DNA of 64,000 nucleotides. Source: a bacterium. GTDB lineage: Bacteria; Actinomycetota; Acidimicrobiia; Acidimicrobiales; Bin134. Shown one piece after another: positions 1 through 64,000 of the stretch; the stretch's first letter is position 1, and each line of letters begins with the position of its first letter. The position numbers and the translations under genes are program-made. Location of the stretch: assembly GCA_028819295.1 (NCBI GenBank), contig JAPPMA010000106.1, forward strand, positions 62,001 through 126,000, read 5' to 3'. The notes under the pieces were generated by a model, which was not told where the DNA came from, did no database searches, and was given only the letters and a program-made list of their open reading frames with translations.

Positions 1-161
1 ACTCCGGCCCCGGCCCGCACGGTGTCGATCAGTCGGGTATAGATCCCCAGCAGCAGCGCCACCGTGCCCCCCGACACGCCGGGCACCACGTCGGCCGCGC
101 CCATGAGCAAACCCCGCGCTGCGTGGCGGACGACGTCGTTTGTCTTGCCGATGGCCGACAT
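1..161 (-). CDS. DUF368 membrane protein (PopT-like), 5' part only
   Basis: The minus strand from the ATG at 161 reads 53 codons to the left edge of the window. Residues 17-32 contain the DUF368 signature ([18 protein letters not shown]), followed by a hydrophobic segment. DUF368 proteins are polytopic membrane proteins; some (PopT) recycle polyprenyl phosphate across the membrane for cell-wall synthesis. The start lies 15 nt after the stop of the OsmC gene, so the two are probably co-transcribed. Only the N-terminus is present, so the rest of the fold cannot be checked. The motif is distinctive; the transport role is taken from the family. Confidence 0.75.
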
Positions 162-176
162 CAACCGGGTTGGGCG

Positions 177-620
177 TCAGCCCGCGAACACCGCTTCGGT
201 GGTGAAGGACATGCCGCCTTCGAGGGTCCGGCGCACTGGGCAGCGGCGGGCGATGTCCTCCAAGCGGGCGCGCTGGCCGTCGTCGAAGTCGCCTTCAATG
301 AAAATCTGGCTGCGGACCCGGTCGATGAAGCCCGAAGCGTCGGTTTCGCAGTCGTCGCAATCGCGGGCATGAACCCGATCGTGCTCGAACCGGGCCGAAA
401 TCGAGTGGAGCTTCCACCCCTTGCGCTGGCAATACATCGACAGGGTGATGCACGTGCAGGCCGCCACCGACGAAAGGAGGATCTCATAGGGATTCGGGCC
501 GGTGTCGCCCCCTCCCAGGTCTTCGGGCTCGTCAGCGCCCCACTGATGCGAGCCTGAATGGAGCTCGACAGCGAAGTCTTGGCCGCTTTCGACCACGAGG
601 TCGGCGGTGATGGTGGTCAT
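177..620 (-). CDS. OsmC-family protein
   Basis: 147 residues, the normal size for the OsmC/Ohr fold. The segment GPNPYEILLSSVAACTCITL carries the first conserved cysteine on the central helix, and a second cysteine lies near residue 127 in CPVRRTLEGG; together these are the expected peroxidatic and resolving pair. The family reduces organic hydroperoxides with thiols in the cytoplasm; the YhfA-like subgroup has poorly known substrates, and this sequence looks closer to that subgroup. It lies 15 nt downstream of sdhB on the same strand, so it could be read through from the sdh operon. Extra cysteines (residues 56, 88, 91) are present and their role is unknown. Confidence 0.85.
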   Translation of the reverse strand: MTTITADLVVESGQDFAVELHSGSHQWGADEPEDLGGGDTGPNPYEILLSSVAACTCITLSMYCQRKGWKLHSISARFEHDRVHARDCDDCETDASGFIDRVRSQIFIEGDFDDGQRARLEDIARRCPVRRTLEGGMSFTTEAVFAG

Positions 621-635
621 GCTTTGAAGATATCG

Positions 636-1399
636 CTAACCGACGAGTTTGCGGTTCTTTACCTTGGCCTTGATGTAGTCGCGGTTGGTCCAGGCGATGA
701 AGTCGATGGGGATCTCCTTGGGGCAAGCCTCTTCGCATTCGCCGTGGTTGGTGCAGGAGCCGAAGAACTCCTCCATGGTCTCCACCATGGCCTCGGTGCG
801 GGCCCACCGCTCGGCCTGGCCCTGGGGGAGCAGGTTCAGGTGCTGCACTTTGGCCGCGGCGAACAGCTGGGCCGCGCTGTTGGGACAGGCGGCCACACAG
901 GCCCCGCAGCCGATGCAGGCCGCCGCGTCGAAGGCGGTGTCGGCCGTCTCCTTGGGCACCGGGGTGAGGTTGGCATCGGGGGCGGCGCCGGTGTTCACCG
1001 AGATGTAGCCCCCGGCGGCCACGATGGCGTCCATGGCCCGGCGGTCCACCGCCAAGTCCCGCAGCACGGGGAACGATGTGGCCCGCCACGGCTCGATCAC
1101 GATGTGGTCGCCGTCGCTGAAGCTGCGCATGTGGAGCTGGCAGGTGGCCGTGCCCTTCTGGGGGCCGTGGGCTTGGCCGTTGATCATCAGCCCGCAGGTG
1201 CCGCAGATGCCCTCCCGGCAGTCGGACTCGAACACGATGGGCTCCTCGCCCGCCTCGATGAGCCGCTCGTTGACGATGTCGAGCATCTCCAAGAACGACG
1301 CATCGGTGCTGATGCCGTCGGCCTCATAGGTCACGAAGCGGCCCTCGGCGCTGGGGCCGTCTTGGCGCCACACCTTGAGCGTGAGGTTGATCTCGGCGC

Positions 1400-1403
<4 letters not shown>
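636..1403 (-). CDS. sdhB: Succinate dehydrogenase iron-sulfur subunit
   Basis: 255 residues from a GTG start that overlaps the sdhA stop (GTGA). The N-terminal plant-ferredoxin domain has C62, C67, C70 and C88 for the [2Fe-2S] cluster. The C-terminal domain has [12 protein letters not shown] and [12 protein letters not shown] motifs for the further clusters. The subunit passes electrons from the SdhA flavin to quinone through the membrane anchor. Gene order and protein sizes resemble mycobacterial Sdh1 (Rv0247c-Rv0249c) rather than the four-subunit enzyme. Last gene of the sdh operon. Confidence 0.95.
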
Positions 1404-3321
<1,918 letters not shown>

Positions 3322-3322
<1 letters not shown>

Positions 3323-4122
3323 CAGTGGTCCTCCCCTTCAGCGGCGCCGTGTTGGAGCTCTTCCACGATCGAGCGGCCGTTGTCGTCGATCACCCCGGCC
3401 TGCACGAATATGGGGAAGCTCAGGTTGCCCACCAGGATGATCCCGGCCAGCCCGGCGGCCAGGTAGCGGCGCAGGTGGTTGTAACGGGGGCTGTTCAACC
3501 CCAGGCTCTGGAACATGCTCCAGGTGCCGTGGAAGATGTGGACGGCCAGCGCGGTGTTGGCCACGATGTACAGGATCGCCACCGGGATGCTGCTCAGGCT
3601 CTCCGACACGTTGTGGTAGGGGTCGCCCCGCACGAAGTCGGGGTTGAACCACCCCCAGGTGAGATCGGCCAGGTGGTAGAAGAGGTACAGCCCGATGATG
3701 GGGCCGGTCCACCGCATGGTGCGGGAGGCGAAGTTGGCCGCGATGTAGTTCCGCCCTCCGGGATAGCGCTGATCAGCAGCGATGCTCATTCGGCTCAACG
3801 AGTAGGCCGAGTGGATGTGCAGGGCGAAGGCGATGATCAGCCCAATTCGCATTGCCCATAGCAGCCAGGTGCGGGGCAGGAGCTTGGTGCCCAGATCCCG
3901 CAAGGTCTCGGCATATTCGTGGATCTCCAGCGGCCCCTCGTAGAGGTGGAGGTTGCCGATCATGTGGACCACGATGAATCCCAAAAGCGCAATCCCGGTG
4001 AGGCCCATCACCCACTTCTTGCCCACCGCGGTCTGATAGATATTGAGCGGCCACGGGAGCCTCGCCCTGGGCGCCGACCGCACCGGCGGCGGCGTGCTCA
4101 CTCTCGTTATGGCTTGGGCCAT
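3322..4122 (-). CDS. sdhC: Succinate dehydrogenase cytochrome b subunit
   Basis: 266 residues with five predicted membrane helices and several membrane histidines (for example in [13 protein letters not shown] and [13 protein letters not shown]) suited to binding haem b. It anchors SdhAB and reduces quinone. The frame is open upstream to 4293, but the ATG at 4122 has a GGAGG site six bases away and gives the length expected for Rv0249c-type anchors (273 aa), so the shorter form is used here. First gene of the operon; the 199 bp between 4123 and 4321 must hold its promoter and that of the divergent fic gene. Confidence 0.9.
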
Positions 4123-4321
4123 CGGTTGCCTCCGCTCCGGGCCACCAGCAGCCCGAACGCTCTCAGCCGACGGTACCGGCGCGCCGCCCCCTCCGACTAG
4201 CTGTACCAGAGCTTCGCCAGAACTGCTAGCAGATGAAACACCGTGTGGCACATCTTGGATGAAATAAGTCAGATCTGCACTCGATGGGTGCAAGACTCAG
4301 GGGACGGTGCAGGAGCAAGAT

Positions 4322-5656
4322 GTGACAATCAACTTGGACGGCAGTCCATACAGCCTGGTAGAGACCGGCAAGTGGGCTGTAGAAAAAGCCGCGGATCTAG
4401 AAAGGCGAGTTGATCTCCTTCGCAATGGGGGTCAGCTCACTGAGCAGACTCTTCGAGCCTATTTCGGGGATACCCGGTTTGAGCAGATCGCCGAGTCGAA
4501 TGCCATCGAGGGAAGCACGCTGAGTACTGGTGAAACCGAGCTTGCGATCATGCAGGGCATCACGGTCACTGGTCACGATCCAGCCTTTTCCAGAGATGCC
4601 ATTAACCTTTCGAACGCCTTGAAGCGATTGGTTGAATTGGCTAAGGAGCCTTCGGCCACTGACATCGACCAGGTCAAGGAGCTGCACGGGCTCATCCTTG
4701 CCGACGCTTCCACCGCTAGCCTTTTTCGCTCTCAACCGGTCCGAATTTCTGGCTCACCCCACGTCCCTCCCGCCACCTGGCAAGAGGTAATGGCTGGGAT
4801 GGAGGATTGGGAACGCTGGTCTAGAAACAACGCCGAGGCATCAGCCCTGCTTCGAGCCATCGTGCTCCATACTTGGCTGACCCATATCCATCCCTTTGCT
4901 GATGGAAATGGACGAACATCTCGTGCAGTGTTGAATCTTGAGCTGATCCGAGCAGGACTGCCCAGCATCATTATCCGGCGCAAGGATCGCTTGAGGTATT
5001 ACGAAGCGCTAGCAGAGTCTGACTTGGGTGGAGATCTAGGACCGATCGTAGAGTTGGTGGTCGAGCGCGCTAAGGACGCCTTGAACCGGTTGGAGCGCGC
5101 AGCTACTGCTCAGGAAGGCTACGACCGTGCTCGGGCTGAGCTCATTGAGGCACAGAAGCGCCAGGTTGGTATTTGGAACGATGCAGTGCGCTTACTCTTC
5201 TCGCTCATCGGCGATGCCCTCGAAGCCGCCTTTGAGGATATCGGCCGAGTCTCTACGTTCTGGTACGAAGACGAATTGGCCATTGACGATTTCGTCTCGC
5301 TTTCTCAAGGGAGCGCGGTGGGAAGATCCTGGCTTTTTCGGATCAATGCTGAGGTTTCGGGGTTTGAAGGCCAGCGCTACCTAGCTTGGACTGGATACCG
5401 AAGCGATCAGATGCGTCTCGGCCAAGAGATAGGTTATGGCCCGTCCATTTTCTGGTCGGTTCCAGACCAATCTGGAGACAGAAAATGGGTCCGAGATGAG
5501 TCACAGTCCCCTGGATTTGCCGAACTAACCCTTGAGCTGCCCAATGTCGATCAGTGGATCGGCAGGCTCCCAGATGGGGATATCCGCAAATTCAGGCCAA
5601 GTAGAGCAGCGAGACGGGTAGCTGAGAGCATCCTCTCAGCAATCAAGACATCCTAG
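4322..5656 (+). CDS. Fic-domain protein (AMP-transferase type)
   Basis: 444 residues. The Fic core HPFADGNGRTSR is intact at about 190-201, with the catalytic histidine first and the phosphate-binding G-N-G-R after it. An N-terminal SNAIEGS (about 59-65) fits the inhibitory helix of class II Fic proteins, so activity is probably self-restrained. Family members move AMP or another nucleotide part onto a protein hydroxyl; the target is unknown. The GTG at 4322 has AGGAG six bases upstream; a GTG at 4307 is a weaker choice. Base use is visibly less GC-rich than in the sdh genes, suggesting transfer. Its TAG stop lies inside the CTAG that borders the mobile segment. Confidence 0.87.
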   Translation: MTINLDGSPYSLVETGKWAVEKAADLERRVDLLRNGGQLTEQTLRAYFGDTRFEQIAESNAIEGSTLSTGETELAIMQGITVTGHDPAFSRDAINLSNALKRLVELAKEPSATDIDQVKELHGLILADASTASLFRSQPVRISGSPHVPPATWQEVMAGMEDWERWSRNNAEASALLRAIVLHTWLTHIHPFADGNGRTSRAVLNLELIRAGLPSIIIRRKDRLRYYEALAESDLGGDLGPIVELVVERAKDALNRLERAATAQEGYDRARAELIEAQKRQVGIWNDAVRLLFSLIGDALEAAFEDIGRVSTFWYEDELAIDDFVSLSQGSAVGRSWLFRINAEVSGFEGQRYLAWTGYRSDQMRLGQEIGYGPSIFWSVPDQSGDRKWVRDESQSPGFAELTLELPNVDQWIGRLPDGDIRKFRPSRAARRVAESILSAIKTS

Positions 5657-5710
5657 GGGCTGTTGACTAACTACGTCTGTGTAATTACATTGCAAGCTTG
5701 ATTTCCACAG

Positions 5711-5738
5711 GTATTTATCCCCATTTGGGGATAAATAC
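5711..5738. repeat. Perfect 12-bp inverted repeat, 4-base loop
   Basis: GTATTTATCCCC is followed by ATTT and then its exact complement. This is the first strong hairpin in a gene-free stretch of about 820 bases (5657-6480). It is AT-richer than its surroundings and could act as a terminator for fic, a binding site for a dimeric protein, or part of a transposon end. No protein-coding role is visible. Confidence 0.85.
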
Positions 5739-5791
5739 ACAGGGAATCCCCAGGGTCTCCCCTTACAACTGTCAAACGGCACGCCTAAAAT

Positions 5792-5868
5792 GAGACGCGA
5801 TTGAGCCGGGACGGGCAACACCGCTCTAGCAGGGAAGCGCCGCTCGTCCCGGCTCAATCTTGCGTCTC
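5792..5868. repeat. Long imperfect inverted repeat, 22/24-base arms
   Basis: The arms at 5792-5813 and 5845-5868 pair over GAGACGC...TTGAGCCGGGACG with only a two-base bulge, around a 31-base middle. Such a long stem could form in RNA or as a DNA cruciform. It is the second of several strong hairpins before the IS1595-type transposase. Confidence 0.85.
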
Positions 5869-5998
5869 TAGGTACGCTTGTGTGCAGGATAGCGGTTGTC
5901 ACCTATCACTGACAAGCCTCCTGACCAGGCGCGATACGTTGGTTCTCTCGTTTTCCCTGGTTACGCGCGAGTATCGGGAATGAAATTATTTGGGACTT

Positions 5999-6143
5999 AG
6001 AGGCCGCGCGGATAGGCGCTGACCTGCGGAAACGTCCGAAGCTCTGACTGGGGCTTCGGAGTCTTGACCTGCGGCTTTGCTCAGAACAGCCGCGGTCGAA
6101 ACAAAATCTGCTGAGATTCGCGTCACCTATCCGCGCAGCCTCT
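5999..6143. other. Candidate structured RNA: four-way junction
   Basis: An outer stem pairs 5999-6016 with 6126-6143 (17 of 18 bases). Inside it three hairpins stand side by side: 6035-6042 with 6053-6060 (8 bp), 6066-6076 with 6088-6097 (10 bp with one bulge), and 6105-6109 with 6114-6118 (5 bp around GCTG). This closed cloverleaf-like layout is unlikely by chance and no convincing ORF overlaps it. It does not look like a tRNA or any riboswitch I know. The strand is unknown. Only the pairing is seen; function is inference. Confidence 0.5.
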
Positions 6144-6174
6144 TATATCCGGTTTTAGCCAAGCGTGAAAGCGA

Positions 6175-6289
6175 GGGCCTTTCGGCGAGCGCAGACATGA
6201 CACACACCCCGCATCCCGACCGGAAGGCCCGCACACGATGGTAGCAGGTCGCCACGGTTGTGAGATTGTCCCGGTGTCGCCCTGCTACC
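6175..6289. repeat. Two further inverted repeats before the transposase
   Basis: GGGCCTTTCGG at 6175-6185 pairs with CCGGAAGGCCC at 6220-6230 (10 of 11). GGTAGCAGG at 6240-6248 pairs perfectly with CCTGCTACC at 6281-6289. They continue the hairpin array that starts at 5711. The stretch 6290-6480 holds one small AGGGGA/TCCCCT hairpin near 6320 and presumably the transposase promoter, though no clear -35/-10 pair was found. Confidence 0.7.
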
Positions 6290-6480
6290 GGGGGTCTGCT
6301 CCGGCAGTTCGCCCAGGTTCACAGGGGAGTTGTGAGTTCCCCTCCGCTGGGCGGCTGTCGGGGCAGCCGCATGTCAAGCATACCGAGTGATCCATTCGGC
6401 CTGTATGTATTCGCCGCAAGATGGGTATGGATTGAAAGTTATAGAAAATAAACTGTCACTCCTTCCGGTACAATGTGTGC

Positions 6481-7488
6481 ATGGAGAGTACGACCAGCGA
6501 GAAGAAGCACAAGGCACCGGGCCGCAGCGAGCGCCGGGGCGTCACGGTCATGGACGCCGTGCGGATGTTTGACACCGAGGAGAAGGCCGAAGCGTGGTTC
6601 GTCGCCCAGCGCTGGCCCAGCGGCGTGTATTGCCCGCACTGCGGCTCCAAGAACGTTGCCGACGTGAAGTCCCGCAGGCCCCAGCCGTGGCGGTGCTGCG
6701 ACTGCCGCAGGCACTTCTCGGTCAAGACCGGCACGATGATGCACTCCAGCAACATCGAGCTGTCCAAGTGGGCCATGTGCATCTACCTGTACAGCACCAA
6801 CCAGAAGGGCGTTTCGTCCATGAAGTTGCACCACGACTTGGGCATCGGCGAGAAGGCGGCTTGGTACATGGCGCATAGGATCAGGCAGGCGTGGGACACC
6901 CGCGAGGAGCCGTTCGCAGGCCCAGTCGAGGCCGACGAGTCCTACTTCGGCGGCAGGGAGAAGAACAAGCACGCCAGCAAGAAGCTGAGGGCCGGGCGCG
7001 GCACGGTCGGCAAGACGGCGGTGGCCGGTGTCAAGGACCGCGCCACCAACAAGGTCCATGCCGAGGTCGTCGAACACGCCGACACGCCGACACTGACCGG
7101 CCTTGTCGCCGGAAGCGCCGAATCCGGGGCTACTGTGTTCACAGACGAGTGGAGGGCGTACAACCCGCTGGAGGAGATGGGCTACACACACGGCAAGGTG
7201 AGGCACTCGGTCGGCCAGTACGTGGACGGCATGGCCAACACGAACGGGATCGAGAGCTTCTGGGCCATGATGAAGCGCGGCTACCACGGCACTTACCACC
7301 AGGTGTCGCCTGAGCATCTGAACCGCTACGTGGCGGAGTTCCGCGGGCGTCACGACCAGCGGCCCAGGGACACGCTGGCGCAGATGTCGGAGGTCGTGCG
7401 GGGCGCCGACGGGAAGCGGACCACATACGGCGAGCTGATCGCCAGCGGGCCGCACGCACGTAAGATGATGGAAGAATTGGCGGCATGA
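6481..7488 (+). CDS. IS1595-family transposase
   Basis: 335 residues. The N-terminal zinc ribbon has C51, C54, C72 and C75 (YCPHCG and RCCDC). The DDE-type core shows D152 in EADESYFGG, D222 in FTDEWRAY and E258 in NTNGIESFW, the IS1595/ISXO2 pattern. The protein cuts and rejoins DNA at the ends of its element. No damage is visible, so it may be active. The ATG at 6481 is preferred to a GTG two codons earlier; no strong ribosome site is present. Its stop overlaps the next ATG (ATGA), linking it to the passenger genes. Confidence 0.93.
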   Translation: MESTTSEKKHKAPGRSERRGVTVMDAVRMFDTEEKAEAWFVAQRWPSGVYCPHCGSKNVADVKSRRPQPWRCCDCRRHFSVKTGTMMHSSNIELSKWAMCIYLYSTNQKGVSSMKLHHDLGIGEKAAWYMAHRIRQAWDTREEPFAGPVEADESYFGGREKNKHASKKLRAGRGTVGKTAVAGVKDRATNKVHAEVVEHADTPTLTGLVAGSAESGATVFTDEWRAYNPLEEMGYTHGKVRHSVGQYVDGMANTNGIESFWAMMKRGYHGTYHQVSPEHLNRYVAEFRGRHDQRPRDTLAQMSEVVRGADGKRTTYGELIASGPHARKMMEELAA

Positions 7489-7757
7489 CGGAACGTTTCA
7501 AATGGGTGTTGATCGCTGCCGTCGTGCTTGCCGGGCCGGTCAACTTCCTGATTGTCGGCAAGGGCTCGGAGTGCAACGACCCCGATCCCAAGTATGGGTG
7601 TGGCTACCACCGAGGGATGGATCGGTGGTACGACTTCCCCGGCTGGTACCCAGAACCGCTCGCCAACCCCTTGGGGTTCTGGCTGCCAATGGCGGTTTCA
7701 GCCATTGCCCTGTTCATCGGCTACTGCGAGTGGGGTTCGTGGAGGCGGGAGGCATGA
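7485..7757 (+). CDS. Small membrane protein in the transposon operon
   Basis: 90 residues. One hydrophobic segment lies at about 7-24 (WVLIAAVVLAGPVNFLIV) and another at about 64-81; the loop between them has two cysteines and many tryptophan, tyrosine and proline residues. It overlaps the transposase stop and the methyltransferase start by four bases each (ATGA both times), so it is translated as part of one unit. I do not recognise the family. It may be a passenger gene with a role at the membrane unrelated to restriction. Confidence 0.7.
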   Translation: MTERFKWVLIAAVVLAGPVNFLIVGKGSECNDPDPKYGCGYHRGMDRWYDFPGWYPEPLANPLGFWLPMAVSAIALFIGYCEWGSWRREA

Positions 7758-8812
7758 CAGTCAACGCGTCGCTAGGCAGTAGGGAACAGGAGTTCGCTGC
7801 AATCTCAGATGCCCTGAGTGCGGCCATGGTTGACCAGACGGCTCAGTCAATCGTGGCATTGGGTGACTCGTTGGAGTTGCTGAGAAGGCTGCCAGACAAC
7901 AGCATTTCGCTGATCCTGTGCGATCCCCCATACCACTCCACACACAAATCCAACATTCGCGGCGACAAGGCTTTCACGGCAGATTCCGCTTTCTTGGAAT
8001 GGCTGTGCTCCTTCGCCTCCGAGTGGCAGCGGATTCTGAAGCGCTCTGGCACCGTGTATGTGTTCTGCTCCTCTCGCATGGCCAGCCGCCTTGATGTGGC
8101 GATATCCGACTACTTCCTGCCTGTGAGCAGTATCACATGGACGAAGCCCAACGAACCTGGGTTCGATGGGTGGAAGGGCAAGATGAGCAAGGAGTCGTTG
8201 CGCCAGTGGTACCCGCATTCCGAGCGAATCCTCGTCTTTGAGCAGGGTGCCTACGGTGACCACATGGCAACTCGCGAAACACCACTAAGCGCGTACCTCA
8301 AACAGTGCAGGAAAGCCGCAGGCATGACCGCCAAAGACTTGACCGGAATTGTCGGGGCGCATGGCCGGGTGAATCATGGCGGTGCCGTCTCAAACTGGGA
8401 GACTGGGCGCAATGTTCCCAGCAGGGACCAGTATGAGCGCATGGTGGATGCCTTGGAAGATACTGGCTGTGTCGGCACCATGCTCCCGTACAACGACATA
8501 GTGCGACCCATGAACTTGAGCAGGGATGTGGAGTTCACCGACGTGTGGGCATTCCCCAGTGTGAGGCCGTACAAGGGGAAGCACCCGGCAGAGAAGCCGT
8601 TGGAGATGATGTCCCACGTTGTCGAGGCTTCCAGCTATCCCGGAGATGTGGTGCTGGATTGCTTCGCCGGGTCGGGGGCCACGGGAGTGGCATCGGTGCT
8701 GGCGGGCCGCAGGACCGTCTGCATGGACATAGAGGAGAAGTGGGCCAAGCGAACAGCGTTGAACATTACCGAGGCCCTTGTCGGGGAGGCACAAGGAGCG
8801 TTCCCGCTATAG
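7754..8812 (+). CDS. DNA methyltransferase (DPPY, beta-class order) with an internal helix-turn-helix
   Basis: 352 residues from an ATG just after GGGAGG. Motif IV DPPY is at 57-60 and the AdoMet-binding motif FAGSG at 304-308; this order (IV before I) is that of beta-class amino-methyltransferases, which modify adenine N6 or cytosine N4. Between them, about residues 175-235, an XRE-like helix-turn-helix can be read (AYLKQCRKAAGMTAKDL then GAVSNWETGRNVPS). It probably protects host DNA from the convergent nuclease; the stops overlap by six bases. The recognition site cannot be read from sequence. Confidence 0.88.
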   Translation: MTVNASLGSREQEFAAISDALSAAMVDQTAQSIVALGDSLELLRRLPDNSISLILCDPPYHSTHKSNIRGDKAFTADSAFLEWLCSFASEWQRILKRSGTVYVFCSSRMASRLDVAISDYFLPVSSITWTKPNEPGFDGWKGKMSKESLRQWYPHSERILVFEQGAYGDHMATRETPLSAYLKQCRKAAGMTAKDLTGIVGAHGRVNHGGAVSNWETGRNVPSRDQYERMVDALEDTGCVGTMLPYNDIVRPMNLSRDVEFTDVWAFPSVRPYKGKHPAEKPLEMMSHVVEASSYPGDVVLDCFAGSGATGVASVLAGRRTVCMDIEEKWAKRTALNITEALVGEAQGAFPL

Positions 8813-9796
8813 CCCCCCGGCGAATGCCTGATTGTCCAGAACCTGACGCATCCATGCGAGTGCCCCCTCAATGCCGTCGTCCTTCACGACTACGTTGCAG
8901 TGGTGATGGCCCCAGCCGAGGTTGTACGGACGATGTCCTAGTGTCCCAACCCTGAGTTCGGATATGTGGAAGAGGCTCACTTCTGTAGTCGTGAGGTCGC
9001 GCGTCTCCCTGCCTTCTGCTTGCTCAGTCCGCTGGAGGAAGGCGCTCACGTAGATAGGCTCCAAGCATAAGGGGCAGCAGGTTTCCAGTTCCGAGTTGAT
9101 GATGCGGGCCTCCAGCAAACGTGGGATGTCCAGCAGTCCGGCATCCTCGGCGGCGTGCAGCGCCAGGTCCATTGCCTGCCCGGCCTCGTCGGAGTTGACG
9201 AATTCCGGCGATAGGTCTTGAAGTGCGTTTCGGCATAGCCACAGAAGTGCCTCCAACTGCACCTTGCAGCGGTAGATCGTCTCTGATGAGGCGTACTCGA
9301 ATACACGTATCCCCGCACCCCGCAGGCTGCTATTGTTGAAGCCCTCGATCACCTGTTCCGCTGCGTCCGACGTGGTGGCGTGGATTCGGGCGAAGTAGTT
9401 GCCACCTAGCGGGGCCGTTCTGGAGTCGGCAACTGCCAGTGGGGTGCCGTCGTGGAGGCGTGTGTCCAGCGGCCCGTATTCCTCCCAATCAGAGCGGACT
9501 TCGTAGAGCAGCAGAGCATTCACTCCCAAGTGGATGCCCTGGGATTCCAGATGCTCATGACTGCCTGCACCGGCGAAGTACCACGACGGCTCCACCAAGA
9601 CAACAAACCCCTTCTCATATGCCTCGGCGGCTTCCGGTTTGCAAGCGTCCCACGACTTTCGGGGGATCAGCACCGTGTTGTTGCGTGTGACTCTGTTCTG
9701 GTAGATCGTGTTCTTCTCAGCGCCGCGTGTGTACCCGGTTTTCGTCAGCTTGTCGTGAATGAACTTGGGGAGGCCGCTTTGCCGACCGCTCGGCAT
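8807..9796 (-). CDS. HNH-type restriction endonuclease, BstXI-like
   Basis: 329 residues. The C-terminal third has a zinc/HNH-type arrangement: CCPLCLEP (C241, C244), H277 in FHISEL, H288, and GWGHHHCNVVVKDDG (297-308), the last part being the likely nuclease finger. The final block resembles what I recall of BstXI-family enzymes; this is from memory and is the uncertain part. A convergent methyltransferase next door supports a type II restriction-modification pair. The promoter must lie in the short gap 9797-9832. The N-terminal 230 residues show no motif I know and may hold the DNA-recognition part. Confidence 0.65.
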   Translation of the reverse strand: MPSGRQSGLPKFIHDKLTKTGYTRGAEKNTIYQNRVTRNNTVLIPRKSWDACKPEAAEAYEKGFVVLVEPSWYFAGAGSHEHLESQGIHLGVNALLLYEVRSDWEEYGPLDTRLHDGTPLAVADSRTAPLGGNYFARIHATTSDAAEQVIEGFNNSSLRGAGIRVFEYASSETIYRCKVQLEALLWLCRNALQDLSPEFVNSDEAGQAMDLALHAAEDAGLLDIPRLLEARIINSELETCCPLCLEPIYVSAFLQRTEQAEGRETRDLTTTEVSLFHISELRVGTLGHRPYNLGWGHHHCNVVVKDDGIEGALAWMRQVLDNQAFAGGL

Positions 9797-9832
9797 GAAG
9801 GGAACCTACCCATCCAGATCTGCGGTGGACCA

Positions 9833-10134
9833 ATGCACGACAGCATATGGCTGAGCGACAAGCAGTGGGAGCGCATCGTCTCGCCGCTCCCGTTCTAGTC
9901 CGGCCACAATGGACGACCGTACACCGGCGACCACCGGACCACCTTCGAGGGAATCCTCTGGCTCATGCGAACCGGAGTGCCCTGGAGGGATCTGCCCGCC
10001 TAATACGGCCCGTGGAACACGGTCTATCGGCGCTTCAAGCGGTGGGAGACGAAAGGTGCGTTCGACCGGGTGACTGCCTCGCTCGGGCCGGACCACGACT
10101 ACACCACGCTACACCACAGCTTTGTCAACAGGCC
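9833..10134 (+). pseudogene. IS5-family transposase remnant
   Basis: From the ATG at 9833 the reading MHDSIWLSDKQWERIVSPLP, then after an in-frame TAG a [20 protein letters not shown] stretch, then [11 protein letters not shown], another stop and YGPWNTVYRRFKRWE, matches the N-terminal DUF4096 region of IS5-type transposases. Two nonsense codons (near 9896 and 10002) and loss of the catalytic C-terminal part make it dead. It runs into CTTTGTCAACAGGCC, a typical terminal repeat, at 10120-10134. The next 120 bases up to 10255 hold no gene I can see. Confidence 0.85.
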
Positions 10135-10270
10135 CTATGGGTTGACCTACAGCGGGCGATGCGCTCCTCTGCCGCTGTAGTCACCAGATTTACCGGATAC
10201 TCTGCCGATCTCATTTCCTATTCCTTTCCCCTGGTCACAGGATTGTCAACACCCTCTAGCCGAACCGGCG

Positions 10271-12005
10271 CTACCCGAATATCACCGCGTCGTAGCGGTT
10301 GGAGGCTTCGACTGGGCCGGTGAGGCGTAGGTGGAGGGCGGCGGGGCCGGAGGCGTCGGGGACCCGCCAGTGCAGGGTTCCCACCAGAACGCACTCGTCG
10401 CGGCCCACAGTTGCTTCCCAGCTTCAGGCTTGGCTGCCACCGGGCCATTCGAGGGTGGCCTCGGCGTGCAGCCCGACCACTGGCTCGCGGCAGTCGCTCA
10501 CCACGTGGACGCCGATGGATAGCTCGTCGCCGGGGGTCAGCTCGGCGGGTGGCCGGTCGGCCACCACGATCACCGGCTGGCAGGCTTTGGCCATCGCTTC
10601 GTGGGCCGGCTTGGGCCACCGCTGCCAGTCCACAAGCGCAGTGGAGATCGCGGGGCGGGAGTCGGCGAAGAAGTGCTGGCCAAAGCCTGCCAGCCGGGCG
10701 GTACTTGAGCCGTCGCAGGGTTTCGATGTGCCGTCGCACCAGCATGGCCTGATAGGCCCAAGCCGCCTCCTGTCATCCCTCCAGCATGGTGTGGTCGCGG
10801 GGCGGGACGTGGCGGTTCATGGCCGCGGCGTCCAGACCGGGGCTACGGGTCAGGCCGGCCTAGTCCAAGTCGGGCCACGTCTGCGGGCTGAGCAGCGGCA
10901 TCTCCCGGGGCGGCGACTGGGCGCCGAACTGCGACACGAACCGAACCGCTCGGGGCCATCGTGCCGCAAACTGCTCCAAATCCCGCTCTTGGCCCCGCTT
11001 CCAGCCCAGCCACAGATGGGTGTCGGTGTCGTCCAGGCGGGGCAGATGGGGGAGTACCCCCGAATAGGCCACCGCCGGGCGGGTTGTGTCGTGCCGCTCC
11101 AATTCCCGTTTGAGGCTTCTATCCAGCACCGACAGGTTCCAGCTCGGCCGTTGATGGGTGGCAAATTTCCGGGCGATGCCCTGCTGGACCGACGGATCTG
11201 CGCTGTCGCCCAAAGGGTCCACATGGCCGCACCACATGATCACGCTGGGGTGAGCACCCACCGCCCCCACGGCGGCTCGGGCGCAATCGGTGGCCGCATC
11301 CCGGTTGCCGCGGGGAAACGGCCCTACCAGCGGAAGATCCTGCCAGATCAACATGCCGGCCTCGTCGGCGGCGTCGTACAGCGAGGGCGGAGCCACATGG
11401 CCGTACGCCCAAATCAGGTTCAACCCCGCTTCTTTGGCCAGTTCCACGTCGCGTCGCAATCCGGCCTCGTCGATCTCGGCCCACCACGGGGTGGCCGGTC
11501 CGAAGCTGGTGCCCTTCAAGAACATCCGCACGCCGTTGACGGAGAACTGCCAGTTGTCCATCTGCACCGCTCGCAGCCCGGTGCGGACTCGACGCCGGTC
11601 GCTGAGGCCGCCCTGGGTGGTGCCCACCTCCACGGTGACGTCGCAGAGGGGCTGGTCCCCGAGTTCATGGGGCCACCATCGGTGAGGCTCGGGTACCTCC
11701 ACCCGCCACTCCACGTGGTTGAGTCCCGCGGCCAGCACATGGTCACCGGTGTGCTCCACCTTGCCGCTGTCCACGTGATACAGCAGCCCCTCGAATACCA
11801 GCCACCGCCGCTCGCCCCCTGTCGGAGGCTGCTGGCTGAACCGATGGCGATATCGCACCGAGGCGGCATCGGCCAGCTCCGAAACCCGCCCCCAATGACC
11901 CGGCACCTCAACCGGCATCCAGTCGGAGTCGTCATAGGCCAAATCTGGAAAGCCCGATACCGCCCCACCTCCCAGGGCCGCAACCCACTTCCCGCCTAGG
12001 TCCAC
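10271..12005 (-). pseudogene. Decayed GH2 (beta-mannosidase-like) glycoside hydrolase
   Basis: The intact 5' part (12005-10863, 381 codons from GTG) has a GH2 sugar-binding fold start (LGGKWVAAL), an immunoglobulin-like middle and a TIM-barrel part (NLIWAYGHVAPPSLYDAADE, MLIWQDLPLVG, MWCGHVDP). The acid/base motif, normally NEP, reads VDP here. Downstream the same protein continues through three nonsense codons (TAG 10860, TGA 10773, TGA 10424), each where a tryptophan codon fits, and one single-base insertion near 10697. The C-terminal frame ends naturally at 10271 (RYDAVIFG). Recent inactivation is likely. Confidence 0.82.
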
Positions 12006-12036
12006 TCGCTTAATCTATGGGCTAGGTTTCACTTCT

Positions 12037-13446
12037 ATGTCTCAACCCTCCACGCTCGGAGAGCTCAAAGAAGCCGGCTGGCAATCCGTCTCGGTCAAGC
12101 ACGAGATCCGCCGTAACGCGATTACCCGCATTCGAGCTGACGAAAACCTGTTCCCTGGTATCTGGGGCTATGAAGACACCGTCATCCCCCAAATGGAGAC
12201 CGCCCTGCTGGCCGGCCACGACGTGATCTTCCTCGGCGAGCGGGGCCAGGCCAAGACCCGGATGATCCGCCTGGTGCTGGATCTGCTCGATGAGTGGCTG
12301 CCCATCGTGGCCGGCTCCGAGATCAACGACGATCCTTGCAACCCGGTGTCCAAGCACGCCAAAGATTTGATTGCCGCCGAGGGCGACAACACACCGCTGG
12401 CCTGGGTGCATCGCAGCGAGCGCTACGGGGAGAAGCTGGCCACCCCCGACACCTCGATCGCCGACCTGATCGGCGAGGTGGACCCCATCAAGGTGGCCGA
12501 GGGCCGCTACCTGTCCGACGAGCTCACCATCCACTACGGCCTCGTGCCCCGCACCAACCGGGGGGTGTTCGCCATCAACGAATTGCCCGATCTGGCCGAG
12601 CGCATCCAGGTCGGCTTGCTCAACGTGCTGGAGGAACGCGACGTGCAGATCCGAGGCCACAAGATCCGCCTGCCCCTCGACATCCTGCTGTTCGCCTCGG
12701 CCAATCCCGAGGACTACACCAACCGGGGCCGCATCATCACCCCGCTGAAAGACCGCTTCGGGGCCCAGATCCGCACCCACTACCCCACCGACATTGACAT
12801 CGAGATGGAGATCACCGAGCAGGAGGCCACCATGCCCGAGGCCGACATGCCGGTGGTGATGCCCGACTTCATGGGCGAGGTGCTGGTGTATCTCAGCCAG
12901 CTCGCCCGCCAGAGCCCCCACATCAACCAGCGCTCGGGGGTGTCGGTGCGGTTGACCGTGTCGAACTACGAGACGCTGGCCGCGGCGGCCATCCGCCGGG
13001 CGCTGCGAACCGGCGAGGCCACCGCCGTGCCCCGGGTGACCGACCTGGACGCGCTGGCGCCCTCCACCTTGGGGAAGATCGAGATCGAGACCATCGACGA
13101 TGACCGGGACGGCGAGATTGTGGGCAACCTCCGCCGGGAGGCGGTCCGTCAGGCGTTCAAGGACGCGGTCGACCACGATGTGCAGCAGGAAGTGATCGAA
13201 GCCTTCGAGGAGGGCCGGGTGGTCAACGCCGGTGATGACATCTCCTCATCCGACTATGCCGCCCTCGTGGACGAAGTGCCCGCGTTCGCCGGTGCGCTGG
13301 CCGCGCTCGGCTATGAGCCCGGCGATCTGGAGAACCCCGCGCTGGTGGCCAGCGGCGTCGAGTTCGTGTTGGAAGGACTCCACCTCTCCAAGCGCCTCAA
13401 CAAGGAGTCGCTGGCCGGCGCGGCCGTTTACCGGGGAAGAAGCTGA
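12037..13446 (+). CDS. MoxR-type AAA+ ATPase (magnesium-chelatase subunit I-like)
   Basis: 469 residues. The P-loop reads GERGQAKTR (about 68-76), Walker B-like FAINELPDL and a sensor region FASANPEDYTNRGR follow, and the C-terminal lid and helical part are present. These proteins act as ring ATPases that remodel or insert a cofactor into a target, normally with a VWA-domain partner. The partner is almost certainly the VWA protein at 14731, on the same strand but separated by an opposing GH1-like gene. It diverges from the decayed GH2 gene with only 31 bp between the starts. The client protein is unknown. Confidence 0.88.
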   Translation: MSQPSTLGELKEAGWQSVSVKHEIRRNAITRIRADENLFPGIWGYEDTVIPQMETALLAGHDVIFLGERGQAKTRMIRLVLDLLDEWLPIVAGSEINDDPCNPVSKHAKDLIAAEGDNTPLAWVHRSERYGEKLATPDTSIADLIGEVDPIKVAEGRYLSDELTIHYGLVPRTNRGVFAINELPDLAERIQVGLLNVLEERDVQIRGHKIRLPLDILLFASANPEDYTNRGRIITPLKDRFGAQIRTHYPTDIDIEMEITEQEATMPEADMPVVMPDFMGEVLVYLSQLARQSPHINQRSGVSVRLTVSNYETLAAAAIRRALRTGEATAVPRVTDLDALAPSTLGKIEIETIDDDRDGEIVGNLRREAVRQAFKDAVDHDVQQEVIEAFEEGRVVNAGDDISSSDYAALVDEVPAFAGALAALGYEPGDLENPALVASGVEFVLEGLHLSKRLNKESLAGAAVYRGRS

Positions 13447-14696
13447 TCCGGCTCGATTCCCCGGATGCGATCCCGAAGGGTGAAGGCGGCGTCTTTGGGG
13501 TTTCGGCCCCGGTCGAACAAGCCCCGAGCGGTTGACCCTCCCAGGTGCCACCGGTACCCGTCTATGGCGGTGTCGGCGAAGAATCCCGCAACGTTGATGC
13601 CGTCAGACTTGGCCGCCTCCACCTGATCCAGCGTCTGTCCCAGGAGTTGGTCGCGCCACGCCTCGTCGGTGGTGGAGACGCCGTTGCCCGCCACCACCAG
13701 CGGCACATCCCCCAGCATGTCGGCCAGGCGGGCCAGCGCCCGGCCCAGTTCCTCGGGTTCGGGGGCCAGGCCCGAGTCGTCGCACCGGGCGGCGGGCGGA
13801 TGCGGGCCCAGGTGGCCGTGGCGATCAACCGAGACCGGGGTGTCGAAGCACATGCCCACCACGTCGAGGGCGCCGCGGAACTCCTCGCGGGCCACGATCG
13901 GGCGGTCGGGCACGGAGATTTCCCCGTCGGTGAGCGCAGCGACCCAACTCTGCCACAGCAGGCGGTCCCACCACCCCTGCCAGGCGAGGGTGTCGGCTCG
14001 CTGGTCGGCGGCGAACACGGTGTGCAGGCCGAACACCCCCATGATGGGCAGCCGTCCGCTCCGGAGCAGGCGGCAGGCCTCGAACATGGCCTCCAGCCCG
14101 TGCTGGGCTGCTTCCACGCCGTCGGCAGCACTTCGGCGACCAGGAGGGCGCTGGGCCAAGATGCGGCTCCGCACCGCCCAGCCCACCGGATCTTCCACCG
14201 GCACCCATCCGGCCACCCGGTCGGAGAACCACTCGCCGCACCGGTCCACCCAGCGGGCCCACCACAATGTGCGCCCCCGGCGGGTGCTCCAGCCGCCCTC
14301 ATCGTCGGCGAACCACCCGGGCAGTGTGGTGTTCTGGAGCACCAGCCAGGTTTGAAGCCCGGAGTCCCGGGCCGCAGCCAGCACATCCAGATACCGGTCC
14401 ACGGCGTCGTGGTCCAGCTTGCCGGGCTCTGGCTCGACCCGGGCCCACTCCACTGGCAGCCGGGCATGGGTGAACCCCCACTCGGCCAGCATCTGGAGGT
14501 CGGCACGGAAGTCGATGCCGAAGCCACAGCCCTCGCCCGATCGGGAGGCCCGGCCCTCCCGCTCCCACACCGACCAGTCGGCCGCGGCCGCCACCCCTTC
14601 CAGCGCCACTGAATCCGAGGTCCAACCCCACCCAAAGTGGTCCTGTCTGCTGGCCGCGGGCTCTTCGCGGCCCGAACCGCTCCTGATGTCAGCCAT
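13428..14696 (-). CDS. GH1-like protein lacking the catalytic nucleophile
   Basis: 422 residues with the GH1 beta-glucosidase layout: FGWGWTSDSVALEG at the start, DLQMLAEWGFTHARLPVEWA, then PVEDP where active enzymes have a T-x-NEP acid/base motif, and an ending like VAGFFADTAIDGYRW. The nucleophile motif (normally I/V-TENG) reads VAGNG at about residue 328, so the glutamate is replaced. The protein is open and full length, so it is probably a non-hydrolytic relative such as a binding or regulatory protein, not debris. It converges with the MoxR gene (19-bp overlap). Confidence 0.75.
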   Translation of the reverse strand: MADIRSGSGREEPAASRQDHFGWGWTSDSVALEGVAAAADWSVWEREGRASRSGEGCGFGIDFRADLQMLAEWGFTHARLPVEWARVEPEPGKLDHDAVDRYLDVLAAARDSGLQTWLVLQNTTLPGWFADDEGGWSTRRGRTLWWARWVDRCGEWFSDRVAGWVPVEDPVGWAVRSRILAQRPPGRRSAADGVEAAQHGLEAMFEACRLLRSGRLPIMGVFGLHTVFAADQRADTLAWQGWWDRLLWQSWVAALTDGEISVPDRPIVAREEFRGALDVVGMCFDTPVSVDRHGHLGPHPPAARCDDSGLAPEPEELGRALARLADMLGDVPLVVAGNGVSTTDEAWRDQLLGQTLDQVEAAKSDGINVAGFFADTAIDGYRWHLGGSTARGLFDRGRNPKDAAFTLRDRIRGIEPDQLLPR

Positions 14697-14730
14697 CGCG
14701 TTCAGGATATTGACCGTGTAGGTTGGCGGG

Positions 14731-16830
14731 ATGCTTCGGAGGTGGCGAAGGGCCCGCCGTCATTCCGCTCACCGGGTGGCCTACTCCCGTTGGGACGGCA
14801 CCCAGACCGGGTTCGATTTCAACTCATCCGACTTGTTCGCCCAGATGAACGACGACCTCCTCTATCACGGCGACGTGAATGCCGCCCTGCGGCGGCTCCT
14901 CCAGCAGGGCTTCGACGCCGACGGCCAGCGGGTGCAGGGCTTGCGGGAGATGCTGGAACAGCTCCGCCAACGCCGCCAGGAGCGGTTGGAGCAGCACGAC
15001 CTCGGCGGGATGTACGACGACATCGCCCAGGAACTGCGCGACGTGATCGACATGGAGCGCGATGCCCTCGACGATCTGGCCACCTCCGCGGCCGAATCGG
15101 GCGATGAGCGCCGGGCGGCCATCACCACCGAAACGGTGGACCAGCGCCGGTTCCAACTCGACATGCTGCCCCCCGATCTGGCCGGCCAGATCAAGGAGCT
15201 GGAGAACTACCAGTTCACCTCCTCGGAGGCCCAGCAGCGGTTCGACGAGCTGGTGGAGCAGCTCCGCCAGCAGCTCATGCAGAACTACGTCAACCAGATG
15301 ACCGACGGCATGAACAACCTCTCGCCCGAGGACCTGGCCCGGGCCAAGGACATGATGGCCGAGCTGAACAGCCTTTTGGAGAAGCGCCAGATGGCCGATG
15401 ACCAGCTTCCCGCCGACGTTTCCGATACGGCCGAGCGCAACCGGACGCTGGACGAGCGCCTCCAGTCCGACTTCGACAGCTTCATGGAGCGATTCGGCGA
15501 TTTCTTCCCCGAGAACCCCCGGACGCTGAGCGAGTTGTTGGAGGTGATGGCCCGGCGCATGGCGGCCATGTCGGCCATGATGGCGTCGATGACGCCCGAG
15601 CAGCGGGCGCAGCTCCAGGGCTTGGCCGAGCAGCTCTTGGCGGACATGGACCTGCGCTGGCAGGTGGACCAGCTTTCCCAGAACCTCCAGGCCATGTTCC
15701 CCGATGCCGGCTGGGACCGCTCGTACGACTTCAGCGGGGCCGATCCGCTGGATTTCGCATCAGCGGCCCAGCTGATGCAGGAGCTGGGCGACCTTGACCA
15801 GCTCGACAACCTGCTGCGGTCGGCCAACAACCCGGGCGCGCTGGCCGAAGTGGACATCGACCGGGCCCGGGAGCTGCTGGGCGACGAAGCCGCCCAGAGC
15901 CTGGAGCAGATGGCCGATCTGGCCAAGCTCCTGGAAGAGGCCGGGCTGATCGAGAACCGGGAAGGCCGATTGGGGCTCACCCCTCGGGCCATCCGCCGAA
16001 TCGGCCAGAACGCCCTCTCCGACCTGTTCAAGAAGCTCCAGCAAGACCGGGTGGGCCAGCACGCCCTGGAGATGTTCGGCGGGGGCCACGAACGTGAGTA
16101 CCACACCAAGCCCTATGAGTTCGGCGACCCCTTCAATCTCGACATCGAGCGGACCATCCGCAACGCCATCCAGCGCACCGGGGGCGGAACCCCGGTGGAG
16201 CTGTCGCCAGAGGACTTCGAGGTGGAGCGCACGGAGAACATCGTGCGCTCGGCCACTGTGCTGATGCTCGACCTGTCGCTGTCGATGCCCATGAGAGACA
16301 ACTTCCTCCCGGCCAAGAAGGTGGCCATGGCCCTCCACTCCCTCATCAGCTCGCAATACCCCCGCGATTTCCTGGGCATCGTGGGCTTCAGCGAGGTGGC
16401 CCGGGAGGTGAAGCCCGAGCAGTTGCCCGAAGTGTCGTGGGACTTCGTGTACGGCACCAACATGCAGCACGGTTTCATGCTGGCCCGCCAGATGCTGGCC
16501 CGACACAGCGGCACCAAGCAGATCATCATGGTGACAGACGGGGAGCCCACCGCCCATGTGGAAGAGGACGGCAGGCCCTTCTTCTCCTACCCTCCGGCCC
16601 GGGCGACGGTGGACAAGACCCTGGAGCAGGTGATGCGGGCCACTCGGGAGGGCATCCGCATCAACACGTTCATGCTGGACGCCACCTCCTATCTCACCAA
16701 CTTCATCGAGCAGATCTCCAAGATGAACGGGGGCCGGGCCTTCTTCACCACCCCGGAGACGCTGGGCGACTACGTGCTGGTGGACTTCGTGGAGCACAAG
16801 CGAAAGCTGCTGGGTGCTCGCCGCCGCTGA
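14731..16830 (+). CDS. VWA-domain protein, partner of the MoxR ATPase
   Basis: 699 residues. A long acidic, glutamine-rich helical region (about 30-420, with coiled-coil character such as LEQLRQRRQERLEQ) is followed by a von Willebrand A domain. The metal-binding motif DLSLS is at about 513-517 and the later threonine/aspartate elements (GTNMQHG, MVTDGEPT) are present. Such proteins cooperate with MoxR/ChlI-like ATPases in cofactor or metal insertion or protein maturation. Homologues I recall begin near 'YSRWDGTQ', so a GTG at 14775 is a possible alternative start. No signal peptide; cytoplasmic. Confidence 0.87.
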   Translation: MLRRWRRARRHSAHRVAYSRWDGTQTGFDFNSSDLFAQMNDDLLYHGDVNAALRRLLQQGFDADGQRVQGLREMLEQLRQRRQERLEQHDLGGMYDDIAQELRDVIDMERDALDDLATSAAESGDERRAAITTETVDQRRFQLDMLPPDLAGQIKELENYQFTSSEAQQRFDELVEQLRQQLMQNYVNQMTDGMNNLSPEDLARAKDMMAELNSLLEKRQMADDQLPADVSDTAERNRTLDERLQSDFDSFMERFGDFFPENPRTLSELLEVMARRMAAMSAMMASMTPEQRAQLQGLAEQLLADMDLRWQVDQLSQNLQAMFPDAGWDRSYDFSGADPLDFASAAQLMQELGDLDQLDNLLRSANNPGALAEVDIDRARELLGDEAAQSLEQMADLAKLLEEAGLIENREGRLGLTPRAIRRIGQNALSDLFKKLQQDRVGQHALEMFGGGHEREYHTKPYEFGDPFNLDIERTIRNAIQRTGGGTPVELSPEDFEVERTENIVRSATVLMLDLSLSMPMRDNFLPAKKVAMALHSLISSQYPRDFLGIVGFSEVAREVKPEQLPEVSWDFVYGTNMQHGFMLARQMLARHSGTKQIIMVTDGEPTAHVEEDGRPFFSYPPARATVDKTLEQVMRATREGIRINTFMLDATSYLTNFIEQISKMNGGRAFFTTPETLGDYVLVDFVEHKRKLLGARRR

Positions 16831-16947
16831 GATCGCTCCCAACCGGAAAAGATTCCTCTTGCATTGGTGGCCGATACCTGACAGAGTTACGTTGTTGAAA
16901 TTACAAGCGAGTCGTTTCCGCGACTAGGGCAATCCGGGAGGGGAGCT

Positions 16948-17265
16948 ATGAGACTGGTGGAGACAGCTACAAAGCAATCAGGGGCAGACGATGATGGTCG
17001 GGCTTGGCAAGCGCTGGCCAACTGTCTGGGGGTTGATCCCGATCTGTTCTTCCCGGAGCGGGGGGCATCCACCCGGGAAGCCAAGGAGGTTTGCCGGGCC
17101 TGCGTGGTGCGCGATGAGTGCTTGGAGTATGCCATCGTGAACGGCGAGAAGTTCGGCATCTGGGGCGGCATGAGCGAGCGGGAGCGGCGCCGGGTCCGCC
17201 GGGCTCGGGGACTCACCCGAGTGCGGGAGCCGGTGACCGCGGTGGCCGACAGCTCGGGCGCTTGA
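16948..17265 (+). CDS. WhiB-family iron-sulfur transcription factor
   Basis: 105 residues. The four cluster cysteines C26, C49, C52 and C58 have the family spacing (22, 2 and 5 residues between them). They are followed by GIWGGMSERERR and a basic tail for DNA or sigma-factor contact. WhiB proteins bind a [4Fe-4S] cluster, sense redox or NO, and regulate division, stress or drug genes in actinomycetes. A good ribosome site (GGGAGGGGAGCT) precedes the ATG. Which WhiB class it belongs to cannot be fixed by eye. Confidence 0.95.
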   Translation: MRLVETATKQSGADDDGRAWQALANCLGVDPDLFFPERGASTREAKEVCRACVVRDECLEYAIVNGEKFGIWGGMSERERRRVRRARGLTRVREPVTAVADSSGA

Positions 17266-17313
17266 ACAGCGTCCGCTGGCGCAGACCGCACAGTTTCGGG
17301 GTAGCCTGAGCCC

Positions 17314-17493
17314 ATGAATCTCGGCCCAACGGAGTTGGTCATCGTCTTGGTCATCCTGCTGGTGCTGTTCGGCGGGGCCAAACTCCCCAAACTTGCCCGC
17401 TCTCTGGGCCGAGCCCAAAAGGAGTTCAAGGAGGGCGTGTCCGAGGGCTCGAAAGCTGAAGAGGCAACCGACGAGAAGCCCAAGGACGCATAG
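17314..17493 (+). CDS. tatA: Twin-arginine translocase subunit TatA
   Basis: 59 residues. A single N-terminal membrane helix (ELVIVLVILLVLFGGAKLP) is followed by the amphipathic helix KLARSLGRAQKEFKEG and a charged tail ending EEATDEKPKDA, the full TatA architecture. TatA polymerises to form the pore for folded Tat substrates. No tatB or tatC lies nearby. It sits 48 bp after the whiB gene and 12 bp before the next gene. Confidence 0.92.
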   Translation: MNLGPTELVIVLVILLVLFGGAKLPKLARSLGRAQKEFKEGVSEGSKAEEATDEKPKDA

Positions 17494-17505
17494 AATCACA
17501 ATCCG

Positions 17506-18348
17506 ATGTCTGCGACTTCGCCCTCTGAAGAGCTGGTCATGTCGCTGGCCACGTTGTGTGCCAATCCCTTCGAATTGACTCTTGACCAGTTGGAGTCGTC
17601 TCTGGTTGCGACCGCTGACGCGGGCTGCACCGGTATCAGCGTCTGGCCGTTCACGCTGGGAATGGCCGGTGTCGACGCAGCCTGGCTGGTCGACCGCCTC
17701 GAAGAGCTTCAGCTTTCCCACCCGGTGACCGAAGCAGCCTTCGGCTGGCTGAACCCCGACCGCGACGCCGCCGCAGCGGAGATAGCCGGTCTGGGCGAAT
17801 TCGCCAACGCCGTGGGCAGCAAGGAGTTGGTGGCCGTCACCATGGAATCGACGTTGCCGCCCATGGACGATGTTGCGGCTCGCTTCTCCAACCTGTGCCA
17901 AGCTGCCGCAGACGCCGGGTTGCAGGTCAGCGTGGAGTTCCTGCCTTGGACCGGCATCCCCGATTTGGCCACCGCTTGGGAGGTCGTCGAGCGCGCCGAT
18001 TGCGCCAACGTCGGCATCATGGTCGACATGTGGCACTGGTTGCGCCAGCCTGGTGGCCCCAGCCCGGATCTGCTGCGCCAGATCCCCTCGGAAATGCTCC
18101 GGGTGGTTCAGCTCTGCGATGCCCCAGACGAGCTTCCCAGCGACATGGACATGGCCACCGAGACCATGACCGCCCGGCTTCTTCCCGGCGACGGGGCGGT
18201 GGATTTCGCCGAGGTGCTGGGCATCCTCGCCGACTCAGGCGCCACCCCGATTTGGTTTCCCGAGGTGTTCAGCAGCACCCTGGCGGCGGCTGGCCCACAG
18301 GCCATGGCGCACCAAGTTGTGGCTGCAACCCGATCCGTTCTGCGATAA
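17506..18348 (+). CDS. TIM-barrel sugar isomerase/epimerase-like protein
   Basis: 280 residues with the repeating strand-helix pattern of xylose-isomerase-like (AP endonuclease 2-like) barrels. Likely metal ligands appear in SVEFLPW, MVDMWHW, QLCDAP and FPEVFSS, in the order seen in sugar-phosphate isomerases/epimerases. Substrate unknown. A second ATG at codon 12 (17539) is a possible start since no clear ribosome site precedes the first. It is probably co-transcribed with tatA. Confidence 0.75.
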   Translation: MSATSPSEELVMSLATLCANPFELTLDQLESSLVATADAGCTGISVWPFTLGMAGVDAAWLVDRLEELQLSHPVTEAAFGWLNPDRDAAAAEIAGLGEFANAVGSKELVAVTMESTLPPMDDVAARFSNLCQAAADAGLQVSVEFLPWTGIPDLATAWEVVERADCANVGIMVDMWHWLRQPGGPSPDLLRQIPSEMLRVVQLCDAPDELPSDMDMATETMTARLLPGDGAVDFAEVLGILADSGATPIWFPEVFSSTLAAAGPQAMAHQVVAATRSVLR

Positions 18349-18357
18349 GGGTGCTTC

Positions 18358-18582
18358 TCAAGCGGCAGCCTTGCGAAGCAGGCGCTTGCGCTCGCGTTCG
18401 GATCTGCCGCCCCACACGCCGTGTTTGATGCGGTTGCACAGGGCGTAGGCCAGGCACGCTTCCTGCACATCGCACTCCTGACAGATCTTTCGGGCTCGCT
18501 CCACCCCCAGGCCGCTGCTGGGGAAGAAGATCTTGGGTGACTTTCCAACGCACTTGCCGTGAGCCATCCAACTCTCGTTCAT
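18358..18582 (-). CDS. Second WhiB-family regulator
   Basis: 74 residues, with C11, C34, C37 and C43 in the same spacing as the first WhiB, then GVWGGRSERERKRLL. The frame is open further upstream, but the ATG at 18582 has GGAGG five bases ahead (GGAGGTCCC) and gives the expected WhiB N-terminus. It faces the TIM-barrel gene with 9 bp between the stops. Two whiB genes within 1.7 kb suggests a local duplication or a regulatory cluster. Confidence 0.9.
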   Translation of the reverse strand: MNESWMAHGKCVGKSPKIFFPSSGLGVERARKICQECDVQEACLAYALCNRIKHGVWGGRSERERKRLLRKAAA

Positions 18583-18768
18583 GGGACCTCCATCGGGTAC
18601 ATGCCCCCGCATGTAAGACGCCCCACCTCTGCCGATAGTTCCCCCGCTCAAGGGGAACCAAAGAGCTTTCGGCCGCCCGCCGCTCATCATAGCCATGTGA
18701 TCCGCATTCGGGATATCGCGGCGTTGCGGTTAGAATGCCGCGGCCCCATTTCCTACAGGAGCAACGCG

Positions 18769-19062
18769 ATGACTGACACCATAGACGCCCTGCCTGAGCC
18801 GCCAGTCGGGCATGTCAAGGTGGTTTATCTGGGTCCAGTGGCGCCCCATTGGGATTTCATGTCCGATTTCGGCGATCCGGGTCATGTCGAGCAATTCAAG
18901 GTCCGGGCCGAAGCCCGCCTGTTGCTGCTCCCTCCCCACGATCCGCAGTTTCGGCGGAACCGCGAGAGGGTCAATCGCGATGCCGAGCGAGAAAATCTGC
19001 TCATCGACTGGGACTTGGGATATGACGAGGAGGAAGAGGAGAGCGAGACCGGCGGGGGGTAG
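18769..19062 (+). CDS. Conserved-looking small protein before ppk1
   Basis: 97 residues from an ATG preceded by AGGAG. The N-terminal half is hydrophobic and mixed (VKVVYLGPVAPHWDFMSDFG) and the end is very acidic (DWDLGYDEEEEESETGGG). No cysteines, membrane segment or known motif. It ends 18 bp before ppk1 on the same strand and is probably co-transcribed with it. I do not recognise the family. Confidence 0.7.
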   Translation: MTDTIDALPEPPVGHVKVVYLGPVAPHWDFMSDFGDPGHVEQFKVRAEARLLLLPPHDPQFRRNRERVNRDAERENLLIDWDLGYDEEEEESETGGG

Positions 19063-19080
19063 GCGCGAAGGCGGCACGAC

Positions 19081-21159
19081 ATGGCTTTGGAATCTGTCAA
19101 CACAGGAATCGACACAGACGCTGAGTCTGGGCGATTCATCAACCGCGAGCTCTCGTGGTTGGATTTCAACAGCCGGGTGCTGGCCCAAGCCGAAGACCCG
19201 TCGGTGCCCCTGTTGGAACGGGTCAAGTTCTGCGCCATCTGGTCTTCCAACCTCGATGAGTTCTTCCAGGTTCGGGTGGCCGGGCTCAAAGACCAGCTCG
19301 CCGGCCAATTCACCGGCACCACACCCGACGGCCGTACCGCCGCCCAGCAGCTCCATGAGATCCGCATCGAGGTGGACGCTCAGATAGACCGAGCCGATCG
19401 CTGCTTGAGCGGCCTGACCGTTGACTTGGCCGACGCCGATATCGAGATCCTCAACTGGGACGACTTGGACCACGAAGACCGCAAGTTCCTCTCCGGCGAG
19501 TTTGACGACCGCATCTACCCGGTGCTCACCCCTTTGGCGGTGGACCTCGGCCACCCGTTCCCATATATATCCAATCTTTCGCTGAGCCTGGGCGTGCTGA
19601 TGATCGATCCGGCCGACGGTCATCAGCGGTTTGCCCGCCTCAAGGTTCCGGCCACCTTCGGACGCTTTGTCCGACTGCCCGACGAGCATCGGTTCGTGCC
19701 CATCGAGCAGGTGGTGGCCGCCCACCTTCCGACGCTGTTCCCGGGAATGGAGATCACCGAGACGGTGGCCTTCCGGGTGACCCGCAATGCCGACCTGGCT
19801 GTGGACGAGGGCGAGGCCCAAGATCTGCTGGCCGCGGTGGAGATCGAGTTGCGGCGACGCCGGTTCCGCAGCGTGGTCCGCCTCGAGGTGGAGCGCCTTG
19901 TGTCGTCGGAAATTCGCAGCCTGCTCATCGACGAGCTCGACATCGAGCGCGACGACGTGTACGAAGTCGACACCCTGCTTGAGCTGTCCAGTCTGTGGGA
20001 TCTGTTCGCCGCAGACCGCCCCGACCTCAAGTATCCCGTCTGGCAGCCGGTCAACCCCCTGCCTTCGGCTGCCTCCAGCGACCAGCCGGTGGATTTGTTC
20101 GCCCGCATCCGCGAAGGCAACATCCTGGTCCACCATCCCTACGACTCCTTCACCGCCACGGTTCAGGAGTTCATCTGGCAGGCGGCCAACGACCCCAAGG
20201 TGCTGGCCATCAAGCTCACGCTGTATCGAACCTCGGGGGACAGCCCGATCGTGCGGTCGCTCATCCGGGCCGCGGAGAGCGGCAAGCAGGTGGCGGTGGT
20301 GGTGGAGCTCAAAGCCCGGTTCGACGAGGAGGCCAACATCGAGTGGGCCCGCCGGTTGGAGCAAGCCGGAGTTCATGTGGCCTATGGACTTGTGGGGTTC
20401 AAGGTCCATGCCAAGACCTGTCTGGTGGTGCGGGAGGAATCCGACGGGGTGCGCCGCTACTGCCACATCGGCACCGGCAACTACAACTCCATCACCGCGC
20501 GGGTCTACACCGATCTGGGCCTGTTCACCGCCGACCCCGATGTCGGGGTTGATTTGTCCCAGCTTTTCAACTCCCTGACCGGCTACGGCCGCGACATCCA
20601 ATTCCGCCGCCTGGTGCCCGCACCCCAGGCTCTTCGTCCCACGGTGGCGGAGTTGATCCGCAACGAGGCAGCGCACGGCACCGAGGGCCGGATCATCATG
20701 AAGATGAACAGCCTGGCCGATGCCGACATGGTTGAGGCCCTCTACGAGGCATCCGAGGCCGAAGTGGACATCGACCTGATCGTGAGGGCCATCTGCTGCC
20801 TGCGCCCCGGGGTGCCCGGCATGTCCGACACCATCCGGGTCCGCTCCCTCATCGGCAGGTACCTGGAGCACAGCCGCGTCTACTACTTCGGCAATGGCGA
20901 GGGCGACGGCGCCCCGGCCTACTACATCGGCTCTGCCGACCTCATGCCCCGCAACCTCAACCGCCGTATTGAAGCCCTGGTGGCGGTGGTCGATACCGGC
21001 CTGCGCCACCGGCTCGATCAGGTGCTGGAATTCAACCTCGAAGACGACACTCTGGCCTGGGAGCTCTTGGCTGACGGGAGCTGGCAGCGGACGCGCTCCC
21101 GGGTTGGCTTTGAAGCCCACACCGCCTTCGAGCGTCTCGCTGCGGCCGCCATCCCCTAG
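19081..21159 (+). CDS. ppk1: Polyphosphate kinase 1
   Basis: 692 residues, normal PPK1 size. The N-terminal domain starts RFINRELSWLDFNSRVL. The two catalytic half-domains contain H443 in KVHAKTCLVV (the phosphorylated histidine of the family), H462 in CHIGTGNYNS, and a third histidine in YLEHSRVYYF. It moves the gamma phosphate of ATP onto polyphosphate reversibly. The ppk1 then Nudix order is also found in mycobacteria (ppk1-mutT1), and the pst genes follow, so this is a phosphate-storage and uptake cluster. Confidence 0.97.
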   Translation: MALESVNTGIDTDAESGRFINRELSWLDFNSRVLAQAEDPSVPLLERVKFCAIWSSNLDEFFQVRVAGLKDQLAGQFTGTTPDGRTAAQQLHEIRIEVDAQIDRADRCLSGLTVDLADADIEILNWDDLDHEDRKFLSGEFDDRIYPVLTPLAVDLGHPFPYISNLSLSLGVLMIDPADGHQRFARLKVPATFGRFVRLPDEHRFVPIEQVVAAHLPTLFPGMEITETVAFRVTRNADLAVDEGEAQDLLAAVEIELRRRRFRSVVRLEVERLVSSEIRSLLIDELDIERDDVYEVDTLLELSSLWDLFAADRPDLKYPVWQPVNPLPSAASSDQPVDLFARIREGNILVHHPYDSFTATVQEFIWQAANDPKVLAIKLTLYRTSGDSPIVRSLIRAAESGKQVAVVVELKARFDEEANIEWARRLEQAGVHVAYGLVGFKVHAKTCLVVREESDGVRRYCHIGTGNYNSITARVYTDLGLFTADPDVGVDLSQLFNSLTGYGRDIQFRRLVPAPQALRPTVAELIRNEAAHGTEGRIIMKMNSLADADMVEALYEASEAEVDIDLIVRAICCLRPGVPGMSDTIRVRSLIGRYLEHSRVYYFGNGEGDGAPAYYIGSADLMPRNLNRRIEALVAVVDTGLRHRLDQVLEFNLEDDTLAWELLADGSWQRTRSRVGFEAHTAFERLAAAAIP

Positions 21160-21228
21160 TTTCCCCACCGCGGCCGATCGCGTGGGCATCCGCGTTTTCT
21201 GTGCGTTCAAGCTCTACCATTTATCTTC

Positions 21229-21657
21229 GTGCAGTCTGGAACAGTGGTGGTCGTGCTCGGCGGCGGCGGCCTCATCACTCGGCACAACGACGGCGAGTTG
21301 GAAGTCTTGGTGGTCCACCGGCCCAAACGCCTCGACTGGTCGCTGCCCGCAGGCAAGCTCGATCCAGGCGAGACCTTGGCGGAGTGCGCGCTGCGCGAGG
21401 TGTACGAGGAGACCGGCTACGTCTGCGAACTGGGCCGAGAGCTGGGCTTGGTGGACTACACCGATCGGCGGGGCCGGGCCCGGCAGGTGCATTACTGGGA
21501 AATGGATGCGATTGCCGGCAACTTCACTCCTAATGTCGAGGTGGACGCCATTGCCTGGGTGCCGCTGCTCGAGTCTCTGAATTACTTCACCAATGAGAGT
21601 GATCTCAATATAGTGAGCGCATTTTTGGCGCTGGTAGGCGACAGCGTCTTGGCCTGA
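21229..21657 (+). CDS. Nudix hydrolase next to ppk1
   Basis: 142 residues with a complete Nudix box GKLDPGETLAECALREVYEE followed by TGY (the G-x5-E-x7-REUXEEXGU pattern), binding Mg2+ for cleavage of nucleoside diphosphates linked to another group. The position next to ppk1 matches mycobacterial mutT1, but the second (histidine phosphatase) domain of MutT1 is missing. It starts with GTG and has no clear ribosome site. Likely substrates are oxidised nucleotides or (di)nucleoside polyphosphates. Confidence 0.88.
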   Translation: MQSGTVVVVLGGGGLITRHNDGELEVLVVHRPKRLDWSLPAGKLDPGETLAECALREVYEETGYVCELGRELGLVDYTDRRGRARQVHYWEMDAIAGNFTPNVEVDAIAWVPLLESLNYFTNESDLNIVSAFLALVGDSVLA

Positions 21658-21685
21658 TTGCGTCCGCTCCAAAGCTCTCTTGCCT

Positions 21686-21707
21686 GTTCACCTTGCGTTC
21701 AGACGGT
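21686..21707 (+). promoter_or_regulatory. PHO-box-like direct repeat upstream of pstS
   Basis: GTTCACCTTGC followed directly by GTTCAGACGGT forms two 11-base units starting with GTTCA. This is the unit length and consensus of PhoP boxes described in Streptomyces (GTTCACC-type repeats). It lies about 145 bp before the pstS start. Further GTTCA/ATTCA pairs with the same 11-base step occur at 21770-21785 and 21824-21839. This suggests induction of pst under phosphate limitation. Confidence 0.6.
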
Positions 21708-21733
21708 CGCGGCAGGGCGGAAACCCCCACCTC

Positions 21734-21841
21734 CTAGTTTTTTGGCCGACCCTTTGCGTTGGTCGGTGTGTTCAGCGTGCATTCAAGCTAGTTTTTTGGC
21801 CGACCCTTTGCGTTGGTCGGTGTGTTCAGCGTGCATTCAAG
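21734..21841. repeat. Exact 54-bp tandem duplication in the pstS leader
   Basis: The 54-base unit beginning CTAGTTTTTTGGCCGACC and ending GTGCATTCAAG occurs twice with no mismatch (21734-21787 and 21788-21841). Each copy holds GTTCAGCGTGCATTCA, a PHO-box-like pair. The second copy ends in the pstS ribosome site, so duplication doubles the putative operator and moves it relative to the promoter. Exact identity implies a recent event. Confidence 0.95.
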
Positions 21842-21849
21842 GAGGACTT

Positions 21850-22920
21850 GTGAGGCTGCGGAAACTGCTCGTTCTGATTATCGGGCTGATGACAGCGTTC
21901 GCGCTTGTCGCGGCCGCCTGCGGCAACGACGGCGACGATGGGGGCACAACCCCAAGCACGGCGGGGCAAATTGAATCCGGCGGTGAGAGCGGCGACGGCA
22001 GCCAGTCTGCCGCTGGGGATGAAGCCCCGGCGGGGAGCGTCTCCGGTTCGGTGACGATTTCGGGTTCGTCGACGGTTGAGCCGATCTCGGTGCGGGTGGC
22101 CGAGCTGTTCGAGGACGTGCAACCCGATGTGCATGTGACGGTGGACGGTCCCGGCACCGGCGACGGGTTCAAGCTGTTCTGCGAAGGAGAGACCGACATC
22201 TCCGGCGCATCCCGCCCGATCAAGGACTCCGAGGCCGAGACCTGCGCCGAAAACGGCATCGAACACGTCGAGTTGCGGGTGGGCATCGACGGCATCGCGG
22301 TGATGACCGGCGAGAGCAGCCCGGTGGAGTGTGTGACGTTCAACGACATCTACGGACTGGTCGGCCCTGAGTCCACCGGATTCGGCTCGTGGGCCGACGC
22401 GGGGACGCTGAGCGGCCTGGCCACGTCCAGCCTGCCCGATGCCGATTTGGACATCTATGGCCCGGGAGAGGAGTCGGGGACGTTCGACAGCTTCGTCGAG
22501 ATCGTGTTGGAGGACATCGCCGATGAGCGGGGCCAAGATGCCACCACCCGTCCTGACTACAACGCCAACGCGGATGACAACGTGATCATCCAGGGCATTC
22601 AGTCGGGCGACACCACCTTCGGCTGGGTCGGGTTCGCCTTCGCGGCCCATGCCTCGGGCGTGAAGCTGCTCCAGGTGGACGGCGGCGGCGGCTGCGCTGG
22701 CGCCAACGCCGACACCATCGCCTCGGGCGAGTACCCGGTGTCGCGGGCGCTGTACATCTACGTGAACAAGGCCGAAGCAGCGGAGAATCCGGCATTGACC
22801 GCCTACGTGGAGTACTACCTGAGCGACGAGGGCCTCGGCACCGCGGTCAGCGACGTGGGCTACGTGACCCTCGCCGATGACGCCAAAGGCGCTGCCCGGG
22901 CCAACTGGGCCGGACGATAG
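21850..22920 (+). CDS. pstS: Phosphate-binding lipoprotein PstS
   Basis: 356 residues from a GTG four bases after GGAGG. The signal peptide ends in a lipobox (ALVAAAC, lipid-bearing cysteine at 24), then a Ser/Gly/Asp-rich linker. The mature part has phosphate-binding segments SGSSTVEPIS and GEESGTFDSF, and DISGASRPI. It captures phosphate outside the membrane for PstCAB. First gene of pstSCAB-phoU. Confidence 0.95.
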   Translation: MRLRKLLVLIIGLMTAFALVAAACGNDGDDGGTTPSTAGQIESGGESGDGSQSAAGDEAPAGSVSGSVTISGSSTVEPISVRVAELFEDVQPDVHVTVDGPGTGDGFKLFCEGETDISGASRPIKDSEAETCAENGIEHVELRVGIDGIAVMTGESSPVECVTFNDIYGLVGPESTGFGSWADAGTLSGLATSSLPDADLDIYGPGEESGTFDSFVEIVLEDIADERGQDATTRPDYNANADDNVIIQGIQSGDTTFGWVGFAFAAHASGVKLLQVDGGGGCAGANADTIASGEYPVSRALYIYVNKAEAAENPALTAYVEYYLSDEGLGTAVSDVGYVTLADDAKGAARANWAGR

Positions 22921-22960
22921 GCCGCAGAAGCCAAGTGGCGATGCCGATGACCACTAGCGT

Positions 22961-23911
22961 GTGGACGTGACCGACACCCGGATCGACCCGGCCGGGGAGT
23001 TGACCGTCGAGTCGTTGATGGCCAACCCCCGGCAGGCTCGGAAGGAACGGCTCATCCGCGACTCACTCGGGGCCACCGCACTGGTCTCGGTGCTTATCTC
23101 CGGCCTCATCATCTGGTCGCTGTTCTCTGAGGCTTGGACGTTCATGGTCGAGGTGGACTGGGGCGCGGTGTGGGACATCGGCTGGTTTCCCCGCCGGGGC
23201 ATCTACGACATCAAGACGCTGATCGCAGCCAGCCTCATCATCACCGGCATTGCCATGGTTGTGGCCGGCCCGCTGGGCCTGGGCGCAGCCATCTACCTTT
23301 CGGAATACGCCCGGCCGGGTGTCCGCCGCACTCTCAAGCCCATTCTGGAGATCCTGGCCGGGATTCCCAGCGTGGTGCTCGGCTTCTTCGCCCTGGAGTG
23401 GATAGCCCCCAACGTGGTCAAGACCCTCTTTGGCGGGCCGGCGGCCGGCTCGCTGCTGGCTGCGGGTATCGGGGTGGGGGTGCTGGTGATTCCGCTGGTG
23501 GCGTCCATCTCCGAGGACGCCATGAAGGCCGTGCCCATGTCGTTGCGCGAGGCTTCCTCCGGCTTGGGGGCACGCAAGCTCACCACCACCGTCCGGGTGG
23601 TTCTTCCCGCTGCGGTCTCCGGGTTGATGGCGGCATTCATTGTGGCCGTTTCCCGGGCCCTGGGCGAGACCATGGTGGTGTTCATGGCCGGGGGCGCGGC
23701 CCAAACCGCCGTGTACACGCACGACCCTCTGGACGGCAGCCTCACCATGACGGCGGGAATGACCTCGCTGGCCCGAGGTACCGACAATGTGGTGGGTGAA
23801 GGGCTCACCTTCCAGAGCCTCTTCTTCGTGGGATTGGTGCTGTTCGTGGTGACTTTCGCCTTGAACCTGGTGGCCGACCGGTTTGTCCACCGAGTGAGAG
23901 AGCAGTACTGA
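22961..23911 (+). CDS. pstC: Phosphate ABC transporter permease PstC
   Basis: 316 residues, six predicted membrane helices, and the permease loop with EASSGLGARKLTTTVRVVLPAA, the EAA motif contacting PstB. GTG starts at 22961 and 22967 are both possible. Its stop overlaps the pstA start (TGATG). Forms the channel with PstA. Confidence 0.94.
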   Translation: MDVTDTRIDPAGELTVESLMANPRQARKERLIRDSLGATALVSVLISGLIIWSLFSEAWTFMVEVDWGAVWDIGWFPRRGIYDIKTLIAASLIITGIAMVVAGPLGLGAAIYLSEYARPGVRRTLKPILEILAGIPSVVLGFFALEWIAPNVVKTLFGGPAAGSLLAAGIGVGVLVIPLVASISEDAMKAVPMSLREASSGLGARKLTTTVRVVLPAAVSGLMAAFIVAVSRALGETMVVFMAGGAAQTAVYTHDPLDGSLTMTAGMTSLARGTDNVVGEGLTFQSLFFVGLVLFVVTFALNLVADRFVHRVREQY

Positions 23912-24867
23912 TGGCCAAGGCCAGGCTGATCGGCGATCGCACCAACAAGATGATGGTGCAGGCCATGGAGCGGCGGGCAACTGACGTGCGAGGCCGAGTT
24001 TTCCATGTCACCCTGCTAGTCACCCTGCTGATCTCCCTGTTCATTCTCGCCGTGCTCATCGTGGACGTGGTGATCGACTCTTGGGGCTTTCTCACCGGCC
24101 GACCGGGCGGCTTCTTGTCCGGCACGATGCGCTCCCTCTCCGACGATCCCAAGCTCGGTGTGCACCAAGCCCTGGTGGGCACGTTTTGGATCGCCGTCTT
24201 CGTCGCCGTACTGGCCTTCCCCATCGGCATTGGCGCGGCCATATGGCTAGAGGAATACGCCCTCAAGAACTGGTTCACCCGCTTCATCGAGCTGAACATC
24301 CGCAACCTGGCCGGGGTTCCCTCGATCGTGTACGGCCTGCTCGGGTTGTTCCTGTTCGTGAAAAGCCTGGAAGGTCTCACCGGCGGCAAGTCGATCGCCT
24401 CGGCCGGGATCACTTTGGCCATCCTGGTGCTGCCCATCGTGATCATCACCGCCCAAGAGGCCATCCGAGCCGTGCCCCAGGGCCTCAAGGAGGGGGCCTA
24501 CGGGGTGGGGGCCACCAAGTGGACCATGATCCGCAGCCAGGTGCTTCCCTATGCCGCTCCTGGTATCTTCACTGGGACGCTGCTGTCCATGTCCCGGGGC
24601 ATCGGCGAGGCCGCGCCCCTGCTCTTGGTGGGCGCGGTCAGCGGCCGGCTGGGATCCGACTCCGGGTTCTTCGACCTCAGCTCCGTTACCGCCGAACACT
24701 TCATGGCCATGCCGGTGATAATCGTGGAGTGGGTGCAGAATTCGGGCCGCGATCCGGGCTTTGCCGAGGCCGCGGCGGCAGCCATCGTGGTGCTGCTGGT
24801 GTTCGTTATCCTGATGAATGCGGCAGCCATCATTTTGCGAAACCACTTTGAGAAGAAGAGAGGGTGA
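23911..24867 (+). CDS. pstA: Phosphate ABC transporter permease PstA
   Basis: 318 residues, six membrane helices, EAA-type loop EGAYGVGATKWTMIRSQVLP and the typical PstA segments LNIRNLAGVPSIVYGLLGL and SRGIGEAAPLLLVGA. It pairs with PstC in the membrane. Three bases separate it from pstB. Confidence 0.95.
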   Translation: MAKARLIGDRTNKMMVQAMERRATDVRGRVFHVTLLVTLLISLFILAVLIVDVVIDSWGFLTGRPGGFLSGTMRSLSDDPKLGVHQALVGTFWIAVFVAVLAFPIGIGAAIWLEEYALKNWFTRFIELNIRNLAGVPSIVYGLLGLFLFVKSLEGLTGGKSIASAGITLAILVLPIVIITAQEAIRAVPQGLKEGAYGVGATKWTMIRSQVLPYAAPGIFTGTLLSMSRGIGEAAPLLLVGAVSGRLGSDSGFFDLSSVTAEHFMAMPVIIVEWVQNSGRDPGFAEAAAAAIVVLLVFVILMNAAAIILRNHFEKKRG

Positions 24868-24870
24868 TTC

Positions 24871-25815
24871 GTGGATACTGTCTCTGAGAGCGTATGGACT
24901 GATCGCGTGGAAGCAGCCACTGAGACCATAAGGACCGGCCAGATGGAGCAAGCAGAACCGCAAGCCGCCCCACGCCTCGGCCAGGATCTCGACCGCGCGG
25001 TGCAATCCGACGCCCCGGATGCCACCGGAGACGCGGTGTTCGAGGTAGAAGACCTGAACGTGTACTACGGCGACTTTCGGGCCGTCCAAGATGCCACCTT
25101 TACCGTGTACAAGCGCGAGATAACTGCCATGATCGGCCCATCAGGCTGCGGCAAGACATCGGTGTTGCGCTGCTTCAACCGGATGAACGACCTCATCCCC
25201 ACCGCCCGGGTGGAGGGCCGTCTGGACTTTCACAACGTGCCCATCTACGACCCCCGAGTCGATCCGGTGGAGGTGCGCCGCCGCATCGGCATGGTGTTCC
25301 AGAAGCCCAACCCGTTCCCCAAGTCGGTCTACGACAACATCGCCTTTGGTCCCCGGGTCACCGGGATGGCAAAGAAGAAGAGCGATCTGGACGACATCGT
25401 GGAACGGTCGCTGGGCCGGTCCGCCCTGTGGGACGAAGTCAAGGACCGGCTGAAAGACTCCGCCTTGGGTCTTTCAGGAGGCCAGCAGCAGCGCCTGTGC
25501 ATTGCCCGGGCCATCGCCGTCGATCCCGACGTGCTGTTGATGGACGAACCCTGTTCGGCCCTAGATCCCATCGCCACCACCCGCATCGAAGACCTTATGC
25601 AGGAGATCAAGGACGACTACACAATCGTGATCGTCACCCACAACATGCAGCAGGCCGCCCGCATCAGCAACCGCACGGCATTTTTCACCGCCCAGCTCGA
25701 CTCCACCAACGACCAGAGATGCGGCTTGCTGGTGGAATACGACCGCACAGAGACCATCTTCTCGAATCCCTCCGATGAGCGGACCGAGAACTACGTCACC
25801 GGGCGGTTCGGCTGA
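24871..25815 (+). CDS. pstB: Phosphate ABC transporter ATPase PstB
   Basis: 314 residues, about 50 longer than usual because of a low-complexity N-terminal extension before [13 protein letters not shown]. Walker [10 protein letters not shown] is near residue 90, then [16 protein letters not shown] and the Walker [13 protein letters not shown]. It drives phosphate import by ATP hydrolysis. The extension has no motif; a later start would give a standard length, but no better ribosome site was seen. Confidence 0.95.
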
Positions 25816-25835
25816 GCGATTTCCAGGAGGCCACG

Positions 25836-26534
25836 GTGGGAGAGCTGCGGAAGTCCTTTCACGAAGAACTGGACGAGATCCAGGCTGGCATCGTCCGCAT
25901 GGCCGCGCTGGTAACCGAGGCTGTTCCCAGGGCCACCGAGGCGCTGCTGGAGTCCAACCTGGAGCTGGCCCAGCAGCTCATTACCGCCGACGACCAACTC
26001 GACGATCTGTCGGTACACCTTGAGGAGCGATGCCACCATGTGCTGGCCCTCCAGTCGCCCATGGCCAGTGACCTGCGGGCTCTCAGCAGCGCCCTGCGAT
26101 TGAACGCCGAGCTGGAGAGGTCGGGCGACTTGGCCGTGAACATCGCCAAGGCCACCCGGCGAATCTACGGCACCCGCTATGACGCCACCCTCCGGGGATT
26201 GCTGGTGAGTATGAGCGACGAAGCCTGTCGGCTGATGCGTTTGGCCATCGACTCCTATGTGGACGGCAACGCCGGGCTGGCCGCCGCCCTTGACGACATC
26301 GACGACCAGCTCGACAACTTCAACCGCGAGTGCGTGCAGGCGGTGTTCCAGGCTCACAACGACGGTTGCATCGATCTTCAGGCCGCCGTGCAGCTCTGCC
26401 TGATCAGCCGGTACTACGAGCGTATCGGCGACCATGCAGTCAACATCGGCGAGCGGGTGGTGTACATGGTCACCGGATGGCTCCCCGAGTACACCGGGTC
26501 GGCCCGATTGAAGATCCGACCCGCGCCGCCATAA
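25836..26534 (+). CDS. phoU: Phosphate signalling protein PhoU
   Basis: 232 residues, two helical PhoU repeats with the metal-contacting ERSGDLAVNIAKATRR and ERIGDHAVNIGERVVYM segments. It links PstSCAB transport state to the phosphate sensor kinase and limits phosphate uptake. GTG start with AGGAGG just upstream. No phoR/phoP pair lies in the window. Confidence 0.95.
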   Translation: MGELRKSFHEELDEIQAGIVRMAALVTEAVPRATEALLESNLELAQQLITADDQLDDLSVHLEERCHHVLALQSPMASDLRALSSALRLNAELERSGDLAVNIAKATRRIYGTRYDATLRGLLVSMSDEACRLMRLAIDSYVDGNAGLAAALDDIDDQLDNFNRECVQAVFQAHNDGCIDLQAAVQLCLISRYYERIGDHAVNIGERVVYMVTGWLPEYTGSARLKIRPAPP

Positions 26535-26556
26535 TCCCCGCCATAGTCTTCAAGTT

Positions 26557-27852
26557 GTGATCAACATCCCGTTCTTGCGGCTGGTCAGGGTTCATGCCCT
26601 AGGTGCCGCTGGCGATGCCATGATCACCGTCGCCCTAGCGGGCTCCCTCTTCTTCTCCATCGATCCCAGCGCGGCCCGGCTTCGGGTCACCCTCTACCTG
26701 TTGTTGACAATGGCCCCGTTCGCGGTGGTGGGTCCGCTGATCGGCCCGGCTCTGGACCGCTTTCGGGGCGGACGGCGCCCCATGGTCTTCGCCATCAATG
26801 CCGGGAGGGCATTTTTCGCCTTCTTGATGATCTCCAACATGGATTCGCTGCTGCTGTTCCCCCTTGCCTTCGCCATGCTGGTCCTCCAGAAGAGCTACGG
26901 CGTGGCCAAGGCCTCCATGGTGCCGCTCATCTTGCCGAAGGAGGAGCAGTTTGTGGGGGGCAATGCCCGGTTGGCGCTGGTGGGGAGCGTTTGCGGCTTC
27001 ATCGGGGCTGGTCCTGGGCTGTTGGCCAACCTGCTGGGGGGTTCGTCGTGGACGGTGGGTCTGGCCATGGTGGTCTACATCTTGGCGGCGCTGTCCTCCC
27101 TGTCGCTGCCCCAGGGCCGCATTGTCTCTGAGCAGGCTGACGACGGGGATGCGAGCAAGCTGCGGGGCGTGGACATCCGAAGAGCGGCGACCGCCACCGG
27201 CACCCTGAGGGCCATAGTGGGATTCACCACGTTTCTGGCTGCGTTTGCCCTGAGGGGCGGTGCCGACGATGTGAACCTCTCCGGGGTGGGCAAGGCATTG
27301 GGCGCCGGAGTCCGCCACGCTCTTCAAGGCGACGTGGCCTCTGACGCCAGCCCGGCTTGGAAACTGGGTTTGGTTGCGGCCGCCCTTGTCTGCGGGTTCT
27401 TGGTGGGCTCGCTTCTCGCCCCCCAGCTGCGGGACCGAATTCGCGAGGAGGTGATCATCGCCGCCGCGCTGGTCGCCTTGTTCCTTGTCGGCCTGCTGGC
27501 CGCCTGGGGAGGGGGCTATGGCTCGACCCTGCTGCTCGCTCTTGGCGTGGGGATAGCTGCCAGCGCCGGCAAGCTCTCCTTCGACTCCATCGTGCAGCGC
27601 GACGCCGAGGACGCCAATCACGGGCGGGCGTTTGCCGTCTTCGAAACCCGCTTCCAGATCTTCTGGGTACTCGGCGCGCTCATCCCCGTGGTCATCCCCA
27701 TGCCCGCCCGAGTCGGCTTCGTCCTCATTGCCATCGTCGCCGCGGCCGCGGCTGTGTCCTTCTGGCGGCCGCGAACCCCGGATGGCTCGTTTAGTGGGGA
27801 AGATCGATTCGGGCCAGCCACAGACCGGGGGCGTCAACCTCAGCGGCCGTAG
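26557..27852 (+). CDS. MFS transporter
   Basis: 431 residues with about 10-12 hydrophobic helices. The loop GPALDRFRGGRRPMV between helices 2 and 3 is the MFS motif A region. The overall pattern is that of drug or small-molecule exporters of the MFS_3 type. The substrate cannot be told. Its last 62 bases overlap the convergent DUF2342 gene; the hydrophilic C-terminal tail encoded there is probably not functionally important. Confidence 0.8.
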   Translation: MINIPFLRLVRVHALGAAGDAMITVALAGSLFFSIDPSAARLRVTLYLLLTMAPFAVVGPLIGPALDRFRGGRRPMVFAINAGRAFFAFLMISNMDSLLLFPLAFAMLVLQKSYGVAKASMVPLILPKEEQFVGGNARLALVGSVCGFIGAGPGLLANLLGGSSWTVGLAMVVYILAALSSLSLPQGRIVSEQADDGDASKLRGVDIRRAATATGTLRAIVGFTTFLAAFALRGGADDVNLSGVGKALGAGVRHALQGDVASDASPAWKLGLVAAALVCGFLVGSLLAPQLRDRIREEVIIAAALVALFLVGLLAAWGGGYGSTLLLALGVGIAASAGKLSFDSIVQRDAEDANHGRAFAVFETRFQIFWVLGALIPVVIPMPARVGFVLIAIVAAAAAVSFWRPRTPDGSFSGEDRFGPATDRGRQPQRP

Positions 27853-28969
27853 GCAGTTCTCGCTCCGACTGCCAGAGCCGGGCCAGGCCCTCGCTCCCCG
27901 CCCGTTCCACCACCCCGCTGGCGAAGGCCGCTCCTCGGTCGTACTGGTCTTGGGTGAGCTCGAGGCCGAACAACCGCTCGATGAACCGATCGGCCGCGCC
28001 AGCAGTAACCCGACGGCGTCTCAAAGCTTCGCTGAGTTGCCGATAGGAGCCGATGAGCCCGCGGCCGATGCTGTCCATGACCCAATCGACGTATCCGGCG
28101 ATCACCGTCACCAGAGCTGTGATCTGGGGCAGCAGTTCCCGTTGGGCCGGCGATTGCACGGCACCCAGGATCACCTCGGGATCGCCCAGCACCGACTGGA
28201 GGCTGCTCAGCGAATCGGGGTGGGCAAGGTCCAGATCGCTCAGCTTGTTCTCCAGCGCGGCCGGGTCGGTGTCAAAGCTGCGGACATACTCGGCCAACAG
28301 CCCATCGAGCCGCCGGCCCACATGGGGGATCGTCAGCACCGCATGGTGGGTCAACTCGTTCAAGCACACCCAGAGCCGCAGGTCGGACGGATCCAGGCTC
28401 CATTCATCGGCCAGCGCGTCGATGTTGGCGGGCACGATCATCAGCACTGAGCTGTCGCGGGGGATGGGCAGGTCGTATTGGCCCAGGCTGCGGCCAGCCA
28501 GGCTGCCCACCATGCTTCCGGCAGTCATGCTCATCATCACCGGCCCGACCATCTTCATGATCTGGCCGAACATGGCCTGAGCAGGATCAAAAGCCGCCTC
28601 CTCTTCATCGGCCGGGTTCGACACCCTCCCGAGGGGCTCGAGCAGATTCTGATAGGCGTCCAAGGTGGCGGCGGCCCACCGAGATCGGGTCACCGGCACG
28701 ATGGAGGCGGCTTGACCCGCCCGGGTGGTTGAGAGGCCGGTGGCGTTGGACACTTGGAGTTCGGCCACCCGGGCCAACTCGCCCAAGGCGATGCGGTCGG
28801 CGGGGTCCACATTGGGTTCAGACTGTCCCTCGGTGGCCACGGCCACCGCGATCTGGCGCGCCGTCTCCCAGGTGGAGGACGCCTGTTGGGAGAAGAGCTT
28901 GCCCAGCTCTCCGAATATGGGCACGCCCTCGAAGGGGTTGTGCCCCTCGGGTGAGTCGGGATCGCTCAC
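27791..28969 (-). CDS. DUF2342/zincin-2 family protein (putative metalloprotease)
   Basis: 392 residues from a GTG. The layout matches actinobacterial DUF2342 proteins: an N-terminal helical part, a glycine/methionine-rich SMTAGSMVGSLAGRSLGQYD, the zincin-like helix WVCLNELTHHAVL and a long helical end. The zincin helix here reads NELTHH where a canonical site is HExxH, so the first histidine is asparagine. Homologues have been annotated as hydrolases or F420-associated, without firm function. Convergent with the MFS gene. Confidence 0.75.
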   Translation of the reverse strand: MSDPDSPEGHNPFEGVPIFGELGKLFSQQASSTWETARQIAVAVATEGQSEPNVDPADRIALGELARVAELQVSNATGLSTTRAGQAASIVPVTRSRWAAATLDAYQNLLEPLGRVSNPADEEEAAFDPAQAMFGQIMKMVGPVMMSMTAGSMVGSLAGRSLGQYDLPIPRDSSVLMIVPANIDALADEWSLDPSDLRLWVCLNELTHHAVLTIPHVGRRLDGLLAEYVRSFDTDPAALENKLSDLDLAHPDSLSSLQSVLGDPEVILGAVQSPAQRELLPQITALVTVIAGYVDWVMDSIGRGLIGSYRQLSEALRRRRVTAGAADRFIERLFGLELTQDQYDRGAAFASGVVERAGSEGLARLWQSERELPTAAEVDAPGLWLARIDLPH

Positions 28970-29060
28970 GTTGTGATGCTATCGGTATTTCCCGAATTTC
29001 CTGGGGGCGGAGCGCTGATCGAAGTGATTCGACGGTAGCGTCAGCGTTTACACTCAGTCT

Positions 29061-29552
29061 GTGAAACCGCCAGAGGCCGCAGACGTGTGGGTGGGTCTCA
29101 GCGGGTTGCCGCTGCCGCTGGATCTGGTGCTTTCCTGGGTTGGCCGGCCGGATTGCGGCGGCGTCGTCTTGTTCAGCGGCACCGCCCGCGACCACTCCGA
29201 GGGACGGCCCGGGGTGACCGTGCTGGAATACGAGGCCTACGAGGAGCAGGTGGCGCCCCGGCTGGAGGCTCTGGTCGACGAGGCTCGGGCCAGGTGGCCC
29301 GACATCGGCCGGGTGGCGGTTCTGCACCGAGTCGGCCGGGTGGAGATCGGCGAGTCGGCGGTGGTGGCGGCGGTGTCGGCGCCCCATCGAGAGGAGGCCT
29401 TCGCCGCAGCCCGGTTCTGCATCGACGGGTTGAAGGCCACCGTTCCCATTTGGAAGCGGGAGATCTGGGCAGGGGGCGAAAGCTGGGGTTTGGAGGCTCA
29501 GCACATCTCTGAAGCCGTGGCCGCTGCTGCCTCGGGCGAGTCGGGCCCCTGA
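29061..29552 (+). CDS. moaE: Molybdopterin synthase catalytic subunit MoaE
   Basis: 163 residues. GGVVLFSGTARDHSEG near the N-terminus, LEYEAYEEQVAPRL, HRVGRVEIGESAVVAAVSAPHR, and the lysine-bearing active-site strand GLKATVPIWKREIW are all characteristic. With MoaD it adds the two dithiolene sulfurs to precursor Z in molybdenum-cofactor synthesis. No moaD or other moa gene lies in the window. Four bases separate it from mreB. Confidence 0.93.
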   Translation: MKPPEAADVWVGLSGLPLPLDLVLSWVGRPDCGGVVLFSGTARDHSEGRPGVTVLEYEAYEEQVAPRLEALVDEARARWPDIGRVAVLHRVGRVEIGESAVVAAVSAPHREEAFAAARFCIDGLKATVPIWKREIWAGGESWGLEAQHISEAVAAAASGESGP

Positions 29553-29556
29553 TCTC

Positions 29557-30552
29557 ATGGCCCGAGATCTGGCGATCGACCTGGGCACGGCGAACACGCT
29601 GGTCTACGCCCGCGGCCAGGGGATCATCTTGAACGAGCCCTCGGTTATCGCCCTGAACCGCAAGACCAACGAAGTGCTGGCCATGGGGCGTGAAGCGTGG
29701 CAGATGATCGGCCGCACTCCCGCGCACATCGTGGCCGTCCGCCCCCTGCGAAAGGGGGCCATAACCGATTTCGAGGTCACGCAGCGCATGATCCGCCTGC
29801 TGCTCGTACGCGCCGGGGTGAATCGTTTCAGCCGTCCCAAGGTGGTCATCTGTGTGCCGTCGGCGATCACCGCCGTCGAGCGCCGGGCAGTGGTTGAGGC
29901 TGCTCGGCGAGCGGGGGCGGCCGAGACGCGGCTCATCGAGCAGCCGCTCGCCGCGGCCATCGGAGCATCCCTGCCCATTCACGATCCTGTGGGCAACGTG
30001 GTGGTTGACATCGGCGGGGGAACCAGCGAAACCGCGCTCATCTCCCTGGGCGGGGTGATCGCGCTCAAGGCCATCCGGGTGGGCTCGTTCGACATGGACG
30101 CTGCGATCCAGTCCTATGTCCGCCACGAGTTCGGTATTGCCATCGGCGAGCGCACGGCCGAGGAGGTCAAAATCACCATCGGCTCCGCGGCGTATGTCGC
30201 CGGCGAGTGCAGCGCCGAGGTTCGAGGCCGCAATCTCATGAACGGCCTGCCGGAGACCATCGTGCTGTCTCCGTTCGAGGTGCGAGCAGCAATCGGGGAG
30301 CAGGTGCTGTCAATCGTGGACTCGGTGGTGTCATGTCTGGTGGAGGCGCCTCCGGAGCTGTCGCAGGATGTGATCTCCCGCGGCATTCACCTGGTCGGGG
30401 GCGGGTCGCTTCTGCGGGGATTGGGGGAACGGCTGTCGCAGGCCGCTGATGTGCCGGTCAGCCTGGTGGACACCCCTCTGGAGGCGGTGGTGATCGGGGC
30501 GGGCCGATGCCTGGAGTCATTCGAAGACGTCCAGGCCATGTTCATGGAGTGA
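29557..30552 (+). CDS. mreB: MreB-family actin-like protein
   Basis: 331 residues. Actin-fold nucleotide motifs are present: AIDLGTANTLVYARGQG (phosphate 1), VVDIGGGTSETALISLGG (phosphate 2) and HLVGGGSLLRGLGERL (adenosine). MreB forms membrane-bound filaments that guide wall synthesis in rod cells. No mreC, mreD, pbp2 or rodA follows, so this copy stands outside the usual mre cluster; it may be an extra MreB or an Mbl-like form. Confidence 0.9.
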   Translation: MARDLAIDLGTANTLVYARGQGIILNEPSVIALNRKTNEVLAMGREAWQMIGRTPAHIVAVRPLRKGAITDFEVTQRMIRLLLVRAGVNRFSRPKVVICVPSAITAVERRAVVEAARRAGAAETRLIEQPLAAAIGASLPIHDPVGNVVVDIGGGTSETALISLGGVIALKAIRVGSFDMDAAIQSYVRHEFGIAIGERTAEEVKITIGSAAYVAGECSAEVRGRNLMNGLPETIVLSPFEVRAAIGEQVLSIVDSVVSCLVEAPPELSQDVISRGIHLVGGGSLLRGLGERLSQAADVPVSLVDTPLEAVVIGAGRCLESFEDVQAMFME

Positions 30553-30577
30553 GCCCGGGCCATGGGGTGGCGGGGCG

Positions 30578-31186
30578 CTAGCCGGGATCCAACAGCAGCT
30601 CGGCGGCGTCTCTTGTCTGCCAGTCGCTGTCCGTCGAGGCTCGGCGGAGGGCGGCTTCCACCTCCGGACCCTCGAACGGCGCCAGGGCGAGCACCGCACG
30701 GCGGCGCACGGCCACCCGGTCGGCGGTTGCCGCCAGGATGGCGTCGAGTCCCGCGGGGTGGCCGATGGCCCCCAGGGCGGCGACCGCCGCCTCCCGCACC
30801 AGGGGATTGGAGTGTCCGCCGGCCAGCTCGGCCAAGCAGGACACGGTGTCGTGATCGGCCGCCTCTTTTTCTCCACAGGCCCAGGCGGCGGTCTCGGCCA
30901 CGCCGTCGCTCGGGTCGTGAAGCAGCGGGGCCGGCGACACATCCGGGTGCTCGGTGGTCAGGGCCGCGGCTCGCATACGCACTTTCGGCGACGGATCGCT
31001 GAGCGCGCCCCGCAGCTCACCATCGCCCAGCGCTCCCATCCGGTTTAGAGCACTTAGTGCCGATGCCCGCACCCGGGGGTCTTTGTCGCTCTTGGCGGCC
31101 CGCGCCGTGTTCGCGTCGCCAAGGTAGCCGGCGATCACCACACCGCGTCGGCCTAATTCCTGGGGGTCTTCTCTTGGTTCGCTCAC
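30578..31186 (-). CDS. HEAT-repeat protein
   Basis: 202 residues from a GTG overlapping the upstream stop (GTGA). Repeated helical units are visible: DPRVRASALSALNRMG, DPSPKVRMRAAALT, NPLVREAAVAALGAIGHPAG and RVAVRRRAVLALAPFEG, typical of HEAT/PBS-lyase repeats that bind proteins. No enzymatic motif. It is translationally coupled to the small membrane protein at 31183-31470, which may be its partner. Confidence 0.8.
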   Translation of the reverse strand: MSEPREDPQELGRRGVVIAGYLGDANTARAAKSDKDPRVRASALSALNRMGALGDGELRGALSDPSPKVRMRAAALTTEHPDVSPAPLLHDPSDGVAETAAWACGEKEAADHDTVSCLAELAGGHSNPLVREAAVAALGAIGHPAGLDAILAATADRVAVRRRAVLALAPFEGPEVEAALRRASTDSDWQTRDAAELLLDPG

Positions 31187-31470
31187 ACCAGTGTTTCCAG
31201 CGCGATGGTGACGCCCACGAAGAACAATCCCACCAGCATGGTCAGCCCTGCTCCCAGCAAGACGATCACAAAGAACAGGCCGACGCCGGCCCGTAGGCGC
31301 TGCCACCATCGAAACCGCGCCTCTTCGCCGTACTCGGCCCGGTAGGAGGCCAAAACATCCCTCTCGGCCCGTGCCTCTCGCCATGTTTCCCAACGGTGCT
31401 GCCACCTGCTTCTCAGCGTTCTCCAAGTATCGTCGGAGAGGGAAGTACGAATGCGCGACCAGTCGACCAC
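31183..31470 (-). CDS. Small membrane protein coupled to the HEAT gene
   Basis: 95 residues from the GTG at 31470. The N-terminal half is charged and tryptophan-rich (WRTLRSRWQHRWETWREARAE), the C-terminal third is a hydrophobic hairpin (VGLFFVIVLLGAGLTMLVGL). The start overlaps the divergent YlbL-type gene by 20 bases and has a weak ribosome site, so it is not certain. I do not recognise the family. Coupling to the HEAT-repeat gene is clear from the GTGA overlap. Confidence 0.6.
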   Translation of the reverse strand: MVDWSRIRTSLSDDTWRTLRSRWQHRWETWREARAERDVLASYRAEYGEEARFRWWQRLRAGVGLFFVIVLLGAGLTMLVGLFFVGVTIALETLV

Positions 31471-32533
31471 AGAGCCACCCAGGATAGTTCTGCCTGCCGA
31501 AAACCGGGAACCCTCCTGGTGGCGTCGCAACCTGGCCTGGCTGGTCCCCGTGGCCGTTTTGATTTTCTTGATGGCGGTCACTTCCGTGGTGTTCACATTT
31601 TGGCGCACCGATCAGGTGGCGGTTCGGCCCGGCTCGGTGGAAGAAGTGCCGTCGCGGGTCGCCGTCGCAGGGGCCGAGACGTATCCTCCAGAAAGCGAGA
31701 TTGCCCTGGTGACCGTGAAGGTCAGCCAGCGGTTGACGTTGTGGCAGCGAATCGCCGCCGAATTCGAGTCGGGGGTCGACATCGAATCTGAGCAGACATT
31801 CACCGGCGGCGGCACCCGCGACGAGCTGCGCCGCCTCAACGAGTTGCGGATGGAAACCTCTCAGCACACCGCCGTCATCGTGGCGCTGGAGCACTTGGGC
31901 TATGAGGTTCCCCGTCATTCCTCTGGGGTTATCGTGGCCGAGGCGACGAGCGGGACACCTGCCGCCGAAGCCTTGGCGCGGGGCGACGTGATCGTGGGAA
32001 TCGAAGGTGCTGCCGTGGCTGACCTGAGGGATTTGGCGGATGCCTTGGCCTCGCGAAGCGCCGGCCAGACCGTGGTGTTGGACGTGGAGCGACCGGGCAG
32101 CAGCGGGGTGAAGACAGTGGCATTAGAGCTCATCGAATCTCCCGATGAGCCTGGGCGGGCGCTCATCGGCGTGGGAGCGCGTGAGCGGGTGGACATCGGC
32201 GACCTGCCCGTGGAGATCGAAATCGACAGCGGCAAGATCGGGGGGCCGTCAGCCGGATTGGCCCTCACCCTCGGCATCATCGACCTGTTGACGCCCGGCG
32301 AGCTGACAGGCGGGCGGCGGGTGGCGGCCACTGGCACGATCGCGTTCGACGGCTCGGTGGGGGCGATCGGAGAGGTTGACCAGAAGGCCATTGCGGCGGA
32401 AAGAGCCGCAGTCGATCTGCTGCTGGTTCCCACCTCGAATCTGAGCGACGCCCTCGAACACATTGGCAGCGACGTGCGAATTGTGGGGGTGGACACCCTT
32501 CAAGACGCCTTGAACGCATTGGCGGAGGCCTGA
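31451..32533 (+). CDS. YlbL-type membrane protease (PDZ plus Lon-like S16 domain)
   Basis: 360 residues. A membrane anchor lies at about 29-50, a PDZ domain at about 150-230, then a Lon-type S16 peptidase domain with Ser267 in KIGGPSAGLALTLG and Lys312 in GEVDQKAIAAERAA forming the catalytic dyad. The protease domain should lie outside the membrane. YlbL in Bacillus takes part in recovery from DNA-damage checkpoint arrest; the role here is not shown. A GAGGGAAG ribosome site precedes the ATG. Confidence 0.92.
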   Translation: MRDQSTTEPPRIVLPAENREPSWWRRNLAWLVPVAVLIFLMAVTSVVFTFWRTDQVAVRPGSVEEVPSRVAVAGAETYPPESEIALVTVKVSQRLTLWQRIAAEFESGVDIESEQTFTGGGTRDELRRLNELRMETSQHTAVIVALEHLGYEVPRHSSGVIVAEATSGTPAAEALARGDVIVGIEGAAVADLRDLADALASRSAGQTVVLDVERPGSSGVKTVALELIESPDEPGRALIGVGARERVDIGDLPVEIEIDSGKIGGPSAGLALTLGIIDLLTPGELTGGRRVAATGTIAFDGSVGAIGEVDQKAIAAERAAVDLLLVPTSNLSDALEHIGSDVRIVGVDTLQDALNALAEA

Positions 32534-32552
32534 GAACACTACGATTTCGGCA

Positions 32553-33638
32553 ATGGCCGAGCGTTCTTCTGCTGAGACTCCCTTTGAGCGAATGGACCCT
32601 GAGCAGGTGTCCGGCCACAGTTTTGCCGTCACTCGCAAGGGCTTCGACCAAAAGCAGGTTCAGGCCTACTTGGTGTCGATAGGCAATCAGATTCAAGGGG
32701 GCCAGCAGCAAATCCGAGACCTTCGAGAACAGGTGGCCCAGGCTGAGGGGCAATCCAAGCCCGAGCCTGAGTTCAGTTCTCAGGGCGTCAAACTGCTCGA
32801 CGGCAGCGTGGAGGCTTCTCGCCGGCAAACCGAGACCGAGGCCGACGAATTGGCGACCCGGGCTCGTCGGTTGGCCGAAGATCTCCAGACGACGTTCGAG
32901 GAGCTGCGCTCACAGCAGGACTTCTCAGGAGCTGACGAGCTTGCCGAGTTGCTGGAGCAGGCATATGAGCAAGCTCAATCGGTGGCAGGTTTGATCCAGG
33001 AGGCCCGAAGCCAGGCGGAGGCCGAACTAGAGCATGGTCGTGCTCAAGGACGGGACATCGTGGAGCAGGCCAAAGCCCTCCGCCTCACCGTGCTGCGGGA
33101 CATGGCCCGGCGTCGCCAGGGTGCCCGTGCCCAGGTGGAGCGGCTTCGCGCTGGCCGGGACAAGCTCATCTCAGTGTTGGGCGAAGCGCGCGATTCCATC
33201 GACCAGTCCATAGAGACTGCCAGGCTCTCGCTGGCCGAGGCCAAAGTCTTGGCCGACGCTGCTGCCCGGCGGATCGAGGACGAAGCCGAGCCCACCGACC
33301 TGGCCTTGCTTTCGGAGTTGGACGACGCCCAGGTTGTGGGGATGGTGCCCGAAACCCCCTCGCCCCATGAAATCCAATCGGAGTTGGACGACGCCCAGGT
33401 TGTGGGGATGGTGCCCGAAACCCCCTCGCCCCATGAAATCCAAGAGGGGGTGACGCTGCTGCCTGCCGGCGAGCGCGACCCTGTGGACGCGGCGGCCGAC
33501 CATCCTGTGCTCTCGAGCGCCGGTGACAAGGGCGATGTGGATGCCATCTTCGCCCGTTTGCGTTCCCAGCGCGATCAGCGCCAAAAAGTCTGCGAATCAG
33601 GGCAGGACGCTGCCGAAACCCCGGCTGGCAGCCGCTAG
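32553..33638 (+). CDS. DivIVA-like coiled-coil protein
   Basis: 361 residues. The segment SGHSFAVTRKGFDQKQVQAYL (residues 20-40) is a DivIVA membrane-curvature domain, followed by long coiled-coil (DLREQVAQAEGQ and the stretch at about 90-230). The last third is acidic and disordered and holds an exact 22-residue tandem repeat (SELDDAQVVGMVPETPSPHE...). DivIVA/Wag31-type proteins mark cell poles or septa. It is 19 bp after the YlbL-type gene and likely co-transcribed. Confidence 0.82.
   Translation: MAERSSAETPFERMDPEQVSGHSFAVTRKGFDQKQVQAYLVSIGNQIQGGQQQIRDLREQVAQAEGQSKPEPEFSSQGVKLLDGSVEASRRQTETEADELATRARRLAEDLQTTFEELRSQQDFSGADELAELLEQAYEQAQSVAGLIQEARSQAEAELEHGRAQGRDIVEQAKALRLTVLRDMARRRQGARAQVERLRAGRDKLISVLGEARDSIDQSIETARLSLAEAKVLADAAARRIEDEAEPTDLALLSELDDAQVVGMVPETPSPHEIQSELDDAQVVGMVPETPSPHEIQEGVTLLPAGERDPVDAAADHPVLSSAGDKGDVDAIFARLRSQRDQRQKVCESGQDAAETPAGSR
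33312..33443 (+). repeat. Exact 66-bp tandem duplication inside the DivIVA-like gene
   Basis: The unit starting TCGGAGTTGGACGACGCC is present twice (33312-33377, 33378-33443) with no base change. It is a multiple of three, so the protein simply gains 22 residues. Identity at every third codon position indicates a recent duplication. Confidence 0.95.
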
Positions 33639-33650
33639 TCTCCGTTGGGT

Positions 33651-36635
33651 ATGCGAAATCCTCGGGATGTGTTCAGGCCGCATCCGACGGCCCGCCCGCG
33701 GTTCTCCCGCCGGTCCAAGATCGTTGCCGCGCTCATCTTGGTGGTCCTGCTGGCGGTCATCCTGTCGTTGCGGGGCACGGCCCGCATGTGGACCGACTAC
33801 TTGTGGTTCGACTCCCTTGGCCACGGGGATGTTTGGAGCGAGATCCTGGTCTACAAGATCGTCCTGTCGGTCATCTTCATCGCCACATTCTTCCTGCTGC
33901 TGTACTCCAATCTGGCCATCGCCGATCGGCTGGGCCCGGCTAACCGCCCACCCGGCCCAGAAGAGGAGCTGATCCGCCACTACCACGATGCGATCGGCCA
34001 CCGCGGCCGTCTGGTCAGGGTGGTTGTGGCCGCCCTGTTCGCCCTCATCGTGGGCGGCAGCACCGGCGGGGAATGGCAGAAGGTCATGCTGTTCTTCAAC
34101 AGCGTGGACTTCGGCATCGATGACCCGCAGTTCGGCTACGACATCGGCTTCTACGTTTTCCGCCTGCCGTTCATCCAGTTTCTGGTCAGCTGGGTTTTCC
34201 GGGCTCTCATCATCGTGGCCGTCATCACCGCGATCGCCCATTATGTGAACGGCGGCATCCGAGTACAGACCACTGGCCAGCGAGTCACCCCCCAGGTGAA
34301 GGTCCACCTCTCGGTGCTGTTGGCCCTGATCGCCCTGGTTCGGGCCGTGGGCTACTGGTTCGACCGGTTCGGCCTCAACTTCTCTTCGCGGGGACCGGTG
34401 GATGGGGCATCCTTCACCGATATCAACGCCCAGCTTCCCGCTATAAACCTGTTGCTGTTGATCTCGGTGCTGTCGGCGGTGCTGCTGGTGATCAACATCT
34501 GGCAGCGGGGTTGGGTGTTGCCGGTGACCGCCGTGGGTTTGTGGATGATCGTGGCCATAGTCATGGGCGCGATCTACCCGGCCATCATCCAGCGGTTCCG
34601 AGCCGAGCCAGAGGAGTCCAAGAAAGAGGCCGTCTACATCGAGCGCAACATCGAGGCCACCCGTCACGCTTTGGGCTTTGACAGGGTTCCCGGCGACGAA
34701 GACACGGCAGACAACGTGACCACCATCTCGCTCGACAACCTTGACACGGAGATAACCACTGCTGAGTTAGCCGGCAACCCCAGCGTGCGCAACATACGGC
34801 TGCTGGACCCCGACATTGTGCCCAACTCCTTCCAAGTGGAGCAGTCGGAGCGCACGTTCTACACCTTCAACAACGAGGTGGATGTAGACCGCTACGAGAT
34901 CGACGGCGAGGTCACCGAAGTGGTGATCGGCGCCCGCCAGCTCAACGTGGCCGACATCCCCCAGCAGTCGTGGGAGGGTCGCCATGTCCAGTACACCCAC
35001 GGATACGGCGTGGCGGTGGCCCCGGTGAACTCGGTCACCACCCAGGGTTCCCCCGACTTCGCGGTCGGGGACGTGCCGGTGGTGTCCAGCCCCGATTTCG
35101 AGCTGACCCGGCCTCAGCTCTATATCGGCGAGAATCTCACCGGCTACGCCATCGTCGGGGCCTCGATTCCCGAGGTGGACTACACCAAGGCGAACGAGAC
35201 TGTCCCGTTCGAGTACGACGGCGAAGACGGGGTGGGCATCGGCAGCTTCTTCCGCCAAGCGGCGTTCGCCCTGCGATTCGGCGACATCAATCCGCTGATC
35301 TCCGGTTTCGTGGATGGCGATTCTCGTATCATCTTCAACCGCGATCTGCGCCTGCGGGTGCAGAACCTGGCCCCGTTCTTGGAGCTGGACGCCGATCCCT
35401 ATCCCGTGGTGTCGGACGGCCGGGTGTTCTACATTGTCGACGCCTACACCACCAGCGACCGCTATCCCTATGGCCAACGACCGGATGTGAGCGACCTGCC
35501 GCTGGAGAGCGGGCTGCGCAAGCGGTTCAACTACGTCCGCAACTCGGTGAAGGTGGTGGTTGACGCCTTCGACGGCACCACCACCTTTTATGTGATCGAC
35601 CCCGACGATCCCATCATCCAGGCTTGGCAGAAGATCTTCCCCGGGTTGTTCGACGACTTCGACCAGATGCCCGCCGATCTTCAGAATCACCTGCGCTATC
35701 CCGAGGATCTGTTCCGAGTGCAAACCACCATGTGGGCCCGCTACTTCATCGAAGATGCCGAGACTTTCTACGCCAACTCGGTGACCTGGGCCGTCGCCCA
35801 GGATCCCGGCACCCGCATCACCGCTCGGACCTTCTTGGACGAGGTGACCGAGGCCATCGCCGCCGAGGAGACGGCCACCGCCGCGGCCACCCGCCAGCTC
35901 GAGCGGAGGATCCGGCCGTTCTACCAGCTCCTCCAGCTTCCCGAAGAGGACGATGTGGACTTCGTGATTTTCCGCACGTTCGTGCCCATTTCCGGGGCTG
36001 GCGATGATGAGGACGAGCGCAAGGAGCTGACCGCGTTCATCGCCGCCAAGAGCGACATCGACGAGTACGGGGAATTGGTGGTGTACACCGTGCCGGGCAC
36101 CAACATCCCCGGCCCCAGCATCGTGGACGCCAAGATCCAGGCCGACACCGAGATCGCCGACGCCTTCACCCAGCTGAACCAGCAGGGATCCACCGTGCTC
36201 CAGGGGAACCTGCTGATGATCCCGGTGGGCGACTCGCTGTTGTTCGTGCGGCCCGTGTACGTGCAGGCCACCGGAGATACCGAGCTGCCCCAGGTGAAGC
36301 AGGTCATCGCCGGGATCGGCAACGACGACGACTTCGTGCTCCGAATCCGCCCCACGTTGGACGAGGCTCTGGCCGCTCTGTCCGATCCCGACGGCTTCTC
36401 ATTGCTCCCCTCCCGTCCTGCGGACCCGGAAACCGCCGGTGCCGAGCCCACCCCCGTGCCAACCGCGGCACCGTCGCCATCCGACGGGGCGCCCATAGAC
36501 CAAGACACCCGCCGGGCCCTGAGCGAGCTCATCTCCGAGCTGCGAGCCACCCAGGAGTCCATCGACGAGGACCGCCGCGCTCTCGACGGCCTCATCGAGC
36601 AACTGGAGTCGCTGCTCGATTCCGAAGGCGGCTGA
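33651..36635 (+). CDS. UPF0182 (COG1615) large membrane protein
   Basis: 994 residues from the ATG at 33651. About seven membrane helices lie in the first 330 residues (WTDYLWFDSLGHGDVW between the first two is typical), followed by a large extracytoplasmic part (PVVSDGRVFYIVDAYTTSDRYPYGQ, IQAWQKIFPGLF) and a Pro/Thr-rich linker with a terminal helix (about 910-994). The family is widespread in actinomycetes and its molecular function is unknown. Two codons upstream a TTG (33645) is also in frame. It marks the left border of the accessory island. Confidence 0.9.
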   Translation: MRNPRDVFRPHPTARPRFSRRSKIVAALILVVLLAVILSLRGTARMWTDYLWFDSLGHGDVWSEILVYKIVLSVIFIATFFLLLYSNLAIADRLGPANRPPGPEEELIRHYHDAIGHRGRLVRVVVAALFALIVGGSTGGEWQKVMLFFNSVDFGIDDPQFGYDIGFYVFRLPFIQFLVSWVFRALIIVAVITAIAHYVNGGIRVQTTGQRVTPQVKVHLSVLLALIALVRAVGYWFDRFGLNFSSRGPVDGASFTDINAQLPAINLLLLISVLSAVLLVINIWQRGWVLPVTAVGLWMIVAIVMGAIYPAIIQRFRAEPEESKKEAVYIERNIEATRHALGFDRVPGDEDTADNVTTISLDNLDTEITTAELAGNPSVRNIRLLDPDIVPNSFQVEQSERTFYTFNNEVDVDRYEIDGEVTEVVIGARQLNVADIPQQSWEGRHVQYTHGYGVAVAPVNSVTTQGSPDFAVGDVPVVSSPDFELTRPQLYIGENLTGYAIVGASIPEVDYTKANETVPFEYDGEDGVGIGSFFRQAAFALRFGDINPLISGFVDGDSRIIFNRDLRLRVQNLAPFLELDADPYPVVSDGRVFYIVDAYTTSDRYPYGQRPDVSDLPLESGLRKRFNYVRNSVKVVVDAFDGTTTFYVIDPDDPIIQAWQKIFPGLFDDFDQMPADLQNHLRYPEDLFRVQTTMWARYFIEDAETFYANSVTWAVAQDPGTRITARTFLDEVTEAIAAEETATAAATRQLERRIRPFYQLLQLPEEDDVDFVIFRTFVPISGAGDDEDERKELTAFIAAKSDIDEYGELVVYTVPGTNIPGPSIVDAKIQADTEIADAFTQLNQQGSTVLQGNLLMIPVGDSLLFVRPVYVQATGDTELPQVKQVIAGIGNDDDFVLRIRPTLDEALAALSDPDGFSLLPSRPADPETAGAEPTPVPTAAPSPSDGAPIDQDTRRALSELISELRATQESIDEDRRALDGLIEQLESLLDSEGG

Positions 36636-36636
36636 G

Positions 36637-36831
36637 TCAGTCGAGCAGGATGTTGTCAGGGCGGGGCGTGCCCTGTTTTTCCAGCAGGAAGCAGTAGCCC
36701 ATCAACACGGTCTGGCCGTCGGTGATGCTTTCGATGTTGCCGTCGGCGTCCATGTTCAGGTTGGCGCCCCAGATGGCATTTGGACTGTCGCAGAACCGCG
36801 ACATTTGTGGCTGCCCCGATCCCTGCGCCAC
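36637..36831 (-). pseudogene. Probable gene remnant
   Basis: A 64-codon open frame whose second half (NMDADGNIESITDGQTVLMG then YCFLLEKQG) reads like the end of a real protein, while upstream the frame is blocked by stops. It may be the 3' end of a gene cut off by island formation. No family recognised. The 136 bp between it and the AbiE-like toxin gene hold nothing I can identify. Confidence 0.3.
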
Positions 36832-36967
36832 CTTTTGCTAGGACACCGATCCAAGCTATGGGCGCAGCCCTAGCTGTGCGACTCGTGTCGAACGGGGGCA
36901 GATCGGGTGAACCGGCATCGCGGCACCCTCCCCCCGCCAGAATGCCCACCGCTGAATTTCGACAGTT

Positions 36968-37870
36968 TCAGTACTTGTGGTTGTCGCCGGAATGAGGCGG
37001 CCTCTTGCATTGCCTCTTGGTCTTTTTGCCTATGTGCTGGCAGCGACCTCTGGTCCGCTTGGTACTAGTGCCTTCAGACGCAGGATTGGGCCCCGCGATT
37101 CGTTCGTCGAAGTCTGGGGTGAGCCCAGCTGGACTTCTTCTATCGGGTGGTTCGGGACGGCACTCGCCGACTTGAGCACGACGCATTTGATACAGGCGTT
37201 GTTCTAGATCGGGAGCTCGATTCGCGAGATACTGGAGCACCTCGTCTTTGCGGTCTTCGAAAATCGGGTCGATGTCGAGCTCTCCGGGTGTCTCGAGGAG
37301 TTGAACGATTCGAGCAGCGTTATTGGAAGCCGGCGTGATCCCGTAGCGCTTCATGTGGAAGCGGAGTCCGTCTTCGAGGGTGTAGGGGCCTGCCATGTCC
37401 ATCGCCATCAGGTCGATGTAGTCGCGCAACTTCGGCCGGTACATGATGACATCGAGCTTGGAGGCGAGCAGGTCCGGGAGGGACGCGACCGGGAGGCCGT
37501 CAATTTCAAAGGGTTGTTTGAGGGTCTCGACATGGCCTGGGTTGGCTCCCCTGTGTGGGGTACGGAACACCTGGACCATGACCCCCTTGACCCTTGCGTG
37601 CATCTGATCGGGGCCACTGGCGTCCACTTCAATATCGCCGGCGCTGTCTCTGAATCTCCTGGCGAGGCGGTCCCCGGAGAAACTTTTGTGGGTCATGTAG
37701 TCGAAGTCGTGGGAGATGCGGTGGCGCATGTGAATGGCGAGTGCGGTGCCGCCCATCAGGTATCCGTCGATGCGCTTCGTGGCCTTTTGCAAGATGGGCC
37801 ACACTTCGCGCATTTCTGGCGAAAGGATGTCGCTCCAGGCGTCGATTTCAGCCATGGACGCGTTGGGCAA
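36968..37870 (-). CDS. AbiEii-like nucleotidyltransferase toxin
   Basis: 300 residues. The nucleotidyltransferase motif MGGTALAIHMRHRISHDFDY (about 39-58) gives the GG-T and D-x-D residues, and LASKLDVIMYRPKLRDYIDL supplies the later conserved K and RDxxDL elements typical of AbiEii. In type IV AbiE systems this toxin blocks growth, and the upstream AbiEi antitoxin represses the operon. It has an unusual C-terminal tail with C-x9-C...H...H spacing. The start overlaps the upstream stop by 23 bases; ATG at 37855 is an alternative. Confidence 0.8.
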   Translation of the reverse strand: MPNASMAEIDAWSDILSPEMREVWPILQKATKRIDGYLMGGTALAIHMRHRISHDFDYMTHKSFSGDRLARRFRDSAGDIEVDASGPDQMHARVKGVMVQVFRTPHRGANPGHVETLKQPFEIDGLPVASLPDLLASKLDVIMYRPKLRDYIDLMAMDMAGPYTLEDGLRFHMKRYGITPASNNAARIVQLLETPGELDIDPIFEDRKDEVLQYLANRAPDLEQRLYQMRRAQVGECRPEPPDRRSPAGLTPDFDERIAGPNPASEGTSTKRTRGRCQHIGKKTKRQCKRPPHSGDNHKY

Positions 37871-38837
37871 GGGCTTTGTCGATGCGAACAGCTATTTCCC
37901 CTGTGTCGTAGCCGCGCATCGTCCGGCACCTTTGCAGCGCGTCTTCCGGCAGGCATCTCAGCGCCCATGTTTGGGCTACTGGGTCTGGGCCGTCGAGAAT
38001 GGTGGTGGCCACGAAAAAGGCGTCTTCGGGAAGCCTGAGGTCTTTGGCGCTCGACCCATTCCAGAACAAGCTCCAGAATTCGGGCGGTACTTGATCGGGA
38101 CAGGTGTGATCCAGCTGCTCAGGTTGGGGGGGCAGGTATGCCATCGCAGTGATGCACTCTTCGTTGAGGTCGAGCGACCACAGCGGCATTGTTTGAGACC
38201 CATACCCCCAAGGCACGTTGGTCTTATCACATCGGACGAAGCCCATTTCTGAAAGCGACTTCAAGCACCGTCGTGCGTGGTCGTCGGTCAGACCAGCTTC
38301 GTCGGCAACCTGGTCAAGGGCGGTGCCTCTGATTCTGTTCCGTAGTACTGCCATTACGGCACGCTGCCCCCTGCTCAGGTCGGCAACCGGATTGTCCTCG
38401 GGGTCGAATGAGGCCGGAAGCCGATTCCGCAACGCTTGCGCAGGATCGTGATGCTGGTGCAAGAGCGCCATCAAACGGCTCTCGCCCGGCGGCTTCCCCG
38501 TCACTTCCAACGCAGCAGCGATACGACGAGCAGCGGGAGCGGATATCTCCAAGTCACGAACCAGCGCAGCAGGGCGATTGTCCGCACACCGTGCTGCCGC
38601 TATCCACTTGGAGACGCCGACCTTGGAGCCGTGCATGGCCGTGTGGGTCGTAACAGTGAAATCCCCCCGGCACGCTCGGCATCGCCACTGCTTAGCGGGC
38701 TGCTCAGCTCGAATCGCCGGCTCGCCGGCCCCACACTTTGGGCATTCCACTCCATCGGGCCATCTGAGTCTCTCCAGGTATGCCTCAGTAGAGAGCCCAG
38801 AGGGCTGAGGCAAGGCGCGAGAGCTAGCTGTCGTCAC
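37848..38837 (-). CDS. Zinc-ribbon plus winged-helix protein, putative AbiEi-like antitoxin
   Basis: 329 residues. Residues 20-80 (YLERLRWPDGVECPKCGAGE, then WRCRACRGDFTVTTHTAMHG) form a zinc ribbon with C32, C35, C53 and C56, matching the N-terminus of IS1595-family transposases including the one at 6481. No DDE core follows. Instead, a winged helix is predicted near 155-205 (RGQRAVMAVLRNRIRGTALD then QVADEAGLTDDHARRCLKSL), and a C-terminal region of unknown fold. Position directly before, and overlapping, an AbiEii-type toxin gene suggests it is the antitoxin/repressor. The domain joining is seen; the role is inferred. Confidence 0.65.
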   Translation of the reverse strand: MTTASSRALPQPSGLSTEAYLERLRWPDGVECPKCGAGEPAIRAEQPAKQWRCRACRGDFTVTTHTAMHGSKVGVSKWIAAARCADNRPAALVRDLEISAPAARRIAAALEVTGKPPGESRLMALLHQHHDPAQALRNRLPASFDPEDNPVADLSRGQRAVMAVLRNRIRGTALDQVADEAGLTDDHARRCLKSLSEMGFVRCDKTNVPWGYGSQTMPLWSLDLNEECITAMAYLPPQPEQLDHTCPDQVPPEFWSLFWNGSSAKDLRLPEDAFFVATTILDGPDPVAQTWALRCLPEDALQRCRTMRGYDTGEIAVRIDKALAQRVHG

Positions 38838-38901
38838 ACCTCAATCCTATCAGAACGTGGGGATTCATCGTTCGAAAAGTCGGAGTGATGAGAAATTGGC
38901 G

Positions 38902-39117
38902 ATGGAAGTTCGGCTAGCTCCAGCCCAGCACCTCGTCGACCAACAAGGGTTCACTCTGTTTCGGTTCATCCTTGATTGCATGAAGTCTTCTCACCGGGCA
39001 TCAGCCCAAGCTCGCAATCAGAGGCGCGACGGCCGGACAGGCCGCTTTGTTCCCGAGAACAAACCAGCCACCACAGCTCCGCTCGATGAACAGAAGGCGT
39101 GTGGGCCGGGCTGGTAG
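38902..39117 (+). CDS. Possible small basic protein before the ATPase gene
   Basis: 71 codons from ATG 38902. The middle (RNQRRDGRTGRFVPENKP) is basic and resembles short tails seen in mobile-element proteins; the start is mixed helix. No good ribosome site and no known family, so it may not be real. Its end overlaps the GTG start of the conjugation-type ATPase by 19 bases. Between 38838 and 38901 lies the divergent promoter region of the AbiE-like pair. Confidence 0.3.
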   Translation: MEVRLAPAQHLVDQQGFTLFRFILDCMKSSHRASAQARNQRRDGRTGRFVPENKPATTAPLDEQKACGPGW

Positions 39118-40637
39118 TACACGCTTTGGACGAAGACGCAGCGATGCGGGCAGCGACGCTGTTCAAAGCAGCCGCTGACGCTCTCAATAGCTGGCAAGGC
39201 TTGGGCGACCCGACGCCGTACTGCCCAGCGGAGCAGGGTCCCAACACTTTCGACCTCGCTGCTGTCAAAGGGCCTGGCCGCCAGATCTTCAGCTACCGAT
39301 CGGCTCCGTGGGATCTGGCGGCTAAGGCCCTCCATCCCGTGACGATGACTATGGAACTGCGGGGCAACGACGTGGCCGAGGACCGCCCGACGGTGCGCTG
39401 CACAGTGAGCCTTTGCGGCCACGGCCCAGAAGCCGAGATGGTCGCCACGTTGCTGGCCGCCGATGTACCTGGAGAAGTGCGCTTGGAGTCGGTGCCCCGG
39501 ACGCACTCAAGCTCTCCGCCTCCCGAAATTGCGCTGCCTCTGTCCATGGCCGCGCAGCTAGTAAGTTCGCCAGCCCGCGTACCCGGCGCATGGCCACCGC
39601 ATCCCTTTGAGCGGTCGGAGAGACTGTTCGAAATGATCGAGGAGTCGATTCCGCCCCACGCCGCTTTCTTTGGCGGCTCCGGCCTCGGCAAGACGACCCT
39701 GCTCCAGCACCTGATCGCCGCCAGTTTCGCCGCCGGGAACACCGTTGTCGTGGTCTGCCCCCACGGCGACCTAGCAGCGCGCGCCGCGATCCTATGGAAC
39801 AAGGCCATGCGCGTCGCCTTGTCGGTGCTGACCCGTGACCCCCTCGGCCCGCACCCGCTCAGCGACCTATCCAGCGTCATGCTGCCGCCCTTGAATCCAC
39901 GCTGGGAGGAGGCGCTGGTCCGTATCAATGACGACCATCTCACGCAGGAACTGCTTGAGGTTCAACGCGCCATCGAGAACGACGGCCAGAAGAGCTTCGG
40001 AATGTGGGCCACCTCCAAGTTGGAGGCGTTCACCGCCGACGACCGCCTCGGGCGCATTATCGGTCAGAGCATTAGCACCGTGGACCTCGAATGCGTCGTC
40101 AACGGGGAGACCTTACTTGTAGCGGCGCCCGCTGCTGCCCTCGGCGACACGGGGTCATCGGTGGTCCTCTCGGCTCTCGTCGTGCAGCTTTGGCACCGCA
40201 TTCGCACCAGCCAGGAGGGCGCGCCGCCGATTGACTTCTACATCGACGAATGCCATCGCATACCCCACCAAGTTATCGAGGAACTCTTAGCCGAGAGCCG
40301 AAAGTACGGCGTCCGGCTACGGCTCGCGACCCAGAGCCCCATTCAACTCGATCCGAAGACCCGTGATGTTGTGCTCACAAACTCGGGAGCAATCGGGACG
40401 TTCCGAGTTGGTCCTCGAGAGGCCGCAGATCTAGGTACCGTGTTCCAGTCGATTCCGCACGGAACGCTCTCCGCGCTTGATCGCCACTGGCTCGCCCTTA
40501 CCAACGGGCAAGAGGAGATGGTCGCACCCGTCGCACCTCCCACGGTCGACGCCGGCGACCGAACGGCCCTTGTCATAGCCCACCGTCGGCAGCACCCGAG
40601 CTGCTCACCTCCCCGGCTTCCCTTTTCCCGAAACTGA
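39099..40637 (+). CDS. Conjugation-type (TraG/VirB4/HerA-like) ATPase, perhaps 5'-truncated
   Basis: 512 residues. Walker A is FFGGSGLGKTTLLQHLIAAS (about 190-210), Walker B PIDFYIDECHRIP (about 378), then the arginine/glutamine-containing LLAESRKYGVRLRLATQSP seen in coupling and secretion ATPases that pump DNA or protein. Complete relatives are often longer, and the abrupt GTG start (no ribosome site) suggests a missing N-terminus. No relaxase, integrase or other secretion gene is nearby, so it is likely a leftover of an integrative element. Confidence 0.7.
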   Translation: MWAGLVVHALDEDAAMRAATLFKAAADALNSWQGLGDPTPYCPAEQGPNTFDLAAVKGPGRQIFSYRSAPWDLAAKALHPVTMTMELRGNDVAEDRPTVRCTVSLCGHGPEAEMVATLLAADVPGEVRLESVPRTHSSSPPPEIALPLSMAAQLVSSPARVPGAWPPHPFERSERLFEMIEESIPPHAAFFGGSGLGKTTLLQHLIAASFAAGNTVVVVCPHGDLAARAAILWNKAMRVALSVLTRDPLGPHPLSDLSSVMLPPLNPRWEEALVRINDDHLTQELLEVQRAIENDGQKSFGMWATSKLEAFTADDRLGRIIGQSISTVDLECVVNGETLLVAAPAAALGDTGSSVVLSALVVQLWHRIRTSQEGAPPIDFYIDECHRIPHQVIEELLAESRKYGVRLRLATQSPIQLDPKTRDVVLTNSGAIGTFRVGPREAADLGTVFQSIPHGTLSALDRHWLALTNGQEEMVAPVAPPTVDAGDRTALVIAHRRQHPSCSPPRLPFSRN

Positions 40638-40816
40638 AACTTCAGAGCATCTAGTGGTCTGCCGCTCAGACGGTTGGGGCGGTTCAATTTCAGCGACACA
40701 CCACTAGCGGGCAGCGCGGCACCGAGAATCCCGGAAGCGATCACTTCGTTTGGCCAGCCTAACCCCCTTCGAGTGCGTTCCATACGCGATCTCGTTGTCC
40801 TCGGGATTCGACAATT

Positions 40817-41198
40817 GGACGCAGATTGCTACTTGACACTTGACCCCAGACCAGCACTAGGAGAGGAGGTGAGCATGAGCTCAATAGCGGACAAAATGAG
40901 CCTCGTCGCGGACGATAAATCCACCGATGAGACCTCGGTGGGGGCGCTCTACGCCTACAAAGGCCACGGTGCCCCCGCGCCGGGTAACGAAGAAAGGCCC
41001 AGCGACGAGATCCCGGCGGGGACCTTCCACACCGGCCACAGTACCCCCGCGCCGGATAGCGCCAGCGGGGTCTGACGGACCCCTACCCGCGGAAGGGTGG
41101 GGCGAACTCCACGCAGGCCGCCCCGCCCTTCCAAAGCCGAGCCTACGGGCCCTACGACGCGCTGCGCCTGGATAGCCCCTAGGACGCAGATTGCTACT
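40817..41198. repeat. Pair of 17-bp exact (23-bp near-exact) direct repeats around a peptide gene
   Basis: GGACGCAGATTGCTACT occurs at 40817-40833 and 41182-41198; with flanks, 21 of 23 bases match. The repeats lie before the 66-residue peptide gene and before the coiled-coil gene at 41256. They may be operators for one regulator or recombination sites. No other copy was noticed in the window. Confidence 0.85.
40875..41075 (+). CDS. 66-residue peptide with two related internal segments
   Basis: The ATG is preceded by a perfect AGGAGGT site. The peptide has a helical N-terminus (SSIADKMSLVADDKS) and two related segments, DETSVGALYAYKGHGAPAPG and DEIPAGTFHTGHSTPAPD, each with D-E, a glycine and GH-x-PAP. 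No membrane segment or cysteine. It could be a small structural or regulatory protein or a precursor peptide of a modified product; no modifying enzyme is seen nearby. Family unknown. Confidence 0.6.
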   Translation: MSSIADKMSLVADDKSTDETSVGALYAYKGHGAPAPGNEERPSDEIPAGTFHTGHSTPAPDSASGV

Positions 41199-41255
41199 AG
41201 ACGAACAACACGGCCTACGCCGGTCAACCACAACCCCCGAAAGGAAGTAGTAACA

Positions 41256-41859
41256 ATGACATCAACCATAAGCCTCGCCGGCTTCGATGTGTCTCCTCTC
41301 TGGATCGCCATCGCAGCCGCGCTAGTTGCTGCGATGACAATCGCCGCGCTCATGCGGTCGCGGCGTGCCAAGCGTTCGACCGTTCGCGAGATGCGACGAT
41401 CCGACTCCAAGCAACTTAAGAAAGAACACCCCGAAGGCGTCGTCAGGGCAACTGCGTACGCCCTCTTCGTGGATGCTCAGACAGCCTGTCGACCAAAGTT
41501 CGCACGACTCAAGGCGCTCGAGGAATCGATCGCGCACCACAAAGGTCAGATCGAGCGAATCGACAGACGGCAAAGGCTGCTTCGCCAGCAGAGCGACGAG
41601 CGACTCGCCGGACTGCGACTAAAGCACGCGGAGGCCCTGCGGGCCTGTGGCGACCAGAAGCCCCCTGAAATGAAATACCGACATGCTTCGGCATGGTCTT
41701 GGTTGCTTCTCGCGGGCGACCTCTTCGTCGTAAAGAGTCTGATCCAGGTGGCGGGCCATTCGACCAGCATAACCATGTCCACCTCGGTTGCCCTTTCTGG
41801 TCGGCGCTCTGCTCGCAGTTGTGAGGTGGAAGGCCAAGCGAGAACCCGCGTTGGGCTAG
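41256..41859 (+). pseudogene. Membrane coiled-coil protein with a frameshift
   Basis: From the ATG at 41256 (ribosome site AAGGAAG) the frame encodes a membrane helix (PLWIAIAAALVAAMTIAALM), a basic coiled-coil (about 45-125) and a second membrane region. Near 41793 the frame should shift by one base: after STSVA, the +1 frame gives FLVGALLAVVRWKAKREPAL and a stop at 41857, sharing CTAG with the stop of the opposing gene. In the unshifted frame the protein runs on into antisense of that gene. A single extra C in the CCC at 41791-41793 explains it. Family unknown. Confidence 0.55.
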
Positions 41860-42197
41860 CGAAATGCTGGAAGCCAGTACCAAGCCAGGAACGGCAGAGC
41901 AATGAATGCCAGGTATACAACTGCCGACCGGCGAAGCCAAAGCGCGTACGCAACCGACAGCCCCATTGCGGCCGCAGCCACGATTGGCTCTCCCAGCGAA
42001 CCCAGGCGGCTCGGAGCGTCTGGATCGTCCCAGTCGGTGCTGGCTGCCCACAGAGTGATCGCCGCCGCAGAGTGCAGGGCCGCGACCCCGGCCACCCATG
42101 CAAGGACCAAGCGCCCAGTCGAGGCCTCGGCCTTTCCGTCTCGCAGCGCCCAGACCATCGCCACAGCTGCGAACGCTATTGCGGCGGCAAAGGGCAT
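41856..42197 (-). CDS. Small four-helix membrane protein
   Basis: 113 residues with four hydrophobic helices (FAAAIAFAAVAMVWAL, LVLAWVAGVAALHSAAAI, PIVAAAAMGLSVAYALWL, AVVYLAFIALPFLAWYWL). Its stop shares CTAG with the restored stop of the coiled-coil gene opposite. No family recognised. No good ribosome site was found; the start is tentative. Confidence 0.55.
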   Translation of the reverse strand: MPFAAAIAFAAVAMVWALRDGKAEASTGRLVLAWVAGVAALHSAAAITLWAASTDWDDPDAPSRLGSLGEPIVAAAAMGLSVAYALWLRRSAVVYLAFIALPFLAWYWLPAFR

Positions 42198-42231
42198 CGC
42201 TACGAGCGGCCAGGCCCGAGCGGCCCGCGCG

Positions 42232-42714
42232 TCACCAATTGCATCTGTGCGACCACACGCCCCACCACCACAACGATCTGGCGCTCCGATGTCCTTCCAA
42301 ATCCCAAGTGGCCCCCGCCCCTAGGAAATAGCCGGCCATGTGGCAGACAAGCTGATCGTAAATCGAGTCCCAGCTTTTCACATGAGGGTTCATGTGCAAC
42401 TCGCCCCTGAGGCACCGGAGCATGGCTGTGTACATCTGCCGCCCGCTTGCCCGCCGTTTGCCTGAGCTCGACGGTTCGAGGTGGATGGTGTCGTAGCCGC
42501 CGATCCCGTAGAACGAGATGCCGATGCTGTCAATATACCTGCTGCTGCAACTCAGGTATCCCGTGTCGGTGCTGGGCCGACTCCCGTCGCTGGACCGTCT
42601 CCAGTCACTGGCGCCTGACCAGCCCAGACTCTTCTCGGAAGCGGGTGCGTACTCTGCCCGCGGCTCATAAACAGCGAGCATTGCCAGCCAAGAGGCGATG
42701 ATCTCCGATGTGTG
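42232..42714 (-). pseudogene. DUF2599-type domain fragment
   Basis: The frame ends with YIDSIGISFYGIGGYDTIHL... and SWDSIYDQLVCHMAGYFLGA then TWDLEGHR and a final CNW, the pattern of actinobacterial DUF2599 domains (DQ-x-CH ... W-x-LE-x-x-R ... CN). Such proteins are normally secreted with a signal peptide, which is absent here. Upstream the frame merges into the protease fragment in another frame at about 42705, so this is the 3' part of a broken gene. Confidence 0.5.
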
Positions 42715-43145
42715 CCCATGACGATTTCGTCGCATGAGAGCGCCATCATGGTCGCAGCCGACATGGCGGCGACCGGCACCACTGCCCGTATGTGCTCGAA
42801 GCGCGTCCGCAGGTAGCCCATGATCGCCTCGGCGGCGTCGGCGTCGCCGCCGGGGCTTGTGATGATCAGGTCGAGCTCCCGCTCGTCGATGTTTGAAACG
42901 GCCTCCATGAAGCCCTGCACATCGTGCAGGGCGACGGACCCGAGCTCACGCCCCACTGGGGGGCCGGTGAGCCAGCTTGTGCCGTAGTAGATAGTTGCCC
43001 GACCGGTGTGCTTGGAGAGCAGTTTCAGGTACTTCCAGCGCAGTCTGTCGGTTGGGGCCGGACCGCCTTGCTCCTGCCCGCCGGGCGACGCAGACCTCGC
43101 CGTGAGGTCCTGTAGCTCCGCTAGGAGCTCGCCCCATGTGGGCAC
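42552..43145 (-). pseudogene. SDH-family Clp-fold serine protease, 5' part
   Basis: 197 codons. From MPTWGELLAELQDL to DEIVMGTH (146 residues) it matches SDH-type ClpP-fold proteases: KYLKLLSKHTGRATIYYGTS, ITSPGGDADAAEAI for substrate binding, and Ser129 in PVAAMSAATMMA as nucleophile. Relatives continue with a G-P-I-D-P-Q segment, which is missing; after about 42705 the frame encodes unrelated low-complexity residues over the DUF2599 frame. Function lost or changed. It follows the small acidic gene at 43148 by two bases. Confidence 0.65.
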
Positions 43146-43147
43146 GG

Positions 43148-43330
43148 TCAGCCGGTGTGGCTTGCGGCCGCCATCACGAAATGGGGCCGCGACGCGGCTT
43201 TGACGATGCCCGAATGCACCGCTCTTGTCTCCGTGAGGATCGCGATAGCTCTTTCGACGCCGATCTCGAAATCCTCGATGTCGGACCAGATGGCATCATC
43301 AGGAGTGTTCTGCTCCTGTTCGTCGTCCAT
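43148..43330 (-). CDS. Small acidic protein before the protease
   Basis: 60 residues from the ATG at 43330, with GGAG seven bases upstream (an ATG at 43342 is also in frame). The N-terminal half is very acidic (DDEQEQNTPDDAIWSDIEDF), the second half helical. It ends two bases before the protease start. Family unknown; it may accompany or regulate the protease. The 269 bp upstream (43331-43599) hold no gene I can support. Confidence 0.5.
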   Translation of the reverse strand: MDDEQEQNTPDDAIWSDIEDFEIGVERAIAILTETRAVHSGIVKAASRPHFVMAAASHTG

Positions 43331-43599
43331 AGCAATCTCCATGCACTGCCAAAGTAGCGGGCTTAAAGTCTACGCAGTCGGATTTGTGATTACACGTTCT
43401 CAGTGCGAACAGGAATAACGCCGGTAGGATTCTGCCCTTGTAATTTGTGCTGTTCGCTCGGAGATGGGGCGGCAATCCTCTCCAGCGCCCATGCCACCCT
43501 TATCGCCGGCACGCTCACGCCACCCCGAGCCGCTTCCGCCGCTAACAGAACTGCGGCTCGCCGGGGCCGACCGCCCTGTCGAGCACACTTCTGGCCGGA

Positions 43600-43926
43600 T
43601 CACATGCCCAGCTGGAGGCCTCCATCCGCGGGGGAGTGGTCCTGTTGCTGTGCTGGGTCGGTGTGTTGGGAGGTGTGGTCGGGGAGCATTTTGGCCCGGT
43701 CGTACAGCCCGCCGAGCGTCTCAGCGGCCGCGCAGATGCGCAGCGCCTCGGTGTCGTCGGCCCGATAGCGGCGCGTCGACGTCGTTGTCAGTGTCACTTC
43801 TGCGGTTTTGGCGCCGATCCGCTCGGCTGTGGCTGTGGCTGTGCCGTCGGCTCTGGTGGCCTGGCGGCGCCCGTTGGGTCCAGTGGCCACCGACACGTTG
43901 GCATCTGCGCCGGGGGGTGTAGCCAT
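43600..43926 (-). CDS. Hypothetical protein of the nuclease operon
   Basis: 108 residues. Thr/Ala-rich beta-like first half (TATATAERIGAKTAEVTLTT), then a helix with RADDTEALRICAAAETLGGL and a disordered Gln/His-rich tail. No known domain. It lies 14 bp after the gene at 43941 and ends the minus-strand group 45325-43600. Confidence 0.5.
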   Translation of the reverse strand: MATPPGADANVSVATGPNGRRQATRADGTATATAERIGAKTAEVTLTTTSTRRYRADDTEALRICAAAETLGGLYDRAKMLPDHTSQHTDPAQQQDHSPADGGLQLGM

Positions 43927-43940
43927 CCGTTGGGGGTCGC

Positions 43941-44330
43941 TCAGATGAGCCCTTTGGCAGCCAGGTCGTTGTAGACGCTTAGGGCCCGCTCTCCGAGCGC
44001 TCCGGAGGCCGCGGCCATGGTGATCGCCGGGTCGTCTCTGATGTAGAGGGAGTCGCCCGAGGCTGCTTTCAGCTCCTTCCACCAAAACGGCTTGTTCTCC
44101 CCACGGGCTCCCATCGCCCGGTGCATGTCCGCTTCGGGGATGCAGCCGAGCCTCCACGCCTCGGCCACCAGGTTGCCGGCGTCCCAGTCCCAGTCGGTAT
44201 CAGGGTCGTCGAGCTCGGCCGGCGGGCCCTGGCGGCGCATGGCCTCCAGGACGTGTTCGACGACGCTTACCCCCTCCGGCAGCCAGTCCGGCCGTTGTTG
44301 GCTGCCGGCGGGCGGCGCTGTGGGGCTCAC
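43941..44330 (-). CDS. Hypothetical protein coupled to the nuclease
   Basis: 129 residues from a GTG overlapping the nuclease stop (GTGA). The body is rich in Trp/Asp (DDPDTDWDWDAGNLVAEAWR) and ends in a helical segment (GALGERALSVYNDLAAKGLI). No membrane segment or catalytic motif; family unknown. Translational coupling ties it to the thermonuclease-like gene. Confidence 0.55.
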   Translation of the reverse strand: MSPTAPPAGSQQRPDWLPEGVSVVEHVLEAMRRQGPPAELDDPDTDWDWDAGNLVAEAWRLGCIPEADMHRAMGARGENKPFWWKELKAASGDSLYIRDDPAITMAAASGALGERALSVYNDLAAKGLI

Positions 44331-44931
44331 AGTCCTGCGTCGAATCCGGCGCTGGTCCGGGCGGGCAGCTCCACAACGGGGGCGGCGGGGTGGGCGGGGT
44401 CGGCGGCGTTGGCGATGTCTGCGGCCCATTCGGTGTTCGGCTCGATGGCCAGGGGCTCGGCGTAGCCGGCCGCGGCGATCTCCATGTTCACAAACTCGAG
44501 GTCGATCGTGTGCACGTAGGCCAACAGGCGACCGTAACGGTCCCGCTGCTCGACGCCGAGCTCCAAGAACACCGTGTCGCCCTCCACAACCATCCCAGCG
44601 AGGAACGCGGTGGCCTCGGCCCCCCGCATTCGGGCTCGGCGGCACCGCCTGCGCCGGTCTCAGGGGTGTCGATGCCGATCAGGCGCACCAACTCCTCAGC
44701 GCCGCCGGTCAAGACTCGGATCGTGTCGCCGTCCACCACCCGGGCGACCACGGCATCCAACACGACCCTGGACCCTTTCTGAGCGTCCGCGGGGGGCGGG
44801 TCCACGTATGCCGGTGTGCCCCGCTCGCCGGGCTGGCCGGCGCTTGGAGCCTTGTCGCTGTCGGCGGGCTGACAAGCCGCCGCTACCAGCACAACCGCCA
44901 ACCACAGCACCGCGGCTCCGATCCTGGGCAT
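44327..44931 (-). pseudogene. Thermonuclease-like lipoprotein, frameshifted in a G run
   Basis: From ATG 44931 a lipoprotein signal (AAVLWLAVVLVAAAC) leads into a staphylococcal-nuclease domain: VVDGDTIRVLTGGAEELVRL, IGIDTPETG, and after a shift EATAFLAGMVVEGDTVFLEL with RDRYGRLLAYVHT. The break is at the six-C run 44620-44625 (G on the coding strand); one more G would restore ECGGAEATAF. It would cut DNA or RNA outside the cell with Ca2+. Whether the shift is a mutation, a switch or a sequence error cannot be judged here. Confidence 0.75.
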
Positions 44932-44938
44932 CGGCCCG

Positions 44939-45325
44939 CTAGCCGCTCTCACCGTCGAATTTGACTCTGGCGCCCGCCTCGATCGGCGCGTAGCCCTGTT
45001 GGCTCAGCCGCCACACATACCGGTATCCCGGCCACAGCATCGCCCCTTTGCCGTTGGCCAGGCGCAACAGCACCGGCCTCGTCGTCTCCACCTGCCCGCA
45101 GAACACGCCGAAGTGGACTTCCATGTGCATCGCCACGTCGTCTCCGGGGCTGGCCAGGCGCACCAGCATCCCGCGGTCTGCCAGATCGGCCAGAACCATC
45201 AACACCCCGGTCACCACCGCGGCGAGAATGGTCGCCCACCAGGCGCCCACATACTGCTCCCAGACCATCCTCGCGAACACCAGCGTCGCCGCGAACCACG
45301 AATTGGCGAGAAGACAGACCAACAC
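44939..45325 (-). CDS. Small membrane protein, first gene of the nuclease group
   Basis: 128 residues with two membrane helices at the N-terminus (about 5-50: ANSWFAATLVFARMVWEQYV, WWATILAAVVTGVLMVLADL) and a soluble beta-rich end (AMLWPGYRYVWRLSQQGYAP). It ends eight bases before the thermonuclease-like gene. Family unknown. Confidence 0.5.
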   Translation of the reverse strand: MLVCLLANSWFAATLVFARMVWEQYVGAWWATILAAVVTGVLMVLADLADRGMLVRLASPGDDVAMHMEVHFGVFCGQVETTRPVLLRLANGKGAMLWPGYRYVWRLSQQGYAPIEAGARVKFDGESG

Positions 45326-45372
45326 TCAGTCTGCATTGGGCGTAGGTAAGGGTTGAGTTGCCTTAGACGCGC

Positions 45373-45411
45373 AAAACCCGACCGCTCACCGTCCGGAAAG
45401 GAGTCGGGTTT
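45373..45411 (-). terminator. Rho-independent terminator of the ABC exporter operon
   Basis: AAACCCGAC (45374-45382) pairs perfectly with GTCGGGTTT (45403-45411) around a 20-base loop; on the minus strand the stem is followed by a T-run. It lies about 125 bp downstream of the last gene of the minus-strand ABC operon and before the island genes. Confidence 0.6.
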
Positions 45412-45536
45412 ACTTCCTCGGGTTAGTGCCTTCGGCCCTTAGGGCATGCCGCAATGCCAAATTGATTTCAACCACGCCAAGGCGCAGTGAGAGTAGCGCG
45501 TTGGTCAGATACCCGACCTGCGGGCGTAGTTGGCGG

Positions 45537-46235
45537 TCAGTCGATCTCAGTGCGGGACAGTCGCCACGAGGTGTAGAGGAGCCCGGCCATGCCGACGGCT
45601 AGGGGCACGATGTAGGACGCCAGCGTGGACCGGTCGGCCAGCCGCATGCTCACGCCGGTGGCGTCGGACAGGATGCTCATGGGGTAGCTGCGTACCGAGA
45701 GGCGGGCGAACCAGTCGCCCAACCGGGACATCAGCAGCTCCCAGATGGCGATGTAGCCCAAGCCGATCAGCAGCGACCGTTTGAACCGCAGCCCGAGAGC
45801 CAGGAAAAGCCCCGAGTAGGCGAACACCGCCAGCGCGGTGGCCACGGCAGTGGCCACCAGCAAGTCTTCGACGCCGGTGATGGCCGCGGCCACGGTCATC
45901 ACCGCCACCACAATGGGACCCACCACGCTGAGCACCGCGGCGAAGGCCGCGGTGGCCACGGTGTGGCGGGGAACAGGGCGAAGCCACACGTACACCAGGG
46001 TGCGGTCTTCCACCAGATCGCCCAGCGCCGCCGAACCCAGCGCCAAGGCGATGAACGGTGCGAAGACATTGGTGCCGAAGGTGCCCATGCTCTGGGTGGC
46101 GACTTCCACCGGGTCGTCGGCGGCTCGGGCCGCGAAAGCAAGAAGGATGGCCACCCCGCTCAGCCCGGCCAACGCCAGCAGCCGGCCGGTGCTGATTTGG
46201 CTGCGGATCACAACCCGGTAGATGTGGGGATTCAT
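45537..46235 (-). CDS. ABC transporter permease (short, export-type)
   Basis: 232 residues, about six membrane helices (ALGSAALGDLVEDRTLVYVW is a typical loop of ABC-2 exporters). The ATG overlaps the stop of the ATPase gene (ATGA). With the ATPase and the second permease it forms an exporter of unknown substrate, perhaps a lipid or drug. Confidence 0.75.
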   Translation of the reverse strand: MNPHIYRVVIRSQISTGRLLALAGLSGVAILLAFAARAADDPVEVATQSMGTFGTNVFAPFIALALGSAALGDLVEDRTLVYVWLRPVPRHTVATAAFAAVLSVVGPIVVAVMTVAAAITGVEDLLVATAVATALAVFAYSGLFLALGLRFKRSLLIGLGYIAIWELLMSRLGDWFARLSVRSYPMSILSDATGVSMRLADRSTLASYIVPLAVGMAGLLYTSWRLSRTEID

Positions 46236-47170
46236 CGCATCACCAGGTATCGGAAGACGCTCTCCAAGTCGTCGTCGAGCGGGCGCAATTCCAGCAGCGA
46301 GGCATCCTGGTCGCGGGCTGCCGGGGCCACGGCCCGGCGGAATGCCGTTGGATCCGAGGTGTCGACAACCACCAAGTTGTCCGCTTCCAGGCGGCATCCG
46401 GAGATCACGCCTCGGTCCAACAGCGCGATGGCCAGCGCCCGGGGCTGATCGGTGCGGATGCTGATGCGCAGCGGCCGGTCGTCCATCAGGTTGCGGATCT
46501 CGCGGAAGTCGCCCTCGGCGGCCAGCCGCCCCTGGGCGATCACCAGCACCCGAGAGCCGAACCGCTCCACCTCGTCGAGAACGTGGCTGGACACGATCAC
46601 GCATTTGCCCTCTGATCCCAGCCGGTGGAAGAGCTGGATCATCTCCCGCCGCTGTCGGGGGTCGAGGCCGGTGAGGGGCTCGTCGAGGGCGATCACCAGG
46701 GGATCGTGGACGATGGCCTGGGCCAGCTTGATCCGCTGGCGCATGCCTTTGGAGTAGGTGGACAGCTTGCGGGGATCGTCGAGGTCGAGCTCCACCGTCT
46801 GGATGGCTCGACGGGCGGCTTCGACCGGGTTGTCGACGTGGTGCAGCTGGGCGGCCAGCTCCACGAATTCTCGACCGCTCAGGTAGTCGAGCAGCGATTC
46901 CTGCTGGGGGGCCATGCCGATGCGGCCCAGCACGGCCACGTCGGCCCGGGGGTTCTTGCCCAGCACGGTGACCACCCCGTTGGACGGCTTGGCCAAGCCG
47001 CACATCATCCGCAGCAGGGTGGACTTTCCCGCGCCGTTGGGACCCAGCAGCGCAGTGACCCCGGCCCCGATGGAGAAGCTCACGTCGGACACCGCCACCA
47101 AGTCGCCGAACCACTTGGACACCCCGATGGCCTGCACCATGGGCGGAGGGCCGGCTTGGACTTGGCTCAT
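46232..47170 (-). CDS. ABC exporter ATPase
   Basis: 312 residues. Walker A GPNGAGKST, signature YSKGMRQRIKLAQAI, Walker B ALDEPLTGLDPRQ and H-loop SSHVLDE, followed by a C-terminal extension typical of CcmA/DrrA-like exporters. It overlaps both neighbours by four bases (ATGA). A close structural relative is encoded at 53340. Confidence 0.9.
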   Translation of the reverse strand: MSQVQAGPPPMVQAIGVSKWFGDLVAVSDVSFSIGAGVTALLGPNGAGKSTLLRMMCGLAKPSNGVVTVLGKNPRADVAVLGRIGMAPQQESLLDYLSGREFVELAAQLHHVDNPVEAARRAIQTVELDLDDPRKLSTYSKGMRQRIKLAQAIVHDPLVIALDEPLTGLDPRQRREMIQLFHRLGSEGKCVIVSSHVLDEVERFGSRVLVIAQGRLAAEGDFREIRNLMDDRPLRISIRTDQPRALAIALLDRGVISGCRLEADNLVVVDTSDPTAFRRAVAPAARDQDASLLELRPLDDDLESVFRYLVMR

Positions 47171-48036
47171 CCGGTGACCTCGATCCGCTGGTAGCGCCAG
47201 CGGGCGAAGGCACTGAAGGCAACGATGAGTCCTACCAGGGTTGCGAATATCGCCCAGGTGTCCACTCCAGTGATGGGCGCGTCGAACTGCTGATCTCCGA
47301 AGATGCGCCAGACCGCCTCGAAGGGCAGGCCGACCAGATTGAACAAGGCATACGAGTCGCCGAGGTCCGCGCCCGCGGCGAGCCCGTCGCCAACCGCGGA
47401 GCTGGCCAACAGGCCGACAAAGATGCCCACGCTGGCCAGGGAGCGGCGGGCGGTGAGGCTGGACAGTGCCAGCGACAGTGCTGCCCAAAAAACGGCCAGG
47501 GCAGTTCCCGAAGCCAAGATCCGGCCCAGTTCAATCAGCCATCCGGTCACCCCGCTGGGCCCCGCGTCGGCCAGGGTGAAGGCGATGAGCATCAACAGCG
47601 GAGGCCCCAAGGTCATTGTGCCCAGCACGGCGGCGATGGCCGCGGCCTTGGCCAAAAGATAGGTGTCTCGGCTGAGCGGCGATGCCAGGTAAAGCCCCAG
47701 CATTCCGCTACGCCGGTCGGTACACACCGCCTCGGGGGCGACGAACGCTGTGAACAAGAAGAGGGCGCCGGTAATGAACCCGTAGTAGTTGACGGTGGAA
47801 TTCAGCTCCAGTTCTTCTCCCCGGGGCAAAAAGGCGGCGATTCCGATGAACACGATGGCGGGCATGAACGCGATCAACAGCGAGATCGCGGGGAGAACCT
47901 TCTGCCAGTTGGACCGCTTCAGGCCCAGCACCCGCTGCACGGTGTGGTAGCTCAGATTGATCATGGCACGATGGGCGCCGTGGCGGGGACCGTCGTAGGC
48001 CAGATATCCCCGGTCGTGGATGCGGGCCTCGGTCAT
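47167..48036 (-). CDS. ABC exporter permease (larger)
   Basis: 289 residues, six membrane helices, N-terminus TEARIHDRGYLAYDGPRHGA. The ATG at 48036 is chosen because the cut-off copy at 53343 starts with the same MTEARI-RDRG and couples to its ATPase there; an ATG two codons earlier is possible. First gene of the three-gene exporter operon. Confidence 0.78.
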   Translation of the reverse strand: MTEARIHDRGYLAYDGPRHGAHRAMINLSYHTVQRVLGLKRSNWQKVLPAISLLIAFMPAIVFIGIAAFLPRGEELELNSTVNYYGFITGALFLFTAFVAPEAVCTDRRSGMLGLYLASPLSRDTYLLAKAAAIAAVLGTMTLGPPLLMLIAFTLADAGPSGVTGWLIELGRILASGTALAVFWAALSLALSSLTARRSLASVGIFVGLLASSAVGDGLAAGADLGDSYALFNLVGLPFEAVWRIFGDQQFDAPITGVDTWAIFATLVGLIVAFSAFARWRYQRIEVTG

Positions 48037-48167
48037 GGGCATCCATTGGCAAAGGCGGCTTCGGAAACAGCACTGTCCGCTGGTCGCCCTCCGCAGGCTA
48101 CAATGCCAAACGGCTTATCAAACGGTGAGCTTTTGTCCTTCAACTTCAACACAATAGGCGGGAAAAA

Positions 48168-49649
48168 ATGCGAGGACGATTTCTTTGGAAGCTCATTGGC
48201 ATCTTGCTCGCGGTCGCATTGGCGGCCGCAGCTTGCGGCAACGATGACGAAGACGTCTCCGACGTCGGTGGTTCAGACCGGCCTGCGGCCTCGGCATCGC
48301 CTGCTCCTGAGCCGGACGATACATCTGTTCCTGAGCCGGACGACACGCCTGCTCCTGAGCCGGACGATACATCTGTTCCTGAGTCGGACGACGCGCCTGT
48401 TCCTACGCCGGACGATACGCCTGTTCCTGAGCCCGGCACCGACTACGAGGCACTTGGGCTGTGGGACGACGGGCCTTGCGATGCGTCGCTGGCCCCGCTC
48501 GTGGTGAGCCTCCAAACCGTGTTCGCCTCCCCGGTTCTGACCCTGGTCGATCAAGCGCAAGCCCTTGAAGCCGCGGCGGAGGCGTTCAACCAGCGGGGCG
48601 GCGCCAATGGCCACTGCATAGAAGTCCACACCTGCGATGACAACGCCGATCCGAACAAAGCTCTGGAGTGTGTGCGCGACCTCGACCGAGAAGGGGTGGC
48701 CGTCACGATCAACGACACCGTGGTGGCAGGTGCCGTCGATGTCGGCCCCGCCTATGCCGATGCCGGCATTCCCCGTTTTGCCATCAGCCCGCAAACCGTG
48801 GATTACGGAGACATGAACTCCTATCCGTTCGACGCCGGCGGCGCGGGCACATCGATCATGATGCCCCAGGGCCTCCTTGATCAGGGCATAACCACCATGG
48901 GCACTGTCCGGGTGGACCTTGCAGCCGCTGCCCAGCTTACGGCGATCTTTCCGATGGTCTTCGGGCCCCGCGGCGCCGAGTTCGTCGCCGATCTGCCAGT
49001 TCCCGGAGGAACTACCGACTACAGCCAGTTCATCCTCTCAGCCGAGCGAGCCGGTGCGGAGGGCCTCGTTATCCCACTTGGAGGACAAGAGGCCATCCAG
49101 CTGCTCGACGCGGCCAAGGATCTTGGATCCGAACTGCTGGTCTCGGGCAGCCTCGGCACCTTCCCCTACGTCGATATAGCCGGGCTGGGCGACTTCGCCA
49201 GCCAGATCATCCTCAACGCGGCGATACCGCCGGCGACCTTCGATCATCCCGTGGTGAAGGTGCTGGCCGACGACCTGGCCGCCTCAGGCGTCGAAGCTCT
49301 CCAGACGGAGAATCTCAAGTCCAGCCCCATGCGGTCGTGGGTAGGCCTGTACGCCTTGCTCTACATCATCCGCGAGTCGGGTACCACCGACTTCAGCCGG
49401 GAGAACCTCAAGGCGCTGATCGACGCGGCTGAGGAGATTCCCATGATCGGCCTCATGCCGACCACCTGGACTCCCTCGGCCATCAATCCCGGTCAGTTCC
49501 CCAGAAGCGGCACCGGAAGCTACTCCTTCTGGGTGTGGGATCCGGAAGCCGAGTGGAACGGCAACCAGGGCAACTTCGTTCTGGGAAGCGAGGCGAGTTT
49601 CATCGATGCGATGTGCGGGACCCCCTTCGGGGCCCCACCGCCCTGCTGA
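48168..49649 (+). CDS. Branched-chain amino acid/amide-type substrate-binding lipoprotein
   Basis: 493 residues. Signal peptide with lipobox ALAAAAC, then a repeated acidic linker (PEPDDT units), then a type I periplasmic-binding fold of the LivJ/UrtA kind (EAFNQRGGANGHCIEVHTCD, NDTVVAGAVDVGPAYADAGI). It delivers a ligand to the fused permease/ATPase downstream. The ligand is unknown. Five cysteines in the mature part are unusual for the family. Confidence 0.88.
   Translation: MRGRFLWKLIGILLAVALAAAACGNDDEDVSDVGGSDRPAASASPAPEPDDTSVPEPDDTPAPEPDDTSVPESDDAPVPTPDDTPVPEPGTDYEALGLWDDGPCDASLAPLVVSLQTVFASPVLTLVDQAQALEAAAEAFNQRGGANGHCIEVHTCDDNADPNKALECVRDLDREGVAVTINDTVVAGAVDVGPAYADAGIPRFAISPQTVDYGDMNSYPFDAGGAGTSIMMPQGLLDQGITTMGTVRVDLAAAAQLTAIFPMVFGPRGAEFVADLPVPGGTTDYSQFILSAERAGAEGLVIPLGGQEAIQLLDAAKDLGSELLVSGSLGTFPYVDIAGLGDFASQIILNAAIPPATFDHPVVKVLADDLAASGVEALQTENLKSSPMRSWVGLYALLYIIRESGTTDFSRENLKALIDAAEEIPMIGLMPTTWTPSAINPGQFPRSGTGSYSFWVWDPEAEWNGNQGNFVLGSEASFIDAMCGTPFGAPPPC
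48309..48428 (+). repeat. Five 24-bp units encoding an acidic Pro-rich linker
   Basis: Five units like GAGCCGGACGATACATCTG, each encoding an eight-residue EPDDTxVP-type motif, follow the lipobox cysteine. They form a flexible spacer holding the binding domain away from the membrane. The units differ at several bases, so the array is older than the exact duplications elsewhere. Confidence 0.9.
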
Positions 49650-49659
49650 CCGGCGTCTA

Positions 49660-49691
49660 GCCGCCGACGGGAGACGGCTCTCGCCGGCGGC
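49660..49691 (+). terminator. Hairpin between binding-protein gene and transporter gene
   Basis: GCCGCCG at 49660-49666 pairs with CGGCGGC at 49685-49691, with partial pairing inside (GAGACGGCTCTC). It lacks a long U-run, so it may act as an attenuator or mRNA end that lets the binding protein be made in excess over the membrane part, a common arrangement. Confidence 0.45.
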
Positions 49692-49753
49692 CTGACCACT
49701 CAGGGGTCCGAATGCCCGCCGCGTTCAACCCCCTGACAACCGGGGGGAGATGA

Positions 49754-52507
49754 GTGCAGTCCTTCTTGCAGTTCGTGGTTCTCGGCCTGGGCGCCGGCGC
49801 CGCCTATGCGCTGTTTGCCCAAGGGGCCGTGCTCATCTACCGGGGGTCGGGACTGGTCAACTTCGGGCAGGGCGCGATCGGCACCCTCGCCGCCTACTTG
49901 GCGTTTGTGGAACTCAGGGGAACGCGCGATTGGCCTACCGTCCCAGCCCTTTTGGCCGGTGTGGCCGCCGCGGCTCTCGTCGCCTGGCTGTTCCAGCAAG
50001 TCGTGCTGCGGCGGCTCAGAAACGCCGCGGCAATCGTGAGGGTGATAGCCACCATCGGGCTCCTCGGCCTGCTTCACGCCGGCATCGACAAGCGCTACGG
50101 CAGCGCGAACGTGCCGGTCGACTCCTATCTGCCCGACGATGTCTTCGACTTGGGCGGTGTGAAGGTGCAAGAGGAGCGCCTCTATCTGATCGGCATCACG
50201 GTGGCCGTAACTGTGGTGCTGTGGGCGTGGACCCGGTACACGCGCGTGGGGCTGGCCATCACCGCCAGCGCCCAGAATGAGCGGGCCGTGAGAACCCTCG
50301 GCTGGTCGCCCGACCGGCTGGCCGCGCTCACCTGGGGGGCCGGAGGCGCATTGGCCGGAGTCGCCGCGGTGTTGGCCGCCCCCCTGACCGGCCTCTCGGT
50401 TGCCACCTTCACCATCGTGGTCACGGTTGCCGGTCTCGCCGCTGCGCTCTTGGGCGGCTTCCACTCGTTTCCGATGACACTGCTCGGCGGGCTGATCGTC
50501 GGCCTCGGCGAGACGCTGGCCACCGCCTACAAGGGCGATGTGGAAGGCTTTTTCGGTCAAGACCTGATCACCGGCCTCAACCGCTTCTCGGCGTTCGCGG
50601 TGATCCTTTTGGTTGTGGTGATCCGAGGCCGCGGCCTTCCGCTCCGATCCCATGTGGCCGACAAGCTGCCAAGGCTGGGAACCGGGGAAGTGAACATCAC
50701 CGGTCTGCTGATCGCCGCCGGGGTTGTGTTGTTGCTGCTGTTCACCGTGATGGGCGACTCGTGGGCCCAGGCCACCTACATATCTCTGGCCGCGGGCATC
50801 ATGGTTTTGTCCATCGTGGTGCTCACCGGCTACGCAGGCCAGATCTCCCTGGCCCAGTGGGCCTTTGCCGGTATCGGTGCTTTGATCGCCGGACGCCTGA
50901 TACGAGCCGATGTGCCCGTCGAGCTGGCCATGATCCTCGGCGTGCTTATGACCATTCCCGTGGGCCTTCTGTTCGCTCTGCCGGCACTGCGGACCCGGGG
51001 GGTAAACCTTGCCGTGCTCACGCTCGGGCTCGGGTTCAGTGTGTCGGAAATGGTGTTCGCCAATGCCCGGTACCTCGGCGACGTCCTCGACGCCGGCACC
51101 AGGGTAGGGTTGGTCAAGATCTTCGGCTGGGAAGTCGACGCCTTCAATCATCCGAAGGCGTGGGCGGTGGTGAACTTGGCGGCATTCGTCCTCCTGGCCC
51201 TCCTTGTTGCCAACCTGCGGCGGTCGCGCACCGGCCGGCGACTCATCGCGGTGCGCACGAATGAGCGGGCCGCCGCCTCGCTGGGCATCAGCGTGTTCGG
51301 CGTCAAGCTGTACGCCTTTGCCATCTCATCGGGGCTTGCAGCTGCCGCGGGCATATTGGTGGCATTTCGCAGCCGCATCATCCAGTACGGCGGATTCAAC
51401 GTATTCGAGTCCATCAACAGCATGGGGTTCGCGGTGATCGGCGGGCTGGGCTACGTGCTGGGAGGCGTTTTCGCAGCCCCAAGCGCGGTGGGAGGCTGGG
51501 GCACCCGGGTGGTGGAAGACTGGCTCCACCTCGGCGACAAGTGGGATCTGATCTTGGGTGCGATCCTCGTATTGCTCATCCTGCTCTTCCACCAGAACGG
51601 CATCGCCGACATCGCCGTGTCAGAAACCCGCAAGTTGTGGCCGAGGCTGCGCTTGGCGACCAGGCCCAAGCCACGACCCCCGCTCCCTTCAGCGGCTGTC
51701 GAGCCGGTGCCTCCCGCGACCCTTGAGGTGAGCGGGCTCTCTGTCAATTTCGGGGCCGTGCTCGCGGTTGACCGGGTTTCTTTCGAGGTGAATCCTGGCG
51801 AGGTGGTCGGGCTGATCGGCCCCAACGGCGCAGGAAAAACCTCCATCATCGACGCGGTCACCGGATTCGTGCGGTCCTCGGCCGGCAAGATGTCGGTGGG
51901 CGGGGCCAGGGTCGACAGGTTGAGTCCGACCAAGCGGGCCCGCCTCGGTCTGCGCCGGTCGTTCCAATCCCTGGAGTTGTTCGAGGACATTACCGTTGAG
52001 CAGAACATCCGGGCTGGGGCGGAGCGCGGCACCCGCAAGCTGTCGTGGATCTCCGACCTCTTCTGGCCCGGTCACCACGAACTCCCATCGACCGCGGTGG
52101 CCGCGATTCAGGGCTTTGCACTGGAGGAAAGCCTTGATCGGCTGCCCTCTGAGCTCCACTACGGCCAACGGCGCCTGGTTGGAATCGCCCGGGCGGTGGC
52201 CTCTGGCCCGTCGATCATCATGCTGGATGAACCCGCGGCTGGCCTCGATGAGGTGGAGAGCCGGGAACTGGCCAGCCTTATCCGCAGCCTTGCCGACGAG
52301 CGCAACATGGGCGTGCTGCTGGTTGAGCACGACGTGGGCTTGGTGATGTCCACCTGCGACCGGGTTGTGTGCATAGATTTCGGGAGGGTGATAGCCGATG
52401 GGCGCCCAGAGGAGGTCAGAGAGCATCCGGACGTGGTCAAGGCGTACCTGGGAACCGAGGGCGACGCAGTCCAAGAGGCCGAGCCAGAGCGGGGAAGTCC
52501 AGCATGA
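49754..52507 (+). CDS. Fused LivH-LivM-LivG transporter (two permeases plus ATPase)
   Basis: 917 residues from GTG. Residues about 1-295 are a LivH-type permease (YRGSGLVNFGQGAIGTLAAY), 310-630 a LivM-type permease (TGYAGQISLAQWAFAGIGAL, GVNLAVLTLGLGFSVSEMV), and 650-905 a LivG-type ATPase with Walker A GPNGAGKTS, Walker B IIMLDEPAAGLDE and a degenerate signature LHYGQRRLVGIARAV. In most bacteria these are three proteins. The pattern fits import of branched-chain amino acids, urea or other amides. The stop overlaps livF (ATGA). Confidence 0.9.
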   Translation: MQSFLQFVVLGLGAGAAYALFAQGAVLIYRGSGLVNFGQGAIGTLAAYLAFVELRGTRDWPTVPALLAGVAAAALVAWLFQQVVLRRLRNAAAIVRVIATIGLLGLLHAGIDKRYGSANVPVDSYLPDDVFDLGGVKVQEERLYLIGITVAVTVVLWAWTRYTRVGLAITASAQNERAVRTLGWSPDRLAALTWGAGGALAGVAAVLAAPLTGLSVATFTIVVTVAGLAAALLGGFHSFPMTLLGGLIVGLGETLATAYKGDVEGFFGQDLITGLNRFSAFAVILLVVVIRGRGLPLRSHVADKLPRLGTGEVNITGLLIAAGVVLLLLFTVMGDSWAQATYISLAAGIMVLSIVVLTGYAGQISLAQWAFAGIGALIAGRLIRADVPVELAMILGVLMTIPVGLLFALPALRTRGVNLAVLTLGLGFSVSEMVFANARYLGDVLDAGTRVGLVKIFGWEVDAFNHPKAWAVVNLAAFVLLALLVANLRRSRTGRRLIAVRTNERAAASLGISVFGVKLYAFAISSGLAAAAGILVAFRSRIIQYGGFNVFESINSMGFAVIGGLGYVLGGVFAAPSAVGGWGTRVVEDWLHLGDKWDLILGAILVLLILLFHQNGIADIAVSETRKLWPRLRLATRPKPRPPLPSAAVEPVPPATLEVSGLSVNFGAVLAVDRVSFEVNPGEVVGLIGPNGAGKTSIIDAVTGFVRSSAGKMSVGGARVDRLSPTKRARLGLRRSFQSLELFEDITVEQNIRAGAERGTRKLSWISDLFWPGHHELPSTAVAAIQGFALEESLDRLPSELHYGQRRLVGIARAVASGPSIIMLDEPAAGLDEVESRELASLIRSLADERNMGVLLVEHDVGLVMSTCDRVVCIDFGRVIADGRPEEVREHPDVVKAYLGTEGDAVQEAEPERGSPA

Positions 52508-53202
52508 GCGAGCAGAACGTCCTCTTGGCTTGCCAGAGCGTCTCGGCCGGCTACGGGGAATTGGCGGTCATCAGAGAACTCGATCTCAGCGTGGCTGAGG
52601 GAGAGATCGTGGCCCTCATCGGTCCCAATGGCGCGGGAAAGACGACCACGCTGTTGACCCTGGCGGGCGAGTTGTCTCCTCTTCAGGGCTGCGTCGAGTT
52701 CATGGGGAAGGCCACGAGCAGCCCGATGCACATCCGGTGCAGCCAGGGAATGGGATTCATCACCGAAGAGCGGTCGGTGATCATGGACATGACGGCCCGC
52801 GACAACCTCCGCCTCGCCGATGTGAGCATCGCCGATGCCACTGATCTCTTCCCCGAGCTCATCCCGTTGCTGGGCTGCAAAGCGGGGCTGTTGTCGGGCG
52901 GCGAGCAGCAGATGCTCACTTTGGCTCGGGTTCTCGGACGCAGGCCGAAAGTCCTTCTTGCCGATGAGCTGTCTCTCGGGCTGGCGCCGCTCATCGTCAC
53001 CCGGCTCCTCGCCATGGTACGACGGGCGGCAGACAACGGAGTCGGCGTGCTGCTGGTTGAGCAGCACGTGCGACAAGCTTTGGCTGTTGCTGATCGGGTC
53101 TTGGTGATGCAGCGGGGGCGCATTGCCATCGAGGGGACTTCCCGGGAAATCCAGGCGCAAATCCATGAGATCGAGGAGGCCTATTTGTCCTCCTTCGACT
53201 GA
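52504..53202 (+). CDS. LivF-type ABC ATPase
   Basis: 232 residues. Walker A GPNGAGKTT, signature LLSGGEQQMLTLARVLG, Walker B VLLADELSLGLAP and H-loop VEQHVRQAL. It is the second ATPase of the importer, pairing with the LivG domain of the fused protein. Coupled by an ATGA overlap. 51 bp downstream, on the opposite strand, is a cut permease. Confidence 0.93.
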   Translation: MSEQNVLLACQSVSAGYGELAVIRELDLSVAEGEIVALIGPNGAGKTTTLLTLAGELSPLQGCVEFMGKATSSPMHIRCSQGMGFITEERSVIMDMTARDNLRLADVSIADATDLFPELIPLLGCKAGLLSGGEQQMLTLARVLGRRPKVLLADELSLGLAPLIVTRLLAMVRRAADNGVGVLLVEQHVRQALAVADRVLVMQRGRIAIEGTSREIQAQIHEIEEAYLSSFD

Positions 53203-53253
53203 CGGCTTCACTGGACGGGCATGCGCTATCCCAACTCTCCTTGTTGGCGCAGT

Positions 53254-53343
53254 TCAGAGATATCGTCCCAGTCGGCGCCGTGGTCCACGGCAAGACCCTT
53301 CACCGGTCAAATGGCCTCGGTCGCGGATGCGGGCCTCGGTCAT
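53254..53343 (-). pseudogene. Permease remnant (first codons only)
   Basis: The ATG at 53343 overlaps the ATPase stop (ATGA) and encodes MTEARIRDRGHLTGEGS before degenerating and stopping at 53254. The first ten residues match the permease at 48036 (TEARIHDRG). The rest of the gene is missing, with the livF end lying just beyond, so the 3' end was deleted or replaced. Confidence 0.7.
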
Positions 53344-54245
53344 CGGGAGGCCTCGATGAACACGTCTTCGAGAGTGGTGCGGCGGGGCTCCAGCCGCCGC
53401 AGCCCCAGCCCCAGGTCGGCCGCCAAGTCTCGAACCAGATCGGTCAGCGCATCGTGTCCGGTAACGGTGAGGATGTGCCCGTCGACGGCTGCTTCCGCGC
53501 CGTGCGCTACCAGTGCTGCGGCCAGAGACTGGGGGTCGGAGTCCAGTTCCACCTTTATGCCTGATGCCGCGGAATCCGCTTGGTTGAGGGGTCCGCTGTG
53601 GCCCACGACACCGTTGGCGAGAATGACCACCGAGTCGCACACCCGCTCCACTTCCTCCAACAGGTGCGACGACAGCAGGATGTCGATGCCGAACTCGCGG
53701 CCCACCCGGCGGATGAGGGCCAGCATGTCGTCGCGCTGCACTGGGTCGAGGCCGTCGGTGGGCTCGTCGAGCAGCAGCAGGTCGGGATCGTGGGCCAGGG
53801 CCTGGGCCATCTTCACCCGCTGGCGCTGTCCGGTGGACATCGTGCCGATGGGGCGGAACCGCTCCTCGCCCAAGCCCACCTGCCACAGTGCGTCGCTGGC
53901 CCGCTCTGTGGCCGCCCGCCGGGGCAGGCCGTGGAGCTGGGCGATGTGGCGCACCAAATCGGCGGCCTGCACGTCGCCGGGCAGGTCGTGGTGCTCGGGG
54001 GCGTAGCCCAGCCGGGCCCGCAGCTCAGGCCCGCTCTGCCCGGGATCCGCCCCCAGCACGTTGAGGGCGCCTCCTTGGCGGGGGCGCAGCCCCAGCACCA
54101 GCCCCATGAAGGTGCTCTTGCCGGCGCCGTTGGGCCCCAGAAGCCCGGTGATGCCCCGCCCTACGTCGCAGTCCAGCCCCTGGAGAACGTGGTTCGAGCC
54201 GTAGCTCTTCTGCACCCCGCGGGCGGAGATGACGACGTCGGGCAC
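53340..54245 (-). CDS. ABC transporter ATPase without a permease
   Basis: 301 residues from a GTG. Walker A GPNGAGKST, signature MSTGQRQRVKMAQAL, Walker B LLLDEPTDGLDPVQ, H-loop SSHLLEE. It resembles the exporter ATPase at 46232. The usual partner, beginning at 53343, survives only as 29 codons, so this protein is orphaned or works with a permease elsewhere. It lies 11 bp after the dpp ATPase gene and may be read through from that operon. Confidence 0.88.
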   Translation of the reverse strand: MPDVVISARGVQKSYGSNHVLQGLDCDVGRGITGLLGPNGAGKSTFMGLVLGLRPRQGGALNVLGADPGQSGPELRARLGYAPEHHDLPGDVQAADLVRHIAQLHGLPRRAATERASDALWQVGLGEERFRPIGTMSTGQRQRVKMAQALAHDPDLLLLDEPTDGLDPVQRDDMLALIRRVGREFGIDILLSSHLLEEVERVCDSVVILANGVVGHSGPLNQADSAASGIKVELDSDPQSLAAALVAHGAEAAVDGHILTVTGHDALTDLVRDLAADLGLGLRRLEPRRTTLEDVFIEASR

Positions 54246-54256
54246 TGGGCGAAACC

Positions 54257-56341
54257 CTATCGGTGCTCCGACCCCGTAAGGTCGTCGGGGGTGGGGAAGT
54301 GGCAGGCAACCGGGTGTCCCACCCCCAAGTCCAGCAACTCCGGGTCGTGTTCGGCGCAAATCGATTGGGCTTTCCAGCACCGGGTGCGGAATCGACAGCC
54401 CGACGGAGGGTCGGCGGGATTGGGCACATCGCCCTCGAGCACTATTCGCCGCCGCTTGCGCTCTCGGGGCGGATCGGGGACGGGCACGGCCGACAGCAGG
54501 GCCTGGGTGTAGGGATGGGCGGGCAGTTCGTAGACCTGCTGCGCGGTGCCGACCTCGACGATCCGTCCCAAGTACATGACCGCAACTCGATCAGAAATGT
54601 GGTGGACCACCGACAGGTCATGGGCCACGAACAGATAGGTGAGGTCCAGCTTCCCTTGGAGATCTTCCAGCAGATTCAGAACCCCGGCCTGCACGCTCAC
54701 ATCCAAAGCCGATACCGGCTCGTCCAGGATCAACAGATCGGGCGAGAGGGCCAGGGCCCGGGCGATGCCGATGCGCTGGCGCTGGCCCCCGGAGAACTCG
54801 TGGGGATAGCGATTTCCGTGCTGGGGGTGCAAGCCCACCAGTTGCAAGAGCTCTGCTGCCCGATCGCGGATGTCGTCGCCCATGCGGTGAACACGGAGCG
54901 GCTCGGAGATGATCGACGACACCGTCATCCGCGGGTCCAGAGAGGCCATCGGGTCTTGGAAGACGATCTGCATGGCCCGGCGGCGGTTCCGCATCTGCCG
55001 CCGGTCCAGCGATGTCAACTCCGCTCCATCGAAAACCACCGATCCCGATGTGGGCTCGGTGAGCCGGAGGATGCAGCGGGCCACGGTGGACTTTCCCGAG
55101 CCGGACTCGCCCACCAGCCCCAATGTCTCCCCCTTGTCGATGTGCAGCGACACTCCGTTCACGGCCTGGACCGTGCCCACCACCTTTCGTCGGAAGCCCT
55201 TGGCTCGAATGGGGAAGTCCTTGAACAGCTCCCTCACCTGCAAAAGGGCGGTGTCCGCCGGCGTGTATTGGGGGCGGCGGGGGAATGCCCGGTCGAGCGG
55301 CTCAAGCTGAATCTCCACCCCAGTCGCGGGCTCGGCCCGGGCTTGGAACTCCTCGGTGCGGATGCAGGCCGAGGACTGTCCGTGCTCACCAACCGCCCTC
55401 AGATCAGGCACCTCATGGATGCAGGCATCGGTAGACCAGTCGCAGCGGGGGGCGAAGGCGCAACCCGGCGGCGGGGCCAGCATCGATGGCGTGGTGCCGT
55501 CGATGGGGACGAGCCGCCGGTTCGCCGCCGAGTCCAGTCTGGGGATAGAGGCCAGCAGCCCTGCTGTGTAGGGGTGGGTTGGCCGGGCGAACACCGGGTC
55601 CACCGGGCCGGTCTCGGCCAGCCGCCCGGCGTACATGACCGCCAGGCGGTGGGCCGTTCTGGCCACAATGCCCAGGTCATGGGTGATGATGACCAGGGCC
55701 GAGCCCGTGGCCTGGCGGGCCCGCTCCAGCACCTCCAGCACCTGGGCCTGGATGGTGACGTCGAGAGCGGTGGTGGGCTCATCGGCGATCAGCAGATCGG
55801 GGTCGTTGGCGATGGCCATGGCGATCATCGCCCGCTGGCGCATCCCTCCCGACAGCTCGTGGGGATAGGAGTCCACCCGCTGGGGGGCGTTGGGGATGCC
55901 CACCAGATCGAGCAGCTCGACTGCTCTCGACCGGGCGATGGCCGCTTTGGCCCGCTGGTGGATGCGGACCCCTTCGGCGATCTGGGCTCCGACGGTCATC
56001 ACCGGGTTCAGCGAGGTCATCGGATCTTGGAACACCATGGAGATGGCCGAACCCCGAAGCAGCTCGAGTTCCTTTTTGGTCATGGCCAGCACGTCGCGGC
56101 CCCGGTAGGAAACCGATCCGCTCACCTGGGCGTTGGTCGGCAGCAGGCCCAATGCCGCCATCACGCTCACCGACTTGCCCGAGCCCGACTCGCCCCCAAT
56201 GGCCAGCACTTCGTTTTCAAAGACGTCCCAGCTCACCCCCCGAACCGCCTGCACGTCTCCGTCGGGAGTGGGGAACACCACCTCCAGGTTCCGCACCGAC
56301 AGCACCGGCACGCCGCCTCCTGATCCGGCCTGGCCGGTCAT
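54257..56341 (-). CDS. Fused DppD-DppF-type peptide transporter ATPase
   Basis: 694 residues made of two complete ATPase halves. First: [37 protein letters not shown]. Second: [37 protein letters not shown]. Each half ends with the Cys-rich C-terminal region of oligopeptide ATPases ([10 protein letters not shown]... and [11 protein letters not shown]), which may hold an iron-sulfur cluster. It powers the importer formed by the next two genes (permeases) and the binding protein. Starts with ATG overlapping dppC (ATGA). Confidence 0.92.
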
Positions 56342-57246
56342 CGCCGCTGCTCCCGGCGGGGATCGAGGGCGTCGCGCAGGCCGTCGCCCACGAAGTTCAC
56401 GCACAGCACCAGCATCACCAGCACCGCCCCCGGCAGATAGAACAGCCACCACCGGGTGCGGGCGGCGTCGCGGCCCTCGTCCACCAGCGATCCCAGCGAC
56501 ACCTCGGGGGGCTGGATGCCGAAGCCCAGAAAGGCCAGCGCGGTCTCCAGCAGGATGGCGGTGGCCACCGTGAGGGTGGCGTACACGATGATCGAGCTCA
56601 TGGCGTTGGGGATGAGGTGGCGGAAGATGATGCGGGTGTTCGACGCTCCCAGGGCCTCGGCCGCCTCGATGTACTCCTTCTCCCGAATGGAGAACACCTC
56701 GCCCCGCACCACCCGGGCCAAAGGTGCCCACAGGAACAGGCCGATCACCACGGCCACGAACATGAGGGAGCTGCCCCCGCTGGCCCGGGTGCGGGTGCCC
56801 AGCACCATGAGCACCGGCAGCAGGGGAAGGATGAGCAGAAAGTCCACCAACAGTCCCAAAGCGCCGTCCACCCGGCCCCGGAACCACCCCTGAACCGCGC
56901 CCAGAACCGACCCCAGCACGGTGGCGATTCCGGCCACCACCAGGCTGACGTGGACCGACACCCGCAAACCCCGCATCGACTGGGCGAACATGTCGTGGCC
57001 GATGGTGTCGGTGCCGAACCAGTGGTCGGCCGACGGCCTCTGCGACAGATCGGGGGACAAGTCTTTGTATCCCCAGCCGGTGATGGGCTCGGCCAGATAG
57101 CTCAACAGATAGGCCACCACCAGCACGACGGCCGCGGTCACCGCCATCCGGTGGGCGAGGAAGCGGCGCAGCACCAGCCGCCATTGCGAGCGGGCCTCTG
57201 GCTCGGCTCGGGGGTCGGAGAGGATTTCGACCGTTGCGTCAGCCAT
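56338..57246 (-). CDS. Peptide ABC transporter permease DppC-type
   Basis: 302 residues, N-terminal OppC-like segment, six membrane helices and the EAA loop [20 protein letters not shown]. Overlaps dppB by eight bases and the ATPase gene by four. Forms the pore with the DppB-type subunit. Confidence 0.9.
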
Positions 57247-58222
57247 CTCGCACCCTCGGATCCAAGAAGCCGTAGGTGAGATCGGTCAGCAGATTGACGA
57301 TGATCACCGAGATTCCCACCGCCAGCAGCCAGCCCTGGGTCACAGACACATCGCCGTTCAGCAGCGAATCCAGGAACAGGCGGCCCATGCCCTTCCAGTT
57401 GAACACCACCTCGGTGACCACCGTGCCGCCGATCAGGGTGCCGAAGGTGAGCCCGGTGTAGCTCACCACCGGGAGCAGGGCGTTGCGGAGGGCATGGTGG
57501 GTGATGACCCGCCGCCGAGGGACCCCTTTGGCCCGTGCGGTGCGGATGTAGTCGCTCTCCAGCACATCCAGCATGGCCGAGCGCTGGAACCGGCTGGTGG
57601 CGGCCAACTGGATGGCTATAAGGGTGAGCGCGGGGAGGATGATGTGGCCGGCCCGGTCGGCCCAGGTCCCCCAGAAGTCGGCATCGAGGCGGGGCGACTG
57701 CTCTCCGATGGTGAAGAAGATCCGCCGACCCCACCAGTCGTTGAACCGGATTCCCAGGTCTTTGAGCACCGCTCCCAGCCAGAACACCGGCATGGCGAAG
57801 AACAAGAAGGCCAAGAACGTGGAGATGTTGTCGAACGCGCCGTACTGGCGGACCGCGCTCACCACCCCCACGGCCACGCCGATGATCACCGAGACGACGG
57901 TGGCGGCTATCACCAGCCGAAGGGTGACCGGAATGGCTTCGCCCAAAAGCGTGGTTACCGGTCGGCCGTTGTCGGTGGAGGTGCCCATGTCGCCGGTGGC
58001 CAGATCGCCGAGCCAGAGGCCGTAGCGCTCGACGAGCGGCTTGTCGAGGCCCAGGCTGGCTTCCAGCCGTTCAACTTGCTCGGCGCCGCCCGGTTGGGAG
58101 AGCAAGAAGACTCGTTGTTCGGCGATGGGATCGACCGTGGCCACCAGCAAAAAGGCCACCAAAGTGGCGAAGAATAGAACGACGACCGAGATCAGCAGCT
58201 TGCGTGTCGCGTATCCGAGCAC
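57239..58222 (-). CDS. Peptide ABC transporter permease DppB-type
   Basis: 327 residues, six membrane helices, EAA-type loop RTARAKGVPRRRVITHHALR and the conserved GTLIGGTVVTEVVFNWKGMG. Eleven bases separate it from the binding-protein gene. Confidence 0.92.
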   Translation of the reverse strand: MLGYATRKLLISVVVLFFATLVAFLLVATVDPIAEQRVFLLSQPGGAEQVERLEASLGLDKPLVERYGLWLGDLATGDMGTSTDNGRPVTTLLGEAIPVTLRLVIAATVVSVIIGVAVGVVSAVRQYGAFDNISTFLAFLFFAMPVFWLGAVLKDLGIRFNDWWGRRIFFTIGEQSPRLDADFWGTWADRAGHIILPALTLIAIQLAATSRFQRSAMLDVLESDYIRTARAKGVPRRRVITHHALRNALLPVVSYTGLTFGTLIGGTVVTEVVFNWKGMGRLFLDSLLNGDVSVTQGWLLAVGISVIIVNLLTDLTYGFLDPRVRDG

Positions 58223-58233
58223 TTATGGAAAAA

Positions 58234-59934
58234 CTAGTCAGCCAGTTCCCATTTTTCGAGGTTCCAGGTGAAGCTCTCCGAGGTGGGGTTGTCTTGGATG
58301 TTCTGGATTTTGTCGTTCCAGGCCAAGAAGAAGGGGAGTTGGTACACCGGTGTGTTGGGCAGGGTCTCCCACATGAGGGCGTCGGCCTGGTTCAGCAGCT
58401 CGGCCTGGCGGTCGAGGTCGAGGGTGAAGGTGGCCTCGGCCAGCAGGTCGTTGACCCGGTCGTCGGCGTAGGCGCCGGGATTGCTGTCGCTGCCCGTCCC
58501 GAACACCTGGAGGGCCGATGTGGCCGGCAGGGGTCCGCCCACCCAGGCGAAGATCACCAAGTCGAAGTCTCCGGGCGGGCCGGGCGGGTCGTTGGTCGAG
58601 CCGAACACCGGTCCGAAGATCTCACCGCCGGGCAGGTTGTCGATGGTGATTCTGATCCCGGCTTCAGCAAGCTGATTCTGCACCAGCTCCTGGAACTGCT
58701 CCCGGCGATCATTGCCGCCGGTGGTGCGGATGCGAAGGCTCAGCTGCCGGCCGTCTTTGGCGTACACGTCGCCGTCAAGCACCCAGCCGGCGGCCTCCAG
58801 CACGGCACGGGCCGCGGCCACGTCTCTTTGTTGGAACTCGGCTGGGGTGTTGTCCACGTACTGGGCTTGGCCGTTTACGAAAATCCGGTTGCCCAGCGGC
58901 TGGGCCGACTCCGAGAAGGGCCGCATGAGAGCGGTCACGATCAGCTCTCGGTCAAGCGCCGATGCGATGGCCCGGCGCACCTCCTCGGGGACGGTGGCGG
59001 TGTTGAACGTGATGTGCTCCCAGGTGGGGCCGAAGGTGATGGAGGAATCCACCCCGCCGATTCCGTCGATCTGGGCCACGAGGTCGACTTGGGGCTGGGG
59101 GTAGATCACGTCGACCTCGCCGTTCTCCAGCGCGAGGGGCAGGTTGCCCACATCGCTGATGAACCGGAAGGTGACCTCGTCGATGTGGGGCCCCTCGCCG
59201 AACCAGGTGGGGTTGGCCACCAGGGTCAGATCGCTGCCCGGGTTGTATTCGTCCACCATGTAGGGACCAGCGCCCAGCCCGGCGTCGGTACGGAAGCCTT
59301 CGCTCCAGTCGCGGCCCAAGTGGGCGGGTGGGAAGGGCCCGGAGAACAGCAGGATGTACTCCACGAAGGGCTGACCCGCCGGCCAGCTCAGTCGGACTGC
59401 TTTGTCGTCCACCACTTCCAACTCGGCGCTGTCAAAGCCCGATGTGCCGGCGCAGTCGTCTTCGGGGTCGTTGCAGTTCTCGAAGTAGAACACCATGTCG
59501 TCGGAGCTCACCGGAGTGCCGTCGCTCCAGTTGGCGTCGGCCCGCAGGCGGTACTCCACCACCAGGGGGTCATCGGTGATGATGGTGGGAAGGGTTTCGC
59601 AGAAGTACGGCTCGAAGGAGAAGTCGGGCCGGGTGCGCACGCAGGCGGGCCACACCGCTCGGATCACTTGGCGGCCGGCCAGGAGGCTGTCGCCTGCGGT
59701 CAGATTGTTGAAGTTGGTGAGCTCTTGCTCCAGCCCGATGACCACGCTGGTGGGCTCGCCGTCGGGGGCCGGGGCGGGGGCGTCTGTTGCTTCCGGTGCT
59801 GCCGTGGGCTCTTGGGCTGCGGGCTGCTGGGAGGCCGGGGTCGACGAGTCGTCGTTGCCGCAGGCGGTGGCCAGCAGTGTGGATGTCAGCAGGATGACGA
59901 GCCCGTGCTTCCAGGGTATCGGTCGCATATCCAT
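58234..59934 (-). CDS. Peptide-type substrate-binding lipoprotein
   Basis: 566 residues from ATG 59934. Signal peptide with lipobox LLATAC, an Ala/Pro-rich linker, then an SBP_bac_5 fold (LRADANWSDGTPVSSDDMVF, GAGPYMVDEY). It binds peptides or similar solutes for the Dpp-like importer. The frame is open to 60012, but the later start puts the signal peptide at the N-terminus. Codon 29 is a further possible start. Confidence 0.92.
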   Translation of the reverse strand: MDMRPIPWKHGLVILLTSTLLATACGNDDSSTPASQQPAAQEPTAAPEATDAPAPAPDGEPTSVVIGLEQELTNFNNLTAGDSLLAGRQVIRAVWPACVRTRPDFSFEPYFCETLPTIITDDPLVVEYRLRADANWSDGTPVSSDDMVFYFENCNDPEDDCAGTSGFDSAELEVVDDKAVRLSWPAGQPFVEYILLFSGPFPPAHLGRDWSEGFRTDAGLGAGPYMVDEYNPGSDLTLVANPTWFGEGPHIDEVTFRFISDVGNLPLALENGEVDVIYPQPQVDLVAQIDGIGGVDSSITFGPTWEHITFNTATVPEEVRRAIASALDRELIVTALMRPFSESAQPLGNRIFVNGQAQYVDNTPAEFQQRDVAAARAVLEAAGWVLDGDVYAKDGRQLSLRIRTTGGNDRREQFQELVQNQLAEAGIRITIDNLPGGEIFGPVFGSTNDPPGPPGDFDLVIFAWVGGPLPATSALQVFGTGSDSNPGAYADDRVNDLLAEATFTLDLDRQAELLNQADALMWETLPNTPVYQLPFFLAWNDKIQNIQDNPTSESFTWNLEKWELAD

Positions 59935-60079
59935 CTTCACATCGTGCCACGCTATCGGGAAGGCGCAGGTAGGGGAACCTTGTTCACGGATTGTCACCGG
60001 GGCCGATATCATGAGGCCGCAGGGAACACATCCGGGTGCCTGGCGGTTGTAACCTCAACCGGGAGCGAAGGAGAGAGCA

Positions 60080-60346
60080 GTGACATTGGAAACCGTCCGC
60101 AATCCAGCGGCCCTCATCGAGATCACCGAATTGGTGGATCGGCTGCTGGACGCCATCGATGGGGAGCTCACCAGCCGCTCCCGGGTGGTAGACGGATTGT
60201 TGGACCTGCGTCTCGCCGCCGCCGAACTGCCCGATGTGGTCGCCCAAGTCGACGACTGCCTGGCCACGTTGCCCGGGAGCACCACGGTGACCAACCGGTG
60301 GTGGATGGAGACGTTGGCCGACTTCCGCACCGCCGCTTCCAACTAG
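60080..60346 (+). CDS. Small helical protein of unknown family
   Basis: 88 residues from a GTG preceded by AAGGAG. Mostly helical (ALIEITELVDRLLDAIDGEL, DLRLAAAELPDVVAQVDDCL) with a tryptophan pair near the end. No motif recognised. It is flanked on both sides by minus-strand operons, so it has its own promoter. Confidence 0.6.
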   Translation: MTLETVRNPAALIEITELVDRLLDAIDGELTSRSRVVDGLLDLRLAAAELPDVVAQVDDCLATLPGSTTVTNRWWMETLADFRTAASN

Positions 60347-60487
60347 CTCCCCCGCAACCTCCCTTTCTCCTTTTCCGGCGCCCGGATCAACTCGGTGGAC
60401 TTGAGTGGCGCGCTGGCGGCCGACGGCCATCTCCGCAACGCGAGCTTCCTGGACTGTCGAGCGGATCTGGGAGCTGATCTCCGGGTC

Positions 60488-63061
60488 TTAGCCGCCGTTG
60501 GCGCCGGAGAGGGCCAAGGCGGCATTGATGAGGCCGAGGTGGGAGTAGGCCTGGGGGTGGTTTCCCAAGAGGCGCTCGCTGGCCGGGTCGTACTGTTCGG
60601 GGAGCAGGCCGGTGGGGCCGCAAAGGTCGAGGTAGCGGTCGAACAGGGCCCGGGCGTCGTCGAGCTGGCCGATCAGAACGTAGGCCTCGATCAGCCACGA
60701 CGTGCAGATCAAAAAGCCGCCCTCGGTGCCGGGCAGCCCGTCGTCGTGGCGGTAGCGGTACACCGTCTGGCCGTCGCGCAGTTCGCTTTCCACCGCTTTG
60801 AGGGTGGACACGAAGCGGGAGTCGCTGGGGGGCAGCAGCCCGCTCAGACCTATCCACAGCAGGCTGGCGTCCATGTCGGTCGAACCGTAGGCGGTGGTGT
60901 AGGAGCGGCGCTGCTCATTCCACCCGTTCAAGATCACATCGGCGGCGATCTGGTGGCGAAGCGGGCGCCAATACGAGGCCATCTCGGGGTCGATGCGCTC
61001 GGCGATCTTGATGGCCCGGTCCACCGCCATCCAGCACATGGCCTTGGAGTGGACATGGTGGCGGGGCGGGCGGCGCTCCTCCCAGATACCGTGGTCGGGC
61101 TCGCCCCAGCGGGTGGCCACCGCTCCCACCACTGCTTTGACTACCTCCCAGTGCCGGTCGGTCAGGGTCACCTCGGCTTCGCACAGCCGCCAGGCCAGAT
61201 CGACCACCGGGCCGAACACGTCGAGCTGCACCTGGTGCTCGGCGGCGTTGCCTATCCGCACCGGGCGGCTCCCCGCATAGCCGGCCAGCTCGGGCAGCAC
61301 CGCCTCGGGCAGGGCCTCGTCGCCCACCAGCGGATACACCGGCCGAAGCTGCTCGGGGCTGGGGAGGTGCTCGACTCGTTCGAGGATCCAGTCGAGAAGA
61401 TCCCCAGCTTCCTGACTGCTTCCCAAGGCCAGCAGGGCGGCTGCGCTCATGGCGGCGTCTCGGGGCCAGCAGTAGCGGTAGTCCCAATTGCGGACCCCGC
61501 CCATCACCTCGGGCAGGCTGGTGGTGGCTGCGGCCAGGATCGCTCCCGAGGGCTGGTGGCACAGCGCTTTGAGCGCCAGCGCCGACCGCTCCACTTCCTC
61601 GGAGGCCACCGACGGCAGCGTCAGCTTTTGTGCCCAGTCTCGCCAGTGGTGCTCGGTGATCTGTCGACGGTCGGTTTCGGTCAAGTCGGTGCGGTGGGGG
61701 CGGCCGCGGACGCCGAGGCGCAACATCAGTTCCAGAGGGGTTCCGTCGAGCTGCACGTCGGCGACTGCCGTCTGGTGGGGGCCATGGTCGACGATTTCCC
61801 AGTTCACTCCCGGCGATAGCAGGAGTATGGTCTCGGCCGCGCCCCACACTTCCAAGCCGCCGTCGATCAAATGCAGCCCGGTGGGAGCTCGGCCGAAATC
61901 CAGCCGGGGGGCGAACTCGATGCGGATCCGTCCGGTTCCGTCGATGGTCCGGATCAAGTTGGTGCGCCCGGCCGGTTCGGTGGGTCGCTGGTCGGAGCAG
62001 TCCAGGTAGTCGGTCACCGTCACATCCGACCACCGGGTCTCGGTGATCATGGTGCCGTCCAGATAGCGGTGGGAGATGGGTGGGCTGTCGTCGTGGCGGC
62101 TGATCGAGAAGTGGCCCGCTCTGGCGCCGCCCAGCAGACCGGCGAACACCGCCGGGGAGTCAGCTCTTGGGTGGCACATCCAATTCACCGAGCCATCGGC
62201 GGTGACCAGCGCCACCGTCCGCTGGTCGCTGAGAAGGCTGTGGCGCTCGATGGGCAGGGCGTGCTCGCCCATGAGCCATGCCCGGCGCCGCTCGCCCAGA
62301 AGGGCGAGCATCTGGGCCACCGACTGGGGGTCGTCCACCCGGGCTCGGGCCAGGGTATGTCCGTGGCCGATCTTCAAACCCAGATCAGGCCCGGCCAATC
62401 GGGCGAATGCGTCTTCGTCGGTGGCGTCGTCGCCGGCGAAGAACACCGCTTCGGCTGACACGTCGGTCCTCAGCCGGTCCAAAGCGTCGCCCTTGTTGAG
62501 GTTCAGCACCGACAGCTCCACCACCATCTTTCCGACCTTGATGTGGACGCCCTTCCACTTGCCGGGGCCCTTCAGCACATCGGTCACCGCGGCTCCGGCG
62601 ATCTCGGGGTCGGCCTTGCGATAGTGGAAGGCCACGCCGGCCGGTTTGGGCTCGATGATGAATCCGTGGTCGCGCCGGGCGACGTCGTTCAGCTCCCCCA
62701 TTATCCGGTCGCGCATATCCCGCTGCTCGGCAGAGAGGTCGTCGGCGAAGCCGACATCGAACTCGGTGCCGTGGCTTCCCACCAGGTGGATCTCCTCGGG
62801 CAGGCGGCTCAGCGCGGCCAGATCCCGCAGCGCCCGCCCCGAGATCACCGCCACATGGGTGTCGGGCATGGCGGCAAGCTGGCGCAGCCCGGCCACCGAC
62901 TCCCGGAGGGGCCGGGCCTCATCGGGATTGTCGATGATGGGGGCCAGCGTGCCGTCGTAGTCGCAGGCCACCAGCAGCACCGGCACTCGGGCCAGTTCCC
63001 GCAGCCGGGCGTCCACCTCATCGGCCGACATCATCGGCCCAGTCCGGCTGGCCTCGGTCAT
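60488..63061 (-). CDS. Fused trehalose-phosphate phosphatase (OtsB) and GH15 hydrolase
   Basis: 857 residues. The N-terminal 260 residues are a HAD-type OtsB (DYDGTLAPI, VISGRALRDL, FFAGDDATDEDAF). From about 270 a GH15 glucoamylase/trehalase-type domain follows, with a beta sandwich (SLLSDQRTVALVTADGSVNW) and an (alpha/alpha)6 barrel (GGVRNWDYRYCWPRDA, EPDHGIWE carrying a likely catalytic glutamate). It may dephosphorylate trehalose-6-phosphate and cleave trehalose or another alpha-glucoside. It sits just after otsA. Confidence 0.88.
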   Translation of the reverse strand: MTEASRTGPMMSADEVDARLRELARVPVLLVACDYDGTLAPIIDNPDEARPLRESVAGLRQLAAMPDTHVAVISGRALRDLAALSRLPEEIHLVGSHGTEFDVGFADDLSAEQRDMRDRIMGELNDVARRDHGFIIEPKPAGVAFHYRKADPEIAGAAVTDVLKGPGKWKGVHIKVGKMVVELSVLNLNKGDALDRLRTDVSAEAVFFAGDDATDEDAFARLAGPDLGLKIGHGHTLARARVDDPQSVAQMLALLGERRRAWLMGEHALPIERHSLLSDQRTVALVTADGSVNWMCHPRADSPAVFAGLLGGARAGHFSISRHDDSPPISHRYLDGTMITETRWSDVTVTDYLDCSDQRPTEPAGRTNLIRTIDGTGRIRIEFAPRLDFGRAPTGLHLIDGGLEVWGAAETILLLSPGVNWEIVDHGPHQTAVADVQLDGTPLELMLRLGVRGRPHRTDLTETDRRQITEHHWRDWAQKLTLPSVASEEVERSALALKALCHQPSGAILAAATTSLPEVMGGVRNWDYRYCWPRDAAMSAAALLALGSSQEAGDLLDWILERVEHLPSPEQLRPVYPLVGDEALPEAVLPELAGYAGSRPVRIGNAAEHQVQLDVFGPVVDLAWRLCEAEVTLTDRHWEVVKAVVGAVATRWGEPDHGIWEERRPPRHHVHSKAMCWMAVDRAIKIAERIDPEMASYWRPLRHQIAADVILNGWNEQRRSYTTAYGSTDMDASLLWIGLSGLLPPSDSRFVSTLKAVESELRDGQTVYRYRHDDGLPGTEGGFLICTSWLIEAYVLIGQLDDARALFDRYLDLCGPTGLLPEQYDPASERLLGNHPQAYSHLGLINAALALSGANGG

Positions 63062-63106
63062 GGGTTGGCCTCGGTCACGGGTTGGTTCCGGTCATGGGCT
63101 GGCCTC
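63046..63106. repeat. Tandem 17-bp repeats at the otsA-otsB junction
   Basis: Units like GGTTGGCCTCGGTCATG repeat three times with a partial fourth. On the coding strand each holds ATGACC or GTGACC, so the otsA stop and the otsB start fall in two copies of the same unit. The 17-base step puts the start codons in different frames. Confidence 0.75.
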
Positions 63107-64000
63107 GAGACGGGCCAAGAAGCGCTCGGCCCACCGCTGGGCGGTGTTGGACCGAACGAGGCGCCTCATGGTCCGCATGGCCGCGCCGGCTTCAGCGGAG
63201 GGGCGGTGGGCCGCGGCCTCCATGGCGGACTTCAGCCCCTCGATGTCGTGGGGGTTGATCAACTCTGCGGCCCGCAGCTCTTGGGCCGCCCCGGTGAACT
63301 CCGACAGCACCAGCACCCCGGTGTTGTCGGGGCGGCAGGCCACGTATTCCTTGGCCACCAGGTTCATGCCGTCGCGCAGCGGGGTCACCAGCATCACATC
63401 GGCAATGAGGTACATGGCCACCAGCTCCTCGATGGGGTGGCTCTGGTGGAGGTAGTGGACCACTGGGCGGCCCATCACCCCGAAATTCCCGTTCACATCG
63501 CCCACTAGCTGCTCCACCTCCCGGCGAACCTCGGCATAGCCGGTGACCTGGGAGCGGCTGGGCTCGGCGATCTGCACCAAAACGCAGTCGTCCACCGATA
63601 GCCGCCTCTCGGCCAACAGCTCCCGGAAGGCTCGCAGCCGAACCTCGATGCCCTTAGTGTAGTCGAGGCGGTCCACTCCCAGGAGCACAGTTGCGGGCGA
63701 GCCCAGGGATTGTCGGATTTCGACCGCCCTTGCCTGTACCGCAGGATCGGCGACCAAACCGGCGATCCGCTCGGTGTCGATGCCGATGGGGAAGGCGCCC
63801 ACCTGGGTGGTTCGTCCGTTGTGGTGGATGGTCTTGCCGGTGGTCTTGATCCCGGTGATGCGGGTCACCGCCCTACAGAAGTTGTCGGCGCCCAGCGGGG
63901 TTTGCAGGCCGATCAAATCGGCGCCTAGCAGGCCGTCGATGATCTCGGTCCGCCACGGCAGCCGGATGTACAGCTCGCGGGCCGGGAATGGGATGTGGAG
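63092..64000 (-). CDS. otsA: Trehalose-6-phosphate synthase, 3' part
   Basis: The window edge cuts the gene; about 302 C-terminal codons are seen. GT20 features: LPWRTEIIDGLLGADLIGLQ (part of the acceptor site), LGVDRLDYTKGIEVRL (UDP-glucose/phosphate contacts), VTPLRDGMNLVAKEYVACRP. It makes trehalose-6-phosphate from UDP-glucose (or ADP-glucose) and glucose-6-phosphate, an osmolyte precursor. Confidence 0.95.
   Translation of the reverse strand, partial: LHIPFPARELYIRLPWRTEIIDGLLGADLIGLQTPLGADNFCRAVTRITGIKTTGKTIHHNGRTTQVGAFPIGIDTERIAGLVADPAVQARAVEIRQSLGSPATVLLGVDRLDYTKGIEVRLRAFRELLAERRLSVDDCVLVQIAEPSRSQVTGYAEVRREVEQLVGDVNGNFGVMGRPVVHYLHQSHPIEELVAMYLIADVMLVTPLRDGMNLVAKEYVACRPDNTGVLVLSEFTGAAQELRAAELINPHDIEGLKSAMEAAAHRPSAEAGAAMRTMRRLVRSNTAQRWAERFLARLEASP

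Follow-up and report, generated by a model that had tools for sequence, protein, structure and literature searches.

A cloverleaf-like hairpin array in an Acidimicrobiales genome is a MITE nested in a restriction-modification transposon, next to a separate candidate RNA hairpin

Ahead of a transposase gene in an Acidimicrobiales bacterium lies a short region, 5711-6289, that is crowded with hairpins. The question is whether these hairpins form one folded structure or several things that happen to lie together. We have analysed it within a 64,000-nt stretch of DNA (the window; contig JAPPMA010000106.1, positions 62,001 to 126,000). A sequence-only reading had pointed out the array, including an outer stem that encloses three hairpins like a cloverleaf, and had offered a new structured RNA, a transposon-end structure or a protein-binding array as explanations. 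Here, we show that the hairpins are a nest of unrelated elements and not a single structure. It is highly probable that a MITE sits in an IS1595 transposon carrying a BstXI-type pair, that the hairpins of the transposon leader show no sign of selection on their pairing, and that the hairpin at 5799-5859 is a separate element, most likely an RNA one.

The inverted repeats are real. At least five strong ones had been claimed, and all were found at or near the positions described: 5711-5723/5726-5738 (13/13 paired), 5799-5816/5842-5859 (17/18), 5999-6016/6126-6143 (17/18, with three predicted hairpins inside), 6175-6185/6220-6230 (10/11) and 6240-6255/6274-6289 (14/16). The stretch is also gene-free as described, with no convincing gene from the stop codon of fic (5656) to the start of the transposase gene (6475). 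With stems counted from 11 pairs upwards and no more than 10% mismatch allowed, six were scored in the region, which correspond to five distinct stems as the outer one was entered in two registers; 300 dinucleotide shuffles gave a mean of 0.28 and a maximum of 2, and none matched the region. A comparison of 219 segments of this size along the 64 kb gave the highest number of paired bases for the segment that begins at 5801. When the window's own genome and 60 relatives were searched, the 815-bp stretch turned out to be a mosaic whose parts differ in their distribution.

The cloverleaf, with its apparent four-way junction, is an ordinary, non-autonomous IS5-type MITE of 143 bp (6000-6142, plus strand). 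Its outer stem exists because the two terminal inverted repeats of the MITE (6000-6016 and 6126-6142) face each other. The element is flanked by the two copies of a TTA target duplication (5997-5999 and 6143-6145), and the sister species G012 has the empty site. Elsewhere, 5996-6145 appears again as one unit between unrelated flanks, within the genus as well as in further families of the order; relatives recognised by the terminal repeat or more were found in 20 of the 171 sampled genera of the order, plus the window's own genus. Fourteen further copies could be aligned, all at unrelated sites, and a copy is present in the public genome Acidimicrobiaceae bacterium APA_bin_4. Nearly all copies cut out by script are exactly 143 bp long, and matching 3-bp TWA (TTA or TAA) duplications border 10 of the 13 such copies that have both flanks; two further matching duplications were read by eye in the copies at loci L027 and L053. 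One genome (G137) holds two identical copies at different sites. With 143 bp and no gene, the MITE is without coding capacity, and no exact match of its pattern was found in viral contigs.

The 17-19 bp ends of the MITE also flank autonomous elements of ∼975 bp across the order, whose 280-aa transposase carries the domains DUF4096 and DDE_Tnp_1, both above cut-off (IS4/IS5-type). In the genome G018, a copy of the window MITE (99% identical over 148 bp) occurs together with an intact ∼975-bp IS5-type element, and that element directly adjoins a different miniature element that shares these ends. No intact IS5-type transposase of this partner kind was found in the window's own assembly, only truncated ones, which counts against this explanation. 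The MITE is presumably mobilised in trans. Duplications of the 3-bp TNA form would suggest the IS1031 group within the IS5 family.

Several variants of the MITE were also seen. A copy on contig C84 of the window's own genome (L002, 1200-1610) has an interior enlarged by tandem repeats and partly N-masked in the assembly. A second subfamily with the same terminal repeats and another interior was seen at L056 (1326-1470) and at L030 (1376-1520; contig C18 of the window's own genome), and in G018 this subfamily directly adjoins the intact IS5-type element. A 240-250 bp element in G170 (contig C96; L044, about 1503-1750) combines the MITE ends with the C-terminal coding end of an IS5-type transposase, and is likely an internal-deletion step towards a MITE.

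Could the cloverleaf still be a functional structured RNA, such as a leader or a non-coding RNA of the IS1595 transposase? We consider this very improbable, and the cloverleaf as RNA is already largely refuted. Its predicted fold is very stable, with -81.8 kcal/mol and z = -7.0 for the 161-nt stretch; the opposite strand folds just as well (z about -7 on both), as a DNA palindrome will do even when it is never transcribed. More in favour of an RNA, two internal boxes, TGACCTGCGGAAACG and TTGACCTGCGGCTTTGC, are kept at fixed positions across the aligned copies; mere mobility would not require this conservation, and it counts against the MITE as the best explanation. Against an RNA stands the alignment of 15 MITE copies, including that of the window. 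RNAalifold retained the terminal stem plus two fragments of 3 bp. When the fold of the window copy was imposed on all 15, the terminal helix was paired in 83% of cells and the three inner hairpins in 53-62%, no better than shuffles. The covariation score of the inner hairpins, 0.187, lies under the shuffled mean of 0.197 and was reached by 365 of 500 shuffles. Each copy folds its own way, and the inner hairpins are particular to the window copy. The sequence-only reading had tied its RNA to covariation across homologues; since the terminal-repeat stem alone is kept and the inner helices are neither conserved nor covarying, that idea falls on its own terms for the cloverleaf. Moreover, the dispersed copies do not adjoin IS1595 transposases, and the cloverleaf is absent from the IS1595 unit of G012. 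The Rfam search that had been proposed for the array brought up no family at gathering score, for the cloverleaf or any other part of the region, and at relaxed thresholds gave chance hairpin matches only (microRNA-type and c4); a search of the region for tRNA and tmRNA found none. An attC-like integron site was also considered for the cloverleaf and dropped, because what is conserved are terminal repeats bordered by TWA duplications.

Of the options first offered for the array, a transposon structure thus holds for the cloverleaf, as a complete MITE, and not as an end structure or leader of the IS1595 element. The MITE is nested in an IS1595-family transposon with restriction-modification passengers, which spans approximately 5992-9843 on the plus strand; its left end is at about 5991-5992 and its right end, not exact, at about 9832-9843. 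The transposon encodes an IS1595-family transposase (6475-7488, plus strand; DDE_Tnp_IS1595 and zinc ribbon, Pfam PF12762 and PF12760), a DNA methylase with an HTH insert (7754-8812, plus strand; Pfam N6_N4_Mtase, start codon picked by eye) and a BstXI-type restriction endonuclease (8807-9796, minus strand; Pfam RE_BstXI, E = 2.8e-106). The sister species G012 holds these genes in the same order, with 82% identity in the transposase part and 92% in the methylase-endonuclease part; its unit is split over two contigs, each of which ends, as judged by eye, in a further insertion sequence.

On contig C114 of G012 there is a MITE-free empty site, GGGACCTATATC, where the window reads GGGACTTA-MITE-TTATATC. 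Taking the MITE and one TTA out of the window leaves TTATTTGGGAC-TTA-TATCCGGTTTTAGCC, and G012 has ATGAATGGGAC-CTA-TATCTGGCTTTAGCC with no insert. As the sequence common to the two starts at about TGGGAC, the left end of the transposon lies there and the MITE about 5 bp inside it. For the right end, neither a good terminal repeat nor an 8-bp target duplication of the IS1595 unit was found; homology to G012 stops at window position 9843, beside an IS5-type remnant. This remnant of a transposase gene (9833-10000; MHDSIWLSDKQWERIV...) contains in-frame stops and lies directly at the right edge of the unit. We argue that an IS5-type transposase, acting in trans, presumably inserted the MITE into the IS1595 transposon, 5 bp in from its left end, and that the split end could now immobilise the unit. 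The locus is a clear example of a restriction-modification transposon whose end was broken up by a MITE, with the empty site in a sister species, and it illustrates that nested mobile elements can mimic a complex folded RNA.

The hairpins at 6175-6230 and 6240-6289 belong to the leader of the same transposon (6146-6474, plus strand). It had been suggested that homologous leaders be compared for kept pairing; between the window and one sister copy, that of G012, the stems were not maintained. Twelve of the 82 predicted pairs are broken in G012 with one double change, substitutions are equally common at paired and unpaired positions, and the leader of G012 folds much more weakly. With 12/82 pairs broken, we rejected these hairpins as a conserved RNA. 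Judged by this comparison, the 6175-6289 hairpins appear to be plain IS1595 leader sequence with no sign of selection on pairing.

While a new structured RNA does not hold for the cloverleaf, there is some support for one in the separate hairpin at 5799-5859, on the opposite strand. This stem-loop, which we call element B (5797-5861, minus strand), is a candidate structured RNA whose stem varies while its apex (5817-5840, minus strand GCGCTTCCCTGCTAGAGCGGTGTT) is conserved. The apex GCGCTTCCYTGCTAGAGCGGTGT (minus strand) is kept in the genomes G008 (with a small change), G001 and G079 and on contig C41 of the window's own genome, and the stems of G008, C41, G001 and the genus g59 differ yet still pair. 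Among five sequences, 8 of the 20 pairs have two-sided changes, and the covariation score was reached in none of 500 shuffles; the same was found with eight sequences (0/500). In the first syntenic set of g59, for example, the stem GCGCCGC/GCGGCGC is changed to GCGTCGC/GCGACGC. We take this covariation, which comes from few independent lineages, as good but not final evidence, because the sequences compared are related to one another and also served to derive the structure. There was no credible match for element B in Rfam, and a literature search gave no report of RNAs like it in Acidimicrobiales. From its sequence pattern, element B is a credible candidate for a small, unnamed hairpin-RNA family, and most likely would be either a short RNA or an RNA element that acts where transcripts end in intergenic spacers.

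A search of about 400 Acidimicrobiia genomes placed element B at 13 loci in two genera, some of them syntenic. A scan with the core pattern, allowing one mismatch in 397 genomes, matched the window, C41, G001 and G079, while the reversed control had no matches. Further copies detected by a covariance model came almost exclusively from the second genus, g59, and a second model found the element in 9 of 11 g59 genomes; the copies of G401, G403 and G404 were absent from the set used to build this second model. Model matches under about 30 bits (G119, G045, G002 and G001:C186) were not taken as element B. The genus g59 has two syntenic sites, one between an enoyl-CoA hydratase-like and a glutamate-synthase-type gene (named by eye) and one behind a different gene.

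How element B may work has to be weighed against two other readings. At five independent loci besides the window, it lies 33-88 bp past a stop codon in the same direction as that gene, and the loci besides the window are mostly between convergent genes. In its position and its long GC-rich stem, element B resembles an intrinsic terminator, and it could be a hairpin of the terminator type that acts through its stem alone. We think this rather unlikely, since no T-run follows the stem, and the ∼23-nt apex is kept while the stem sequence is replaced between loci; a terminator needs the opposite. The conserved apex over a variable stem would also fit a small mobile hairpin of DNA, recognised at its apex in single-stranded form by a recombinase or transposase, and so would the patchy spread, in which a genome has one or two copies and the loci change. 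This we consider unlikely, as element B points the same way as the gene upstream of it at each of the five independent loci besides the window, is syntenic across g59 species and has no match in collections of phages, plasmids and viral contigs. The most far-reaching interpretation is an undescribed Acidimicrobiales structured RNA family with element B (minus strand, 5861-5797) as a member, in which the ∼23-nt apex would bind a partner, the stems would be rebuilt at each locus and the place would shift between species; this is plausible, but somewhat less likely than not. As a small candidate family, element B is testable and provides a modest new lead.

A promoter-like TTGTCA-18-TATCCT lies upstream of element B (5886-5915, minus strand; consensus match only). 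Such sequences are convincing in the window and G001 copies only, and a promoter of its own was rejected for element B, with support in just two copies. Two copies in the window's own genome adjoin fic genes (4307-5656 in the window; 228-1655 of L087 for the C41 copy). Between the two Fic proteins, identity is just 27% over 237 residues, and different genes neighbour the remaining copies of element B; the link to fic is therefore probably a coincidence.

Among known systems, the MITE is closest to the IS5-family MITEs of prokaryotes, for example the archaeal one partnered with ISMma12 in Methanosarcina acetivorans, which has 140 bp, 16-bp repeats and 3-bp duplications; the paper that describes it also gives the common view that MITEs rely on the transposase of a partner in trans (PMC3852290). 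The two are alike in size (140 and 143 bp), inverted repeats (16 and 17-18 bp), 3-bp target duplication, lack of an open reading frame and an IS5-family partner. They differ in host and sequence, and the element described here has few copies per genome, is distributed across many genera within a single order and has two conserved internal boxes.

Passenger genes also occur in other transposons of the IS1595 family. The transposon of the window resembles these in its DDE_Tnp_IS1595 and zinc ribbon domains and in accessory genes that travel together in two species; it differs in its passengers, a methylase and an endonuclease of the BstXI type, and in having a MITE that splits its left end.

Two minor observations concern other inverted repeats of the window. 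The perfect 13-bp hairpin at 5711-5738, with a loop of 2 and no strand assigned, was picked up by the inverted-repeat search and stands alone, having no relative outside its own place in the window's own genome and 60 relatives. By simple count, 30451-31320 is a second stretch dense in GC-rich inverted repeats.
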